NCBI GenBank assembly: GCA_021307315.1
Contig: JAJSPD010000031.1
Coordinates: 434,001-498,000 of the forward strand
DNA length: 64,000 nt
DNA from: Bisporella sp. PMI_857
Lineage: Eukaryota; Ascomycota; Leotiomycetes; Helotiales; Helotiaceae
Direction of reading: 5' to 3'
This document shows, piece after piece, positions 1 to 64,000 of this stretch. A program made the position numbers and the translations under genes. The notes under the pieces were generated by a model that saw nothing but the letters and a program-made list of their open reading frames with translations, searched no databases and was not told where the DNA came from. How positions within the stretch are numbered: position 1 is the stretch's first letter; the number at the start of each line of letters is the position of its first letter.

Positions 1-599
1 GGATAAACTTTGAGAGCTTTGTAGAAAGAGAGCGCCGCTTGAATGTTATCGGTACCTGGGCTGGATTAGCTCTGTCATGACACGAGTTAGATATATAAAC
101 CAACGAACCTTCTTGACTTAGAGTTTCTCCTCTGGCAACCTCTTGCATGAAGTATGCTTCCCGCTCTTCTACATCCAGAGGAAACCCATCCTCCTTCGCC
201 TCCACTACTTTTTCTTTAATAGAAGCTTTCTGTCGAATTGTCTCAGCTTCTGCCTCCTCCTTTGCAGCGCGAGCTTGTCTGCGACTCTCTCTCTTCAATT
301 GTTTGCGAAAATTCGGGTCGGTTCGTCTCTTATGGTCAAAATACACTGCACTTTTTCTGTGTTAGCTACATGGTGTAAGTGAATTGAGCGAGAAATCTGC
401 ATCTCGGATAGACTTCTATCTTTTCGACTTCATAATGTAGTAGGAAGTCATAACCCAGCTGTTTTGTCAAGGGCGTACATACTATGCTAGCACCAATTGT
501 TAGCGATGATTTTTAATTGCAGCTTTGCGGATACCTACCTAAGAGACCGGTTGCGACTGTGCCTACAGAAGCAGCGACGATCATTGATGTTTGGACCAT
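1..599 (-). CDS. TOM20: Mitochondrial import receptor TOM20 (partial, 3' end outside window)
   Basis: Tom20 is the outer-membrane receptor of the TOM complex that binds mitochondrial presequences. I read three exons on the minus strand: 599-539, 345-109 and 55 to beyond position 1. Exon 1 encodes a short N-terminal anchor (MVQTSMIVAASVGTVATGLL). Exon 2 gives the conserved VYFDHKRRTDPNFR segment, then a charged R/K/E-rich region and the FPLDVEEREAYFMQEV motif. Exon 3 begins TDNIQAALSFYKALKVYP, the start of the TPR-like receptor domain. The splices are GTAGGT...GCAG and GTTCGT...CCAG, and both keep frame. The C-terminal half lies outside the window. It is transcribed divergently from EXO84 across about 240 bp. 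Confidence 0.9.
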
Positions 600-841
600 T
601 GTGAAGTGCAATCAGTGTTGTCAAGGTAATGTAGGGGGAAGTCGACGAAGTTATTGGAAGACCTGAATTATTTTACATTGGACCAGGATTGTCAAGGTCC
701 GGACGGCGCCTGAGGCTTGAGGGCAGCTCCACATTTCGCGTGAACAACAACGCTTCATGAATCTGTGACAAGCTCAATATTGTTCGATATCGGGCACCAC
801 AAATACAAAAGATACCATTGCCCTCTGACGCACTTCCAACC
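600..841. promoter_or_regulatory. Divergent promoter TOM20 / EXO84
   Basis: This 242-bp gap separates two genes reading outward, so both core promoters must lie here or overlap the 5' ends. I see no clear TATA box. The start codons are at 599 (minus) and 842 (plus). Confidence 0.6.
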
Positions 842-3000
842 ATGTCGGACAAAGGGAAATCTCTGCGCACGAACAAAAGAAAAGGTGGTCGTCCAGCAAT
901 AAGTGCTCCAAAGCAGATATCTGGCCCCATTCAGCAGACTACAGCTAGTAATGTACAACGAGGCGGATTCCCAACACAATTGCAACCTTCGCGTCCTCCA
1001 ATATCATCAGGGAAGGCGAGTTACTATGTTCTGCTATTCTATAGATCACGCTGACAAAAGCAGACCTCGGATCTTGTCAAGAGAAGATACTCAACCCGAT
1101 TTAATAACATTCCAACAGATTTCGATGCCTCTGCCCCTCCTGTGCCTTCAGTCCCATCGCTTCCAAATCAATATGCAGTTTCCAGAGATCAGATGCCTGT
1201 ACCTGCGCCATCAAAGGGCATAACTCCAATCGTGGATAGCAAAGCGTTCCGAGATCCAAATTTAAGAGCAGAGCAATATCTGGCTGGTATCTTGAGCGAT
1301 GCATCAGAGCAGGGTGTAGAGGAATATCAACAAGCTTTACAAAGATTTCAGACTCGCACCTCGACTGATCTTCAGCAAAATGTATACCAGAATCGAACTC
1401 AGTTCATAAAGATTAGCAAGGAAGCAGAAAGACTTAAGGGGGAAATGCGTGCACTCCGCAGTTTGATGTCCGAGCTCAAGGCAAACACGACCGCCCTGAG
1501 GATTGCCTCTTCACAAGGGGCGGATACAAATGGAGGGTTCGATGACTCTAATTTTCCCACCACCTTGGATAAGCGAGACAGACGAAGCTCTATTGCTAAT
1601 CGTAGTGCCCTATGGAACACACAACTTCAGGTAAGGTGTTAGGCGAGTCGATTTGTCCTTTATTTGGTAGGTTGACAATATACAGGTACTCTGGAAAAAT
1701 GTTGAGGGCTCACAAAAGTTTCTCCCAGCCATTCCTGGACGTCATGTGCTTCAAGATGCCGGACTATGGATTGAACTAGACAGCGCAACTTGGAAGTCAA
1801 GAAGAGCCATGCATCTGTTCCTATTAAATGATCATCTTCTTATAGCCTCGAGAAAGAAGAAGAAAGTTGATGCAAATGGCGGTGACCAGAGACAAGCGCC
1901 AGTTAAGCTCGTTGCCGACCGTTGCTGGCCGTTGCTAGATATCGAAATAGTTGATCTAGCAGGAACAAGCGGCTCCGCAGCCGGGAGAAACAAAGTTGCA
2001 GATGCGATCATGGTCAGAGGAGTCGGTCAAGAGTCATTCACTTACAGGACAGAGAAGCCCGAGGATACTGCTAAAGCAACGTTGATGATCAACTTTAGAA
2101 AGGGTGTGGAACAACTGAGAAGGGGTCTTCGGTCGGAAATGGAGTCAACCAATAAATCTAAGGAAACGATCAACTATTTTGCTTCGCGTGATCCAGGTTT
2201 GCTAAGCAAGACTGAGCTGCTCGAAACATTGTCTGACATTAAGGACATGCTCATTGAAGTGGATGGTAAGCAGCAGAACCTACGTTGGGTCGAAGGTGAA
2301 GTGGATGAGCTTGACATTGATATCGCTCTTCAGCGATTTGACACAGCAGTTTCACGTGTCGAGAAGCTCAATTCGCTGGCCAAAGGTCTCAAGAGCAACG
2401 TTGTAGCCCAGAGTTTCATTAGCTTCAAAGCCAATGAAAGAGCAACTAAGCTTGCGGAGCTCATTACACGTAGATTGGTTGACACGCACAATGAAGTCAA
2501 GAAGACGAAACGTAATGTCAATTGGTTGGCACGATTAGGCTTCGAAGATCGAGCTCGAGAAGCATATCTCGAGGCCCGTAGCAACATCATTCATAAAAGA
2601 TCAAGGTAAGTTGCATCATAAGCCCGCCGTTCATACCAACTGACACATTAGGCAATGTATATTCGAAGGCAATCTTCAACAGTATATATGGGAAGTGTCC
2701 TTGGTGTATTTCACGATCATCAAGAACACCGTATCAACGTTTCAAATCTGTTTCCCAGCATTGCTTATGAGTGCATGCGTCAAGTGGGCGAAAGAGCAAG
2801 TCGATGGCTTCAATAGCATCCTTGCAAGACAACTGAGCAGTACTGAGCGAGGTGGTCCGGTGTGGAGTGAGTGTATGGAGCAAGCACAAGACCATGCAAA
2901 TATGCTACGAGAAATTGGGCTTGACTTTAGAAGTTTGGTAGGACGAGAGCCATCTGTGGAGACAGGCCTAAATGGACCGATCGGTTTGGGCCTTGTATGA
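842..3000 (+). CDS. EXO84: Exocyst complex component EXO84
   Basis: Exo84 is a subunit of the exocyst, which tethers secretory vesicles at the plasma membrane. Exons are 842-1015, about 1064-1630, 1686-2605 and 2652-3000, giving about 669 residues. The N terminus (MSDKGKSLRTNKRKGGRP) and the SDLVKRRYSTRFNNIP segment are typical of fungal Exo84. A Vps51/Exo84 N-terminal coiled region follows (residues about 100-190), then a PH-like domain around LWIELDSATWKSRRAMHLFLLNDHLLIASR, then the helical cullin-repeat-like C-terminal domain. The first intron has no usable GT donor in frame; the best reading is a GC-AG intron (AAG|GCGAGT). Its acceptor could be at 1061 or 1064, adding or removing one Gln. 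The other introns are GTAAG-type. Confidence 0.92.
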
Positions 3001-3432
3001 GATCACTAATGACATGGACTATAGAAAATATTAAGAAATTCTTAGTTGTGCCTATTTGTACAATTTATGTGTCAATCAAATCTCACTTTAACAATAATTG
3101 TTACTGATGAAGTGCAGCCGCACGCCAATCTCGGCTTATTTAAGCGAGGAAATCGCGAGCCGCCTTGAGGCTTTTGCAAGAACCACCAACAGTGAAAAGG
3201 CTCCTTGTTTCTACCCCCCCAAGCCCAAGTTTGTGATACCCAACGCGCGATCAACCATTGCCCAATCTTTGCGATCTCATATACCATAAGGCTGAAGCTT
3301 TGCAATATTTAACCCCCCGATTAAACCCCTCTGCCAGCCTCACTGGGCTGTACACCGCGTCCTGTCGTTATCTGAGCTCCAGCTCCCCACATCAACAACT
3401 AAAGGTCTACAAAACACTTCGGCCAGAGCAAC
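3001..3432. other. Intergenic, 5' region of the PP2A gene
   Basis: No gene is supported here. The proximal 100 bp before 3433 is pyrimidine-rich with CATCAACAACTA-type leader sequence, as is common upstream of fungal start codons. Confidence 0.5.
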
Positions 3433-4786
<1,354 letters not shown>

Positions 4787-5758
4787 TTGGGATATAGCTC
4801 GTGGATATACTTGGCCTCTGGTCCTCTGCGGTGGGTTCAAAAGCTGCAGACCTATTGAAGGTTGAGGAGTATGGGGCATGTCTTTGAGCGATGAATATCG
4901 AGAGTCTTTCACCAAGTAATGATGGCGACTACTCTAGCTATGCTCCTCTTGTAGACCGTATTAGACACTTACATGAATGAAGAGCGGTTGATACGCAGTC
5001 GAAGCCTGTACGTGGGTGAACATGATCTTACATGACAGGCATCGAAGTAGTTCAATCTCATCTTCCGACCCAGTTCAAAAGATGCACAGTGATGCTTAAA
5101 AAAGCTGATCTTTCATGATGAATAACCAGGGGACAGAAGTGGGATTCGGAACCGAACGTTAAGACAACCTAGGAAATATTTGAGGCAAAGAACAAATCAA
5201 GCTTCTTTCGGAAAACGGGCTTGCTCTCCCGCCTTGACCATCAGGTTTTGGTTTGAAGTCGGCCAAGTAGGTTCCGATTAGCCGATCTCTCAAGGGTCTC
5301 AGATTCATTCCATTGGCGGATATTAACGGCTAGTTGTCTAGCTCTGTAGCGAACGGACCGGCGTCGCCTTTCGCATCTTTGACAAGACCGAGATCTTATG
5401 ATAACGGTGAGTAATACAGTGGTAGATAGCATGGGATAGTATGGTCACTCATGAAACCGCTTACCAAGTAGACGAAAGCATATTGTTTGTATTGGTGCTG
5501 GTGCCACCCCTGAGCCGGCAACATTAGGTTCGGCCCCGACGACTGCAGTAGGCAGATTATTGGCGATATTCCTATTAATATATATCCAGAGGCACTTGAA
5601 AGCAACACATATAAGTACATATCATGTCAGGTTCTTCTGTACATATTCTAATCCGATTCCATCTACATTGTATAACACCAAAACATTTCCCATTCCTCTC
5701 CAGCCCTTCCTGGCGCTAGTCAAGGGTAGCTAATCCCCAAATCTGAAGGAAACCAATA
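4787..5758. other. Intergenic region
   Basis: No coding sequence is supported. Short minus-strand frames between 5241 and 5620 have no recognisable domain. The region should carry the PP2A 3' UTR and the promoter of the DUF3112 gene. Confidence 0.5.
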
Positions 5759-7011
5759 ATGTCGTCACAGCCTCAGGTGGTACGTTCCTCGATTTATTGA
5801 GCTTCCATATGCTCGCCTTCCCATATCTATGGCTTGCCCAGAGTTAATAATTTAGCCAGAAAATGTCGAATCATAAGCCATACCCACCTACAATGGCAGG
5901 CTTGGGACTTCAGCCCACAGTCAGAGTGGATGTACCAATTCTATCAATTTTCCTCATTCTTTTTCTAATTGGTGCTGTTGTTCGTAAGTACAACTTCTCA
6001 GCTCATCTACGTTTCTGCAATAGGGAATCAGCCAAGCGCTTCGTTTACAGCTTTTACTTTGGTCCAATATGCCTCGACACCATAAGCTAACCAGCATCAG
6101 ATATGACAATTCTGCAGGTCAACTTGAGAAGAGGCAAGAAATTCATAATGTCTGGGATGATATTCGGTTTCTGTATGGCTAGAATTACTGCGTGCACCTT
6201 GAGGATGGTCTGGGCAACACATCCGCATAACGTCTCCGTGGCTATCGCGGCCCAGATCTTCGTTGCGGCAGGAGTGGTTCTCCTCTTCATCATCAACATC
6301 ATATTTGCACAAAGGATCCTACGGGCTACTCATCCGCGACTCGGCTGGGCGAAGCCACTCTCGATGCTCTTCAAAGCCTACTATACATCCATCATTCTCG
6401 TCATAATAGTGATAATAACGGGCGTTATCCAGAGCTTTTATACTCGCGATAGGAACATACTTCGCATTGACAGGGACTTGATGCGGTTTGGAGGCACGTA
6501 CTTCGCTATTTCAGCATTCATACCCATCATCTTGGTCATTCTAAATTTCGCCATACCGGCTCAAAGCAGCACCGAAAAGTTTGGCTCTGGTCGTTTCACC
6601 TCCAAGATCTGGATCCTGCTGTTTGCCTCCGCAATCCTAACTCTCGGTGCTGCCTTCCGTGCTGGTGTCTCATATATGCCGCGTCCTATCCAAAGCCCGG
6701 CTTGGTATCATTCAAAAGCATGTTTTTACCTCTTCAACTTCACGATTGAGTGGACAGTGGTGGCACTTTATGCGGCTCTCAGAGTGGATAAGAGGTTTAT
6801 CGTGCCTAATAAGTCAAGAGGGCCAGGAGACTATTCGAGAAGAGACCACCAAGAAGATGGCGCGACCGACAAGGCGAGACCAAATATTTTGGATCGGGTA
6901 CTCAGTGAAGAGGAAGTATTTGATGGTCAAACGGGGGGCCATGAGACTCTGGGATCGGAATCTCATTCTGAGAAGGATGTTGAAGCTCAACGATTCGCGG
7001 ATACTAATTGA
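5759..7011 (+). CDS. DUF3112-type multi-spanning membrane protein
   Basis: This belongs to a fungal membrane protein family annotated as DUF3112 and sometimes called family C-like GPCR; the function is unknown. Exons 5759-5779, 5860-5983 and 6101-7011 give about 351 residues. Conserved blocks are MAGLGLQPTVRVDVPI at the N terminus and VVHMTILQVNLRRGKKFIMSG across the second splice, then RITACTLRMVWATHPHNV. About seven hydrophobic segments follow (for example IFVAAGVVLLFIINIIFAQRI and SIILVIIVIITGVI). The C-terminal tail, about 75 residues, is hydrophilic and charged, presumably cytosolic. The tiny first exon (MSSQPQV) depends on a GTACGT donor and CCAG acceptor; a start at 5863 or 5893 is the alternative. 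Confidence 0.85.
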
Positions 7012-7288
7012 AGGAAGTTTAACAATAGGTAGTCATGGCAACTTTTTTTTGGGGTGGTTTTGCATAGCGTCAGGGATGCCACTCAAGTTTAATATGTATA
7101 ATTGTATAAAATCAAAAGCCGTATCACATCCATCGGTTGTCAATTTTTGGCACTGTGCTATGCCTCATCCACTAATCGCCTCAAGAGTTCAGGCAGCCCA
7201 CTCCACCTGTATATCAGCAATGAAAACACTCCTCTCATGGAACATCCATGGCAACTGAAGTAGCCAATCGACTATGCCCGATCTCTAT

Positions 7289-7912
7289 CTACAGTTCCTT
7301 TTTCTCTTGTTCCCCTCTCCCCTCTTTACTCTGCAGACCAACACCACACACAAAGAGAACCTTGGCGACCAGTGGTACCAGTGTACTCACAATCGCAAAC
7401 GAATTCGCGACATCCCACTTCCTCGGATCGAAAAACCAGACCGGTCCCATGCTCTGGACCAGACTGTAAGTGTAACCCAAATCACTGAGGAGCGCGGCGA
7501 AAAGGATATGCTTCCAGACCTGGGGTGATTGGTAGACGCGTAAGGTCACCTAGAGGCGTTAAATTTAGTCAGCGTGCTATATCTTTTAATGAAATTTTGT
7601 GGAAAGATAAACGTTTTCGGGAGGCTCATGATTCCCGAGGGGTGCACATATTTTCGAGGACGAGGGTTCAAATTACGATGAGAGGTTAACGTGGACTTGG
7701 AGCTCCCTTACTACATCGTGGAAAGCAAACATGAGCCAGGAACCGGCCATCTGAGAAAATAGAGGTTTCATGGCTGGCGTATAGATTACGCTGGGAACGG
7801 AAAACTCGAGGAGCTTGCTGGGGAAGGTGAGAGCTTGGATGGCGCCTAGGGTCGCGAAGAGAGGTTCAATATAGTTGAAGATTAGACAGTAGATGAAGGG
7901 TATTTGAGACAT
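7289..7912 (-). CDS. Small four-helix membrane protein, DUF7704-like
   Basis: A small integral membrane protein of about 160 residues with no known function. Exons are 7912-7691 and 7549-7289; the donor is a weak GTTAAC and the acceptor CTAG, joining QVH to VTLRVYQSPQVWKH. Hydrophobic stretches are at YCLIFNYIEPLFATLGAIQAL, MAGSWLMFAFHDVV, ILFAALLSDLGYTYSLV and SFAIVSTLVPLVAKVLFVCGVGL. The FNYIEP motif near the start and the WKH...LSDLGY segment resemble the fungal DUF7704 family. It is convergent with the DUF3112 gene. The family assignment is from memory of motifs, so moderate. Confidence 0.72.
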
Positions 7913-8900
7913 GATGGTCTTGATTTTGAGTCTGATAATATGTCTTGTGACACCTGATTATGGGCTGCATGAAGATGTTTGATGTACTTAAAGATCGAAG
8001 TCGCTAGCCTCGGGAGATCTGATGACTTACACAAACCTTAACTCTACAGGGTGACTTGACCGTGATAGGACAGAGAACTGCTGTTCAAGCCGGATTTTAT
8101 TACTGTAGCACAAGATCAACGTTGCAAAACCTTCACCTCTTTAATTCGAATATCTGGCTGCTTATATTTCTGCAAAAAGGAGCAGCTCTTGGATGACTTA
8201 TCACATCGCTTATATATTGTTTGTTGAGATGGAGCGATACATTCAAGACACGGAGACTCAGAGTTAGAGAAGTACAGTTCAAAATAGAGTCGGAATGCAG
8301 TTCAGAAAGCGATAGGTAGATGAAAGTCGAAAGTCGGCAGTCGCAGGTATCAGAGATCGACAATGTCCATTCCAATGCAATCATATGTTCTCGAAATCTC
8401 TAATGCATTATTGCTCATTTTGCTTGCCGTAGGAGCAATCAAGCTGTTATTTCAATGCCCCTTAAAACTTAATAGTCATTTTAAGTATCGGTACTGACCT
8501 ACTAAGTTTTTTTTTGGCATAGCAAAGGAGTTGAATACAGTTATTGTTGATGTAGCTCAAACACAGTAGACGTAGAAGCGACATGATTGTTCAGCAAAGA
8601 AACAATATATCACAATAAAATAAAAAATCCATATTCCATCAAGATTTGAACACCATAGAGTTATTTTGACTTTTTATCAATGAAGTAATAGACTTACTTT
8701 GTAGAATCTTGTGGTAAAGATAAAAAATGGGTCTTTACCTGTCTCAATTCGGCTAGCGGATTGCGGCAAAACATAGCACCGCGGCCCCAATGTTTTTGTT
8801 GACGGTCATCTGCTCCATCCGCACCTCCAAGGATTTCAAACTCGATATCAATTTACTAGATCAACGCCTTGGGTAAATCAACCCATCGAGAGTCGACAAG
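7913..8900. other. Intergenic region
   Basis: About 1 kb between two divergently oriented genes. It is AT-rich around 8580-8720. I found no convincing coding frame or RNA gene. Confidence 0.5.
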
Positions 8901-10489
8901 ATGTCCTTGACTCCACAGGACAATGCAAGAGTAAATTATCAGACAAATCCACCACAACAAATCCCATATCCAAGACAAACCACTCATCCAACACCATCTC
9001 CCGCACAGCGAGCCAACTTCCAAGGACGACAAAGCAATGGTGGAATCAATGGAGGAATACGTTCACAACAGCACAATTCACCCTATTCTACACCATACAC
9101 TCCAAATCAACCCTTGCCAGGTCCTCCACGACCAAATGGCAATGGCAGCGGACTAGTCCCGGTTTCAGCTGAACAGCAGATTGCACAAGGAGTATTGGGA
9201 AACGCGTCTGGATCCAACACACCCCAAAGACGGCCTCCTCCACTAGGTACAACAATCCATGTTCCTCCTTCTCATGGCACTCCGCAGCCACAGCCCATGA
9301 GCCTGAATCAGCCCATCAATCCCAACATTGGTGCCAACCAGAATCGCGATTTTGCAACTCAAAGACAATCTCAAAATGCTTCACCATCACTACAGAGCCT
9401 TGGTGCTCAACGACCCTCCATGAACGCCTCACCTGCGAATTCGAACCTTGAATCAAGGCCCATGGAGTCTTCACCAGCAGATGTCTCACAAGATATGTCA
9501 ATGATAGATCCCCAACTCGCCCTTGACGAACAAATCATGAATGATTCAAGCATGAACGATACTAGTATCATGAACGACCCAAACAATTCGATGCTCAGCC
9601 ATCCAAGTCCCGTTGTGCAACAAGGAGAGATGCTATCCCCCCCACCTGGAGGCCAGTTTCCTACTTTTGAAGCTCTGTTCGCTTTTGCACAGGCTCATGC
9701 CTTGGCCCACGGCTATGCTTTTGTCATTGGACGATCAAAGCGTGATAACAGGGGTCTGAAGAAAGTCTTTTTGATTTGTGACCGTGGTGGGACCAACAAG
9801 GAGAAAGTTCCTGGAGAGCAACGTCAAAGAAAAACTAAATCTCGCAAATGTGGCTGCGAGTTTGGTGTTTTCGGCTTAGAAAATAAGACTGCCTGGTTGC
9901 TCAGAGGACGCATGGATGGAGAACATCTTACGCACAATCACCCACCAAGTGAAAGTCCTACGGAGCATCCTGGAGCGAGAAAATTGGATCCGAAGGCAAT
10001 TGCTGCTGTCAAGGCACTTGAAGAGAATGGTAAGTTGCTCCTATCAAAGTAAAACGAACTACCCTAACGGAATTAGGTGTATCTGTCAAGGAGACTCTTG
10101 AGATTCTTCACCGAGATAATCCTTCCGTTCGCTATCTCCCCCGAGATATCTACAACGCCCGTGCAGCCATCAAGCGGGATCCATCCCGTGTTGACGCCAC
10201 CGCCATGGATACCCTCCCAACTTTCTACAAGAAGCCGCCTATGACTTTCGAGGAGAAACTCCGCGCCGAGCTGCGCACTGAGGTCGACAACGTGAACAAG
10301 GAGATGATCAAGCTCAAGCAAGATCATCATAAGGAAGTCGAGGAGCTGAAAGCTCAACTACGTGAGAAGGACCAGATGATCAAGAAATTCGAGATGTTCA
10401 TCGATATTTGCAACGAACGTGTTATGGTACGCAGAGAGGAACTTGAAGGAGACGTTGTTCCCGCGAATGGCAATGCTCAAGGAGTTTGA
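8901..10489 (+). CDS. FAR1/WRKY-GCM1-type DNA-binding domain protein (putative transcription factor)
   Basis: About 513 residues in two exons, 8901-10029 and 10077-10489. Residues 1-240 are low-complexity, rich in Pro, Gln, Asn and Ser. A FAR1-type domain follows from about residue 255 (FPTFEALFAFAQAHALAHGYAFVIGRSKRDNRG), with Cys at LICDRGG and at KCGCEFGV and a His pair at LTHNHPP, i.e. the C-C-H-H zinc ligands of the WRKY-GCM1 fold. The C terminus (about residues 440-495) is a charged heptad-like coiled coil (FEEKLRAELRTEVDNVNKEM). FAR1 domains are the N-terminal DNA-binding modules of Mutator-like transposases. Here no transposase catalytic core follows, so this looks like a domesticated regulator. 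A nuclear role is inferred, not shown. Confidence 0.8.
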
Positions 10490-11203
10490 TTATGGATCGC
10501 TGGTTTATGATGGGTCTGGAGTTTATGAGTCTTTACGGTGATTATTATTTGCCTTGATATGAAAGAAGGATTGCTCGGTGCACAGAACATCTCGTGGTCA
10601 AGAATTGCCTAGGCGCATGGGTGCTGGAGTTGGCTTGCGATATTTCGGCGGCGGTTTGCTTATAAGTGTGCGATGAATAGTTGTTGTACTATGCGAGGTT
10701 TATTTCTATCAAAAAATCAGCAGGCTGTTAGTGACGTCACATTCACCGTCTGTTAAAGCCTCTAGATTTATGTCCTTCCAATATCTTACATACAAAGAAG
10801 ATGGCTTATACATGGTGATTTTCAGTTTCGAAAGTGCCTTAGTAACCTAGCGTGAAATCACTTGTGTTTAAAAATAGAGGACAAGTAGTGTTCTCTATAA
10901 TGGTACATTTTCCTTGCTCTTTGGTACAGGGTAACCTCGGCGTGGAGTCCCTGTCATGCCGGTAAACCAAACCCTGCCCCAGCCAGTCCCAGGCATGACG
11001 GCATTCCCATATCGATGCTTGGCCATCGTACAACCAACTAAAAAAGCTCAAGTACTTCTTCTGAAGGTGAACACAGAGCTACAGAGATAGGCCACCAGTA
11101 ATAAAGAGACTGCCGTTTCGAGCAGGTGTTATTGTATATATCTATCTTATCTTCCGCGTCATGCTTGCTATGTATACAAGTTCCCCCATGTTTCCACCAA
11201 AAC
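10490..11203. other. Convergent intergenic region
   Basis: This gap lies between the 3' ends of the FAR1-type gene and the acyltransferase gene. No supported coding sequence; it should hold both 3' UTRs. Confidence 0.5.
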
Positions 11204-13837
11204 TTATAAATGAGCTCTCGCCTGCAACGCCCTTCTCCTTTGCAGCTTCTTCTTTAATAATACTCTATCCTCCTCACTTAGCCTCGCCTCTGGCCCATCC
11301 TGTCCAAAAAGGGTCTTATTGATGCTCTCTACCAGTCTCAATACCCGCGTGCTCACGGTTGCTCCATCTCTTCTATTCTTCCCCTCCCGTCTGGATTGCG
11401 CGATCTTCTCGATGAAGTTCCAGAGTCTCCCTTCCGGGATCATGTGTCCGGTTTTTGGATCTCGGTGAGGGAGCCAGTCTGGTGCGAGGCGAGCCAAGGG
11501 TTGGACCTTGGGGTCCCGGGATTTGACAGTCATGAGGATGCCTTCCTCTTCAAAGCGCGTCCATGCGTTTTTGAGCGTTTCTTTGTTGACTGCTTCGAAG
11601 TAGGAGAGGTCGCCTTGGTGGTAGAGGGTTTTGCCGAACTATAGCTCACGTTAGTACACACAAGACGCAGAGGTTTAGATTAGCTTACAAGCTGTGAGCT
11701 GTCTTGACACTTCTTGCTGTCAAGCCAGCCATCGCCTTTGTGATTCAGTGGAGGAGTCAGACCCATCAGGGTGACAGCACCAAGCCAGAATGACTCTATA
11801 AATGGCCATATCAAGAAGCAGTAGAAGTCATAGTTCTCTCGTCCAGCACGACGCTCGGCATCAGCCAGTCCAATGGAATCGATGTTCCCCTCACCATCTC
11901 GCTTCAGGACAACCACGTTATCAGCCTCAAGTCCACGAAGTGTGTTATCCAGATTGACGGCTAGTCCTTCTGTAGGATAAATGAACTCGCCTCGAAAGAT
12001 TCGTGATAGGAATAAGACCTGATCCCGTAGCTCTGTATACGAAATAGTCTGGTTTTCTGGCCCACCTCCTCTCTTTACTTTGATATACATGCTGGCACTG
12101 ACCAGAGCCTCCGAGATGAATAGGTGGATTGACATGTTTCGGTAAAACGACAGCTGGAATCTGTCTACTGCATAGTATGTTGGCTCTTGTAAGCGTTCAA
12201 CGACTCCAACTAGTTCTTTCCCAAGAACTTCAAGACCACGTTCGATCACAACAGCGATGGGCGAGTTCCCGAAATGCGCAACTCGGCCTCCTTTCGCTCT
12301 CACTCTGTCACTCAGCCATTCAACTCTACGGATCAACTCTGGCATGCCTACTCCACGTCCTCTCAAAGTCAAGAGAACAGTTCCAATCAAAGCAGTTGGC
12401 ATAACCACTGACACTGCATTGATGTCTGAAAGCACCTTGTAGCCCATCGTGCGAAGGAGCTTCTGCTTCGTCGCAGCGTTATTCAAGCTAGACATATCTG
12501 GGCTCTTTGGTATCCCCGTGATTCGAGCCTGTTGCTCCTGTAAAAACTGCCTCAAACTCCATGGCTCGTGAAATCTGACGTCCACCCGGCCAAGCTTCAA
12601 TGAAAGCACTGATGATGCGGACAAAAAGTCCGCCAAATTCTCTTTCTTCTTCGGTACTCCCAACAGCTCCCCAACATACCCTTCCGTCTCAATCACTTTA
12701 TCGTACTGCGTGCTCACAGGGCAAATAATAGTATCCTCTACCCTACCCGAAAGTATACTATCCAAGATGAAATTTAAAATGCCAAACTTCGGTGGCAAGA
12801 GTTTTCCGGTTCTCGATCTTCCTCCCTCAATGAAACATTCGAAATTATATCCGCCTTGCAGCAGGGTATCTATATATGATTGTACAAGAGTCGTGTAAAG
12901 TTGGTCGTCGCCGAAGCTTCGTCGGATCCACATGGCGCCAGCGTGCTGTAGAAAGCTTCCCACAACAGGAAAGTTCAGGTTGTCTCCAGCTACAACAGTG
13001 GGTAGAGCTAAGCCTAGGCGGTAGCAAATAATCTGAAGAGAGACATAGTCGATGTGTGAGCGGTGACAGGGTAAAAATATAATGCTGTGTTTATCCTTCT
13101 CGGCCTTCTGCGCTACTTTCCGCAACCGCAGAACCTCTTCACTCGAGACATGGATTCCTAGTTTGGATTAGTCCCAGAGCCATGTTGCATTCTATAGATA
13201 GGTATATACCTTGATGATAAGCCCTTGTCAACAATTGCGTGGCCATATAATAGGCGCCTCTAATAAACGGTCTACTTTCCATCTTACAAATCATATCCCC
13301 CGTCATCTTCTCCGACAATTCCTGTAAACTATGCTCCAACACACTCTTCCTATTCGCCCTCTTCGTCGCGTAATTCGGATCATCCCTATTCAAAATCCCA
13401 TCCCTCTCCTCAACCACAATCCTCTTCTCGGCCAGCTCCTTAATCTTCTTCTGCAGAATCGGCGTCGAAAGCACGGCCGCTATCATATTTTCCGAGAATC
13501 CAGGATAGAAGATGGGTTGTCCGACGAAATTGTCATAGGCTCGCCAGCCCTGCCCTGACACATGTAACGATACTTCGCGCAAGAACCTGCTCACGTCAGT
13601 TTGGATGCTCTACAAAGAGGCCTCAGATGAGGAATTGCGAAAAGATGCGTACTCTAGAGGGCTAGATCTAAACCTCGCCATATGCTCGACGAGATTCCGC
13701 TCCTTGTCCTCATCGTCTGGCACATCCTGCTCGAACCCGCGAGGTTGGAGCGTGATAGTGTCGCCGAGGAGTTCCAGGTCCGGCGCATGGTCGGTATTCC
13801 CAGCATCTGGTTGAGAGCGACGCGTTCCCTTCGCCAT
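11204..13837 (-). CDS. PlsB/GNPAT-type glycerol-3-phosphate or dihydroxyacetone-phosphate acyltransferase
   Basis: An enzyme that acylates glycerol-3-phosphate or dihydroxyacetone phosphate at sn-1, the first step of glycerolipid or ether-lipid synthesis. Exons are 13837-13653, 13586-13210, 13157-11689 and 11638-11204, about 821 residues. The acyltransferase blocks are in order: block I LPCHRSHIDYVSL (HX4D), block II GAMWIRRSFG, block III FIEGGRSRTGKLLPPK, and block IV near DTIICPVSTQYDKV. The protein resembles animal GPAT1/GNPAT and bacterial PlsB rather than the yeast Gat1/Sct1 type. The last three residues are AHL, fitting the PTS1 consensus [SAC][KRH][LM], so peroxisomal import is plausible, as for animal GNPAT. 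It is divergent from POP4. All introns are in frame; which acceptor substrate it prefers cannot be told from sequence. Confidence 0.88.
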
Positions 13838-14139
13838 CTTGCTTCTGGATAATATATACTAGCGATTATACAATGTGAAGCATCAGCAAGAATGACAATT
13901 GAGAGGCGCTCGCCGCATGGTCGAGGTGTCGTCTTGGAAACCCGCTCCCTCCCAGGATCTGGGGAAAGGTTGGGCTTCGGTGGAGCAGAAACATGGGGTT
14001 CGGCTCGGCAAATGACAGCCCGAACAGCCCACTTTAAAGTTCACAAAACATGTGAATTTCGTTCAAGCTGCTGGTCTAGGCTGGTCTGACAACCAGCACC
14101 TCCACGACCACAGAGGGCAATGTTCAGTTCGACGACACT
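13838..14139. promoter_or_regulatory. Divergent promoter acyltransferase / POP4
   Basis: This 302-bp gap is shared by two genes reading outward (starts at 13837 minus and 14140 plus). A TATATA-like string is at 13851-13857 close to the acyltransferase start. Confidence 0.55.
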
Positions 14140-14835
14140 ATGGCACCTAAAGAGACAAACGTAGCAATCTCATTATTATCAAGAGCCCACTCCCCGGACT
14201 CCACCTCGCGAATCTACACCCAAAAAATCGCAACCCGACCCCTCCATCTCAAACCCACCGCCCCGGACAACGCGCAGCTCCTCCGCCGTCGAGAGCGCCT
14301 CAAGAAGCTCGCAAACCGCAAGAAGAAGCTAAAACCGCGCCCGCTCTCCTCCCGGCAGAAACGCGCCCTGGGCCTCTACGACATCCCGCCCGCCTCCCAG
14401 AAATACGGCATCTATGAGCCGCTGCACAAGATGTGGACGGGGTATATCCACGAGATCTTGGGGGAGAATCGGCCGGTGAGCGCCGCGACGGCGGCGAAGC
14501 TGTGTAGCGCGGAGTTCGTGGGGGCGGAGGTGGAGGTTGTGAGGAGCCGGTGCGTGAGCCGGGTGGGCGTGCGCGGGATCGTGGTTAAGGATAGCAAGTT
14601 CACCTTTGAGGTTGTTACGAGGGGGGATGCGGTGAAGGTGTTGCCGAAGGAAGGGACGGTCTTTAGGGTTGCTGTTCCGGAGGTGAGCGAGGGGAGGGGA
14701 GGGGAAGGAGGGGGAGAAGATGATAAGGAAGGGAGCAAGGATTTGGTCTTTGAGCTGCATGGTGACCAGTTCATCTTCCGAGCGGCGGATCGGGCGAACA
14801 GGAAGTTCAAGCCAAAATATCTTCCGGACCTTTGA
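14140..14835 (+). CDS. POP4: Ribonuclease P/MRP protein subunit POP4 (Rpp29)
   Basis: Pop4/Rpp29 is a protein subunit of RNase P (tRNA 5' processing) and RNase MRP (rRNA processing). It is a single exon of 231 residues. The basic linker RRRERLKKLANRKKKLKPRP and the SSRQKRALGLYDIP segment (about residues 50-85) match the family. The Rpp29 core follows: YEPLHKMWTGYIHEILG, then the Sm-like barrel AEFVGAEVEVVRSRCVSRVGVRGIVVKDSKFTFEVVT, ending in the conserved FELHGDQFIFRAADRANRKFKPK. A Gly/Glu-rich insertion (GRGGEGGGEDDKEG) interrupts the barrel. The second half of the gene is strikingly GC-rich compared with its neighbours. Confidence 0.92.
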   Translation: MAPKETNVAISLLSRAHSPDSTSRIYTQKIATRPLHLKPTAPDNAQLLRRRERLKKLANRKKKLKPRPLSSRQKRALGLYDIPPASQKYGIYEPLHKMWTGYIHEILGENRPVSAATAAKLCSAEFVGAEVEVVRSRCVSRVGVRGIVVKDSKFTFEVVTRGDAVKVLPKEGTVFRVAVPEVSEGRGGEGGGEDDKEGSKDLVFELHGDQFIFRAADRANRKFKPKYLPDL

Positions 14836-15652
14836 GGCGTGGCTTTGCACCCTGTTCTGCGGGATGAGTTAATGGAAAGCATCTTCTGGACCGTCCAAGC
14901 ACGAAACGATTGCAATGCAACATCAAATGCATTTCCACCTTCATGAAGACCGTATCCATGAATAAGTGCTGCATTGCGCTAAACTTGCAGCTACCGAATA
15001 CAGGTCAATGGATATGTGCCAAAGCAGCAAACGCGGCTTGGGTTTCATGAAGTGTGAGAAGTCAATAACAGCTCACGTAATCTGTTGCAGATCGGATGTC
15101 CATTCGCTCGTTACACCTAGGGGGGGGCGGACCTCACCCAGGAATCTCAGTCAGCGAGGTTGTGTTGCAGATATTAATTTGTAGAATAGGCTGGCTAAGA
15201 AGGGATGAAAACATTATATTACAAGAATTTGTTCATTGACTAAGCGTTAGTCTTTCGAGAAGAATGAGTTGCTACACACAATTAGAAAACCGTGGAGAAA
15301 CCTTTAGTCTCGTGGGATGTTAAATCCATTATGCTAGTGGGATGCATTATTATTAATGTCCTGTAATATCTTTAGTTCCCATAGCTATGTAGCGCCAGAT
15401 AGCTACAAATAAATAGCCTCATACACAGTAACCGTAACTCCATGCTGTCCTTTAAATGCTTTCCATACAATCATGTCTCGTCAGTCCTTCCCACAACTCC
15501 TATAGAAGCTCTGGCGACAAGCCATCAAGCTCTATTTACGTGATCTCCAGGCCCAAACACTGCCAATGTAGGCACCAAGAACTCTCTTTTAATGTTCTAA
15601 CAAATACAATATAAAAGGTAGACTAAGGGGTTTAATTCTGCGTCAGACAATA
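14836..15652. other. Convergent intergenic region
   Basis: This gap lies between the 3' ends of POP4 and the Zn2Cys6 gene. There is a G8 run at 15120-15127. No coding sequence is supported. Confidence 0.5.
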
Positions 15653-17984
15653 TCATGTCCAGCTATGGTTAAACTGAGAATGTTGCGGTTGCGAGGGTGG
15701 CATATAATGTTGTTGGTACGGATGGTTGGGTAGCGAGAAGTCAGCAGATTTCAAAAGCGGATTCAGAATACCGCTTGGAATTGCTCTGGGTTGAGGTTGA
15801 GATTGAGGTGGTGCTAGTGGCAGATTGCTGACCGAGGCTTGAGTATTTGGAAAGAATTGTGCAACAGAAACTTGAGGTGCAGCCATTTGTTGCGGCGCAG
15901 CCTCTTCACTTGGCCAACCCCATTTGACCTTCAATTCTTTGTTTAAAAATCCAACTTTCCAGCCGGTTTCTTTCCGAATCTTCTCAAAGATCTCCAGCAC
16001 TTCTTCTTGTTCGCGGCGTACCACAAGGCATTCAGCAGCGATAGCCAGGGAGCGGAGTGCAACACTAGCAACCCCTCTATCTTTGACGTGTGCTGTGATA
16101 CCACAGATTTGATGAGCATGAGTCATCAGCATGGAGTTCATTTCCTCAGTCTCCTTGGACATCAAAGGATTGATCTGTGCTAATAGACACATTGCGGTAT
16201 GGTAGAACAAGCGGCCGACAATTGTTGCACGCTTGATAAGCCTAAAATAAAATTAGCATGTCTCACAGCATTCTGATAGAATTTCTCACCAAACTTCTGG
16301 GAAAGCGGATTTTGTTGCCGTTTGTGTGGGATATAGGTAGGCCATTGGGTGCATTGTTCTTGGAATCTTGGAATTCCAGCTGTCACATAAAGCCTTCAAT
16401 TTTTGCCATTCATTAAATCGGTTCCTCACCCGAGCTTGTTCGTCCTGCGGTGAGGGCTCCTTGAAACGTGGTATCGAAGCTCGGAAATTAGCAATCTTCC
16501 CGACAATGTAGAGCATACGATGAACCCAGAGTTCCTCGTTGCCTACTGGGTCTTCTCTATGAAAGTCCATATCGACACCCCACTGATCTGGCTCCCATGC
16601 AACTTGCCAATTGAAGTGCAGACAGCTCAGTAGCTCCATGCCCACATTCAACCAAAAGCAAGCGGCGCCAATTCCCGTACTCCTCGCGCTCCAACCACAC
16701 TCCTTGATTAGTGCTCGTGCACCAGCAATGTGATTCATCCGCTGCATTGCTTTCTCTGACATGATTTCATAGACATTGAGGATCACCGCCGTTGTTGCAC
16801 ACATGACCGTGTCTCTTTCGGGGTTTTGCAAGCACCGGAGAAGTTGTGTGGTCGCCGTATCATAATAGTACAAAGCTTTGTCTTCGTGATACATCGGGTT
16901 GACAAGAGTAAGATGTCGAGCTCCACAAGCTAGGAATGCATTGAGTAACATTGGTTCTCCAAGGGAATGAAAAGGCAGCAGCCTGGAGAAGTGTTTCATG
17001 GAGTCCATGCTATCCATCCAAAGCCCGACCTCCTCAACGAAGACCTGCATAAACAACACTTCCTCGGCGGTATTTAGATAATCTCTTGTCTCGGTCCTAG
17101 GAGGAGTCAAAATTCGATCCGGATTGCTGTATGATGTTGAAGGTGGTGCAAGATACGAGCCATCACTGCCAGCATGAGAGTGGTGCCGGCTTGTATTCCT
17201 TGAGTGAGACTGCTCTTGCTTCATAGATAGACCAATATCCGAAAATGACCCATTTAATTGTAAGGGCGGTAGAGCATTGTTCTCCGAGGTTATCATCGGG
17301 TCGATCACAGTTTGTAATGGTACATCATATGGTTGTTTGCGCGGAGGAGTCACAGTTTGCTGAAGTTTAGCATAACGACTCAATCCACCAACGTATTCAG
17401 AAGCAATCTCTCGCGACTCATCTTGGAAGACAACTGTGAAGCTCGTTAGCCGCTGTCAACTAAAGAACCTTATATTGCCTAACCTTTCCAGTCTGCAGTT
17501 GGTGGGAGAATCTTCGGTGATTTTACAGTTGTGTCGATGAAATTCAGGCGTACACCCCTCTTACACTCTCGGCTAGACTTCTTGCAGTTCAAACTAGAGC
17601 CAACGGTCAACACAGTGTGTAGCAGAGCGTCATTTCCACGTACCAGTCTGGAACTCCTTCATCACATTTCAAATGTCTTTCTCTGCATGTAAGACACCCT
17701 GTCCGAACCCGCTTTGGCTTATTTGTTGCATCCGCGGCAGGCCTATCTGGTGCTGGCATTTGATTGACTGATTTTTCCCCAGACTTGTTGTCCTTTGCTT
17801 GCTTCGTGACTCGTTTGGTAGGAGGCGCAGGGCTCGAATAATTCGGCGGGGTGAGCTGTTGATCGCCTGCTAATGTCAAGTCCGAGACCGTAGATGCCGA
17901 ATACAGCGGCGACTGGTTCGACTGGACTTGGTATGGATAATCAAATGTAGGCGCAAGATACCCCTGACTATCGAAGGCCGCCAC
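15653..17984 (-). CDS. Zn2Cys6 transcription factor with fungal-specific C-terminal domain
   Basis: A fungal transcription factor of about 727 residues in four exons: 17984-17644, 17593-17484, 17433-16290 and 16241-15653. The binuclear zinc cluster is split by the first intron and reads CLTCRERHLKCDEGVPDC then LNCKKSSREC once spliced, giving the spacing CX2CX6CX6CX2CX6C. Basic residues flank it (NKPKRVRTG and KRGVRLNF). The middle and C-terminal part (for example ACGARHLTLVNP...YHEDKALYYYDTATTQLL) matches the fungal transcription factor 2 type. The C-terminal about 75 residues are Gln/Pro/His-rich. The overall organisation recalls the OefC group of Aspergillus, but I do not assert orthology. 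Its targets are unknown. Confidence 0.85.
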
Positions 17985-20173
17985 GATGAAGATTCTGCGA
18001 TCAACTCGCAGTATTGGCCTTAGATATTCGATTATGCTCCCACTTTCGATGTCTGCAAGCCAGACTCAATGACGCTTCTCTGTTGATCAAAGCCAGGAGA
18101 GACTCGGGAAGCCTGGAAACGGTGTTGTGCAGACTTGTATGCAAGAAAGTGCTTGAGCGGGGATATTCGAGCTGGGCTGGCCAAACTTCAGAGGAAGACG
18201 CTTCTTTTAGTGTTAACGAGGTCTGAAAGCGGGTTCGCAGGGATTTCAAAGATCAAGATAGTTGTTGTAGTTTGAAGAAATCCTAGAGAATGAGACCAAA
18301 AGTGATATTCGGGGGTAATCGTATGGGATCGAAGGGACGAGAACCAGATGGCGTGTATGCTTGAAAGTTAAGATCAAAGTCAAACCATCGAGACACAAGT
18401 TCTGGCGAGAGATGCTGGGCAACACTCGTTTCTGCTTGCCCCAAAAGTAATCGCTTAAGCCCTGTGACACAGGGGTTGGGAGATCCGGAAGATGATGGCT
18501 TGAATGAGACGTATGTCGATGATACAACAGTGGGACACAACCACGAAAGGAAAAAAAAAAGAAGTCAAAGAATATAGCAAGATGAGACGAAGATGGGGGG
18601 AAACTGAGGAGAGAAGTGATCGAAAAACAATGATCGGATAGAGATGCGGCTTTCGTTTTCAATCCCAGATTACGAGGCACGCATTGCGTTGTTTCGATCT
18701 GATGGGGGGAGACGGAAGAGGTCATGGCTTGACAGGGCAGGGATTGTTGGGGGGGAGGGGGGGGAGGGAGAAGAATTTGATAGGACTCACTATGGGAGTA
18801 GGTACAGTAATGTACAGGCCCTCGACAGGCTTAGCTACAAGCTAGTTACAGGCTAACTACAGGGCCTTGGGGAGAACCAGATTGCCGGCAGAGGCACACC
18901 AAGAAGCCGGATGGGGGGGCCTGTTCATATGTTGACCCTTGCTCCCTCGTCAGAGGCGTTCGTTCTGTTCGATTGTGACTGGCGCACTTGCGGGTAGTGT
19001 ACCAAAGTATTTGATAACTTATTATTTTAGTTATTGCTTTTTCAGCGCGTGTAGCCTATCCAAGATCAAAGCAGGAACTCCGAACAAGGATAAGAAATGC
19101 ATCTTATTGTGATCAGCAACCTTGCCCAGCTAGGCCCTCCTCTGCAATGTTTATTTTGTATGTTTCCTGCGTGCGTTGTGTTCTGCCTGTGGCTTGGGGG
19201 GCTTTGCCGACCCTACAGCGGGTATTCTTATCTGACATCGTTCTGTACAGTAGCTGCTTGTCCCGGTTCCTCCTCAACCTAACGGTTCGGTCTCACGAAA
19301 CGCAAGCACCCGTCCTTCATTGGACCATGAGCGAAGGGAATGCAGGAATAAATTGAGAGCAAGGTCCCGATCTATTCTAGTGGTAATCAACAACTGACAG
19401 CACCAGCCACAACCCCGAAATGGGGCTGGCAGCACCCGGATGATGCGCCTTCCGTCTTGACTATTCAACCCTATTCTCCTTATTCCCCCGGACCGTACCT
19501 AGTTAACCTACCAACAAAAGCATATTTGACTGACTCGGCCAGCCGCGTGATGTACATGATGGAATGCACGAAATGAAAAACCATCACCCGTAGCGGTGCC
19601 TCTCACGGCCTTCTAGATATCTGAAGAAATCGGCAAAAACATGATTGAACTGGTACTCCTCCCCCTATGGATCCTGTCATACCAATTCTTACATTCCCCT
19701 TTGAGGTGGTATGACATGATTAATAGGACCAGGTTCTTACGCATTCAATATTGAAGTGCATTCAGGTCCGATCTAAGGCATATCCATTTTTCAATACCAA
19801 TCAAGTCATCAAGGGTAAATTATTGTGTTTCGAGCTGTGACGCTTTCAAGTAACGAGGTTGGCTCATGATGTAAAATTTGACATGTGATCACGTGACACC
19901 TTCAACCATTCCATGCCAACTCTCAGCGTCCTGTGGTGTTCACACCAGAATGGTATATATCCGCACATGCACATGAAAAATAGGTCCCTTGCGCAGATCA
20001 GCCACCCCAATATTCGGAGGGCCCTGTTGATCTTCGAGAGTTCCCACTTTCTCCAGAAAAGTTGGCGGAAGATGCAGGAGCGTATAACAACTTGACGTTG
20101 AGAAAATTGATTAGAAGGATCCCCCGTAACATCGACGCCACATCTCACCGTCGTTGGCGCTGCCACAACTGCA
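17985..20173. other. Long intergenic region, divergent promoter of the Zn2Cys6 gene and ASA1
   Basis: About 2.2 kb. The part at 18250-18725 is pyrimidine-rich when read on the minus strand, suggesting a long 5' leader for the Zn2Cys6 gene. Around 18795-18865 short TACAGG/CTACA motifs recur (tacaggc, ctacaagctagttacaggctaactacagg). G-runs lie at 18750-18770. No coding sequence is supported. Confidence 0.5.
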
Positions 20174-21547
20174 ATGTCCTTACCTCCCGCTCAGCCTGCG
20201 TATATACTTCGTGGCCACGCAGCTCAGATACACTCCACGTCCTTCATTCGGGGTAACAGTCAGCTTGTGTCGGGAGATGCTGATGGTTGGATCATCATTT
20301 GGAGTATTGCTATCAAGCGTCCCGTTGCAGTCTGGAAGGCTCATGAAGGAGCCATACTGGGAGCGCAGGCTTGGGGCGATGAAAGGTTAATCACGTGAGT
20401 TATTGTCTTTCATCTTGGCTCGGGTTGTAGGCTCTCCATTATGAAATCGATGGGTCTTTCTGGGTAGTCTTGCTTAACTATGCAGAATTTGAGCCTTTGA
20501 CCTTTCTTATGGTGAAATGAAAATGTGAGCAGATTGCACGAATATGTCTAATTGCTTGACTAGTCACGGAAAAGATAATAAGCTCATAGTGTGGAAGTTA
20601 TCTGGTGATGATGAGGCTTCAATGAGCACCGTGCTTCCTGTCGATACGCCACAAGGGCCCTGGAAACAGCCATGGCTTGTCTACGTACTTCATGTGAATA
20701 CAATGAATTTCTGCTCGTTTGCACAGTGTATACCACGGTCGTCTACTTTTCCATCAGATGATACTCAAGTGGATGAGTTGCTGATAGCCGTGCCAAACAC
20801 CATGAGTTCTGAGACTGTATGTTTCATATATTTTATAAATTTCATATTCCTAATATGCTTCAGGTCGACATCTTCCACTTCCCATCGTCTAAGAGAATAC
20901 ATACAGTACCAGGCGATGCATCGATAAAAGGTGGAATGGTGATGGCTGTTTCCATCTTCTACCATCCTCAAAGTACGAACCTGACAGTCATTGCGGGCTA
21001 CGAAAGTGGACATAGCGCTGTCTCGCAGTTTTCCTCTGACACATGGTCTGTCCTATATTCTACAAAATCACACAGCCAGCCAATTCTTTCACTTGACGTC
21101 TCTCCTTCCAAAGACTTTTACCTCACATCGTCAGCTGATGCGGTAGTCGCTAAGCATCCGATCCCAGTATCAGTCGACAGTGTCATCATATCCGTTGATA
21201 ATATGCCACTGAAAACGGTGCAAACGAAGCACTCCGGTCAGCAAGGACTGAGGGTGAGAAACGACGGAAAGATCTTTGCGACTGCAGGATGGGATTCCAA
21301 GGTCCGTGTCTATTCGGGGAAGAGCATGAAAGAGTTGGCTGTTTTGAAGTGGCATAAGGAAGGATGTTATTCAGTAGCCTTTGCAGATGTTGTGGAAGAC
21401 ACAAGTGAAGAAGGCGAAGATAAAGCGCTTGTCACAAGATTGGGCACGATGACCGTCAAAGAGGAGAGGCTATGGAAAGCAAAAACGGCGCATTGGCTCG
21501 CAGTAGGCAGTAAAGATGGCAAGGTTAGCTTATGGGATATCTATTAA
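20174..21547 (+). CDS. ASA1: ASTRA-associated WD40 protein ASA1
   Basis: Asa1 is a WD40-repeat subunit of the ASTRA complex (Tra1/TTT-linked chromatin factor). Exons are 20174-20394, 20564-20816 and 20864-21547, about 385 residues. The N terminus (MSLPPAQPAYILRGHAAQIHS) and the repeat cores SGDADGWIIIWS, GKDNKLIVWKL, FATAGWDSKVRVYSG and LAVGSKDGKVSLWDIY are typical of fungal ASA1. Fusing exons 1 and 2 restores the repeat RLITHGKDNKLIVW. An acidic insert (EDTSEEGEDK) lies between the last two repeats. The start at 20174 is chosen because it begins directly with the first repeat. Confidence 0.88.
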
Positions 21548-21845
21548 GTGAATGAAAGCTTGGTAGAAGAATTCTTCTAGGAGGCTCATAATTGCGGGAT
21601 ACCCAATGACCATCGCCATATTGGAATCATGATTGATTGAGCTCCCAAAGGGTGTGGTTACACCGACACTTGGACCAATCGAACATTGCTCTCTGGTATA
21701 ATCCTAGCACAGCCACCCCAACGACTTTCCACAAGGCTGCTTCGCGACCCAGCATATATACTATAGGCTTTCACTGAGCCTGACATCCTGCAGAGTGTGC
21801 CAGCCTTTCTCCATCTTTCCACTTCTTCATCTGATCCTAAAAATC
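21548..21845 (+). promoter_or_regulatory. Upstream region of the HeLo-like/ankyrin gene with TATA-like box
   Basis: A TATATA string at about 21754-21760 (gcatatatactatagg) lies about 90 bp before the ATG at 21846 and is a reasonable TATA box. Confidence 0.4.
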
Positions 21846-24061
21846 ATGGCCGAGGTCGTAGGGGTGGTCGCAAGCGGTATCGCCGTCGGGACTCTGGGTA
21901 TCAAGGTGATCCAAAGCACCGCGGAGCTAAAAGGTTTCTGGGATAATATCCAAGAAGCACCAGAGGACATCGCAGATCTCTTGTACGAGGCCAAGCTGAT
22001 TGGCGAAGTAATACTCCGTTTCGAAGAGGAAACGAAATGCAGCTCTTCCGTAACCTTTGGACCAGAGCTAGAGAAACTTGCGGCCGATTGCTTACAGCAC
22101 TGTTATGCTGCCTCGGAGAAATTGCGGCTCCTGGCAGAAGATTTAGCGGCTACTTTGAGTAAGAAGACTGGATACCGTCGATTAGTGGCGTCTACAAAGG
22201 TAGTCTTAAAGAAAGACCAGATAAAAAAGTATCGTTCTCGCTTAGAAGGCGCCGTAAGACTATTACATATGTCGAGGCAATGCTACGTAGAGTGAGTAAT
22301 TATTCAAATCGCAGAAGAATCGAACCCAGGTTTTCTATCAAGCCTCTTTAAAGTTCTCATTTTTGAACTCGTTCCTTTCTGACATCGTCTAGAGCACAAC
22401 AACGTCATATATGTTCCGTTTTCTCTCATGTCTTGATGAATGGTTCAAAACCACCACATCTCACTTTAGATGGACCTTCCATACAACAAACAAGTAGTGA
22501 CACAAGCATTTCTCCAGGAGCTAGGCGCTTAATTCAAACTAGTAACATTGTTTCTACAGCACCACCGACCGCATTCAACTGGTTTCGGTACCTTTGCGGA
22601 AAAGCAGTATATAGCGAATATTATGTATCATCTAATGATGCTAAAAATAAGTCAAAAGATAAAGAATATCGGAAATACGCCAGGTTACAATATCGATGGC
22701 CAGGCTGGCTAGCCAACCAAGTCTGGATAACTTCCAGCTACACACAACCCAATATTTGGGATTTCAACATGCGGATATACAATGTCATACCTAGAGATTC
22801 GGTAATTTTTGATTTCATAAAGCAAGGCAATATAGAGGCTATCAAGACACTTTTTAAGAGAAAAGCTGCATCCCCATTTGATAAAAGTGATGAAGATGGT
22901 TGGACTCTTCTTCATGTAAAACTACCCCATATCCTTGTTCTTGTATATACCAACATGCTGACTATCTTTTTCTTGTAGCATGCGGTTTTCCATGGAAATC
23001 TGGCTATTATGCAACTTTTGATTGAAAATGGAGCGAGTACCGATGAACCTGATTTTAATATGGAGTATTGTTCTGCCCGAAAAGATGTAGATGTATGGAC
23101 TAATTCTTATAGATCCCCGTTCAGAAAACTTATTTGGTTTTCTAGTAGTTTAACCTTTTTTCGGAATACACTATCTCCAGTGACTGACATGTTTCGTCTG
23201 CTTATAAATGCTGGGGAGTGCGACTTCTTTGAACCAGATAAGCTACCTATATGGGGCCTACTTTTCTATGGACCCACAAGCTCTCTCGCTCTGTTTCTAG
23301 ATGCATCAATGCAGTCTAATAGAGAAATCCCTTTGCTAGAGAGGCATCGTCTCGCTCTCCTATTGGCTACCTATGATAGGCACAATGCACCTACGCTTAT
23401 CCGAACTGCTTTAGGACACCATCCCTTTGAGTCACTAGAATTAGAGCTTGAGGATAAACATGGCCAAACATTGGTGTCTAATATTATGTTTTCATTACGG
23501 GGATTCGTACAAAGAATAGGACGAAATTCCAATGTTTTAGAGCTTGGAACTAAAAGACTTGATCCCATATATTCAGCAGCAGGCAACATTACTCCCATGG
23601 ACTTTTTAATCCTTTACTGGGTCCCGCTAATTCGAGATTTGGCGAACGCGGGTGCAGATCTTCACCACATTGTTGATGGCCGTAGTACTTTCCTCGATGT
23701 CTGTGAGTTGAAGTACGAGATAAATTGGAGGCTCCACCAAGAGAGCTTACGCCGTTGGCTTCAACTATTGGCAGACGCAGGAATTGATTTGACAAAATTT
23801 GGTAAAGCCGAAGCCACCCTTCTTCAGCAATATGACCAGGAAGGCAACCACAAACGCTTATATAGGTGCTATTGGCAACGCCTGATCGGCTTCTCCTACG
23901 GCGCTCGACCAAGCGATTGGGAATTCTGGTTTGAGGAACATTCGGACAAGTTTGCTGGGCAGTTCTGGTACATGATTGACCACCCTGAGTTGAAGATGCC
24001 AGGAGCGTGGGTCGAAGATGGTGATGATGATGATAATAGCAGTGACGACGATTGGTATTAG
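21846..24061 (+). CDS. HeLo-like N-terminal domain plus ankyrin repeat protein
   Basis: About 683 residues in three exons: 21846-22291, 22393-22915 and 22979-24061. Residues 1-150 (MAEVVGVVASGIAVGTLGIKVIQS...) match the fungal Helo-like N-terminal domain, the membrane-active or signalling module at the head of many fungal NLR-like and incompatibility proteins. A linker of about 130 residues follows without a recognisable NACHT domain (no P-loop seen). Ankyrin units begin near FIKQGNIEAIKTLFKRKAASPFDKSDEDGWTLLH and continue across the second intron as HAVFHGNLAIMQLLIENGAS. Later units are degenerate (LINAGECDFFEPDK; LLADAGIDLTKFG). The C terminus is acidic (DGDDDDNSSDDDWY). All splices keep frame and no internal stop is present, so it looks functional. 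A role in self/non-self recognition is inference. Confidence 0.8.
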
Positions 24062-26133
24062 GAGTGAAGATCAAGAGAAGGGCTAACGCTTTATGGCCAG
24101 CGTACTCAACGGAGACTAAACACAATTTCAGACAAGTCGAGACCGAGCACACTTATAAGATTCAATCGTCGTTTAACACTACAATCCTTCGCCAACCAGA
24201 ACCTCAAATGAGCCATCATCGCAAAAGTAGACAGGACGACTTATCCCCAAAGAGAGATCATTTAATTTCTTTGCCGAAAACACACTTAACCCGATTATTA
24301 AATAATGTCAGAAATCAGATAGCATTTTCGGAGCACAATGCAGGTTGTCTGTAGCAGCTTTCAGAGGACAGCAACCTCAATTATCGTATGTCTAGAAATA
24401 ATAAGTTAGTATTTTATGGCAGCATGCTTTTTCGAACACGGCAAGGACTGACCCTCTCAAGATACAACTTCTTCGGTGTTAGCTTTTAGAAAGATAAAAA
24501 AATGCTATTCGCCAGCGCTGGATTAATTATTGGATATTGCCTACCATTTCCAGTGCAATGGCACACGAACCTGACGCATCTCTTCCGCTGGAAAGTTTAG
24601 GCATGGTTTTTGAAACGGGTATAAGGCTATTTCACTTTAGCATAAAACAACCATTCTTGACTCAATTATAAAACTCGTCAATATCACAATCAACTAGATG
24701 CTAAGTGACCTCTTTGCTCTGTCAAAGTGTCTTTAATTCCAGAACATTGGCTGCCCACAAAAATTGAGTATTGGAAACCAATAATAAGATCAGCCCCGAC
24801 TTTCTCAGCCAAAGAGTTACGCTATACGCTGATGCCCCCTGATATTACTGTGAGGATGCTACGGTATGATTGAGACCGCTTCGAATCTTTTTCTTCGTAA
24901 TGCACTTCATCTGCATAAATATATGTATAAACATTTTCCTCCTGTTACATTTTTACAAAGCCGTTGTGTTTCATGGCAGTTTCCAACCAGTATGAGTCTC
25001 CACTCCAGCTCACGCTCTAGTATACAAATGTAACGAGTCCTATCAGGAATTCAGCAGCCAGCAGGTTCCTAATCCACTCCTGAAGTCCCCAACCCACATC
25101 TTCGAATGCGACGAGTGCGATCGGTCATTTGGCAATCAGCAATCTCTTGAGCGTTTCAACTCCTTTAGTTACAATTTCAGAATGCAATCGTTCCTTTTAG
25201 AGTTAGGCAGCCCCTGCAAATGTTATATCCAAGGTTGTCAAGCCTATAGTTGCTGGTGCAGTGGGTGACGGTACGCGTTGAGCTAGCGCAGTTTAATGAG
25301 GTCAGCCACGTTCTGCATGCGAGATTCACGATACTTTAGAGGCATTTCGCTTCAAACAGAATCCTGTATGCGAGGCGGGAATGGTCGACTAGACGTAGGG
25401 TGATAGAAATTGATCTCCCAAAGCATAATAAAATTTTCTAGTGTTCAGCTATCCACATGTAGGCACAGCCGATCTCCTTTCCCACCATCTCAAAACCTGC
25501 ATCGACAGCAGAGAACCTGTCTCGCACCTTCATCTACTAAAGAGCTCATCCAAGCCTCATCAATGTGTCAGTGAGATCCCTCCCTTGCCGCAGTTGATAC
25601 AACGCGCCTAGAGTGCTTCGGCACTCTGGTTTGGGCTACAGGGGTGATAATGACCTCTCAGAGGAGCGTTGACAAACAACTGAAGTACATCGAAAGCGAA
25701 CTACGGTACATCCTGCAGCGTGGCTCGCAAAATTTAAAGACCGGGCCTTCGTGTCATGTCTTGAAATTTCATTCTATCGTTTTTCCCGCCGATCCTCTGC
25801 CATCCTTTCCCCCCAGGGCTAGGCGGGATCGTCTCTCTTCTCTAGCGTCACACTCCTCCATCCGCAGACAGTACTGTCTATCACTCCCGACTCTTAAAAG
25901 TCTTGCTGGGGAAGCGGATCTCCAGTCACTCCATCGGGATTAGGGCGGCGTGTTGCTCATTGCCTGTCTGTGGGAGAAGGGAAAGACTTCTGGGAAAGGG
26001 CATTGTTTTGACGACGATCTCTCTCTCTCTCCAACAGATCCGAGCCTGCTTATTGGCGGTGGCCATTTGCTTGACACTACTATCGCTGTGTATGCAGAGG
26101 GAAGATTAAGAAGCCTCTAGAAAGCCTCCTCCA
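24062..26133. other. AT-rich start of the accessory island, no intact gene
   Basis: The sequence from here to about 47 kb is visibly more AT-rich than the flanks. The only coding signal I recognise in this stretch is a decayed C2H2 zinc-finger fragment near 25.1 kb, listed separately. Confidence 0.5.
25072..25260 (+). pseudogene. Remnant of a C2H2 zinc-finger protein gene
   Basis: Reading plus-strand codons from about 25072 gives NPLLKSPTHIFECDECDRSF, then GNQQSLERFNS. The C-X2-C half and the spacing to the second ligand pair match the repeated fungal C2H2 units that normally end in a QHLNS...H-type motif. Both His positions are lost here, and no open frame continues far on either side. I infer a decayed copy. 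About 60 codons are recognisable. Confidence 0.45.
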
Positions 26134-26466
26134 TTATCGGGCAGGCTCCATGTATGCATATGCTAAATCCCCCTGGCCTGAAGGCCGCGACGGGCTGTCC
26201 GCAACCAGTGTAATATCGTAGTGTCCAGGCGGCAAAGCATTTCGAATCTGTTCATCCGTCATCCCTAAGACTACCTTCTGATAGCGCATTCTTTCCTCTA
26301 TAGTAACACTATATGGACTGCGATTTCGCTGAGAAGCAATACCCGTTGGGTCGGCGTTGTTTTCCGGGCTGGCTTGCGGGGCTGGGGCGGGGTGAGCAGG
26401 CACGGGCTTATTTTTCTTCGTTTTTTTCATACGCAATTTTCTTCGTAACCTTTGAAAAAGAGACAT
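26134..26466 (-). CDS. Hypothetical protein, 110 residues
   Basis: A short open frame beginning MSLFQRLRRKLRMKKTKKNK, with a strongly basic N terminus (possibly nuclear or membrane-binding). A Pro/Ala-rich linker and a better-composed C-terminal half follow (SVTIEERMRYQKVVLGMTDEQIRNALPPGHYDITLV). That half has the feel of a real conserved segment rather than random sequence. I do not recognise the family. The start at 26466 is chosen over 26532 because the extra 22 residues look like leader sequence. It could be a spurious frame. Confidence 0.4.
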   Translation of the reverse strand: MSLFQRLRRKLRMKKTKKNKPVPAHPAPAPQASPENNADPTGIASQRNRSPYSVTIEERMRYQKVVLGMTDEQIRNALPPGHYDITLVADSPSRPSGQGDLAYAYMEPAR

Positions 26467-28608
26467 TGTATTGCTCAAAGTACAGGCGTAGGAGTGCGAT
26501 CCAAGAGTCTTCAGTAAGCAAAAGCAATGCACTTTTCACATGGCCGTTTTTAAAAAGTTTTGGGGTTTAAAACTCTACAAACCTTATACTTCATTTCTAC
26601 TGCCCCGCTTCTTAGCGGTTGCATTGCATGGCGCAAGGTTAGGCCGAGCTTATTAGTTCTACGACTGAATATTGTTACTATTAGTACTACTCTGTACATG
26701 CCAAATATTAATTTACGAGATCTATCCCAATTGTTGAACTAGACAAAGGATATAATACTACGAAAGCTACAATAATCAGGCCTTTTAAAGAAACAAGCAA
26801 CAGATGTATTATAGTAATTGTCACAATATAAAGCGCAACAGTACTTCAACAAGGAGCAATTGCTTTTTGTAACAATATTTTAATAGAAAAAAAAAATACA
26901 AAATTTTAAGAAATTCTTTAAAAACAATCACTGCCAAGTGTTAAGGTGCACAGGTCCAGGCATTTCCCCCCACCTCTTCCTGTCAGGGCTGTCAACTAGT
27001 TGACATGAGACAGCAGGCTAAGCCTGCCTGATCATACACTAGGAGCTGAATGGCTATTTGATTATGTCACCACAGCTAACGCATTGCTTGATCAATGTTC
27101 CGTCTATTCACAACCATTCAAAACCCGGGATATGGAGTGTCCCGTTTGCAATTGTGCTAATATCTGTGCCTCTATTCTTGTGAGCGTGTGGTAGCCATTA
27201 GTGACGTTGCTGCGACACTGATCTCGTTATTGATGCCACTGGTATCAGTGTACACATGGAGATGATTCCGTGCGTTGTTGTTTGTTAATAAAAGGTCGTT
27301 AGTGGCTTCAAGGCAGCATGGCATCAAAATCCATTTCGGCTTGGAATATTCAAAAGAAAAATGAATCAGCCTTTGCTGTCTTTACGTCAGGATCCGAATA
27401 CTCCCATAATGCTGGGCCATCATCTCTCTGGTGTACAGTGCAGTTTATATTCCACTTAATAATCTAGACCGCAGATGGTTTCCTTTGGGATAGATGGGCG
27501 CTCAGCACCCTAGGCGTTAGCTACGTCTCTTTATGATATTTACATTGCTGGCATCAAAAGTGTAGTCCCAACTTGTTATGGCCTCATTTAATCTTCCTAG
27601 ATCTTTTCCAATAATTATCGCAGCATAGTGATTTAGTGTTAATCTGTCGACCCAATTTATGTCGAAAAAGAGCTGCCTCCACTATATCATATAGTCTTTC
27701 TCTTCCTTAGATGTATCTGAAGGCCGGTTGCCTTGATTAAGACCACAATATCCATCGGCCTCAGCATTGTAAGAAGACAACTATGAAACTGATAGTTGTC
27801 AACCAAAGCTTGAAGAAATTGGCTGCCCATGGCTTGATGCTATGTCTGACTAGTAGAATCGGCGGCGCTGTCTCAGTCGTTGTGGCCAAATGAGTAGGCA
27901 TATGACATGTTTTTTATTCTAATAAGAGAGAAGGTAAGCAAAATGTAACAGCAGAGGGAAACGGCCTTCCCTCTTATACCTCCTGCATATTATATTGTTA
28001 GTTTGAAAGTATCCTATAACGAAAGAACATTCCAACTTACGTCGAGCGACCTCATAGTTTGGATAAATTGCTGAAATCCAGTCATGATAGAATGGTGTTT
28101 TCTAGTACGCCATTGTTGGTATAAAATTAGTTGATAGGTGGAGTTTGATAGCAAAGGTCAAGTGGGATAAAAATCAAAGGATAGAGCCCGAATATAGCGC
28201 CTGGGACGGTTCAGACCTTGCCACTCACTCCTCCGCTTACGCTTACGAAAGAAACCTAAGAGCCAGGGAAGGCACAAACGCTTTCAAAACCGGAAGTCAA
28301 GGAACATGTTTATTGATGCAAACTTGATACATATTGGTCACTGCTTCGGTCTCACGAGGCAGCCGCCTTTCACCTCTGCTATTTTGCCACACCTCACGCA
28401 GTGTCCTCGACGTCTGCCAGTGTTAAGCTGGCAACTAACACAAAAGGGCCGTTGCCTCATCCTGACTGCCCTCTCTATACGAGGTAGATGCTGTTGTTCC
28501 TGTTCCCTTTTGCTTCAAAACCGTTGCCGGCCCCAATGACTCTCTGATTCCGCATCACCCTAAGCAAAGTGGTATTAAAGACCGCATTGCTCCAGGCTGA
28601 CAGTATGT
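26467..28608. other. AT-rich intergenic region of the island
   Basis: No coding sequence is supported. It contains a 16-bp perfect palindrome (TGTCAACTAGTTGACA, 26990-27005) followed by a 7-bp-arm inverted repeat (27013-27027), and A-runs near 26887-26896. Otherwise I see nothing. Confidence 0.45.
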
Positions 28609-30154
28609 CTAATGTACTGCTTGTTTCCGCTCCAGTGGCCCCTTAACTAGACTTTGAATCAAATTTGTCCTCAAGATTTCTAGGTCACCCTTGGTATGCC
28701 ACCAATAGGAAGAGCTCGGACAATATCTTCTCCTTTTCTGTGCTATTCTTTGTATCGCGCAAAGGAAAATGTGAGGGAAAAGAAATGCAAGCGCAGGGCC
28801 CTTCAAGTAATGTGCGCGGTAAGCCGCATGTATATGCCCAGAGTCGAGAAGCATCCAATATTCCGACAGGTTATGGGGACGGTGCCTTGCTTCATGAATA
28901 CCTCGGAGTAGAGCCATCCCAGAGTAGAAGCTTCTACAATTTAATAAGTCCTATTCATGGCTAAGTAAGCGAAGGAAATCCAGGGGAGATAATGATTACC
29001 TTTGTAACTTCACTGATGGGTCTAACTAAGTCACGATGAGCAATCAAGCATACCTTAACATCATGATAAAGTTTACTCGATTGTGATTTTATGCTTAAGC
29101 CTCCTTTAGGGCAATTGATATCTGCAGCGCACAATTTCCGAAAGAGAGCATGGTCTTTGATCGTCATTGACTCTGCTAATTCCTGTGGTTCATAGCTACT
29201 AATTTGGGCCAGAAAAGAGAAGTCTGCTGCGAGAAGTCTTTTCTATTGAGTATCATCTCCATTTAGAATATGCTCTTGGTGTAATACTTTCAAGAGAGGT
29301 ACGCGCTGTAGCATTGGTATGAGCGGTAGGTCTTGTCCCTTGAATAAGTCTTGGATTGGAAGGTAGATAGAAGAGAGAGCGTCAGTAGGATCAGGTGAGT
29401 CGTTGGTATTCTATATACTTGTAGAGACCGCCCAATATGCTATTGGATTCCGATTTTGTAGGTCCTGCTAAAGGAATTAATATCTTGTCTGTTATATTGT
29501 CTAGATAGCTCATACATTCTCGACTAATTTATACTCATCTTTCGACTGCGGCCGTTTCTGGAATCGATGGCAAATCTCAAGTCTTGTATAGATAACACAA
29601 GCCAAGAGTTCTGTAATGGCGGCTGCTTGGTAGCCGCATGCTCCTTTGACTAGCGCTGCGAAAGGAACTCTAGAGAACGCTGTTGACATCTGCTTGTCGA
29701 AATGGTGGGCAACCATGGTAGCATATACTGTAGACGATGGGATAGGGTGGTTCCAATTCCAATCCCAAATAGACAAATTCGGTGGCTCCGGAGCTGTTCT
29801 CTTGAGAAACTCTTTGGCCTTGTATAGTTTGATATCACCGTCTTGTTGGTTTTCAAAATTATGATCTTTTAATAGGAGAGGTGATAGAATGGCATTTAGC
29901 GTAAAGTGATATCGCTGTGACAATATTCTTACGCGGGTATCTGGATCCTCGAAAGGGAAAAGGGAGCAAACGAGTTGAATCTCGTTCGGGCTTATGACAT
30001 TTTCAAAAACGTCATTCTGAGTTTGATATTTTAGACTATTATCAGTCTGCTTGAGTCAGTGCTATCGTGTATGATGAGAGGGTTATTGACGTACAATATC
30101 TAATTCTTGAGTATCGACCATTGGTGACGCATTTAGTTTTGTTATACCAGACAT
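28609..30154 (-). pseudogene. RasGEF-domain protein, decayed by two in-frame stops
   Basis: Four exons can be laid out: 30154-30095, 30046-29516, 29464-29000 and 28950-28609. All introns are GT-AG in phase 0, totalling 466 codons. The third exon contains the RasGEF core (FSFLAQISSYEPQELAESMT, then IKDHALFRKL). The fourth exon continues with LLNCRSFYSGMALLRGI...YRAHYLKGPALAFLFPHI, the later catalytic helices. RasGEF domains activate Ras-type GTPases. Two in-frame TAG codons interrupt exon 3, one after WAVSTSI and one before KRLLAADFSFL. Both are explained by CAG-to-TAG changes, the CpA-to-TpA type favoured by RIP. Splice sites and the rest of the frame survive, so inactivation looks recent. 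Read-through or an unrecognised intron is possible but less likely. Confidence 0.6.
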
Positions 30155-31104
30155 CGTTTGTTCGATACTGAAGAATTACCACTGATGGTTTATGTAAATA
30201 AACTAAGAAACTATTGACAGAAACTCCGTCTTTACATACCTTTCGCAGCGCCGCCAACTAGTGAGCGGTTGGTGTCCGCGTCTGCGAGGACGTGGGCGGC
30301 ACAGCCATCACCTCAACACAGTAAGCAGATATCTAACCAGGCTGACTGACAACCGTAGGCTCCCATTATCGTCTTCAATAATCGTATCGCAGACTACATC
30401 ATTCAAAAATAATACCCTAGTTTCCATAGTCCTCTGGTAGTCATATATAGAATAGTTGCTTCAGTAGGCAAATAATAACAACCGTTGCATAATAGTAATT
30501 TTTATATCAAAAGTTGTTAACATTGTGTAACAAATAGCGGCCGAGAGCTAGATATTCTCTTAAGTAAAGTTGTTGAAGATTCAGCATTATATCAGCCATT
30601 TATAAAGTATATGCCAAGAATGTTCAAGTCTTTTGAAGTATTAAGTACTTAATGCCATTTTCAATAGGAAAACGCATTTAATAAACTGAGGAAAAGAACT
30701 TGAGATATTTTTTAATATCTTTCTTGCCAATCCACTATATAACTTATAGTCTTAGAGCATTTATATTATCTTATATTTATCGTCGCACCTCCTTCCTGAT
30801 ATTCATCGGCAACTAATATAGGGTGGTCATCATTTCTGGACTTAGGATCAATGCAAATATTAGCAATACTATAATGCCGATAAGTGGTAATATAAACCAA
30901 GGAATGATGGTTTCATAATAGAAACTAAGGAATAGTGGCTTATCCGAAAGCAGAACAAAGGAAGAACAGAGTCATTAGCTTAGCCAGAGTAAAACATGCA
31001 GGCGTCTCGGAAGGAGAGACAGAGCTTAGAATGCATTTCATTCAGAGGTGCATTTTGCTTTCCGAAGGATCGTAATTCCCTACATTTGACATCGCTCCTT
31101 ACAA
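30155..31104. other. AT-rich intergenic region of the island
   Basis: No supported coding sequence. It separates the RasGEF relic from the H3-tail-mimic gene and is visibly AT-rich at 30480-30800. Confidence 0.45.
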
Positions 31105-31972
31105 TTACGGCACTTCGCGAATGTCCCAACGTTCCTGTTCCCAGGCTGTAACCGGAGGCACCACCTGCGGTAGCTCTTCCTTCCACGCCTGCGGGTCTGC
31201 CGGAAATGCCTCTTCGTCCTCCGGGGTGCCTATAGTATGTTTCCAGAGGCAAAAGTGGCAGAAGATTGTCCGAGCTTGGTTCTCTTCCTGTGTCTGTGGC
31301 TGTGACTGTGTCTGCTCCAGCTTCCCAAATTTCTCTTCCACCGAGTGGTCTTCCATCAACACCCAGAACCACACATCAGATTGATCAGTGCCGCACTGGG
31401 CGGGGGCCTGAAAGTATTTAAGGCTATCATTCCACATAGTCCACTCCTTGACTTTACGCGGTACCAAGAGGGCGGTAAAGGTCACGCGGCCCTCGATCGT
31501 AGGTGTCGCGCCCTCAAAGGCGTGGTGAAGAGCAAGGAAGCGCGACGACGACAAGGCATAGTCTAAAATTGGGTGCCTTAGTGCTAAGCCAGAGTCAATA
31601 GAGACTTGTGAGTTATCGTTATCGTTATCGTATTCAGGGAGGTTCCTTAGAAACTCTACGCAGGCAGGAGAGGACTGAAAGGCTTTTACGTCTTCTAGCG
31701 TATCCCATTCTACGTCGTGTTACAATGTTATCCAGGACAGATATAGGCAGATGACACTCACCAATGATATAGGCAGCCTGCTCAGGGCGGTCGACCATCC
31801 GTCCTAGAAATACGTTCCCCCGGCAGCCTTGCACTTCCGAAAGGGGGCTGACATAGACATTACCGTAGTCTATAGACCACGTCGGCCACTCCTGCTCCTC
31901 CGGGAGGTAAAACCGTGTCCAGGTAATTACCCCTTTCGTAGTTTGCCGCGCTGTTTGCTTTGTACGAGCCAT
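31105..31972 (-). CDS. Alpha/beta-barrel-like protein with a histone H3 tail-mimic N terminus
   Basis: Two exons, 31972-31762 and 31709-31105, encode 271 residues with no internal stop; the intron is GTGAGT...GTAG. The protein begins MARTKQTARQTTKG. After removal of Met, residues 1-8 (ARTKQTAR) are identical to histone H3, including Lys4; position 9 is Gln instead of Lys. The H3 resemblance then ends, and the rest is not a histone fold. Residues about 50-95 (GNVFLGRMVDRPEQAAYIIE then WDTLEDVKAFQSSPACVEFL) look like a dimeric alpha-beta-barrel (ABM/EthD-like) unit. A second similar unit may lie at about 130-215, ending VWFWVLMEDHSVEEKF. The C terminus is Glu/Gln/Pro-rich. Surrounding DNA is full of RIP-like decay, yet this frame is clean and has normal codons. 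Function unknown; interaction with H3K4 readers or modifiers is inference. Confidence 0.75.
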
Positions 31973-32541
31973 GATTGAGAGAGTTCGACAATAGAGGTAA
32001 AGGAGAAAGGCGGTGTTCTAGGTCGATACTTAGCTAGGGATAGGGGATGGAGCGAGGACAGATACTGACAAGTTTAAGTTTCCTTGGAAGGATCAGGGGG
32101 GGTAGTTTCTCAGATCGTAGCACTTCCTTCAGTTTCTATTCTATCACCGATCATTACTATTCTCTTTGTATTATTACCGATCGCTGCTATACAATAACCA
32201 CTTTTCACTTAATCAACCACGAAAAAGTTCAGGTGAAACTTGGTCTTGTGCTAGCTAAGAGTGAAACTAGCTACCCTTATATATAGGTAAGCTATAATGG
32301 GGACGTGTTGCTAAGCGAGGTGCCTCATTATTTAGGCTTTACCGCATTTATCTTGATTCTTGCTATTTTATAAGACCTCGACAGAAAATAACAACGACGT
32401 TATTATAAAGGATTTGACTATCTTTGCGCGTAACCAGTTACAAGAAGGACGGGAAGGAATAAGAGTGCAACAACACAATGATTATTTATCTATCTCCAGA
32501 ATCGGGATTCCCCCGCCAGAGCCCTAGCTTGTGCTGGGTTG
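31973..32541. promoter_or_regulatory. Upstream region of the H3-tail-mimic gene
   Basis: On the minus strand a TATATATAAG string lies at about 32278-32286, about 300 bp before the ATG at 31972. It is the only promoter-like signal I see. The far end adjoins the 3' end of the broken secreted-protein gene. Confidence 0.3.
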
Positions 32542-32568
32542 TCAATGTACATACAGGCCTGAGTCGGA

Positions 32569-33012
32569 CAGTGAGCGAGTTAGTATTATCGTGATATATC
32601 GACTCCTAAAAATCAATACTATATACCACGCAATATGAGATTTGAAATTTGTATACATACTACAGCAAAATTTGCAATCTCATATTATATTATACTATAC
32701 CGCGATATACTACAACACTAACTCTAAATGACGCTATTCCGAAATTAGCAATACAACAAGGGTCTTAGCTTTTTAATTTGGTTATTCGTACTAAAAAGGG
32801 TAAAGCTCATTTTAGACTTTTGTAAAAAAGCCCCAAAGTGGCCATAGCACAGTATTTAGTATTATTGCCAATATAATATAAGATTCAATTTCCATACTAA
32901 TACTAGCGCTTTACGAGAATCTCATACTAATACTAGCGTAGTATCAAAAAGTCGATCTTATATGTCTCGAGACTCGATATTACTAAATACTACGATACTA
33001 ACTCGTTCACTG
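32569..33012. mobile_element. hAT-like MITE, copy 1
   Basis: A 444-bp non-coding element. Its ends are inverted repeats CAGTGAGCGAGTTAGTAT and CAGTGAACGAGTTAGTAT (17 of 18 identical). It is flanked by a perfect 8-bp duplication GAGTCGGA at 32561-32568 and 33013-33020. The 8-bp duplication and CAGTG termini are the hallmarks of the hAT superfamily. It is AT-rich inside and shares long internal blocks with copy 2 (for example catactaatactagcg). It lies inside the secreted-protein pseudogene. Confidence 0.85.
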
Positions 33013-33091
33013 GAGTCGGATGCTCCCGAAGCCACAATCTTGATAAGAAGGCCACTGGTAGTATAGCCTTTAGGGAAGGTTGAGCCCTAGT

Positions 33092-33721
33092 CAGTGAAGG
33101 AACTAGTATTATCATGATATATTGACCCCTAAAATCGAATACTATACCCTACGCAATATAAGATTTCAAATAGCCATACGTATCACGGCAAATTTTGCAA
33201 TCTTATATTATATCGTACTATACTATAGTATACTATAATACTAACCTTAAATGAAGCTATTCCCAATTAGTAATACGTCACAGAGAAGTGGGTCCGTACG
33301 TGCTTATAAGCGTGCGACATACTTTTTTCTGGGCTACGAAAGCTTACTTAGCTTGACCTCTAATTCTACAAGTAAGAATATACACATGCCGCATACGTTG
33401 CTCTAGTTCTTATGAACTAGAAACGAGCTTTCGCGGGACGTGCGAGCTGCTCCGTGACATAATACGACGATATAGCCCTTCTAAAAAAAAGTAAGCTTCA
33501 TTTCCACCTGTTTTTAACCTTTGCAGTAGCTTTTCAACCCGGCTTGCTAGCCTTGGCAAGATACTTAGTATATTGCCAATATGATATGAGGTCAAGGTTT
33601 CATACTAATACTAGCGCTCCACGAGATATCTCATACTAATACTAGCGTAGTATCAAAAAGTCGATCTCATATGACTCGAGACCCAATATCACTAAATATC
33701 GCCATACTAGTTCCTTCACTG
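33092..33721. mobile_element. hAT-like MITE, copy 2
   Basis: A 630-bp relative of copy 1 with 18-bp perfect terminal inverted repeats (CAGTGAAGGAACTAGTAT). The flanking duplication is GCCCTAGT (33084-33091) versus GCCCGAGT (33722-33729), 7 of 8 identical. The outer thirds align with copy 1. The middle (about 33285-33560) is different and longer and holds no transposase frame, so it needs an autonomous hAT elsewhere for movement. Confidence 0.82.
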
Positions 33722-34239
33722 GCCCGAGTAGGTCGGGTAGGTGGCATTGACGAGCACCCCCAGCGAGCCACCGTCGGTGCCGCACCCGATCAAGGAACCC
33801 GCCGGCTGGGTCGAGTTGGCGTTGACCCCCCATCGATGGTGTTGGCGATATCAGCGAAGAGCACACTCGAGTTGACGGTGTTGTCGAGATGCTTGGCGAA
33901 CGCCTGTGCGGTGCCATGGGCAGTGGGGAGCCATTCACCGCAGTCAGGCGCATCGGCGGCGGCCATGTTAAACAGGCGGCCTTGTCTGATCTGCGCGCCG
34001 TACGATCGAAGGAAGGCCGCGATGAACTTGACGTCGTCGACGAGGATATCTTGCGGCACATTGTTGGGTGCCGTATAACAGAGCTGGCTAGGCGTTTCAG
34101 TCGCATAGCAGATGCGAGCTGCTCTACCCTCGATGGAGCCAGGCAGGAGGTTAGGAGCTGCGATGGCGCTGCCAACGAGGGCAAGTGGGACAAGATTGAC
34201 GAGATTAAAGAGCATCTTGAGCGAGAAGGATGTTTGCAA

Positions 34240-34911
34240 TGAATTCGAGAGAGTTGAGGTCTTCTGGTAAGGATGAGCGGGAACTCAGACGTATAGGAGC
34301 TGGTGGTAGCGGTTTTAAAGGCAGAGTGCGTAAGCCAACTTATTATCACCTAGGTACTAGCTGTGTAGCAACACTTTTGGTAATTTACTTCTACTCGGGT
34401 GATCAAGCATAACCAACCAGTCGTGTTAAGCAAAGAAGTTCGTTCTAGATCAGGTAGTCATTCGCCGGCTGTGCCGCCGTATTCATGTTGTGTATAGTCT
34501 CTGGCTGGGAAAATGGTCAGCCCGTATATCTTACAAATTTACAAAGATTAAACTGTTAAATAGCTCTTTTAATCTTTGTTGGTATTTTCCAACCGGACGT
34601 CCTGAATGGCTAGGCTAAATCAAATCGTAGAACTCTTCTTCCCAAGGCTGCAAGGAACCATCAGATGAAAGCAGGTCAGCTTACTCCTATAGGAAGCTGG
34701 AGTCTGGAGCCTGGGCATCATTTTATTAGGCCCGATAATATCCGTCCAAGGTGACATTATTGTCAACTCAGCCTTGGCGAAATGCGCAAAGTTCATCGCC
34801 AGATATACAGGATGCCCTCCCCCTAGAGCTATATTCTTTTTCTCCTTTAATTCCAACTCGACTTTACGGCCCGTCGACATATTGCTGTCAGGACTAAAGT
34901 AGTAGAGCACC
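34240..34911. other. Intergenic, with a 12-bp inverted repeat
   Basis: No gene supported. ACAAAGATTAAA at 34541-34552 pairs with TTTAATCTTTGT at 34568-34579 across a 15-nt loop; it may be a hairpin or the trace of a small element. Confidence 0.4.
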
Positions 34912-37060
34912 ATGACGGCAATATTCGCTCTTTCCTTAACTTTGCTGGCCGCACAATGGAGCCTCGTGCTGTCGTCCAACACGATTCGCGGTCTAAACAC
35001 AACTTTTCTGCCTCTTAATACAACCAAGCTGCTTCTTAACACAACCAAGCTGGATTACGACCCACGGGTACGTCCTAGCTCTCTATCATCTTCAAGAGTA
35101 ACAAACACTGACATGTCTCTTCACAGCCGGCACCAGCATACATGGTTGACAACCAGCACAACTACTACAAGATAGCGCCTAACAAAAGCAGGCAGAATAG
35201 CCCAGTTTGGGCCTACTCTAACAGCCTTGATACTTATTTGACCAATCTTCAGAGTAGTGTTGTACTCCGGAGCGGCTATACCGGATCTAACGATACTAAG
35301 CGAACAAGTTTTACGTCTACCGAACGCAAACGGCAGCAATCGTCTAGCTTCTGGCTTTTAAGTCTAGGATCTTTGGGAAGCGTAAGTTTGTGTCCTATTT
35401 GATTGCTGTTAATCATAACGTGGCTCTAACATATATTGTTGAAAAAAGTAACTACATGCTGGTGGAGATGACTATCAGTTCTTCCGCAACGTCGTAGAGG
35501 ACTTTAGTGCCGATAACTCGGGAAAGACAAACACGACCGAGGCACTTAACGCGGCTTTAGCCAGTTAGAACAAGGGCTTAGTCGGTAACTCCCGGATGCG
35601 ATGCGGCGAAAAATGTAGCAACACATTCTCGCAGGGCGCCATTGTCTATTTCCCGGGCGGTACTTACAAGATTTGTACGCTCGTGATTCAGTATTACTAT
35701 ACGCAGTTTGTCGGTGACTCTAACGACATGCCTATCATCAAAGGTTGCGACGAGTTTCAAAGCATCGCTATGTTCGACGTGGATCTTTATATCCCCGGCG
35801 GCTCGAGCCAGCAATAGTATATCAACCAGAACCAGTTTTTTCGCCAAATCCGCAACTTTCGCTTTGACCTTACCGAAATGCCTAAGTCGACAGCCGAGAA
35901 TAACCAGGACCTCGTGCCTACGGGAATCCACTGACAGGTGTTTCAAGCCACGTCGCTCCAAAACCTGGCGCATTTGACATGCCGATCACGAGTACTACGA
36001 CTGCCGTTAGCATTTTCACCGAAAACGGCAGCGGCGGGTTTGTGTCTACCTCGAGTTCAATAGTAGTAACATCGGCTGGCGCGCAAGCTCTTAGCAGTAC
36101 ACGGCGCGCAACCTGGTTTTCAACCAGTGCAATACCGCTGTCCAGATAGTTTAGGACTAGAGCTAGACTTGGCAGCAGATTACTGTTAATAGCGGCTCTA
36201 TTGCCTTTAACATTTCCGGAGTAGGCGGCGACAGTGGCCAGGGCATCGGAAGTGTGTCTATCGTCGATTCCACTATCAGCGACGTAAGGGTTAATGTCCT
36301 AACCAACAGCCGCTCCACCTCACCCAACATCGTTCTCGACAATACCAATTTCAAAAATGTGGCCAACCTAGTCATGGCTGCGGGTGGCAGCACCCTCCTG
36401 TCGGGGAACTCGCCTCTATAGGCCACAGGCAAGCGATACAACGGTGCTGAAAGCTCGACACAGACTGGCGCCGTAACAGCGCCTGAAAGAGGGAAAGGCC
36501 TAGACAACGCCAATAGCTTCCTTTTCGTGCGCTCACGGCCACAATACGAAAAGAATACGGTCGGCTCATTCCTGATTGCGACAACAGATAGGGGATGTGA
36601 AAATGATGCTACTGGCGACCAAGCGTCTTGTATCAACACTTTTCTCCGCCAGGCTCTCGACAGCGGCAAAATCGCTTACTTCCCAGCCGGCGTTTATACT
36701 GTGAAATCTACGGTGAACATTCCTACCAACCCGGTTGTGCAGAGCTTTTTGTGGTCGCAAATTCTCGGATCTGGCTTCTACTTCAGCGACATGAAGAAAC
36801 TTAAAGTCATAGTGCAAGTCGGCAACAAAAGTGACATTGGCACTATAGAAATCACTAAAATGTTGTTCTCGGTCCGTAGCGCTACAGCCGGCGCAATCCT
36901 AATAGAGTGGAACGTTACTGCTGTGTCGCTGGAAAAAGCAGCTATGTAGAATTCGCATTTCCGGGTTGGCGGCGCTCTAGGCACTGATCTAGACCTGAGC
37001 AAATGCTCTAAGTTTAGCAACAATGCCGAGTGTATTGCTGCTTCTTTTATCTTAGATTAC
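34912..37060 (+). pseudogene. GH55-type exo-beta-1,3-glucanase pseudogene
   Basis: Recognisable GH55 (pectate-lyase-3-like beta-helix) coding sequence runs from a signal-peptide-like start at 34912 (MTAIFALSLTLLAAQWSLVLS). It continues through YQFFRNVVEDFSADNSGKT, GAIVYFPGGTYKICTLVIQY, INQNQFFRQIRNFRFDL, ISGVGGDSGQGIGSVSIVDS and LFVRSRPQYEKNTVGSF to HFRVGGALGTDLDLSKCSKF near 37000. The frame is destroyed by several stops and frameshifts. Clear examples are TAG at 35566, TAG at 35815 where homologs have Trp, TGA at 35932 where homologs have Trp (GIHWQ), and TAG at about 36947 (again Trp). Trp-to-stop and Gln-to-stop are G-to-A and C-to-T changes, as expected from RIP. The 3' half of the family domain is missing after about 37060. 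Confidence 0.75.
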
Positions 37061-37669
37061 CTATTAGTGCTATAATCCGAGTTATCATAGACTAGCCTAT
37101 GCGACTTGATTCCGGTTCCTATCTGCTTGCTTAACTTTGGGTTTCACGACGACGTAGTACTTCCAGAGGGCTAGAATGTAGGAATCCATGGTAGGTGAAA
37201 TATACAACTGCCGAAATAGAAGCGTAAAAGCGCATGTAAAGGCTAGAGACTATAGGAGGTAATTAGCAATTCGCTTTTGATTAGATTTACTTCAAGTAGA
37301 AACAATTAGTAGAAGGACAAGGTGCTAGAACAGTAAAAGCACACTTGCAATTAGACTGGCTCCCTTCCATTAGAATAGAACATCAGACATCAGAACACAT
37401 TCAACTTCAGGAAGGCTACCTTACTACAACAATCGCACTAAGGGTGATAAGTGAGCAAACGTGAACGATACATACCTACATATACATACCTACTGACTTC
37501 ATTCATTTCTCATCACATTTCGTACACATACTGACAATGGTTGATAACCCAAGTTGGGTGCGTAGTCAAAAGGGCTGTTGTGTGTTTAAGGTTATAACCT
37601 AGATCCCTTCTTAATTCCCACCCCGCTTAAAATCCCACCTTTTCCCCCCTACATTCCAGTGCTTTAACC
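37061..37669. other. AT-rich intergenic between two relics
   Basis: No gene supported. It may include the left end of the pogo-type element (an agttgggtgcgtagtcaaaaggg string at 37552-37575), but I could not find a matching inverted repeat. Confidence 0.35.
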
Positions 37670-38450
37670 ATGGGTAAATACACCAAATCAAACGCTATTG
37701 ATAAGGCAGTTAGTACAATACGTGCAGGAGAGTTCAAAGATTATTCTAAGGCAGCGACATACTTTGGATGTGATCGTACCTCGATTTCTAGGAGGATTAA
37801 CCTCAAAACTAAGCATCGGCGCGATACTAACTCACTTTGGCGCTAGTGCCTCACAAACGCGGAGTAATTGATCCTAATTGAGAGGATTAACTACTTGAGC
37901 GAAAAGCAGATGCCGCCGACGAGTTCTATAGTCAAAAACCTTGCTAAAGAGATATGAGGGGAGCCGGTAGGGAAGAACTAGACGGGCCAGTTGCGCGACA
38001 CTAAGATGAGCTGAAAAGCATGTATTTGCGGAATATTAACAATCTACGTGTTGCTATAGAATATAAACCCATATTTCAACTGTTCTATGACTTTGTACGC
38101 CTTCTATTCCTATAAATATTATGTTATTTTACACGTTAATGTCTTTAACTAATACTACATAATTTTTTTTAGCTCGAGCGTACAATCGAAAAGCATTATA
38201 TTACGGTTGAGAATATATACAATTTTGATAAAAAGGGATTTCTTCTTAGAGTAGGACGTATGCTAAAACGGGTTATATCACATATAGCTCTTAAAAAGCC
38301 TAGAACCGTAAAAACCCGCTAGGACGGCTCTCGCGGATTCATTACTTGTGTGGCCTATATCAACGCGATTAGCAAAGCAATTCCAAGTCTCTTGATCTAT
38401 AAGGGCTCGGCTCAAATTATAATTTATAATCAAGTTAGGTTAGGGAAGTG
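37670..38450 (+). pseudogene. Pogo/Fot1-type (Tc1-mariner) transposase relic
   Basis: Starting at ATG 37670 (MGKYTKSNAIDKAVSTIRAG) the frame gives a helix-turn-helix (YSKAATYFGCDRTSISRRIN), then a Tc5/CENP-B-like segment (ERINYLSEKQMPPTSSIVKN). It then gives the beginning of the DDE_1 catalytic domain (ITVENIYNFDKKGFLLRVGR ... DGSRGFITCVAYINAISKAI). The frame contains many TAG and TGA codons, several at positions that are Trp in active relatives (for example GKN-stop-TGQL), plus intron-like breaks. The first catalytic Asp (NFDKKG) is preserved; the rest of the DDE domain is not readable. It is clearly inactive. Confidence 0.7.
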
Positions 38451-38809
38451 GATATAGTATTAAGCACCTATTTTACTTCTTCTGAAAATAGGTGGAGCTC
38501 TAATAAGACTAGCTGTTAAGAATATATATAGACAGCACTCCTGTAAAGTCAGGTCAATTTCGCTTACTAGCGCTGCAGAATGTGGAGGAATGCACATACA
38601 AGAAGACTGTCACTGTCAATGTAGAACTTGTGGATCATGAAGCTAAATTCGCCTTCGTTAATCGATGCTATTGGATGATCGATGATCAGCTCAGCTGGCT
38701 ATGCACGATTTCTACGGTTTGGGCTACAGGATGAGGCCATAATTAAGAGTCTGTATGTCCCAGCCCACCGCCTTGACCCATCTCTTCCGCTACATCAACT
38801 ACCTGGAGG

Positions 38810-38956
38810 ATGGCCGAACCACTAGGTATTATTGCTGGTGCTACCAGCATCTCCTCTGCTTTTACAGCTTGTATTGATTGCTTTGAGTGCCTCGGCCAGG
38901 ATCCTCGCTCCGAGCTGTCGAAGAGGGAAGTCGTAAACTCAATGCCAGGAAAGTAA
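38810..38956 (+). pseudogene. HeLo-domain N-terminal fragment
   Basis: A 48-codon frame begins MAEPLGIIAGATSISSAFTA and continues CIDCFE, the very characteristic start of the fungal HeLo / prion-inhibition-and-propagation domain found in HET-S-like proteins. It departs from the family after residue about 26 (CLGQDPRSELSKREVVNSMP) and stops at 38954. Only the first helix of the domain is present, so this is a truncated copy or a 5' exon left behind. It could still be transcribed. Downstream sequence to 39 kb gives no convincing continuation. Confidence 0.5.
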
Positions 38957-40691
38957 CATGTTCAGTTCCTTAGAGTGTTGAAAGAAGTGATCTCTGAAAT
39001 TCCTCGTCCGGTAAAGAACCAACGCCGTTGTACCTTTGTCTCTTAGAGCCTTTAGTAAGCAGTCCACTTGAAGATGATACCTCCGTCCTTCCCTTTATGC
39101 ATTGCGAGACAAACAATTTCATGGTCGTGCTCTCGTTTACCTAGCCAATGATACATCATGTTTGATTGAATGTGTAGTGAACTTACAAATTTGACCTTGT
39201 TGGACCGTGAACGTATTTGGCGAATCAGAGAGAATTCTGCCGCAACTTCATAGCCAACAACTTTCCTCTGTGTGGTTGAGAGAGCCGCTCGCGATTGCTT
39301 CGTCAAGCTATCTCGTCTCAAGAGAAATCCGTCACCAAACTCGAATTTACAAGCAGTTGTGGAGATGTGGAAAAGGAAGCTGCAGGAAACTGCAATTGTT
39401 TCCGGAAGGGATTGAAGCACCTCACTGCTCTTGCTCCGAGTGGCGTACTTCGGTACTTGGAATATAACAATATCATGTCCTTCTCCGTGTGGGTACTTTT
39501 AAAAGTCGCAACATCGTTCCGCAAGGTATACGGAATCCATGCACTGAAGCCCCGACTATAAAACTAAATAAAAGTCACCGTCAGCGAGATCCTCTAATGC
39601 CTTGCAAAGTCTAAGATAATATTGTATGTTCTGATCTGCTGCCTAATAAACCTGGGCTTATATTTCTACGGCATTTTCGGTAACAAGCCTGCCTGGTGAG
39701 TAATCCCTCAGCTTTCAAGTTTTCTATATATATATATATATAATTCTCACGTAAACATCATCCAAAGACCGCCCTTGGCAAACTCTTTAACTACCACCTA
39801 TAATACCCTGTAATCGCGAAGTCCCAAAACAGATTAGTGCTTTCTTTGACCGCGAATATCAAAAGGGTCATTCACGCGAACTCGATCTCATAGTATTCTA
39901 GGCGCAATAGGAAGTATACTATGGTAGTAGCCGGAGCTCATTGAAAAAAGTAATTTTACCTCTTAGGACGCGCGATTAGGTGATTGCCGAAAAGTGGAAC
40001 CCGGCTCGCTTAAGTGCCTTTGGACAACGTCACCTTGGACTTTAGCTTTTTTGAATGTACAGGACGGCCGCACTGTGAGAGGTAGGATAATACGACAGTG
40101 GCACAGCTGGCATGTTTTGATGATTTTCGGTGCGCTGAACTTCCTGGATTACGTCAATTCATCGGAGGGTGACTGACATCGCTCGGCTTTAGTCGTGGTA
40201 TTGTAATAATATTTTGGGTGCAGAGAGCACCGTTGGGACGACATTAGGTCTAGTCGTAATGTAAATGCTGAACATAGACCGCCGGCTAAATAGAACGGGG
40301 CTTCTTTATAATAAAACGGTCCGATTTGCAGATCGCTGGGGCCTGGCAGGTAGAACTTCACTACCCCGCAGGATGAAAGGTGGGACGGAGTTCCTCTAAC
40401 CTTGATATACACTAAACCGTGCGTCCAACATCTAGCTGTGAATGGGCAAATAGGGGTCATGGTGTTGGGTATTTCCATATTGGATCTAGGCATATGAGCG
40501 GGAGAACAAGGTCAGATACTCAATGCTTGTATCTCATCTCTCGCTTCAGGAAGTTACTGGGGAGTATTGCTCTACAACGGGGTTCAGATATAGGTATATA
40601 TACTCTCACTCTACCCACTTCTACCACCATATGTTGTTGAGATTATATATAGGCAATCCTAAGTTAACCGAAGTCCACCGGACAATTCATT
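38957..40691. other. Island sequence without a recognisable gene
   Basis: Short open frames exist (for example minus 39052-39420), but none shows a family I know. A (TA)9 microsatellite is at about 39725-39742. The last 100 bp should hold the promoter of the glycosidase gene; a tatatac string lies at about 40595-40602. Confidence 0.4.
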
Positions 40692-43311
40692 ATGAAAAAT
40701 TTCAGTTTTTTAGGGCTTTGTCTCCTTGGCTCACTATGTCCTGCAATAGCTCATACGGCACATGATGCGGTGAGATAGAGCCTTTATCTTCGTTATAGGG
40801 TTGAACCCAATGCAATCAGTGGTGCTGATGAATGTCTAGAAGCGACAAAGAGCCGGCTCTTCTGATGGCAACAATATTCCAGCATGTGCCGCAGCCCCTA
40901 TAACCCTTTCATTGAACACACCTCCTAATATGAACTATTTATACTCGGACTGCAATGTTGGTGCTGAAGTAGTTGTCAGCAATTCGCAATTACTCGTCGC
41001 GTGGCCGGCTGGTAACAGCGGTGCTCAAGCTTCCTTCGCGCCACGGAATGGGGGTGATCTCACTATTGATCTGATAAATTCCACTGTAGGCAGTCCACTT
41101 GGGCCGGTTTATGCCTTTCCTCAGGCATCATCAGGTGTTGGGTACCCAAGTGTGGGAGTGACGGGTGTCCTACGCTTCAGTTCTGCCGCAGTGTTGAGTC
41201 GGCCAATTCTGGGCAGCATTAGGACGATCAGGAACGGGCAATGGAACGACCCTAGGATCCTTGATGCTACGAACTTCACTGCCCATCCCGATGGGAGTGC
41301 CTCAGTGCAGCGGATCTGGTTGGACAATGTCACTACTACCAGCTTCCATTTCAGTGTTGCGAATAGGGGTACTCGTCGAATTTCTGTAGCTAATCAGGCT
41401 TTGATCTTCGATGCGGGCGACTACATCTTCTCTGCGGAGCTCGACTATCCCCAGATGACCCAGATGCCCCCCTCAAAACTGCTTAATTCAGAGTCTCAGG
41501 GCCTTATTTCTCAACAGCCGGATCAAACTGCAGCTCTCTCATTCTTGTCTTACACGGAAAAGCTCCTTGCCGGTTCGTGGACGTATCTTACCTACTTTGG
41601 AAGAGATTCGATGCTTTCTGCTCTATTGTTGGAACCAGTTTTCAGCACTGGAAATAATAGCGCGATGGAGGCAGTGATTGGTGCTGCTCTAGAGCGGCTT
41701 AATCGAACAGATGGCAGCGTTTGTCACGAAGAAATAATTGGGTGAAATCCCTTGGTTCCGTTTCGTCAACAAGTGCTTTTGTAGCTAACTTTTGTCAAGG
41801 GACTATGCAACCTGGGTAAATGAAGATGCGGGGCTGGCTAGCGTTGCTATGAGCTGTGATTACAAGATGGTCAGTCTTTTGTCCTTTGGGGAAACGCCTC
41901 GCTGATTCAAAAGGTCGATACCGATTACTACCTCCCGGTTCTAATGCAGCGTTATTTTCTACAAACTCAGGCCGGTAGCCAGAGGGTTTCAGAATTTTTG
42001 AGGTGCGGTTTTGCTTTTGGTCTTACGGCCATGTTGTTTTCTAGATGCTAATCGATACCGTACCAGCACTCCTGCGGGGTCTGTCAACGCAGCGAACCAA
42101 AATCTAACATGGGGCCAACTCAGCACGATCAATTCGGAACGAATCATGCGCTTAGCCGGCCCCTTTGCAGAAAACCAGACCATAGAGAATCTTATCCATC
42201 TCAAAGATGGAGAGGTTGTTGGGGAGTGGAGAGACAGTAGATATGGTTTGCACTGCTCCAAACGCCCTTTCGCGATCTTGAACTGACAGAGATAGGGATT
42301 GGGGATGGTCGCATCCCATTTAGTGTAAACACCGCATTGGTCCCAGCTGCCCTGCGATCTATCGCGGCTCTTGCTCGTGCAGGAGTGTATTCGCAAAGTG
42401 ACTGGGCTGAGCTTGCAGACCGGTATGCTAAGGTGTGGGAGGATAAGACATTAGCCTTCTTCGAAGTAAGCTGTACTAACTTTGAAAGACTAAATGTGGA
42501 ACTAGCGGTCGCTAACTCTCTAGGTTACAATCTCCAAAAGCGATGCAGTAAACCGAGTAGCTACCTACGCCACTAGCGTCAACTTCGCTGGGCCAAACCA
42601 AACCAATACTATCGATGACGACGTCCACTTCTATGCCGTCGCCCTAAACGGTAGCCTCAATGGAGACGCGCTCCCCCAGGTAGCCGTTATGCACTCCGAC
42701 GACTGTTTCCGGCATTTCCTCCTGAACACCACAAACCAGAGCCAGTTGACAGCGTTCGTAAACCAGACGGCCAATAACCTCCGGCATACTTTTCCCACGG
42801 GCCTGATGACCGACGCTGGCATGATTGTGGCTAACCCTGCGTATGGAGGTGATCCAGCTTATGCTCAATACTTTACCAATACAGATTACCACGGTACCGT
42901 GATCTGGTCCTGGCAGCTAGCAATGATGGCGAAGGGGCTGGAGCTGCAACTCAGCCGCTGTGCGGGAACTAGCCAATCTTCTTCCTCCGGTGATTCTACG
43001 CCTGATTTCTGTACGGACGACATTGTTTATAATAACGTAAAGGACGCATATAACCTACTGTGGGATATAATAGAAGAGAACACTAGTCAGCTCTCGAAGG
43101 AGGTTTGGTCATGGAATTATAGCGATGGAAAATTCCAGGTTGCGCCTTACTCTGGTGAGTGCATTTGAGCATTAGTACACCCCTTCGTTTTTATTGGTGG
43201 TGACACTGGCAGCTAATTATTTTTTACCTAGGATCTAACATCTGGCAATTGTGGTCCTTGACTTTCCTGGCGGTAACGAGGAATAAGGATTTATCGCCTA
43301 CCAGTGTTTAG
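40692..43311 (+). CDS. Secreted glycogen-debranching-type glycosidase (six-hairpin), possible one-base lesion
   Basis: This is a secreted member of the fungal glycogen-debranching-like (six-hairpin) glycosidases. Exons are 40692-40769 (signal peptide MKNFSFLGLCLLGSLCPAIA), 40840-41741, 41800-41869, 41914 to about 42002, 42045-42245, 42296-42465, 42524-43154 and 43232-43311. Family motifs include WTYLTYFGRDSMLSALLLEP, GSVCHEEIIGDYATWVNEDA, ENLIHLKDGEVVGEWRDSRY, IPFSVNTALVPAALRSIAAL and HGTVIWSWQLAMMAKGLELQ. Seven splices are clean, but the 42003/42044 junction is one base out of frame. An upstream donor at 41975 (GCCG|GTAGCC) would restore the frame with loss of about nine residues, giving about 730 residues. 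So it is either an alternative splice or a one-base deletion. The rest has no stops, unlike nearby relics. Confidence 0.7.
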
Positions 43312-43557
43312 GAGATTATGAAAGAAGATTGTTCTGATAATAAGACAAAGACGCAGAATACTTCAGATACTGGTGGTAGAAAGAACGTAGAATAGAATCA
43401 TAATGGCAGCTGGCTTACCTACTGAGATATGGATTTTGGCACTTCTGGCGCTAAGGGTTAGTAGCATGGAGTGCCTCCAGTGGAGAAAAATCGGCTAATG
43501 GCATCGTTGTGGCTACACTGGACGGTCCAACATCCGCACCGATAGGTAGCTTATCTA

Positions 43558-43566
43558 TTATAAATA
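43558..43566. repeat. MULE target-site duplication, left
   Basis: TTATAAATA, identical to 46010-46018 on the other side of the element. Confidence 0.9.
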
Positions 43567-46009
43567 CGGCAAATATCTCAAATACCATCATTTTTTTGCC
43601 AAATATCTCATATACCATACTTTTTTTGCCGAATATCTCATATACCACTTCTATGGTATTTCAGATATACGGCAACAAATACATGGTATATGAGATATTT
43701 GGCAACACGCACTGTAAAGCCTGTAATACAGGCGTTATAAGCCTAAATCAATATCATTCTGTCTAACTCTCTATTCTTCAGTTTCCATTCCATATTCTCT
43801 TCCAGACCTTGTAGCGTATCGTAAAAGTAATACAATATCGACCAGATCCTGATTCACAAATATTTCGCTATTGACCTCTGAAAGCTCGCTGTCGCTATCC
43901 AGTTGATCAACCTCCTCTATTTGTATGCCCAATTCTCGATCAAGGCGCTCTTCCTCTTCTTCATCCTCATCCTCTCTATCCTCTCCTTCATCCTCTCCTT
44001 CATCCTCTCCTTCATCATCTCCTTCATCCTCAGATTGTAGCCATTCCCAGGCTCGTTGTCGACGTCCACTAGCAACAGGCTGGTTCGTACAACGACGACG
44101 ATTATGACCCCAATCAAGGCAATTGCCACAGCGCGTTTGCCTTCTATTCCAAGTGCCTTTGCGTATTCGTTTAGATCGAGGTCGACCGATTGACTTTCGT
44201 ACTATAGGAGGTTGAATTGAATTATCGCGGGGTAGGTCTATCATCGATACTGGTAATAATGAACGTCGATAAGTTTTGCGATATTCCTCAGCTGTAAACC
44301 AATCGACAAAATAGTCAATTAGATCAATACGAAGAATCCTTGCAGCTGCAATTGCGTGAGAACAGAGCGATTGAAACTGATAAAAATCTGTACAGTCGCA
44401 AAGCTTTTTATCGAAATCAACCACCCACTTACGGCTTGTTTCTGGATCCTCAACTTGTGCAATACTATTGCTCGAAGGATAAACGCGATATCGATGAGAA
44501 GCTTTCAAATAAGCTTTAAATTTGGCCATAGGTACGTCGGCGAGGCTCTCAGCTTTGCTTCCTTCTGTCTGTCTTTTATACCACGTTTCTAGAGTCGAAA
44601 GATAAATTCCATCTAACAATCGAAGAGAAAGCATCTGGCGATATTTGTTCCAAGCTGAATTTAAAGACTCAACAATATTCGAAGTGTTGTGGCCAAATTG
44701 AGAGTATTGCGAGTAAGCTTTAGTCCAAAGCTTGTTGTCGATATCAGAAAGGTAATTGAACGCGTCGATACTCAATTCTCTTATTTTCATCATTTCAGCT
44801 TGAAACAACTGAGGTGTTTTTGCTTCACATGCTCTCCAGAACAATGGCCTTATTCTATTACCAAATCTTTGCTGTAAGTTATCCGCAATATGCTGACAGC
44901 AATGAAGATGAATAGCGTCAGGAAATAGCTCTGCAACAGCGTTTGCCATTCCTTTCTCACGATCAGAAATAAAAGTATGCTAGCCTTGTAAAGTAACAGG
45001 GAAAGCAAGCTTAAGGTGATGTAAAAACCACCTCCACCAATATTGGTCTTCAACAGGTACTAATCCCCAGGCTAAAAGAACAACTTTCTCGTTAGCGTCG
45101 ATTCCACAGCAGATCATCAATATCATACGATACCGAGATTTTGTATAAGTTCCATCAATAGCAAAGAACTGACGGATATACCTAGAAGCTTTACGAAAAG
45201 GGCCTGGAGCAAAAAAAGCTGCTTGGAATACTCTATCCGCCTGCGTTTGAAGTGCAGCGTAATTGCTTTCGTCGGCTTCTTTGAACCTCTCAATATAGCC
45301 AGGAAACAGCGCAAAAGATTCAGTTTCATCACCATAAAGCTCCTCCAAAACAGCTTGTTTAACGCGGTACGCTTGAAAGTAAGGGATATTGTTGAAAAAT
45401 TGAAGGCGTTCATTCGACTGAATTTGTTTAGGAGTAATATCAGGATTATCAACAATCGACGCTCGATGATAAGGTATTATAAACTTCAAATTATTCGTAT
45501 TTGAAGCTGTGAAGTGATTTGTAAAAAAACAAGTATAAGGTTCCAAGTGAGTTATTACTACGCCTTTCTTCTTAGAATCAACAGCTCTAATTCTGAATTT
45601 GCAAATATTCGCAGTGCGGCATACGATATTGAAGCGTTGTTTGTCGGAATGAGTAGCTTTCCATGATTCAGAATTATTTGCAACAAAATCTTTTATTGCT
45701 TCTTTTGCTAACGTAATATTAGAAAAATTATCACCGACGTGGAGTGCCATAGCTATAATGAAGTTACAAAAGGAAGGATAATCGATAATATACGAATATT
45801 TGTTGTGCGTCAGGTGCTCTAGTCTCTTGGCGCAACGTACGAGTCCTTGAAATACAATATTTCTCATATACCATCGTTTTGTTAATAGGTATCTGAAATA
45901 CCACTGTTTTGCGCCAAGAGACAAATGGTGGTATATGAGATATTCGGCAAAAAAAGTATGGTATATGAGATATTTGGCAAAAAAATGATGGTATTTGAGA
46001 TATTTGCCG
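43567..46009 (-). mobile_element. Mutator-like DNA transposon (MULE), complete
   Basis: A 2443-bp element. The outer 82 bp at each end (43567-43648 and 45928-46009) are perfect inverted repeats. Weaker similarity continues inward to about 140 bp. It is flanked by a perfect 9-bp duplication TTATAAATA (43558-43566 and 46010-46018), the size expected for MULEs. Each inverted repeat consists of three near-identical units of about 30 bp with core GGTATATGAGATATTYGGC separated by A7/T7 runs. It carries one transposase gene on the minus strand. The perfect ends and duplication indicate a recent insertion. Confidence 0.93.
43771..45750 (-). pseudogene. MULE transposase with a single in-frame stop
   Basis: The frame runs from about 45750 (MALHVGDNFSNITLAKEAIK; starts at 45867 or within the inverted repeat are also open) to 43771, about 659 codons. 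It is interrupted only by TAG at 44982-44980 (LQG-stop-HTFISDREKG). Domains in order: an N-terminal FAR1-like domain; the MULE DDE core with first Asp in FFAIDGTYTKSRYRM, second Asp in FISDREKGM, and the CQH motif in IHLHCCQHIADN. Then come a SWIM zinc finger (CDCTDFYQFQSLCSH), an acidic stretch, and a CCHC zinc knuckle (CGNCLDWGHNRRRC). The stop fits CAG-to-TAG. Apart from it the gene seems complete, so the copy was active not long ago. Confidence 0.88.
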
Positions 46010-46018
46010 TTATAAATA
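46010..46018. repeat. MULE target-site duplication, right
   Basis: TTATAAATA, identical to 43558-43566. Confidence 0.9.
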
Positions 46019-47518
46019 CGGGCAGTTGGCAGAGATGAACGACATTTCAACACATGCCAGCGCTGTAACGAGAATGCAGGTTGTGCGTGACACAGTCCTG
46101 GCGAACCTGCCTCCCAAACCTACCATTAGACTAGTTACGTGAACGCTCTTCTCTCACACCTCACTCTTAATCAAGACTACGTTCTCGCTTAGCTGTCCAC
46201 CATGTATTTTAATTGCATCGCGAGAGAGGATCCTTCCTTCCGCAGCTAAAAATTCTTGTAATAAGCATTTACTACAAGTGTCTTTGTGAGACCCTTTTGC
46301 ACAGCCGTTATTACATATACGTATCTGGGCTTGAGCAGTCGACATTTAACGCGAGCTCCATAACCTTAACCTATGTTTATAACATATTCCGAGCGTGATA
46401 ACTAATATTTAAACAGAAGTTTAATAGCTGTTATGGTTGCTAAGATAACACACCAAGAAAGCAGTTGACCATTCTTTGTAAGGCTTGTTTCATAAATTTC
46501 AAATTCATATATGTCACCTCTGTCAGGGACTGCTTGTCACAAACACTGTCGAGAGGTTTTGTTTGAATGGTCACCAAGGGGATTAGCCAGCCATCAGCTT
46601 CACTCACATATAACGCCACAACGATATGGAAAAGGTGAGAGGTGAAGATTGTCTAGTGAAGCCTCTCACTAACAAGCAATAAGTTGCGCCTGCTTCAAAG
46701 GCGGAACAATCCTGTTTCAGAAATCCTGAAATAGACCACCCTTTGCGGATAGTCTGGGGCTTTCATTTCAAAACGGCCAATGATCCAAACAGCAAACGTG
46801 GCAATTGGGTAGAAACTGGCGGTGTGAAGTATTGCTTCGGCACTGATGCAGCTGAAAATGAAGAGCGCGTCAAACCAAAACCGGGTATTCAAATTCTGTA
46901 GTATAGCTCCAAAGCTAGAAGAAACCAGTGTGTAAACAAGGGCCTAATAAATTGAGGCTCTCTCTCCCTCTCCATGTGGCCACGCGTATTGCATGTCAGG
47001 CATGGCAAAGCAAACGAGAAGCCACTGCTGTTCTAAATACCATGGGCAGCATTGTTGACCGCAGATCATCATGCCAAGGGCTTTATCACAATGAGGTACA
47101 AATGTAAAAGTCGAAAATCATTACGTTGATTCCGGTGCCTATGTTATGTGCTTTTGCAAGCTGAAGTAGCTGCTAGTCGATATCGACAAGTAGGTGAGAA
47201 TGCCTAGATGTCCACGAGCAGCATAAGGCGCAACAAAGGCTTCTCGCCAACAAGTGTGGAGGAAAGCTAAACCAAGCCCAAAAAATCGGTTCAGAAATAG
47301 CACTCACACTTTAAACATATGCACACTTTTCGTAAAAGTGCCGCCTGCGCCACGGATCCACTAGATAAAAAAGAAAGGGCCACGAAGTAAAGAGATCACC
47401 GGAGATTGCCCTCCACTTGGAAAAGCCATCGTTGATAGAGATGCATCCATTATATTACATTATACTTGTACATACTTATACAAATCTTAGCACATAGATC
47501 ATAAGCATACATATACAT
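46019..47518. other. Island-to-core boundary, no supported gene
   Basis: After the CBM6 remnant ends (about 46100) no coding sequence is supported. A 63-codon minus frame at 46154-46345 with four Cys is unrecognised. Gene-dense core sequence resumes at 47519. Confidence 0.45.
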
Positions 47519-49805
47519 CTATAGCGCCTTTGCAACCCAAGATGGTAATGGGATAGCCAATATGACACCAGGTTCCGGCGGCCCCATCGCAATATCCATA
47601 GGAATACCTCTAAGCAGCTGGCCCCTCTTCTGCATCCTCATAGTTTGCGCCAGCTCAGGTGTGCTCATAACCACCATCACTCTCCCTTGGTGCATTCCGC
47701 TGGTCGTTCCCATATACCTAACCTCTTCACAGCCTGAAAACACCTCTGCCAACTGCTCCCGACTGATAGATAATGGCACATTCCTGATATACACGCCGCA
47801 ATCCCGGTTTGTGAGCAAGGATGGTGAGATCTCATCATCTTCCACGGACGGTGGTGTAAGGTAGAGACTCCGTCTCTCGTCCACTTTGCCTAGTATTGCT
47901 CCGTTTGAGGGCAAGTACTGGAAATGGCTCGCGAGGACTCTCCTGCCGCATACTTTTACTGAGTCCAAACGTCTCCGCGCACGTTCTCCATGTAGTTCGG
48001 ACTCGTACATGGCGGCACCTCTTCCGAGATACTCGCCGGTATCACTCTTGTAGATAAAAGTTTCCAGGAGTCCATTCGGATAGATAGTCAATAAGCTTGC
48101 ATTGAGCTCCTCTGAGGAGCATTTGTCCAAGCCTTCGATGTATAAGAGGGAGCGTGATCTTGCTTGATGAGATTTGATTACACTACGCCTTAGCCTAGAT
48201 TGACTACTCTCAAACGCTGGGTCTACGAAAGCACTTGTTGTCGAAGTCTCGGAAGAGCCCAGAGATACCATTCGATTTTCAGGGCTCTGCTTACCATGGT
48301 ATTTTATCAAGTTGGGGGGGTGGTCGCGGGAGGCAACGCGCGTTTTGGATTTCGAGACCAAGCTTGTAAATACTCCACTGATTGATGGAGCATCGTTTTT
48401 CCTTATATTGGCAAATTCGGTGAATCTGTCTTTTCTGTTCTTTGACCTTGGTTCGCGACTCTTGGGCACATGATCTTTTTGTTCATCTCCGACTACAGGC
48501 TGTTCGCGATGAACTATTGTCGTTTTGTCTTCTTCCTTTTCACTTATATGGAAGTCCATGATCTTAATATGCTTCTTTGCTTGGGGCAGTGTACTTGTTG
48601 ACCTGTACGTCTTGATCTTGTAAGACTGACGAGAAGATTCGTTCTTAATCTTCCCCACCTCTGTAAGAAGATGTTCCTGAACTCCATCGTAAGTTGGAGG
48701 ATATCCATGGTCTTTCCGGCCAGATTCGATCTTTTTAGATTTGTATTTGTCCAAGAAATCACCATCTCGCTCTTTCAATTCGCTCAGATCCTTCCTCAAA
48801 TCCCTTTGTAAGGACTCGATAAGCTTTAGGCGTTCTACCGCTGCCTCATATGTCGCTACTTTCCTTGCATGCTTTTTGCCATCTTCTGCACTGATTTTTG
48901 CCATCTTCTCCCGGATCTCTGAATCTCCAGCTGGCATACTACTCAGCCTTTCTTTTTTTCCGAACATCTTGTCCTCGCGCAAAAGCTCCAGCAAAACTTT
49001 TGGTGCCGTAGACGGACCAAGCTGCGACGCATCTGCATCTTGGAGTAACTTGGCTGAAGTAACATAGGGGGTTCTATCTTTCGCATCCAATTCTCTTTGC
49101 AATTCTATTTCTTGCCTTACCTCCTCGGCTGGTGACGCTGCTACGCTAGAAGTAGACATTTCAGCAGCCGTCACTTCTTTGAATGTGACATTGCTGATCG
49201 GATCATCAACAACCATACACACAGCAGTGGCAAATTCCTGATCATGGCTAATGCTCATAGGCACAACCTGCGCATTATCCCAAGTACCGTCCTCCCCGAT
49301 GATGAGGGTCTCCGGAGCTTGAGTCAATCCATTCTTCGGGTCCTGCTTTCGTATCCAAATGTCTTGAAATGTAAGTCGCCGATTACGATGCGCTTTTATG
49401 GCCGCCTCTTTGGCAGCAAATCTATAATTATTCAGCGCTAGGAACTTTCGCATCATCAAGCAACAATACTAACCTCCCAGCAAGATACTCAGCCGCTCTC
49501 ATCATCTCCGCATGCGGCTCTTTTGGCATTGAATTACTTCCGGGTACCAAAATATTTGCACCTGAAGTTGTACCAGCGATCTGCGCATTTCCAGCTCCAG
49601 TGCCGTCCCTTTGATCCCCCAACCTCAAAGCCAAACCAGCGTACTTCAACTTCGCATCTTTCCTCTCCTGGTCCACCAAAACCTTGGACATAAACCGTCC
49701 TGCATGCTTTCCATTATCTTTGGTCAAGAGCTTGTAGATGCGCTTGACGCTGCAGATATCCGTCCCGACCTGCAGCGAAGGAAATGGAAACGGCCTGGGC
49801 GGCAT
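47519..49805 (-). CDS. Holo-ACP synthase (4'-phosphopantetheinyl transferase) fused to two RRM-like domains
   Basis: Exons 49805-49474 and 49421-47519 encode about 744 residues. The N-terminal about 180 residues are an AcpS/Ppt2-type phosphopantetheinyl transferase. The metal-binding motif is VGTDICSVKRI near residue 15 and the second signature is RFAAKEAAIKAHRNRRLTF, formed exactly across the intron; SISHDQEFATAVCM follows. Such enzymes transfer phosphopantetheine to acyl-carrier protein, usually mitochondrial ACP. A charged, partly coiled-coil linker (about 190-500) follows. Two RRM-like folds come next: RSLLYIEGLDKCSSEELNAS ... and GVYIRNVPLSISREQLAEVF. The PPTase family alone is normally about 150-200 residues. 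There is no stop or intron signal between the parts, so one polypeptide is the simplest reading; two genes merged by annotation cannot be excluded. Confidence 0.82.
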
Positions 49806-50356
49806 GACCTCATTTTAATGCCTTTGCCGCTGTGCAATGTCGAGGTTGACCCATCCAGAATTTTGGTAGATAATGGAATACGGTCATGAAGCGGGCGCTA
49901 GCGGATAATTCTTTGCAGGGGTCATTAGGTGTAACGTCAGCCTATCTGCGGATTCACCTGAAATGTTCACGAAAGTCTTGGAGGGCTGGAAAGAGACAGT
50001 TGCAAGGATAAAATCAAAAGTTCTTTTACTGGATGTCTGTTCCTAAGTTATTAAACAGTATTCGAAGAGCTCAATGAGCGCCATTGAGGAGAATACCATT
50101 CAATTTCAGAAGACTCGTGTGAGCCTGTTAACAATTTCAAAGCAAGTCATGAGCTATATCACCGTCCCGCCATTATCATTTTGTTTCGCCAGAATAATAA
50201 AAAGACTTTTGCAAAGTGGTATAATCGTAGTGCCACCAAGAAAATCAAACATGACTGGAATAGGAGTTCGACTCTGACGCCTCCCAATGCTAATTCTGTT
50301 CTGTACTTTGTTGTTTTAGACTGAAGCTTGAAGTGGCGAAGGCACACGACCGGTGA
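49806..50356. other. Intergenic, promoter of the holo-ACP synthase gene
   Basis: Both flanking genes are on the minus strand. This gap holds the DUF1774 gene's 3' UTR and the promoter for the gene at 47519-49805. No other coding sequence. Confidence 0.5.
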
Positions 50357-51385
50357 TCAGTTGTCATCTAACAGAGGAGCCCTCTCTTGATCGGCAGAAA
50401 CGACCTGACCTTCGCGTCGGAAACTAATTTCTTTGCCAAAGAAGCCAGGGACAGCGATGAGCAAGGTGAAGATGAAGAGCAGGCCCATAATGGTGAAGGC
50501 GAAAATCCATTGCAATGCAAACGCCTTGGTAAAAAACTGACCGACTCCAATGGCAGCTGTCAGGATGCTAAGCGCAAAGCCAATGGTGTAGTCCTGCGGC
50601 ACATTAGCAATCGGTTTCTGAGCAAGGATCATTCTACTTACCTTGTAAACAACAAGGAAGAATCCACCATAGACAAGAATGCCCCAGATAGCAATGTTAG
50701 CGAGGATGCGAGCCCACAGCTTATCAGATCCGACAGCAATGGCACCATTCCAGTAGAGCTGAATGAAGGTCCATGCCAAAGGGCCAGCAACAGCTGGAAT
50801 GTGAATGAGGCGCGGATGGGTATTGTGGCGGAAGTATAGGATAGACAGATTGAAGAAGTTGATGACGGTAACGACCTCAGCCCACCAATAGTGACCTCGA
50901 ACAAAGAGCATGACAAAACCGAATTGAAGGAGGTTGTTGAAGATGAAATGGCTGCCAACTCCAGCAGCGGCATTCACTTGGTCGGAATTGGAAGAGAATA
51001 GGGCCCAGATGTAACCAATTTGAAGGATGAAGAGCGCGAGCCTAGACTCAATTAGCTGATATAGAAAACGCTTGCAAACTGGGACGCCTACCAATACAGG
51101 GATGCAATGAGAGCGTTCAATGAGAATGGGGTAATGCGGGCACTGTTGACACCCCAAATGGTATGGTGCCAGTGTTTGTGTCCAGCATCTTCTGGGACGG
51201 CGAAGGTGTAGTAGATGCTTGTGATCAGAACAAGAAGCCACGAGAGAGTGGTGAGAGTCTTGTAAGCCCAAATGCTCCGTTCACTATGCGACTCCCGCCT
51301 CGCGAAAGGATTGACTAAAGATCATTGATTAGCAGGCTAGATGGAGGAAAGGCATGGGAACATTGCTCCTACGGTCTTCAGGCAT
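50357..51385 (-). CDS. DUF1774 family multi-spanning membrane protein
   Basis: About 290 residues in four exons: 51385-51373, 51314-51092, 51041-50642 and 50593-50357. The 13-nt first exon (MPED plus one base) uses donor GTAGGA and branch point GCTAATC and joins to LNPFARRESHSERSIWAYKT. The last intron is 48 nt and in frame if unspliced; its perfect GTAAGT donor and GCAG acceptor argue that it is spliced, joining VVYK to DYTIGFALS. Seven or eight hydrophobic segments are visible, with the family motifs HWHHTIWGVNSARITPFSLN, YWWAEVVTVINFFNLSILYF and FALQWIFAFTIMGLL. The function of DUF1774 proteins is unknown. Confidence 0.85.
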
Positions 51386-51831
51386 ATTTAATGTTGTAGC
51401 CGGATGGTGTGAAGGTTCTTGTGCGTGCAACTGGAGGGTATTAGGTACGAGATCAAGTATTGACTGCTCGAATGCCGATCGCAAATGGAAGGCGTCTTCT
51501 AACCGGCAACAGGACTTGAGAGGAATTGTTTGTCAGACGAGAAGAGAAGAGTAGAGGATAGTGTGGTGAGGCCGTAAGAGAAGAGAAGAGAAGAGCAGAG
51601 CAAAAGAAACAGAAAAAGATGTGAAGAAGGGGTCAGGTCATGTCAGAGAAGGAAGCGACATGCAGACAGAATATGTATGTGATTGGGGGGATTGTGGATT
51701 GGGGTGTTGCAATCAAATGAGAAAGAGAAAATGATGGCAGGTACGTCATACTAAGCGTTTGGGCAGCAGTCACGATGGTAAGGGGAAAGAGGGGAAGACT
51801 CGGATGGGGTTAAGGCAGGTTCAAAGAGGAT

Positions 51832-51880
51832 AAATAATAATAATAATAATAATAACAATAATAACAATAATAATACTGTA
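51832..51880. repeat. (AAT)n microsatellite
   Basis: A run of AAT/TAA trinucleotides with a few AAC interruptions (aataataat...aacaataataac). Confidence 0.85.
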
Positions 51881-52928
51881 ATAACAACTCTGATACAAAG
51901 GTATTATCTATCCTTTCAAATAAAGCAAGAGAGCAAAAACAAAGGGCTACAGTACTTTCTCACGAGAATGAAAAATGTCTCCATCTCCCTACCTTAGCGT
52001 GCATCCAGCTGGGGATCAACGCTTGGTATAATACGTAGATGCAGGGAAAATGCAACATCCAGTGCTCTGACGTGCCTTGGAGTGTAGCACGAGGTAATAA
52101 ATCTGTGTAAATCTTGCCCTTTTCTCATTCGTGGAGTCAACTCGATCATCACAGATCCCGATCAATGGCTGCAGCTGGACACATTATTTAGGCGCTGAGG
52201 CCAATCAACCACATTGCACCACCAGGCTTGAATAGAATAGTTCGCCTCCAGAAGACGCGTTCATTTGCTTGTGGCGTCGTACTGTACCTAGTGGATGGTT
52301 GATATCTGGGCCGCCCACAGGATCTACCTCCGTCCAAGAGAAGGTTGGGTAGTGTGCGGGGAACCCATGTCCAGCTGTACAGCATCAGGGCCTAGAAGGT
52401 TAAAGTAATGAACCACAAGGTAAAAATAGCAAGATCAAGCAAGCATTAGGAATGCGTGTTATAAAATTAAGTAGTTGTGAGAGAATTTCCAACAAGCGGC
52501 AATGCCTTCTTGCTCGGACTATGATCAGTTTCTCAACAGCTTATATACCGCACTTTGCCAATTCTTTACGAGTGACCTCAAGACGACAACCAGTCCGATC
52601 TGCGTTGGGCTTGACTATATCAGTACTACTGCAGGCAGATCAAGCTCAAGGTCACACGGGGCTTAATAGTTCACCCCATTTTATGGTCGTGGGAACAATG
52701 GAACGCCCGATTATTGTGAGGCGGGCCGTCAAGGACACAAACAGATTGGTGATTCTCCCCAAGAGGCTGTTTTGGGCATAAAGGCTGTTAGGCCTATGAA
52801 AGGAACACTCTTCCTATGGACGAGGCATGGCAGAAACAATAATGAGATACTTAAAACTCTGGACCTTTAACACCTTGGGTGTTGAATCAACATTTCCCTT
52901 AAGCATAAGTTGGAGATGCTCTTGAGGC

Positions 52929-52937
52929 TTATATAAG
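52929..52937 (+). promoter_or_regulatory. Candidate TATA box of the aminopeptidase gene
   Basis: TTATATAAG about 215 bp before the ATG at 53150. Position and sequence fit a fungal TATA element with a moderately long leader. Confidence 0.35.
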
Positions 52938-53149
52938 CAGCTCTTCAGGCTGCCACACATATCGTCATGCCGACGAGCGCGACACCAGCCACATAATGTG
53001 GGACAAGCATCACAACATCGATAACACTCCATCGCTGTGCGCTTGGAACATCTGAGCCTCTTCACTAATCAGGCACCCATCCACAAGCTGTTGTATCTTC
53101 ATCCAAGCTGCTACTAGCACACAATCAGCGTTTCTTCACAATCTTCATC

Positions 53150-54564
53150 ATGAAGTTCTCCACAGTCACGACGCTGGCCTTGTCGGCGGCGTCGGTCAAA
53201 GCTAGATTCGTTGAACAGTATGAGCTCAACCAAGTTGTCCTCGATGGACATCTTGCAGGCTCAGAGCAGTTCCTCATTGAGCTGGCTCCAGGGGAGACGA
53301 GATGGGTGACCGAAGATGAGAAATGGGAGCTGCGACGAGTAAGTCCTCTCGATATGTGTACCCGTGTTTATGTACTAGGAGCTGCTGTCTCCCTACCCAT
53401 ACAATAACTTGTTCCGACGCTGATATTTCGACTCCTCTCCAGAATGGCAAGAACTTTATGGATATCACGCATACACCTGACCTTGGCACGATTAATGAGT
53501 TTTATGCCGATTCAAAAAAGGAAACATCCTTTCCATCCAAGACTGCATATGAGAAGGAGTTGAAACCTCTGCTGGACAACCTCACAAAGTCAAATATGGA
53601 GGACAACCTAAAGACATTCACCGCTTTCCACACAAGATACTATAAATCAGATTATGGTGCACAGTCGTCAAAATGGCTACTTAAAAATGTTCAAGGTCTC
53701 ATCAAAGATGCTGGTGCTGAAAAATATGGAGTCCATGCTGAGCATTTCAAGCACCCTTGGGGTCAGCATAGCATTATTGCCACGATTCCAGGGAAGAGTA
53801 ACTCCACCGTCGTTGTTGGAGCTCATCAAGATAGCATCAATCTCTGGTTGCCATCTATCCTCTCCGCTCCGGGAGCCGATGATGATGGGAGTGGCACAGT
53901 TACTATTCTGGAGGCCTTCCGTGCTCTGCTGACCTCAACAGCTGTTGTTGAAGGCAATGCTACCAATACTATTGAGTTTCACTGGTATAGCGCCGAAGAA
54001 GGAGGCCTCCTGGGCAGTCAAGCAATCTTCCAAGACTATGAGAGAAGTGGAAGAGATGTCAAGGCTATGCTGCAGCAAGACAGTAAGTACTCCTAGCTTA
54101 ACGCAAGTGCGAATGCGATACTAGGTGTTTTTTAATAATCCACTCATACTAACCATAATCTACTAGTGACGGGGTATGTTCAAGGAACTCTTGATGCCGG
54201 CAAGCCTGAGTCTGTCGGTGTCATCACAGATTTTGTCGATCCAAATCTGACAGCCTTTATAAAGAAAGTCATCACTAAGGTAAGAACCCCCCACCAACAG
54301 AAAAACACTTTCAGTGCTAACATCTGTAAGTACTGCCAAATTCCTTTTGTTGAGACTAAGTGTGGTTATGCCTGCTCCGACCATGCTTCTGCTTCGAAGG
54401 CGGGATACCCATCAGCATTTGTTATCGAGTCTGAGTTCGCTGATTCAGACAAACACATCCACACCTCTGACGATACCATCAAATATCTGAGCTTTGACCA
54501 TATGCTTCAACATGCTCGCTTGACACTTTCCTTTGTCTACGAGCTTGCTTTCGCAGAATTGTGA
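53150..54564 (+). CDS. LAP1: Secreted leucine aminopeptidase, M28E family (LAP1-like)
   Basis: A secreted zinc aminopeptidase that removes N-terminal Leu and similar residues from peptides. Exons 53150-53338, 53443-54082, 54167-54279 and 54331-54564 give about 391 residues. A signal peptide ([18 protein letters not shown]) and a propeptide of about 70 residues precede the M28 domain. Zinc and catalytic motifs are all present: [11 protein letters not shown] (first His and Asp), GADDDGSG (bridging Asp), [12 protein letters not shown] (Glu-Glu), FVDPN (Asp) and the final His near [16 protein letters not shown]. The conserved C-terminal pair [20 protein letters not shown] is intact. All splices are in frame. 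Confidence 0.92.
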
Positions 54565-55439
54565 AGTTCAAATTTTGGGAGTCGAGTTTTCCTATTGTAT
54601 TCTGTATAATGTATATCACTATGCGGGATTTCTGGATTTCGGAGACACTCTATAGGAGTGCAGGCTCTGAGTGCAGGCTCTAGGCGCAAGCTTGTCCTGG
54701 CAAGTAATATTACGGGTGCAAAGGCGGTAGATGCCAGTCTAGTCCATAGATGAATAATCCATCAATATCCTCGTGCCAGGCCATGCAAGAGTTCGTGCCG
54801 CAATTTCTGTGGCGGCGTTTTGTTGAGTCATACACAAACACACATTTTGAAAACATGGTCATTATTGGGTCTTAAACTTTGACCTCCCTGTGTCCTATGA
54901 TTCATTTCTTGTTCACAAGGCGATGTAACTTCCAGTCCCGTCACCCTGCTCTAGAAGCAGCCTATAATCCCTCATTTACTTTCGGTAATACTCGCAGCAC
55001 AATGCATGCGTAGAGAATTAATCTCAGAGCCATTTCCCCTTTTCTAGGTTAAATCCATCAGCTCAGAAACACCTCAATTGTTATGACTACCACAGTATTT
55101 ATCAGGAAAATCTTACTGGAATACAAGACATGCTCATTAATGAAATGTAGCCCCATTCTCATTTCGACTCACCTCATCCCGTACCTTGCTCACGATTAAG
55201 AATGGGTCATCTTGATTGGTCCCACCCACCGGGGATGACTATTACGCATGGACTCCCGAGCTTATCGTGATAGCATTAGCCTTTGCCCTGCCTAGCTTCA
55301 ACAACCTCATCTCCCACGTCCTCTCTTACATCTCCTTTTTTATTCTCATTGATTCAAGTGAATTCATAGGGAGAACCCCCTTTTCTTTTTTATCTTTGCT
55401 AATCCCATCCAGAACTTCAATTCAGCAAACGAAGTTCTA
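54565..55439. other. Intergenic region
   Basis: No supported coding sequence. The final 60 bp before 55440 has a pyrimidine-rich leader with several T-runs. Confidence 0.5.
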
Positions 55440-56464
55440 ATGGCCATCTTCTCCACCGTCCCCCCACCAGAGCAGCAGGCTCCAGAGCTTATCGCCACCC
55501 TCCAATCCCTGACCATCGGCGAGAAAGTCACGCTCTCCATTCCTCTAGACGAGAAGGCCGAGAAGCGTGCCGATGGATATAAAGCGCGTAAAGAGCCCCT
55601 GCGTCGTGATAGCTTGAAGCGGCGTGAGGCTTTACTTAAAGGCAAGGAGGGGAGCCGTCGCCGGCAGCGCTGGGAGAATGGTGAGCCACCCTTCCCGTAT
55701 CTCCAGACGAGGTGAAGTGCGGGGTGATACGACAGCTGATCCTGGATGCGAAGACCACCTCCTGCATGTTCCCAACGCCCAGCCTCCCCTGCCTAGCGAT
55801 TGGGAGGTCCGTCCTACCTACCCCGTGCACACGGTTCCGTACTATCTCGCCCCCCTCTGGGATTCCGGCGTCCGCCGCCGCGCTGAGGAGATTGCTACCG
55901 CGAAGAAGCAGGCCACGCTCAAGAAATCCGGCGTGCAGGAACAAAAGGGTCGGGTGCCTCAGGAATTGCGCCAGAAATTGAAGAAAGCAAAAGGCGCAAA
56001 GACGCTGCTTCAAGAACTGGAGGAAGATGTCCGAAAGTTTGTCAGGGAATGGGAGAGGAAGATGGCAGAGGGTCAGGAGGTGGAGATGGATAGCGAGGAC
56101 GAGGAGATTGTGTTTGTGGGACGCAATGGGACGATGAGCGATGAGCAGCGGAAGACCGTAGAAGAGGAGCTGAAGAGGGAGAAATTGGTATTTGATAGTT
56201 TGGCGGATGACCATGGCGCTAGTTTCGGGTATGTTGTCCAACCACCTTTTTTTTTTTTTTTGCTCCTTGGAAAGTCCTAATCAGCGGGATAGACGCTGGC
56301 TCGTACACTCAATCGCTGCATACTACGGCCTCAGTTCCCGCTCTGTCACGGTAGGCAATCCTGCAAGACGTGAAGCATATGTGGGGATAAAGGGGGCAAA
56401 AACCGGGCGACATGTCACCGAAATTCAAGGAGAGCTCCCACGCCCTCTTTGGGGTATGATTTGA
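55440..56464 (+). CDS. R3H domain protein with R3H-associated N-terminal domain
   Basis: About 295 residues in three exons: 55440-55680, 55754-56228 and 56293-56464. The first 200 residues match the R3H-associated N-terminal domain, with RRQRWEND (formed across the first intron), LPSDWEVRPTYPVHTVPYYL and LAPLWDSGVRRR. A charged, coiled region with QELRQKLKKAKGAKTLLQEL and an acidic patch (DSEDEEIVFVGR) follow. The R3H single-strand nucleic-acid-binding motif begins at exon 3: RWLVHSIAAYYGLSSRSVTV (Arg-x3-His). The second intron contains a T15-16 run. The molecular role is unknown; RNA or ssDNA binding is inferred from R3H. Confidence 0.85.
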
Positions 56465-57993
56465 TTTGCCCTTTGCGTCTCGCCCAAGGCTATCAGCGCC
56501 ACGGCTTTCAATTCTACGCGATGTTTTTGATAATATTTTTGACTTGACTTCTGTATGATGCATTGTGAGAATAGACCATCTAGATGGGCGTTCTAGACAT
56601 AGACTTGTAATATACTTTATTACAGCTGCTTCTTGTACCATGGCGTGGAAGTGTGCTTTAGGCGGGATTCTCTGGCTCGAGCTCTGGAGCAATGAATGAC
56701 CGATGAGCCCTCGACGTGTACCCGAAGCTCGGCAACCTGCAGTTTAGAAACTCAGGCGCGGAGGACAAATATCGATAAACTATAGAGCAACCCGCTTGCG
56801 CTCTCCCTTACGTATTCCTCCCTGCACCAGGCAAGTATTCTACTTAAATGCGTCACAACGGATGATGGGCTTTCATTCCCTCAGCAACACCAGCAGGAAC
56901 CACGGCACATACCCCCGCAGATACATCTCCCACCTGTGCATTCTTATCATAAACAGGCTCTTTAATTCCCCATACCGTGCGTAGCAAGTAGACACAAGCA
57001 ATAATCCCGCACGAGCAAAATCCCCCGTTCCTAAAACATATAATTAAGCGAGCCCCCCCCTGAGCTCAGGATTCCGGCTCGAAATTTTACGTTATAGGAG
57101 ATTCCTCACAAAAATTTTGAAAGCCGGAATTAAGATGAATAAAATTTTGCGTCCTCTTGGTTTTCGGGCCCCGTCGTATCTAATTTAAAAAAAAAAGGGC
57201 ATCTATCCCGTCCGACATCTTGCCTCCCACCAACTTCATCCCTTCATCCCTTCATCCTTATGTAGCATCCCGTCCTTCCTCCCATCCACCCCAAAAACCA
57301 GCATGTAGGGATTTGTAGGGGTGGTGATTGCGTTGCCGGGTCAGAGCACCTGGTGTACCGGGCTATTCTCGGGGGCATCGTGATGCCTCCATGTATCGCA
57401 TCATGGTTAGAGCGCGTTATGCTTTGCATACTTTTGCTTATGCCTGGTTTCTGACGTGAGGCAAATATCCATTCAGACGCTCTTCAAAAATATGACCGTC
57501 GCTTGCGTGAGCAGCGTGATTCACGCGATGGCGAGATTGGCTGTTGGAAAACATCGTTCGATAAGAATAGTATCTAGCACAGCAAGTCCGCCACGATACA
57601 TGTTAAGAAGCTCTACCGCTAATTACTGAAACGAGGGCGCGGTACTGAATAAAGTATGCCTCCATTTGAACATGGCACCTAACCAAAGCCCTACAGTCGA
57701 CATCCAGTCATCTCAAGGAAATATTCAAGCAAGACTATCTGTATAAATCTCGAGAAGGGTCATTTACAATCGAATCATCTATTATGGACGACATAAGCAG
57801 TTATCAATACAGGAGAATGAATTATTTTGAGATCTTCCAAAGGGGTATCATAAGCAAACAAACCACATCCCCTTGTAAGACCGCATCGACAAAAGGAAAG
57901 AGAATCATATCCACCACACCATTTGTGGTATCTAATTAAAACAATAATCCCGAAACAACCATTCGCCACGAATATTACATCTGACGGCCATCA
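56465..57993. other. Convergent intergenic region
   Basis: About 1.5 kb between the 3' ends of the R3H gene and the deacetylase gene. A direct repeat cttcatccc occurs three times at 57233-57258, and an A-run lies at 57185-57196. No coding sequence is supported. Confidence 0.5.
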
Positions 57994-60900
57994 TCACTTT
58001 CGTGGTGTTTCTGGAACGTCCCAAATCGAATCATCCCCCGGTTTCTTCTCTTGCTTGATCGGCTTCCACTCGTTAGCTGACTTTGGCACACCTTGATCAA
58101 TTCCCGATGTAGCACCAAACGGTATAGCAGAAGTAGAAGTAAAGACTGGCAGGCCCCCTTTCTTCATGTTGGCTGGAGTCGAGGTATTTGGAGGAAGCCA
58201 TTTGAAGGAATCAGGCTGTACCGTCGTGCTTGCTGCCGGGCCCTCGGGTTGATATGGGATGAAGATATCCGCTCCAGATGTTGTCGGTGAAATTGTAGCT
58301 GAGTCAAATCGCATTTCTGGAGGCGAGCTCGGAGGTAGAGGTATCTCGGTTGCACCGTGAACGTCAGCAGGAACCGTTTGTGGTAATGTGGGTACGGGAG
58401 GTACTGCGGGGGTATTGTACGGTGACAGTTGTGGTTCTACACTGGAAGGATGGTCGGACCGAGATAAATGAGCATCAGAGCGAGGGATAGTGTCAACAGA
58501 ATTTCCATTCAAAGAAGATCCTGACCCGCCTGGAATGGCAACTTCTGCAGTGCTCTCTGGAGTGGGTTCAGCCGCACGTGTAGCTTTTGCTGCAAGCTGG
58601 GCTTTCTCTCGCGCTTCTCGTTGTGCCTTTGTCGTTAGACTCAATTTTGTAATCTTCTTGGTTTCCGGTTTCGCCTGCTGTGCATTCCCTTGGCCCTGAG
58701 TCTTGGTAGTCAGGCTTGCATTCTTCATACCAGACGTCAAGGCTTCCATATCAGGATCACGACTGGCTGAGCGCTCGACTGAGGGTAGAACAGTGCTGTT
58801 GGATCTTGAAGCTGGCAAAATTGGCGGATGCTCTTTGGCTGGAGCACCTGTATCGGTCAAGGGTGACTTTCGGCGAACACGAGTAGTCTTGGCTGTTTCG
58901 TTTCTAGGCTGGACAGGAGCTCTGGTCTTCTTTACCACAACAGGAGGTATCGAAGAGCCACGAGAACTCATTGATGAGTCTGGCCTTGCATTATGGGAAG
59001 CACTTGGACGAACTGGTAGAGGCGGCAGATTAGATGACGGTACTCTGCTATGGCTGAAAACGGATGGAGCTTCAGAAACGACAGAACCAGAATTGGATGC
59101 AACACTGAGACGCCGCGATGATTGTTGTGTGGATTGTGTGTATCCTGGTTCTGCTGCGGGTGTCGTGCTTCTAGAAAGAGCCTTATCAGTGGCCAGGACC
59201 CCAGGCCCAGCCACAGTCTTCCGACGGTTCGCTTTGGGAGCAGGCTTTTTGACGTCAACACTCTCCACGAGCGGCTTAACAGGTTTTCGAGTTCTTAGAG
59301 CCATGCGGCTAGCTGGCGGCTCGGGCTGCTCTGATGTTGAAGCTACTATAGGTGTAGTAAGTATAGACTGACGATCTCTTCTGACCTTCGTAGCCTCGGC
59401 TGAGAGATCTTCGGGTCTGCAACTCTGAGTTTGTCTGTCTGTCGGTATCAGGAGCTTGCTTAGTTGATGAGCAGCTACAGTCCAATCGACCTCAGGGGGA
59501 GGTGGGGTAGGAGCTCGAGGAATAATGGGTCGAGGGGAGCCATTGCCGTGGTTGGACATATTAGACACATTACGTCGGGCTGTGGGAGAGGCGACTTTGG
59601 CTATGAAGGATTGGGTGGGTGAAGAGTAAGTGGGAGGTGGCCCTTCTCTTGGTTTCTTTGGCTCGGGTAATGGTGTAGGGGAGATCGTTGTATCAAGTTG
59701 TTCGAGCTGTGGTAAAGACCACCAGAGGGGATCATACGGCACCGTGCCGGCTGTTACTGGTTCGTCCTCTTTCTTAAGCCCGTCAAAGGTACCAATCTTG
59801 TTGCCCATCTCATAAGCAAGTCCGTTGATCTTAAACTCTTTTTTGATGGCGATCGGATCGCCACCAGCAAGACCGCTGAGATGACTAAAGACTCCTGTAC
59901 ATAGGGCACGATCGCTATAGCCACCTTCGAGGACGCTAATGATTCTTCCTTCGACGGCGGAGCCTTCTTCGGCCGCAATCTTAACCACATCTCGCGTTAA
60001 ACGAGCATAAAACTCAGTCGGAACATTGACTTTGTGTCGTTGCATTCCATCACTTTCCCACTCGCTGGCATCAAATCCTGCAGACAAGAATATCGCACCT
60101 TTGGGTTTAGGTCCATTGGGTAAGAGCCGAAGGCGGTCAGTCTGAGCGCGGAGAAAATTGCGTGTTTTCTCTAATAAGATTGAGTACTTGGTATCATATA
60201 ACTCCCAGAACTCCGCTTCACTCTTCCATGGCTGTAGATGGACATTCCATATGCTCTGCCCATGAGCGTTCTCGATGCAGAGACTTGCCATTTTGACCTT
60301 TTCTTCGTCTCCCATCTCACAAGGGCTATAAATCACACCAAATTAGCAAATTTGAATGTCATATACTACGGGATCTGCATAGTTGGCCTAGGAAATTTAG
60401 CTTCTCGACTTACTAAGAATTGATATCGTGCAGGCTGAAGTAGCCAATAGAAGTCTTCTTCCAGGGCAACGCATTCTTGGGTAGAGTTGTAGCACGGCGA
60501 TTGTGTTCCCATGCAATAGCCTGAGAGCCATCACCATGATGAAGATCAAAGTCAATAATGGCGGCATGAGTCAGACCATGAGTCAATGCTGCATGGGATA
60601 TACCAACATGAACATTGTTCAACCAGCAAAATCCGGAAGGATAACTAGCGGAGCAATGATGACCAGGTGGCCTGATAGCCACAAAAGTCCTATGCGGTCC
60701 TTTGCCGCTTGCAGAACCCTGAAATACAGCATCAACTCCTTCGCATACAGCTCCCAAAGCACCTTCCATAGCATTGAGAGACTCTGAGCATAGATAAAGA
60801 TCGCCTTCATGGAATGCGGCGTCAGCTTGATCAGAGCTTCGTCGTTTTTCGGGTCGAACTAGCTCCTTCCCATTCATAGCTAATTTTGCCTCTGCGCTAT

Positions 60901-61844
60901 CGCACATGATCTTTAATTCCTCCATCCACTTCGTTCCATGAACATTAGTTACTGCCTGAGAGGAGAGATCAAGGCGCCTGGTGGTTTTGCGGATTTTGAA
61001 TGGCGTGGTAGGAATATCGGATGGATTCTTCTGAGGATGAAGAGGGTATTGCCCTCCAGAATGACGGTCCCCGAGTCGTACATAGGCGACTGACATGCCT
61101 AATATGCTAGCATGAATTCTTTCCGGTCTCTCAACTATGGTACTTAGGGATTGCTTAGAAGTTCGGGGTCTCGAGTATCTATGACCATAACAAGAATCAT
61201 GAAGAATGACTATTGTATCCGCAGGACGAGTCTCATCCTCCTTTTCATGCAGCTCTAGTTCTTTCTTGAAATGGTTGCTAGCAATCGATTCAGCAGTGTG
61301 CTGCGGCTTATCCTCCACCGCATCCTCAATCTCTGAGAGAGGTGATTTACCTAGAGCGCAGAGTTAGTATTGGTATGTTCTATGATTGTAACAGTCTCGC
61401 GGCTCGTTCAACGAGTAGCAATATCTTGTGGACCAACTCACCAACCACAGCAGAGCCATTATAAAAAGATGCTGAAGAAGACCGCCGGGATGGGGATGAT
61501 GGCACTCGAGATTGATTTCCGATTCCATGCAGAGAATTCATTGAAGCTTTCCGGAGAAGTGCAGGTGAAGAAGAACGTGTGTCGATGCTCATAGCACTAG
61601 GACTTCGGTGGAGAGGGCTTCGTGGTGGTATTCTACCATTTGGCGACGAGGTTCTCGCGGGGCTATTTCGTCGTCCAAATGCTCGAGGTGAGGAAGGCTG
61701 CGATGATAATGGCAAGGCTGTCGCTGAGGCAGCGTTGATAGATAGGTTCTTAAGTGAATGCGACAACGATTTAGTTGTTGATGGTGGCAACGGAGCGCTT
61801 TCGATTTCCACCCTCCCTATACCGTCTCGAGATGGTTGTGCCAT
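57994..61844 (-). CDS. hosB: Hos3/HosB-type histone deacetylase
   Basis: A class II-like, Zn-dependent histone deacetylase of the fungal Hos3 group. Exons 61844-61442, 61350-60414 and 60325-57994 give about 1223 residues. The N-terminal about 150 residues are Ser/Pro-rich and disordered. The catalytic domain runs from about 165 (DTIVILHDSCYGHRYSRPRT) to about 640. Active-site motifs are RPPGHHCSASYPSGFCWLNN, IIDFDLHHGDGSQAI (metal Asp and His) and IFLSAGFDASEWE (second metal Asp), then LEGGYSDRAL. The last 560 residues are low-complexity, rich in Pro, Ser, Thr and basic residues, typical of Pezizomycotina HosB. The second intron splits the conserved SLHDINSYPCEMGD segment. The symbol follows Aspergillus naming. 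Confidence 0.9.
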
Positions 61845-62289
61845 TGCGCAGGCAATAAGCCAGGATCCTTATCTGAGGCTACAAGGCTTACGCGGTTCAA
61901 TGGGTATTTTCTGTCTGGAGTAATGCACAATTGAAGCTATCCCTAGGTGCATAGGGGTCAAGCGCGTCACCGCGCGTAATCCCTGTAAATCTGCACAAGC
62001 AAGGCTAGATACATAATAGGGCTGAGGACTGGGGATCGTGACGTGTAGTAATCACGAAAACCACCTCTGCCATGCTCAGATCTCTCATATGAAGTCTACC
62101 ATAGAAGTCATTTACAGGAAAGACTTTCAGTGAGCAAAATATCAATTGTATTGTTTGGAATGAAAGATTCTGCGGCGGTCTGTAACATTGCAAAACCAAC
62201 GAACACCAAATCATACTCTAAATGATATATTGGGTATCATAATCTATCAAAATCCCTATCTACTTTTGTTTCTCTAGTTTACAACCTAC
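61845..62289. other. Intergenic, promoter of the deacetylase gene
   Basis: Both flanking genes are on the minus strand. No coding sequence is supported. Confidence 0.5.
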
Positions 62290-63618
62290 CTATTCCATGA
62301 GATTGACCCCGACTGTGAGTAATGCTTCAACAGCCCAGTCTGGGTACTTCAACTTATCACCACCATAATAATCAAAGAAGAACTGCTTCAAAAATGCCGG
62401 ATATCTATCTTCAGTGATAGCTTCCCTGACGCTCCTCATCAAGGCAAGTTGGTACCAAACATTATGCATGGTGAGCAGGTGCGCCCCTACCGTCTCCTTT
62501 GCTGCAATGTGATGGACGAGGGCTCTGGTCACGTTCAAAGCCCCTTCTCCCTTTCTACAACAGACACAACCGCATCCTTCTTCTACTGGGCCAAAGTCGC
62601 TCGCATATTTTGCATGTCGTAGATTCAACACGCCATATCTTGTGATCGCGTTCCCAAATCGTGCTGTTCTAGTAGGCCACACACAATCAAACATGTCGGC
62701 CCCAAGCGCAACACTGACAACCAGATCTTCTGGATAACCAATTCCCATGACATATCTTGGCTTCAGTTCTGGTAAGAGGCTTGTACATGTGCTCACCACG
62801 CGACAGAAATCGGCCTTTGCTTCACCACCACTCAAGCCTCCTATGGCAATTCCTGGCGTGTCTCTGGCAACCATCTCCTTACAGCATTCTGTCCGCATCT
62901 CTAAATCTAAACCACCTTGTATGATGCAAAAGAGGTTCTGGGTGGTAGGGTTCTTATGAGCTGCTATGCATCGATCTAGCCATCGTACACTACGTTCCAT
63001 AGCTTGCCGCATACGCTTCGCATCGGGAGAAGTTGTGACAAGAACATCATCAAGTTGCATAATGATATCGCTACCAATCGTATTCTGCAGGGAAATTGAG
63101 TGTTCCGGCGTAAGAAGCATAGGGCTGCCATCATGAGGACTAAGAAACCTCACACCTTCTTCGGTGATATTGGCAAGTTTCAACAAGCTCACCATCTGGA
63201 AGCTATGCCTCAGCATTAGTTGTGCGGTTGAAAGGCTGGGGGAAGAAGAGCATACCCTCCACTATCGGTCAAAATGTTGTGTTTCCATCCTTGCAGTTTA
63301 TGCGCACCACCAATGGAGTCAAGGACTTCCTGGCCAGGCTTTAGGCCTAGATGATAGGTGTTGTTTAAACATAAACGGCAACCGGTCTCTTCCAATTGTT
63401 GGGGAGTCAATCCTTTGAGTGAGGCTTGTGTTGCGACTGGCATAAAAAGTGGCAGGGACACTGGACCATGTGGAAGGGTAAGGATGGCTGCTCTAGCTTT
63501 GGTAGTCTGGCATGTTGTGAGAAGGTGAACATGAAGACGTATGTAATGGGATGCTTACAGAGCAACGAGCAGTCAACTCGAAGGTCAGCGCCGACGGCAT
63601 GAAAGCCTTTGGTGGCAT
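62290..63618 (-). CDS. Queuine tRNA-ribosyltransferase catalytic subunit (TGT/QTRT1)
   Basis: Exchanges guanine for queuine at the wobble position of tRNAs with GUN anticodons. Exons 63618-63559, 63506-63256 and 63202-62290 give about 407 residues. The first exon is only 20 codons (MPPKAFMPSALTFELTARCS), followed by TTKARAAILTLPHGPVSLPL. Active-site motifs are present: LTDSGGFQ across the second intron (general acid/base Asp), LDDVLVTTSP, IIQGGLD, AIGGLSGGEAK, the nucleophile Asp in ADMFDCVWPTRTARFGNA, and the zinc site CGCVCCRKGEG with a later His. Eukaryotic TGT acts as a heterodimer with QTRT2 and depends on imported queuine. The start is fixed by the conserved FELTARCSTTKAR join. Confidence 0.93.
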
Positions 63619-64000
63619 AATGAAATTAGTCTAGAAGTGAAATGTTTGGCCGGGGCATGAATCATCCAAATTTACTGAGGCTGCTGATACGACTTGATAG
63701 GCTCACGAACAGCGGCACTTTCTGGTCACATGCTGGGCAGCATCATTTCCAAGCACTATCTCTCAGTCCAAGAAGCTGAGGTTACTGAAGCTGAAAAGCT
63801 AAAAGCTTGGAAAAATGCAGATTGATATCATCATACCTTGGGAATGGGACACGCCAACTAAACAACCAAGCTGTATCACGGTAGGTGTCGTTTTAATATT
63901 ACTGGTAGGGGTGCATGTATCGCGATCCAAGTATGCGATGTGTACCCGAGCTCAATCAATATCCGAACATTCCTTCGACTTCACCCGTCAATCTCTCTCT
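63619..64000. promoter_or_regulatory. Promoter region of the queuine tRNA-ribosyltransferase gene
   Basis: Nothing coding is supported in the last 380 bp; it lies upstream of the minus-strand gene starting at 63618. Confidence 0.45.

Follow-up and report, generated by a model that had tools for sequence, protein, structure and literature searches.

The H3-tailed gene and its surroundings

The window, that is, the whole 64-kb stretch of DNA analysed here (G000:C210:434001-498000), belongs to the 55.6-Mb genome (284 contigs) of Bisporella sp. PMI_857, which is placed in the Leotiomycetes by the lineage of its genus. On its minus strand, at 31105..31972, lies the gene of a 271-residue H3-tailed ABM-like protein, as delimited by our reading of the sequence and by the public model P0001 (B0O99DRAFT_742855). 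Splice reading on this strand divides the gene into exon 1 (31762..31972), an intron of 52 nt (31710..31761, GTGAGT...GTAG) that is the same in P0001, and exon 2 (31105..31709), which includes the stop codon TAA. When the intron (31761-31710) is spliced out, the minus-strand frame that opens at ATG 31972 and closes at TAA 31107-31105 encodes exactly 271 residues, and P0001, a 'hypothetical protein' of Bisporella sp. PMI_857, is identical to the window protein across 271/271 residues. Upstream of ATG 31972 there is no in-frame ATG up to the upstream in-frame stop, which is 16 codons off.

The protein begins with MARTKQTARQTTKG, in the layout M-ARTKQTAR-QTTKG. Its start codon and the following eight codons (31946..31972, minus strand), marked out by the sequence and by conservation among homologues, correspond to histone H3 1-8 (ARTKQTAR), so that residues 2-9 of the protein equal H3 1-8, while the H3 K9 position is occupied by Gln; T11 and G13 of H3 likewise match by position. 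Both the exact H3 1-8 start on a spliced 271-residue protein and the replacement of Lys9 by Gln had been claimed in the initial annotation, and at the level of the conceptual translation and of the identical public gene model the former is confirmed, the latter being seen directly at the K9 position. Behind the tail, a linker of residues 10-14 (QTTKG; 31931..31945, minus strand) was delimited by site rates, and the AlphaFold2 model and VIA-align then place, on the same strand and with approximate limits, a predicted first ABM-like (ferredoxin-like) half of residues ~15-95, which is split by the intron (31636..31930), and a predicted second ABM-like half of residues ~126-271 (31108..31545).

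The remainder of the protein had been likened to a dimeric alpha-beta barrel and not to a histone, and this is supported by the AlphaFold2 model, which is of the tandem alpha/beta barrel type with the dimeric alpha-beta-barrel (ABM-like) fold, and by the absence of a histone Pfam match. The window protein matched 0 Pfam families at E<=1, neither a histone fold domain nor ABM (PF03992) being found at that threshold, and by sequence family and by predicted fold it is no histone. Among its relatives, 35/62 match Pfam ABM at E<=0.1 (best 1.7e-5); since the window protein itself has no such match, it is named here as having an ABM-like fold and not as an ABM member. The family profile found no convincing relative by sequence in the PDB, the best hit being the putative ABM protein 3gz7 (E 0.023). 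After VIA-align had re-ranked 1000 Foldseek candidates, the tandem ABM-fold proteins 5f9p (anthrone oxidase-like) and 9kdp PenE were aligned over ranges that start at model residue 11, behind the tail. Residues 36 and 40 of the window protein are both Y, and at these positions 40/62 and 52/62 of the aligned relatives, respectively, have H.

The scan of 20 window frames against Pfam gave 14 that match a family at E<=0.01 and 6 that match none, the families including Exo84, GPAT, RNase P p29, WD40, a transcription factor, MULE transposase, peptidase M28, HDAC-type, TGT and others; since the 20 frames have no common theme, a functional gene cluster was rejected. Two adjacent frames at 43774-46119 (minus strand), with MULE transposase and MuDR DNA-binding matches, are apparently a broken Mutator-like element, and at 20813-24058 (plus strand) a WD40-repeat frame is followed by further open frames, perhaps a degraded repeat-protein gene. 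At 57997-61363 (minus strand), two frames with histone deacetylase domain matches lie ~26 kb from the H3-tailed gene, and the closeness of this histone deacetylase-type chromatin gene is probably a coincidence.

Frequency and conservation of the H3-like start

Judged by base composition, both strands of the 55.6-Mb genome together should contain 0.0026 degenerate MARTKQTA starts, but 6 were observed and the reversed-pattern control gave 0 occurrences; the match is therefore far beyond chance, which bears out the earlier statement that a nine-residue match at the start codon is hard to get by chance. Three of these six starts belong to histone H3-type genes (the canonical H3 on C35 and a divergent H3-like pair, near-identical to each other, on C3 and C221); the other three belong to non-histone genes, which are the window gene and those for an F-box protein (C135) and a DUF7025-AAA ATPase (C35). 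With a relaxed pattern (A1, R2 or S2, K4, A7, then a codon that begins with MR), 22 sites were found against ~5.5 expected, with 0 in the reversed control. Five of the 22 correspond to the paralogue of the window gene and to the exact tails in H3, the window gene itself, the F-box gene and the AAA gene, and among the other 17, 5 have an in-frame stop within the match; the 12 that are translated were scored as single open frames from ATG (10 of <55 residues, the others of 68 and ~150 residues) and were counted neither for nor against.

The divergent genes on C3 and C221 (G000:C3:123896-124397, minus strand; G000:C221:118957-119467, plus strand) are near-identical copies that start with MARTKQTATKSARKPSAKTPAK and differ in repeat length. 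At G000:C274:501080-501187 (L019:279-2882, plus strand), an open frame of 867 residues has within it a near-copy of H3 2-30 (RTKQTARISTGGKAPRRQIASKAARKSAPP), with an acidic stretch behind it, and this frame has no Pfam match at E<=0.1.

The homologue search, which finds only proteins with shared exact 5-residue words, passed 95/331 candidates. Of these, the 68 with a WTRF anchor behind the tail were counted, including a few truncated models (P0025, P0061, P0068) taken as they stand, and the 27 without the anchor near the start were left out; 62/68 were aligned, with P0034, P0068, P0071, P0075, P0089 and P0095 omitted as partial or extended. Among the 68 readable homologues, 60 start with MAR, 42 with MARTK, 22 with MARTKQTA and 16 with MARTKQTAR, and A1, R2 and K4 are jointly present in 55; the consensus of the 62 aligned rows reads MARTKQTAR and becomes variable after it. 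Exact tails occur in Bisporella (Leotiomycetes), Chaetomium globosum (Sordariomycetes) and Aspergillus carlsbadensis (Eurotiomycetes), and the tail is lost in three Beauveria relatives (MVRPRGKYR, MVISRGKKR and MGRLPGKRR). To the question raised in the initial annotation, whether the ARTKQTAR start is conserved among homologues, the answer is thus yes, in three fungal classes; the case named there as speaking against mimicry, orthologs without the H3-like residues, does not apply to most homologues but does apply in part, as 26/68 have no MARTK start and some lineages have lost the tail. The paralogue of the window gene (P0006; G000:C129:10670-11579, minus strand, on a 19.5-kb contig) starts with MARTKATARKTPAK, with K9 present and without Q5.

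On a tree built without the tail columns, the 14/62 rows with 8/8 tails are spread across numerous clades that lie apart, on either side of the midpoint, and the state 'at least 7 of 8', found in 27 rows, needs 16 changes, a count that does not separate gain from loss as the tree has no inferred root. On this rootless tree, the many clades with 8/8 tails and the 16 changes suggest, as the simplest reading, a full tail of old origin that was eroded repeatedly.

Site rates, estimated on the tail-free topology and used to judge selection in place of dN/dS, were lowest in the tail at A1 (0.18), R2 (0.21) and K4 (0.31), all within the slowest 11-21% of columns, followed by T3 (0.66) and by Q5 and A7 (0.84-0.86), with T6 (1.04) and R8 (1.00) about average. 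The six columns after the tail (residues 10-15) had rates of 2.64, 1.66, 2.93, 0.94, 2.92 and 0.87, so that the linker columns 10, 12 and 14, the first of which occupies the H3 K9 place, are among the fastest. The tail is therefore more conserved among homologues than the neighbouring linker, its mean site rate (not dN/dS) being 0.64, compared with 1.99 in residues 10-15 and 0.94 in the remaining columns, and since the homologues conserve the copy, it has likely been kept by selection. Mere basic charge was rejected as the conserved property, because R2 and K4 are rarely swapped for the charge equivalent (position 2 is R in 62 and K in 2 of the 68; position 4 is K in 55 and R in 4), whereas position 8 exchanges R and K (42 and 16 of 68). 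At the K9 position, 6 of the 68 homologues have Lys and 29 have Arg, and past residue 8 neither the consensus nor the site rates show any conserved H3-like sequence in the ABM family. The proposal of a mimic that keeps the K4 region without K9 is thus borne out in sequence, 62/68 homologues being without K9.

The same start on unrelated proteins and its origin

The two unrelated genes of the Bisporella sp. PMI_857 genome that also start with MARTKQTARKST were found by genome pattern search and assigned by Pfam; the F-box gene lies at G000:C135:209332 (L025, plus strand; family P0096-P0158) and the DUF7025-AAA ATPase gene at G000:C35:336613 (L024, minus strand; family P0162-P0238). The F-box family comprises 63 matches, of which 33 were chosen for a visible MAR- or RTKQTAR-type start, the remaining 30 including models that lack the N-terminal part and at least two that begin differently (P0139, P0144, MSQSN). 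Among the 33 tails picked in this way, and the fractions hold only among such starters, H3 1-17 is mostly kept (R2 33/33, R8 32/33, S10 32/33, A15 32/33, P16 31/33, R17 31/33; K4 27/33, K9 21/33), and the acetylation-site lysines K14 (5/33) and K18 (4/33) are mostly missing. In 6/33 of them K4 is R or N, and K4 itself may therefore not be the residue read there. The F-box tail is H3-like to about H3 A21, beyond the H3 exon junction.

In the AAA family, a MARTKQTAR start was found in 8/77 matches, a low count that is due partly to models without N termini and partly to a labile tail; among the 8, two distant members (25-26% identity) carry MARTKQTARKSTGG, and in the DUF7025-AAA ATPase an acidic stretch lies immediately behind MARTKQTARKST. 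A metagenome protein of 324 residues, P0161, starts with MARTKQTARKSTGG / MARTKQTARKSTGGPAPRKR and has no Pfam match at E<=0.01; it is possibly a fourth kind of H3-tailed protein. An H3 start on unrelated proteins, with a family-specific absence of modifiable lysines, is hard to explain by descent alone.

Two explanations that give the start no function of its own have to be weighed against these data. That it is a chance resemblance in one strain can hardly be credited at all: three of the 6 starts observed against 0.0026 expected (reversed control 0) are non-histone, the tail is conserved in the family, and three unrelated protein families carry it, so that a chance match was rejected on the genome counts and on the conservation in homologues. 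It is also quite improbable that the start is a captured first exon of H3 that has been passed on by descent and is gradually eroding, with no function in itself. In the canonical H3 gene the first intron interrupts codon 8 (phase 1), leaving exon 1 to encode MARTKQTA and a single base of R8. The ABM family's conserved block stops at this exon-1 boundary, which is a hint of exon capture, to which the degraded tails in many homologues can be added. However, an intron at the H3 junction is absent from both the window gene and its paralogue, and only 2/8 codons equal those of the genome's own H3, which indicates that silent sites have turned over and the residues have stayed; the capture of an H3 5' exon by this gene, raised in the initial annotation together with the codon comparison, is therefore not supported as a recent event. 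Moreover, relaxed decay does not predict that the slowest columns A1, R2 and K4 stand beside some of the fastest, and the F-box tail continues beyond the junction. An H3 exon may have been captured long ago and then have come under selection.

A proposed detached H3 tail for readers of the K4 end

Based on these findings, we consider it reasonably probable that the N terminus, which copies H3 1-8 and is kept as a copy by the homologues, is under selection and acts as a detached H3 tail that occupies readers of the K4 tail. The presence of the same start in some relatives from three classes and in two unrelated proteins suggests that, through this tail, the carrier proteins likely engage factors whose usual ligand is the histone tail. 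An initiator Met is as a rule cleaved off before Ala; the H3-like sequence stands directly behind the start Met of a non-histone protein, and the MA- start implies that loss of the initiator Met would expose a free Ala1-Arg2-Thr3-Lys4 end as in H3, with ARTKQTARQTTKG as the mature N-terminal peptide. The predicted tandem ABM-like barrel would carry this tail on a short variable linker, and the free end could bind in PHD-type pockets that recognise H3 by its first five residues. By analogy, the most likely target would be the first PHD finger of a KDM5/Jarid-type H3K4 demethylase, followed by a demethylase of the LSD1 type. Lacking K9, the tail would go unnoticed by the K9 methylation/HP1 system. 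The barrel might in this way be carried to, or compete for, a KDM5-type complex, and inhibition, activation or recruitment are all conceivable.

In KDM5A, PHD1 is described as recognising chiefly residues 1 to 5 of H3 and as requiring an unmodified R2; it does not bind an N-acetylated peptide and responds modestly or not at all to marks on R8 and K9, and a 10-mer is long enough both to bind and to stimulate the demethylase allosterically (PMC6327041). By the same analogy, N-terminal acetylation of Ala would abolish PHD1 binding. In the Bisporella genome, a PHD match (the best of 19) and a PLU-1 match fall in one 904-residue open frame on C224, a domain content as expected for a KDM5 demethylase, and a gene on C1 with SWIRM, amine oxidase and HMG-box domains is of the LSD1 type. 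The requirements of KDM5A PHD1 fit the conservation profile of the tail and KDM5- and LSD1-type genes are present, and therefore K4 readers are favoured, with KDM5 first, although KDM5 is ranked above other readers by analogy with KDM5A.

Two other functions were considered. The tail could be a SNAG-type LSD1 hook, a pseudo-substrate in an LSD1-CoREST-like cleft that recruits or inhibits the demethylase, which we regard as unlikely. R8 presumably matters for LSD1, and position 8 is basic in 58/68 homologues (R 42, K 16); the genome has the LSD1-type gene mentioned above, and the SNAG domain of Snail1 is described as mimicking the H3 tail and recruiting LSD1 (PMC12612597). The strongest conservation is, however, at A1, R2 and K4, with T6 to R8 only about average, and the substrate lysine K4 is kept as Lys, so that the tail could itself be an LSD1 substrate. 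SNAG sequences, for their part, are not known to be ARTK copies. A histone-type nuclear import signal acting via the H3 importin route is very improbable. The tail is basic, and H3 1-28 is reported to direct nuclear import in yeast, but there Kap123 reads H3 K14 and K23, alanine at either of which reduces affinity (PMC5677370). In the mature window protein, positions 14 and 23 are occupied by Val and Pro, so that the lysines of a Kap123-type import signal are absent and this signal was rejected. The ABM family is also without conserved H3-like sequence beyond residue 8, the long F-box tail has K14 in 5/33 only, and an import signal would leave the exact A1-R2-x-K4 unexplained.

Histone mimicry has mostly been discussed for viruses and a few animal regulators. 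The H3-like tail of influenza NS1 is also a histone-like tail on a non-histone protein, but it is C-terminal and viral, whereas that of the window protein is N-terminal, cellular and found in three fungal classes. The H3 mimic of Swi6/HP1 is internal and tied to K9 reading, whereas the H3-tailed ABM-like family is mostly without K9 and keeps the K4 end. The SNAG mimic is N-terminal but looser and fused to zinc-finger transcription factors, in contrast to the exact residues 1-8 on a predicted ABM-like barrel. In fission yeast, the auto-inhibitory H3 mimic of Swi6/HP1 is reported to lie within a fungal protein (PMC7192584), and the SNAG factors Snail1 and GFI1, which are described as carrying an H3-tail mimic on an unrelated protein and recruiting LSD1 (PMC12612597), make it known that H3 mimicry can recruit chromatin enzymes; the window protein is likewise non-histone. 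Among the matches listed from the open-licence PMC literature on H3 and histone mimicry, as seen in titles and abstract starts, there was no fungal protein family with an H3 N-terminal tail, which is weak evidence of novelty since the subscription literature lay mostly outside this search. By its title, the work of Chen et al. 2021 (Biochem J 478:1943) reportedly concerns H3 N-terminal mimics that engage a methyl-effector network, in human proteins; we know of no report of such mimics in fungi or on ABM, F-box or AAA scaffolds.

More tentatively, and with slightly less than even confidence, we propose that filamentous ascomycetes repeatedly mounted the H3 N terminus on unrelated proteins, in a single genome on an ABM-like barrel, an F-box protein and a DUF7025-AAA ATPase, and that these endogenous, mark-stripped soluble tails (K9 in the one case; K14 and K18 in another) jointly steer or titrate the readers and erasers of H3K4 methylation. 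The exact, genome-encoded N-terminal copy of H3 spans three classes of fungi and three scaffolds unrelated to each other, and two of the families lack particular modifiable lysines. Provided that they do bind, these would be natural H3 tails unable to take the missing marks, and could serve as reagents that separate K4 reading from K9 and K14 signalling; they would also represent a possible way for fungi to tune KDM5, LSD1 or COMPASS activity without touching chromatin.
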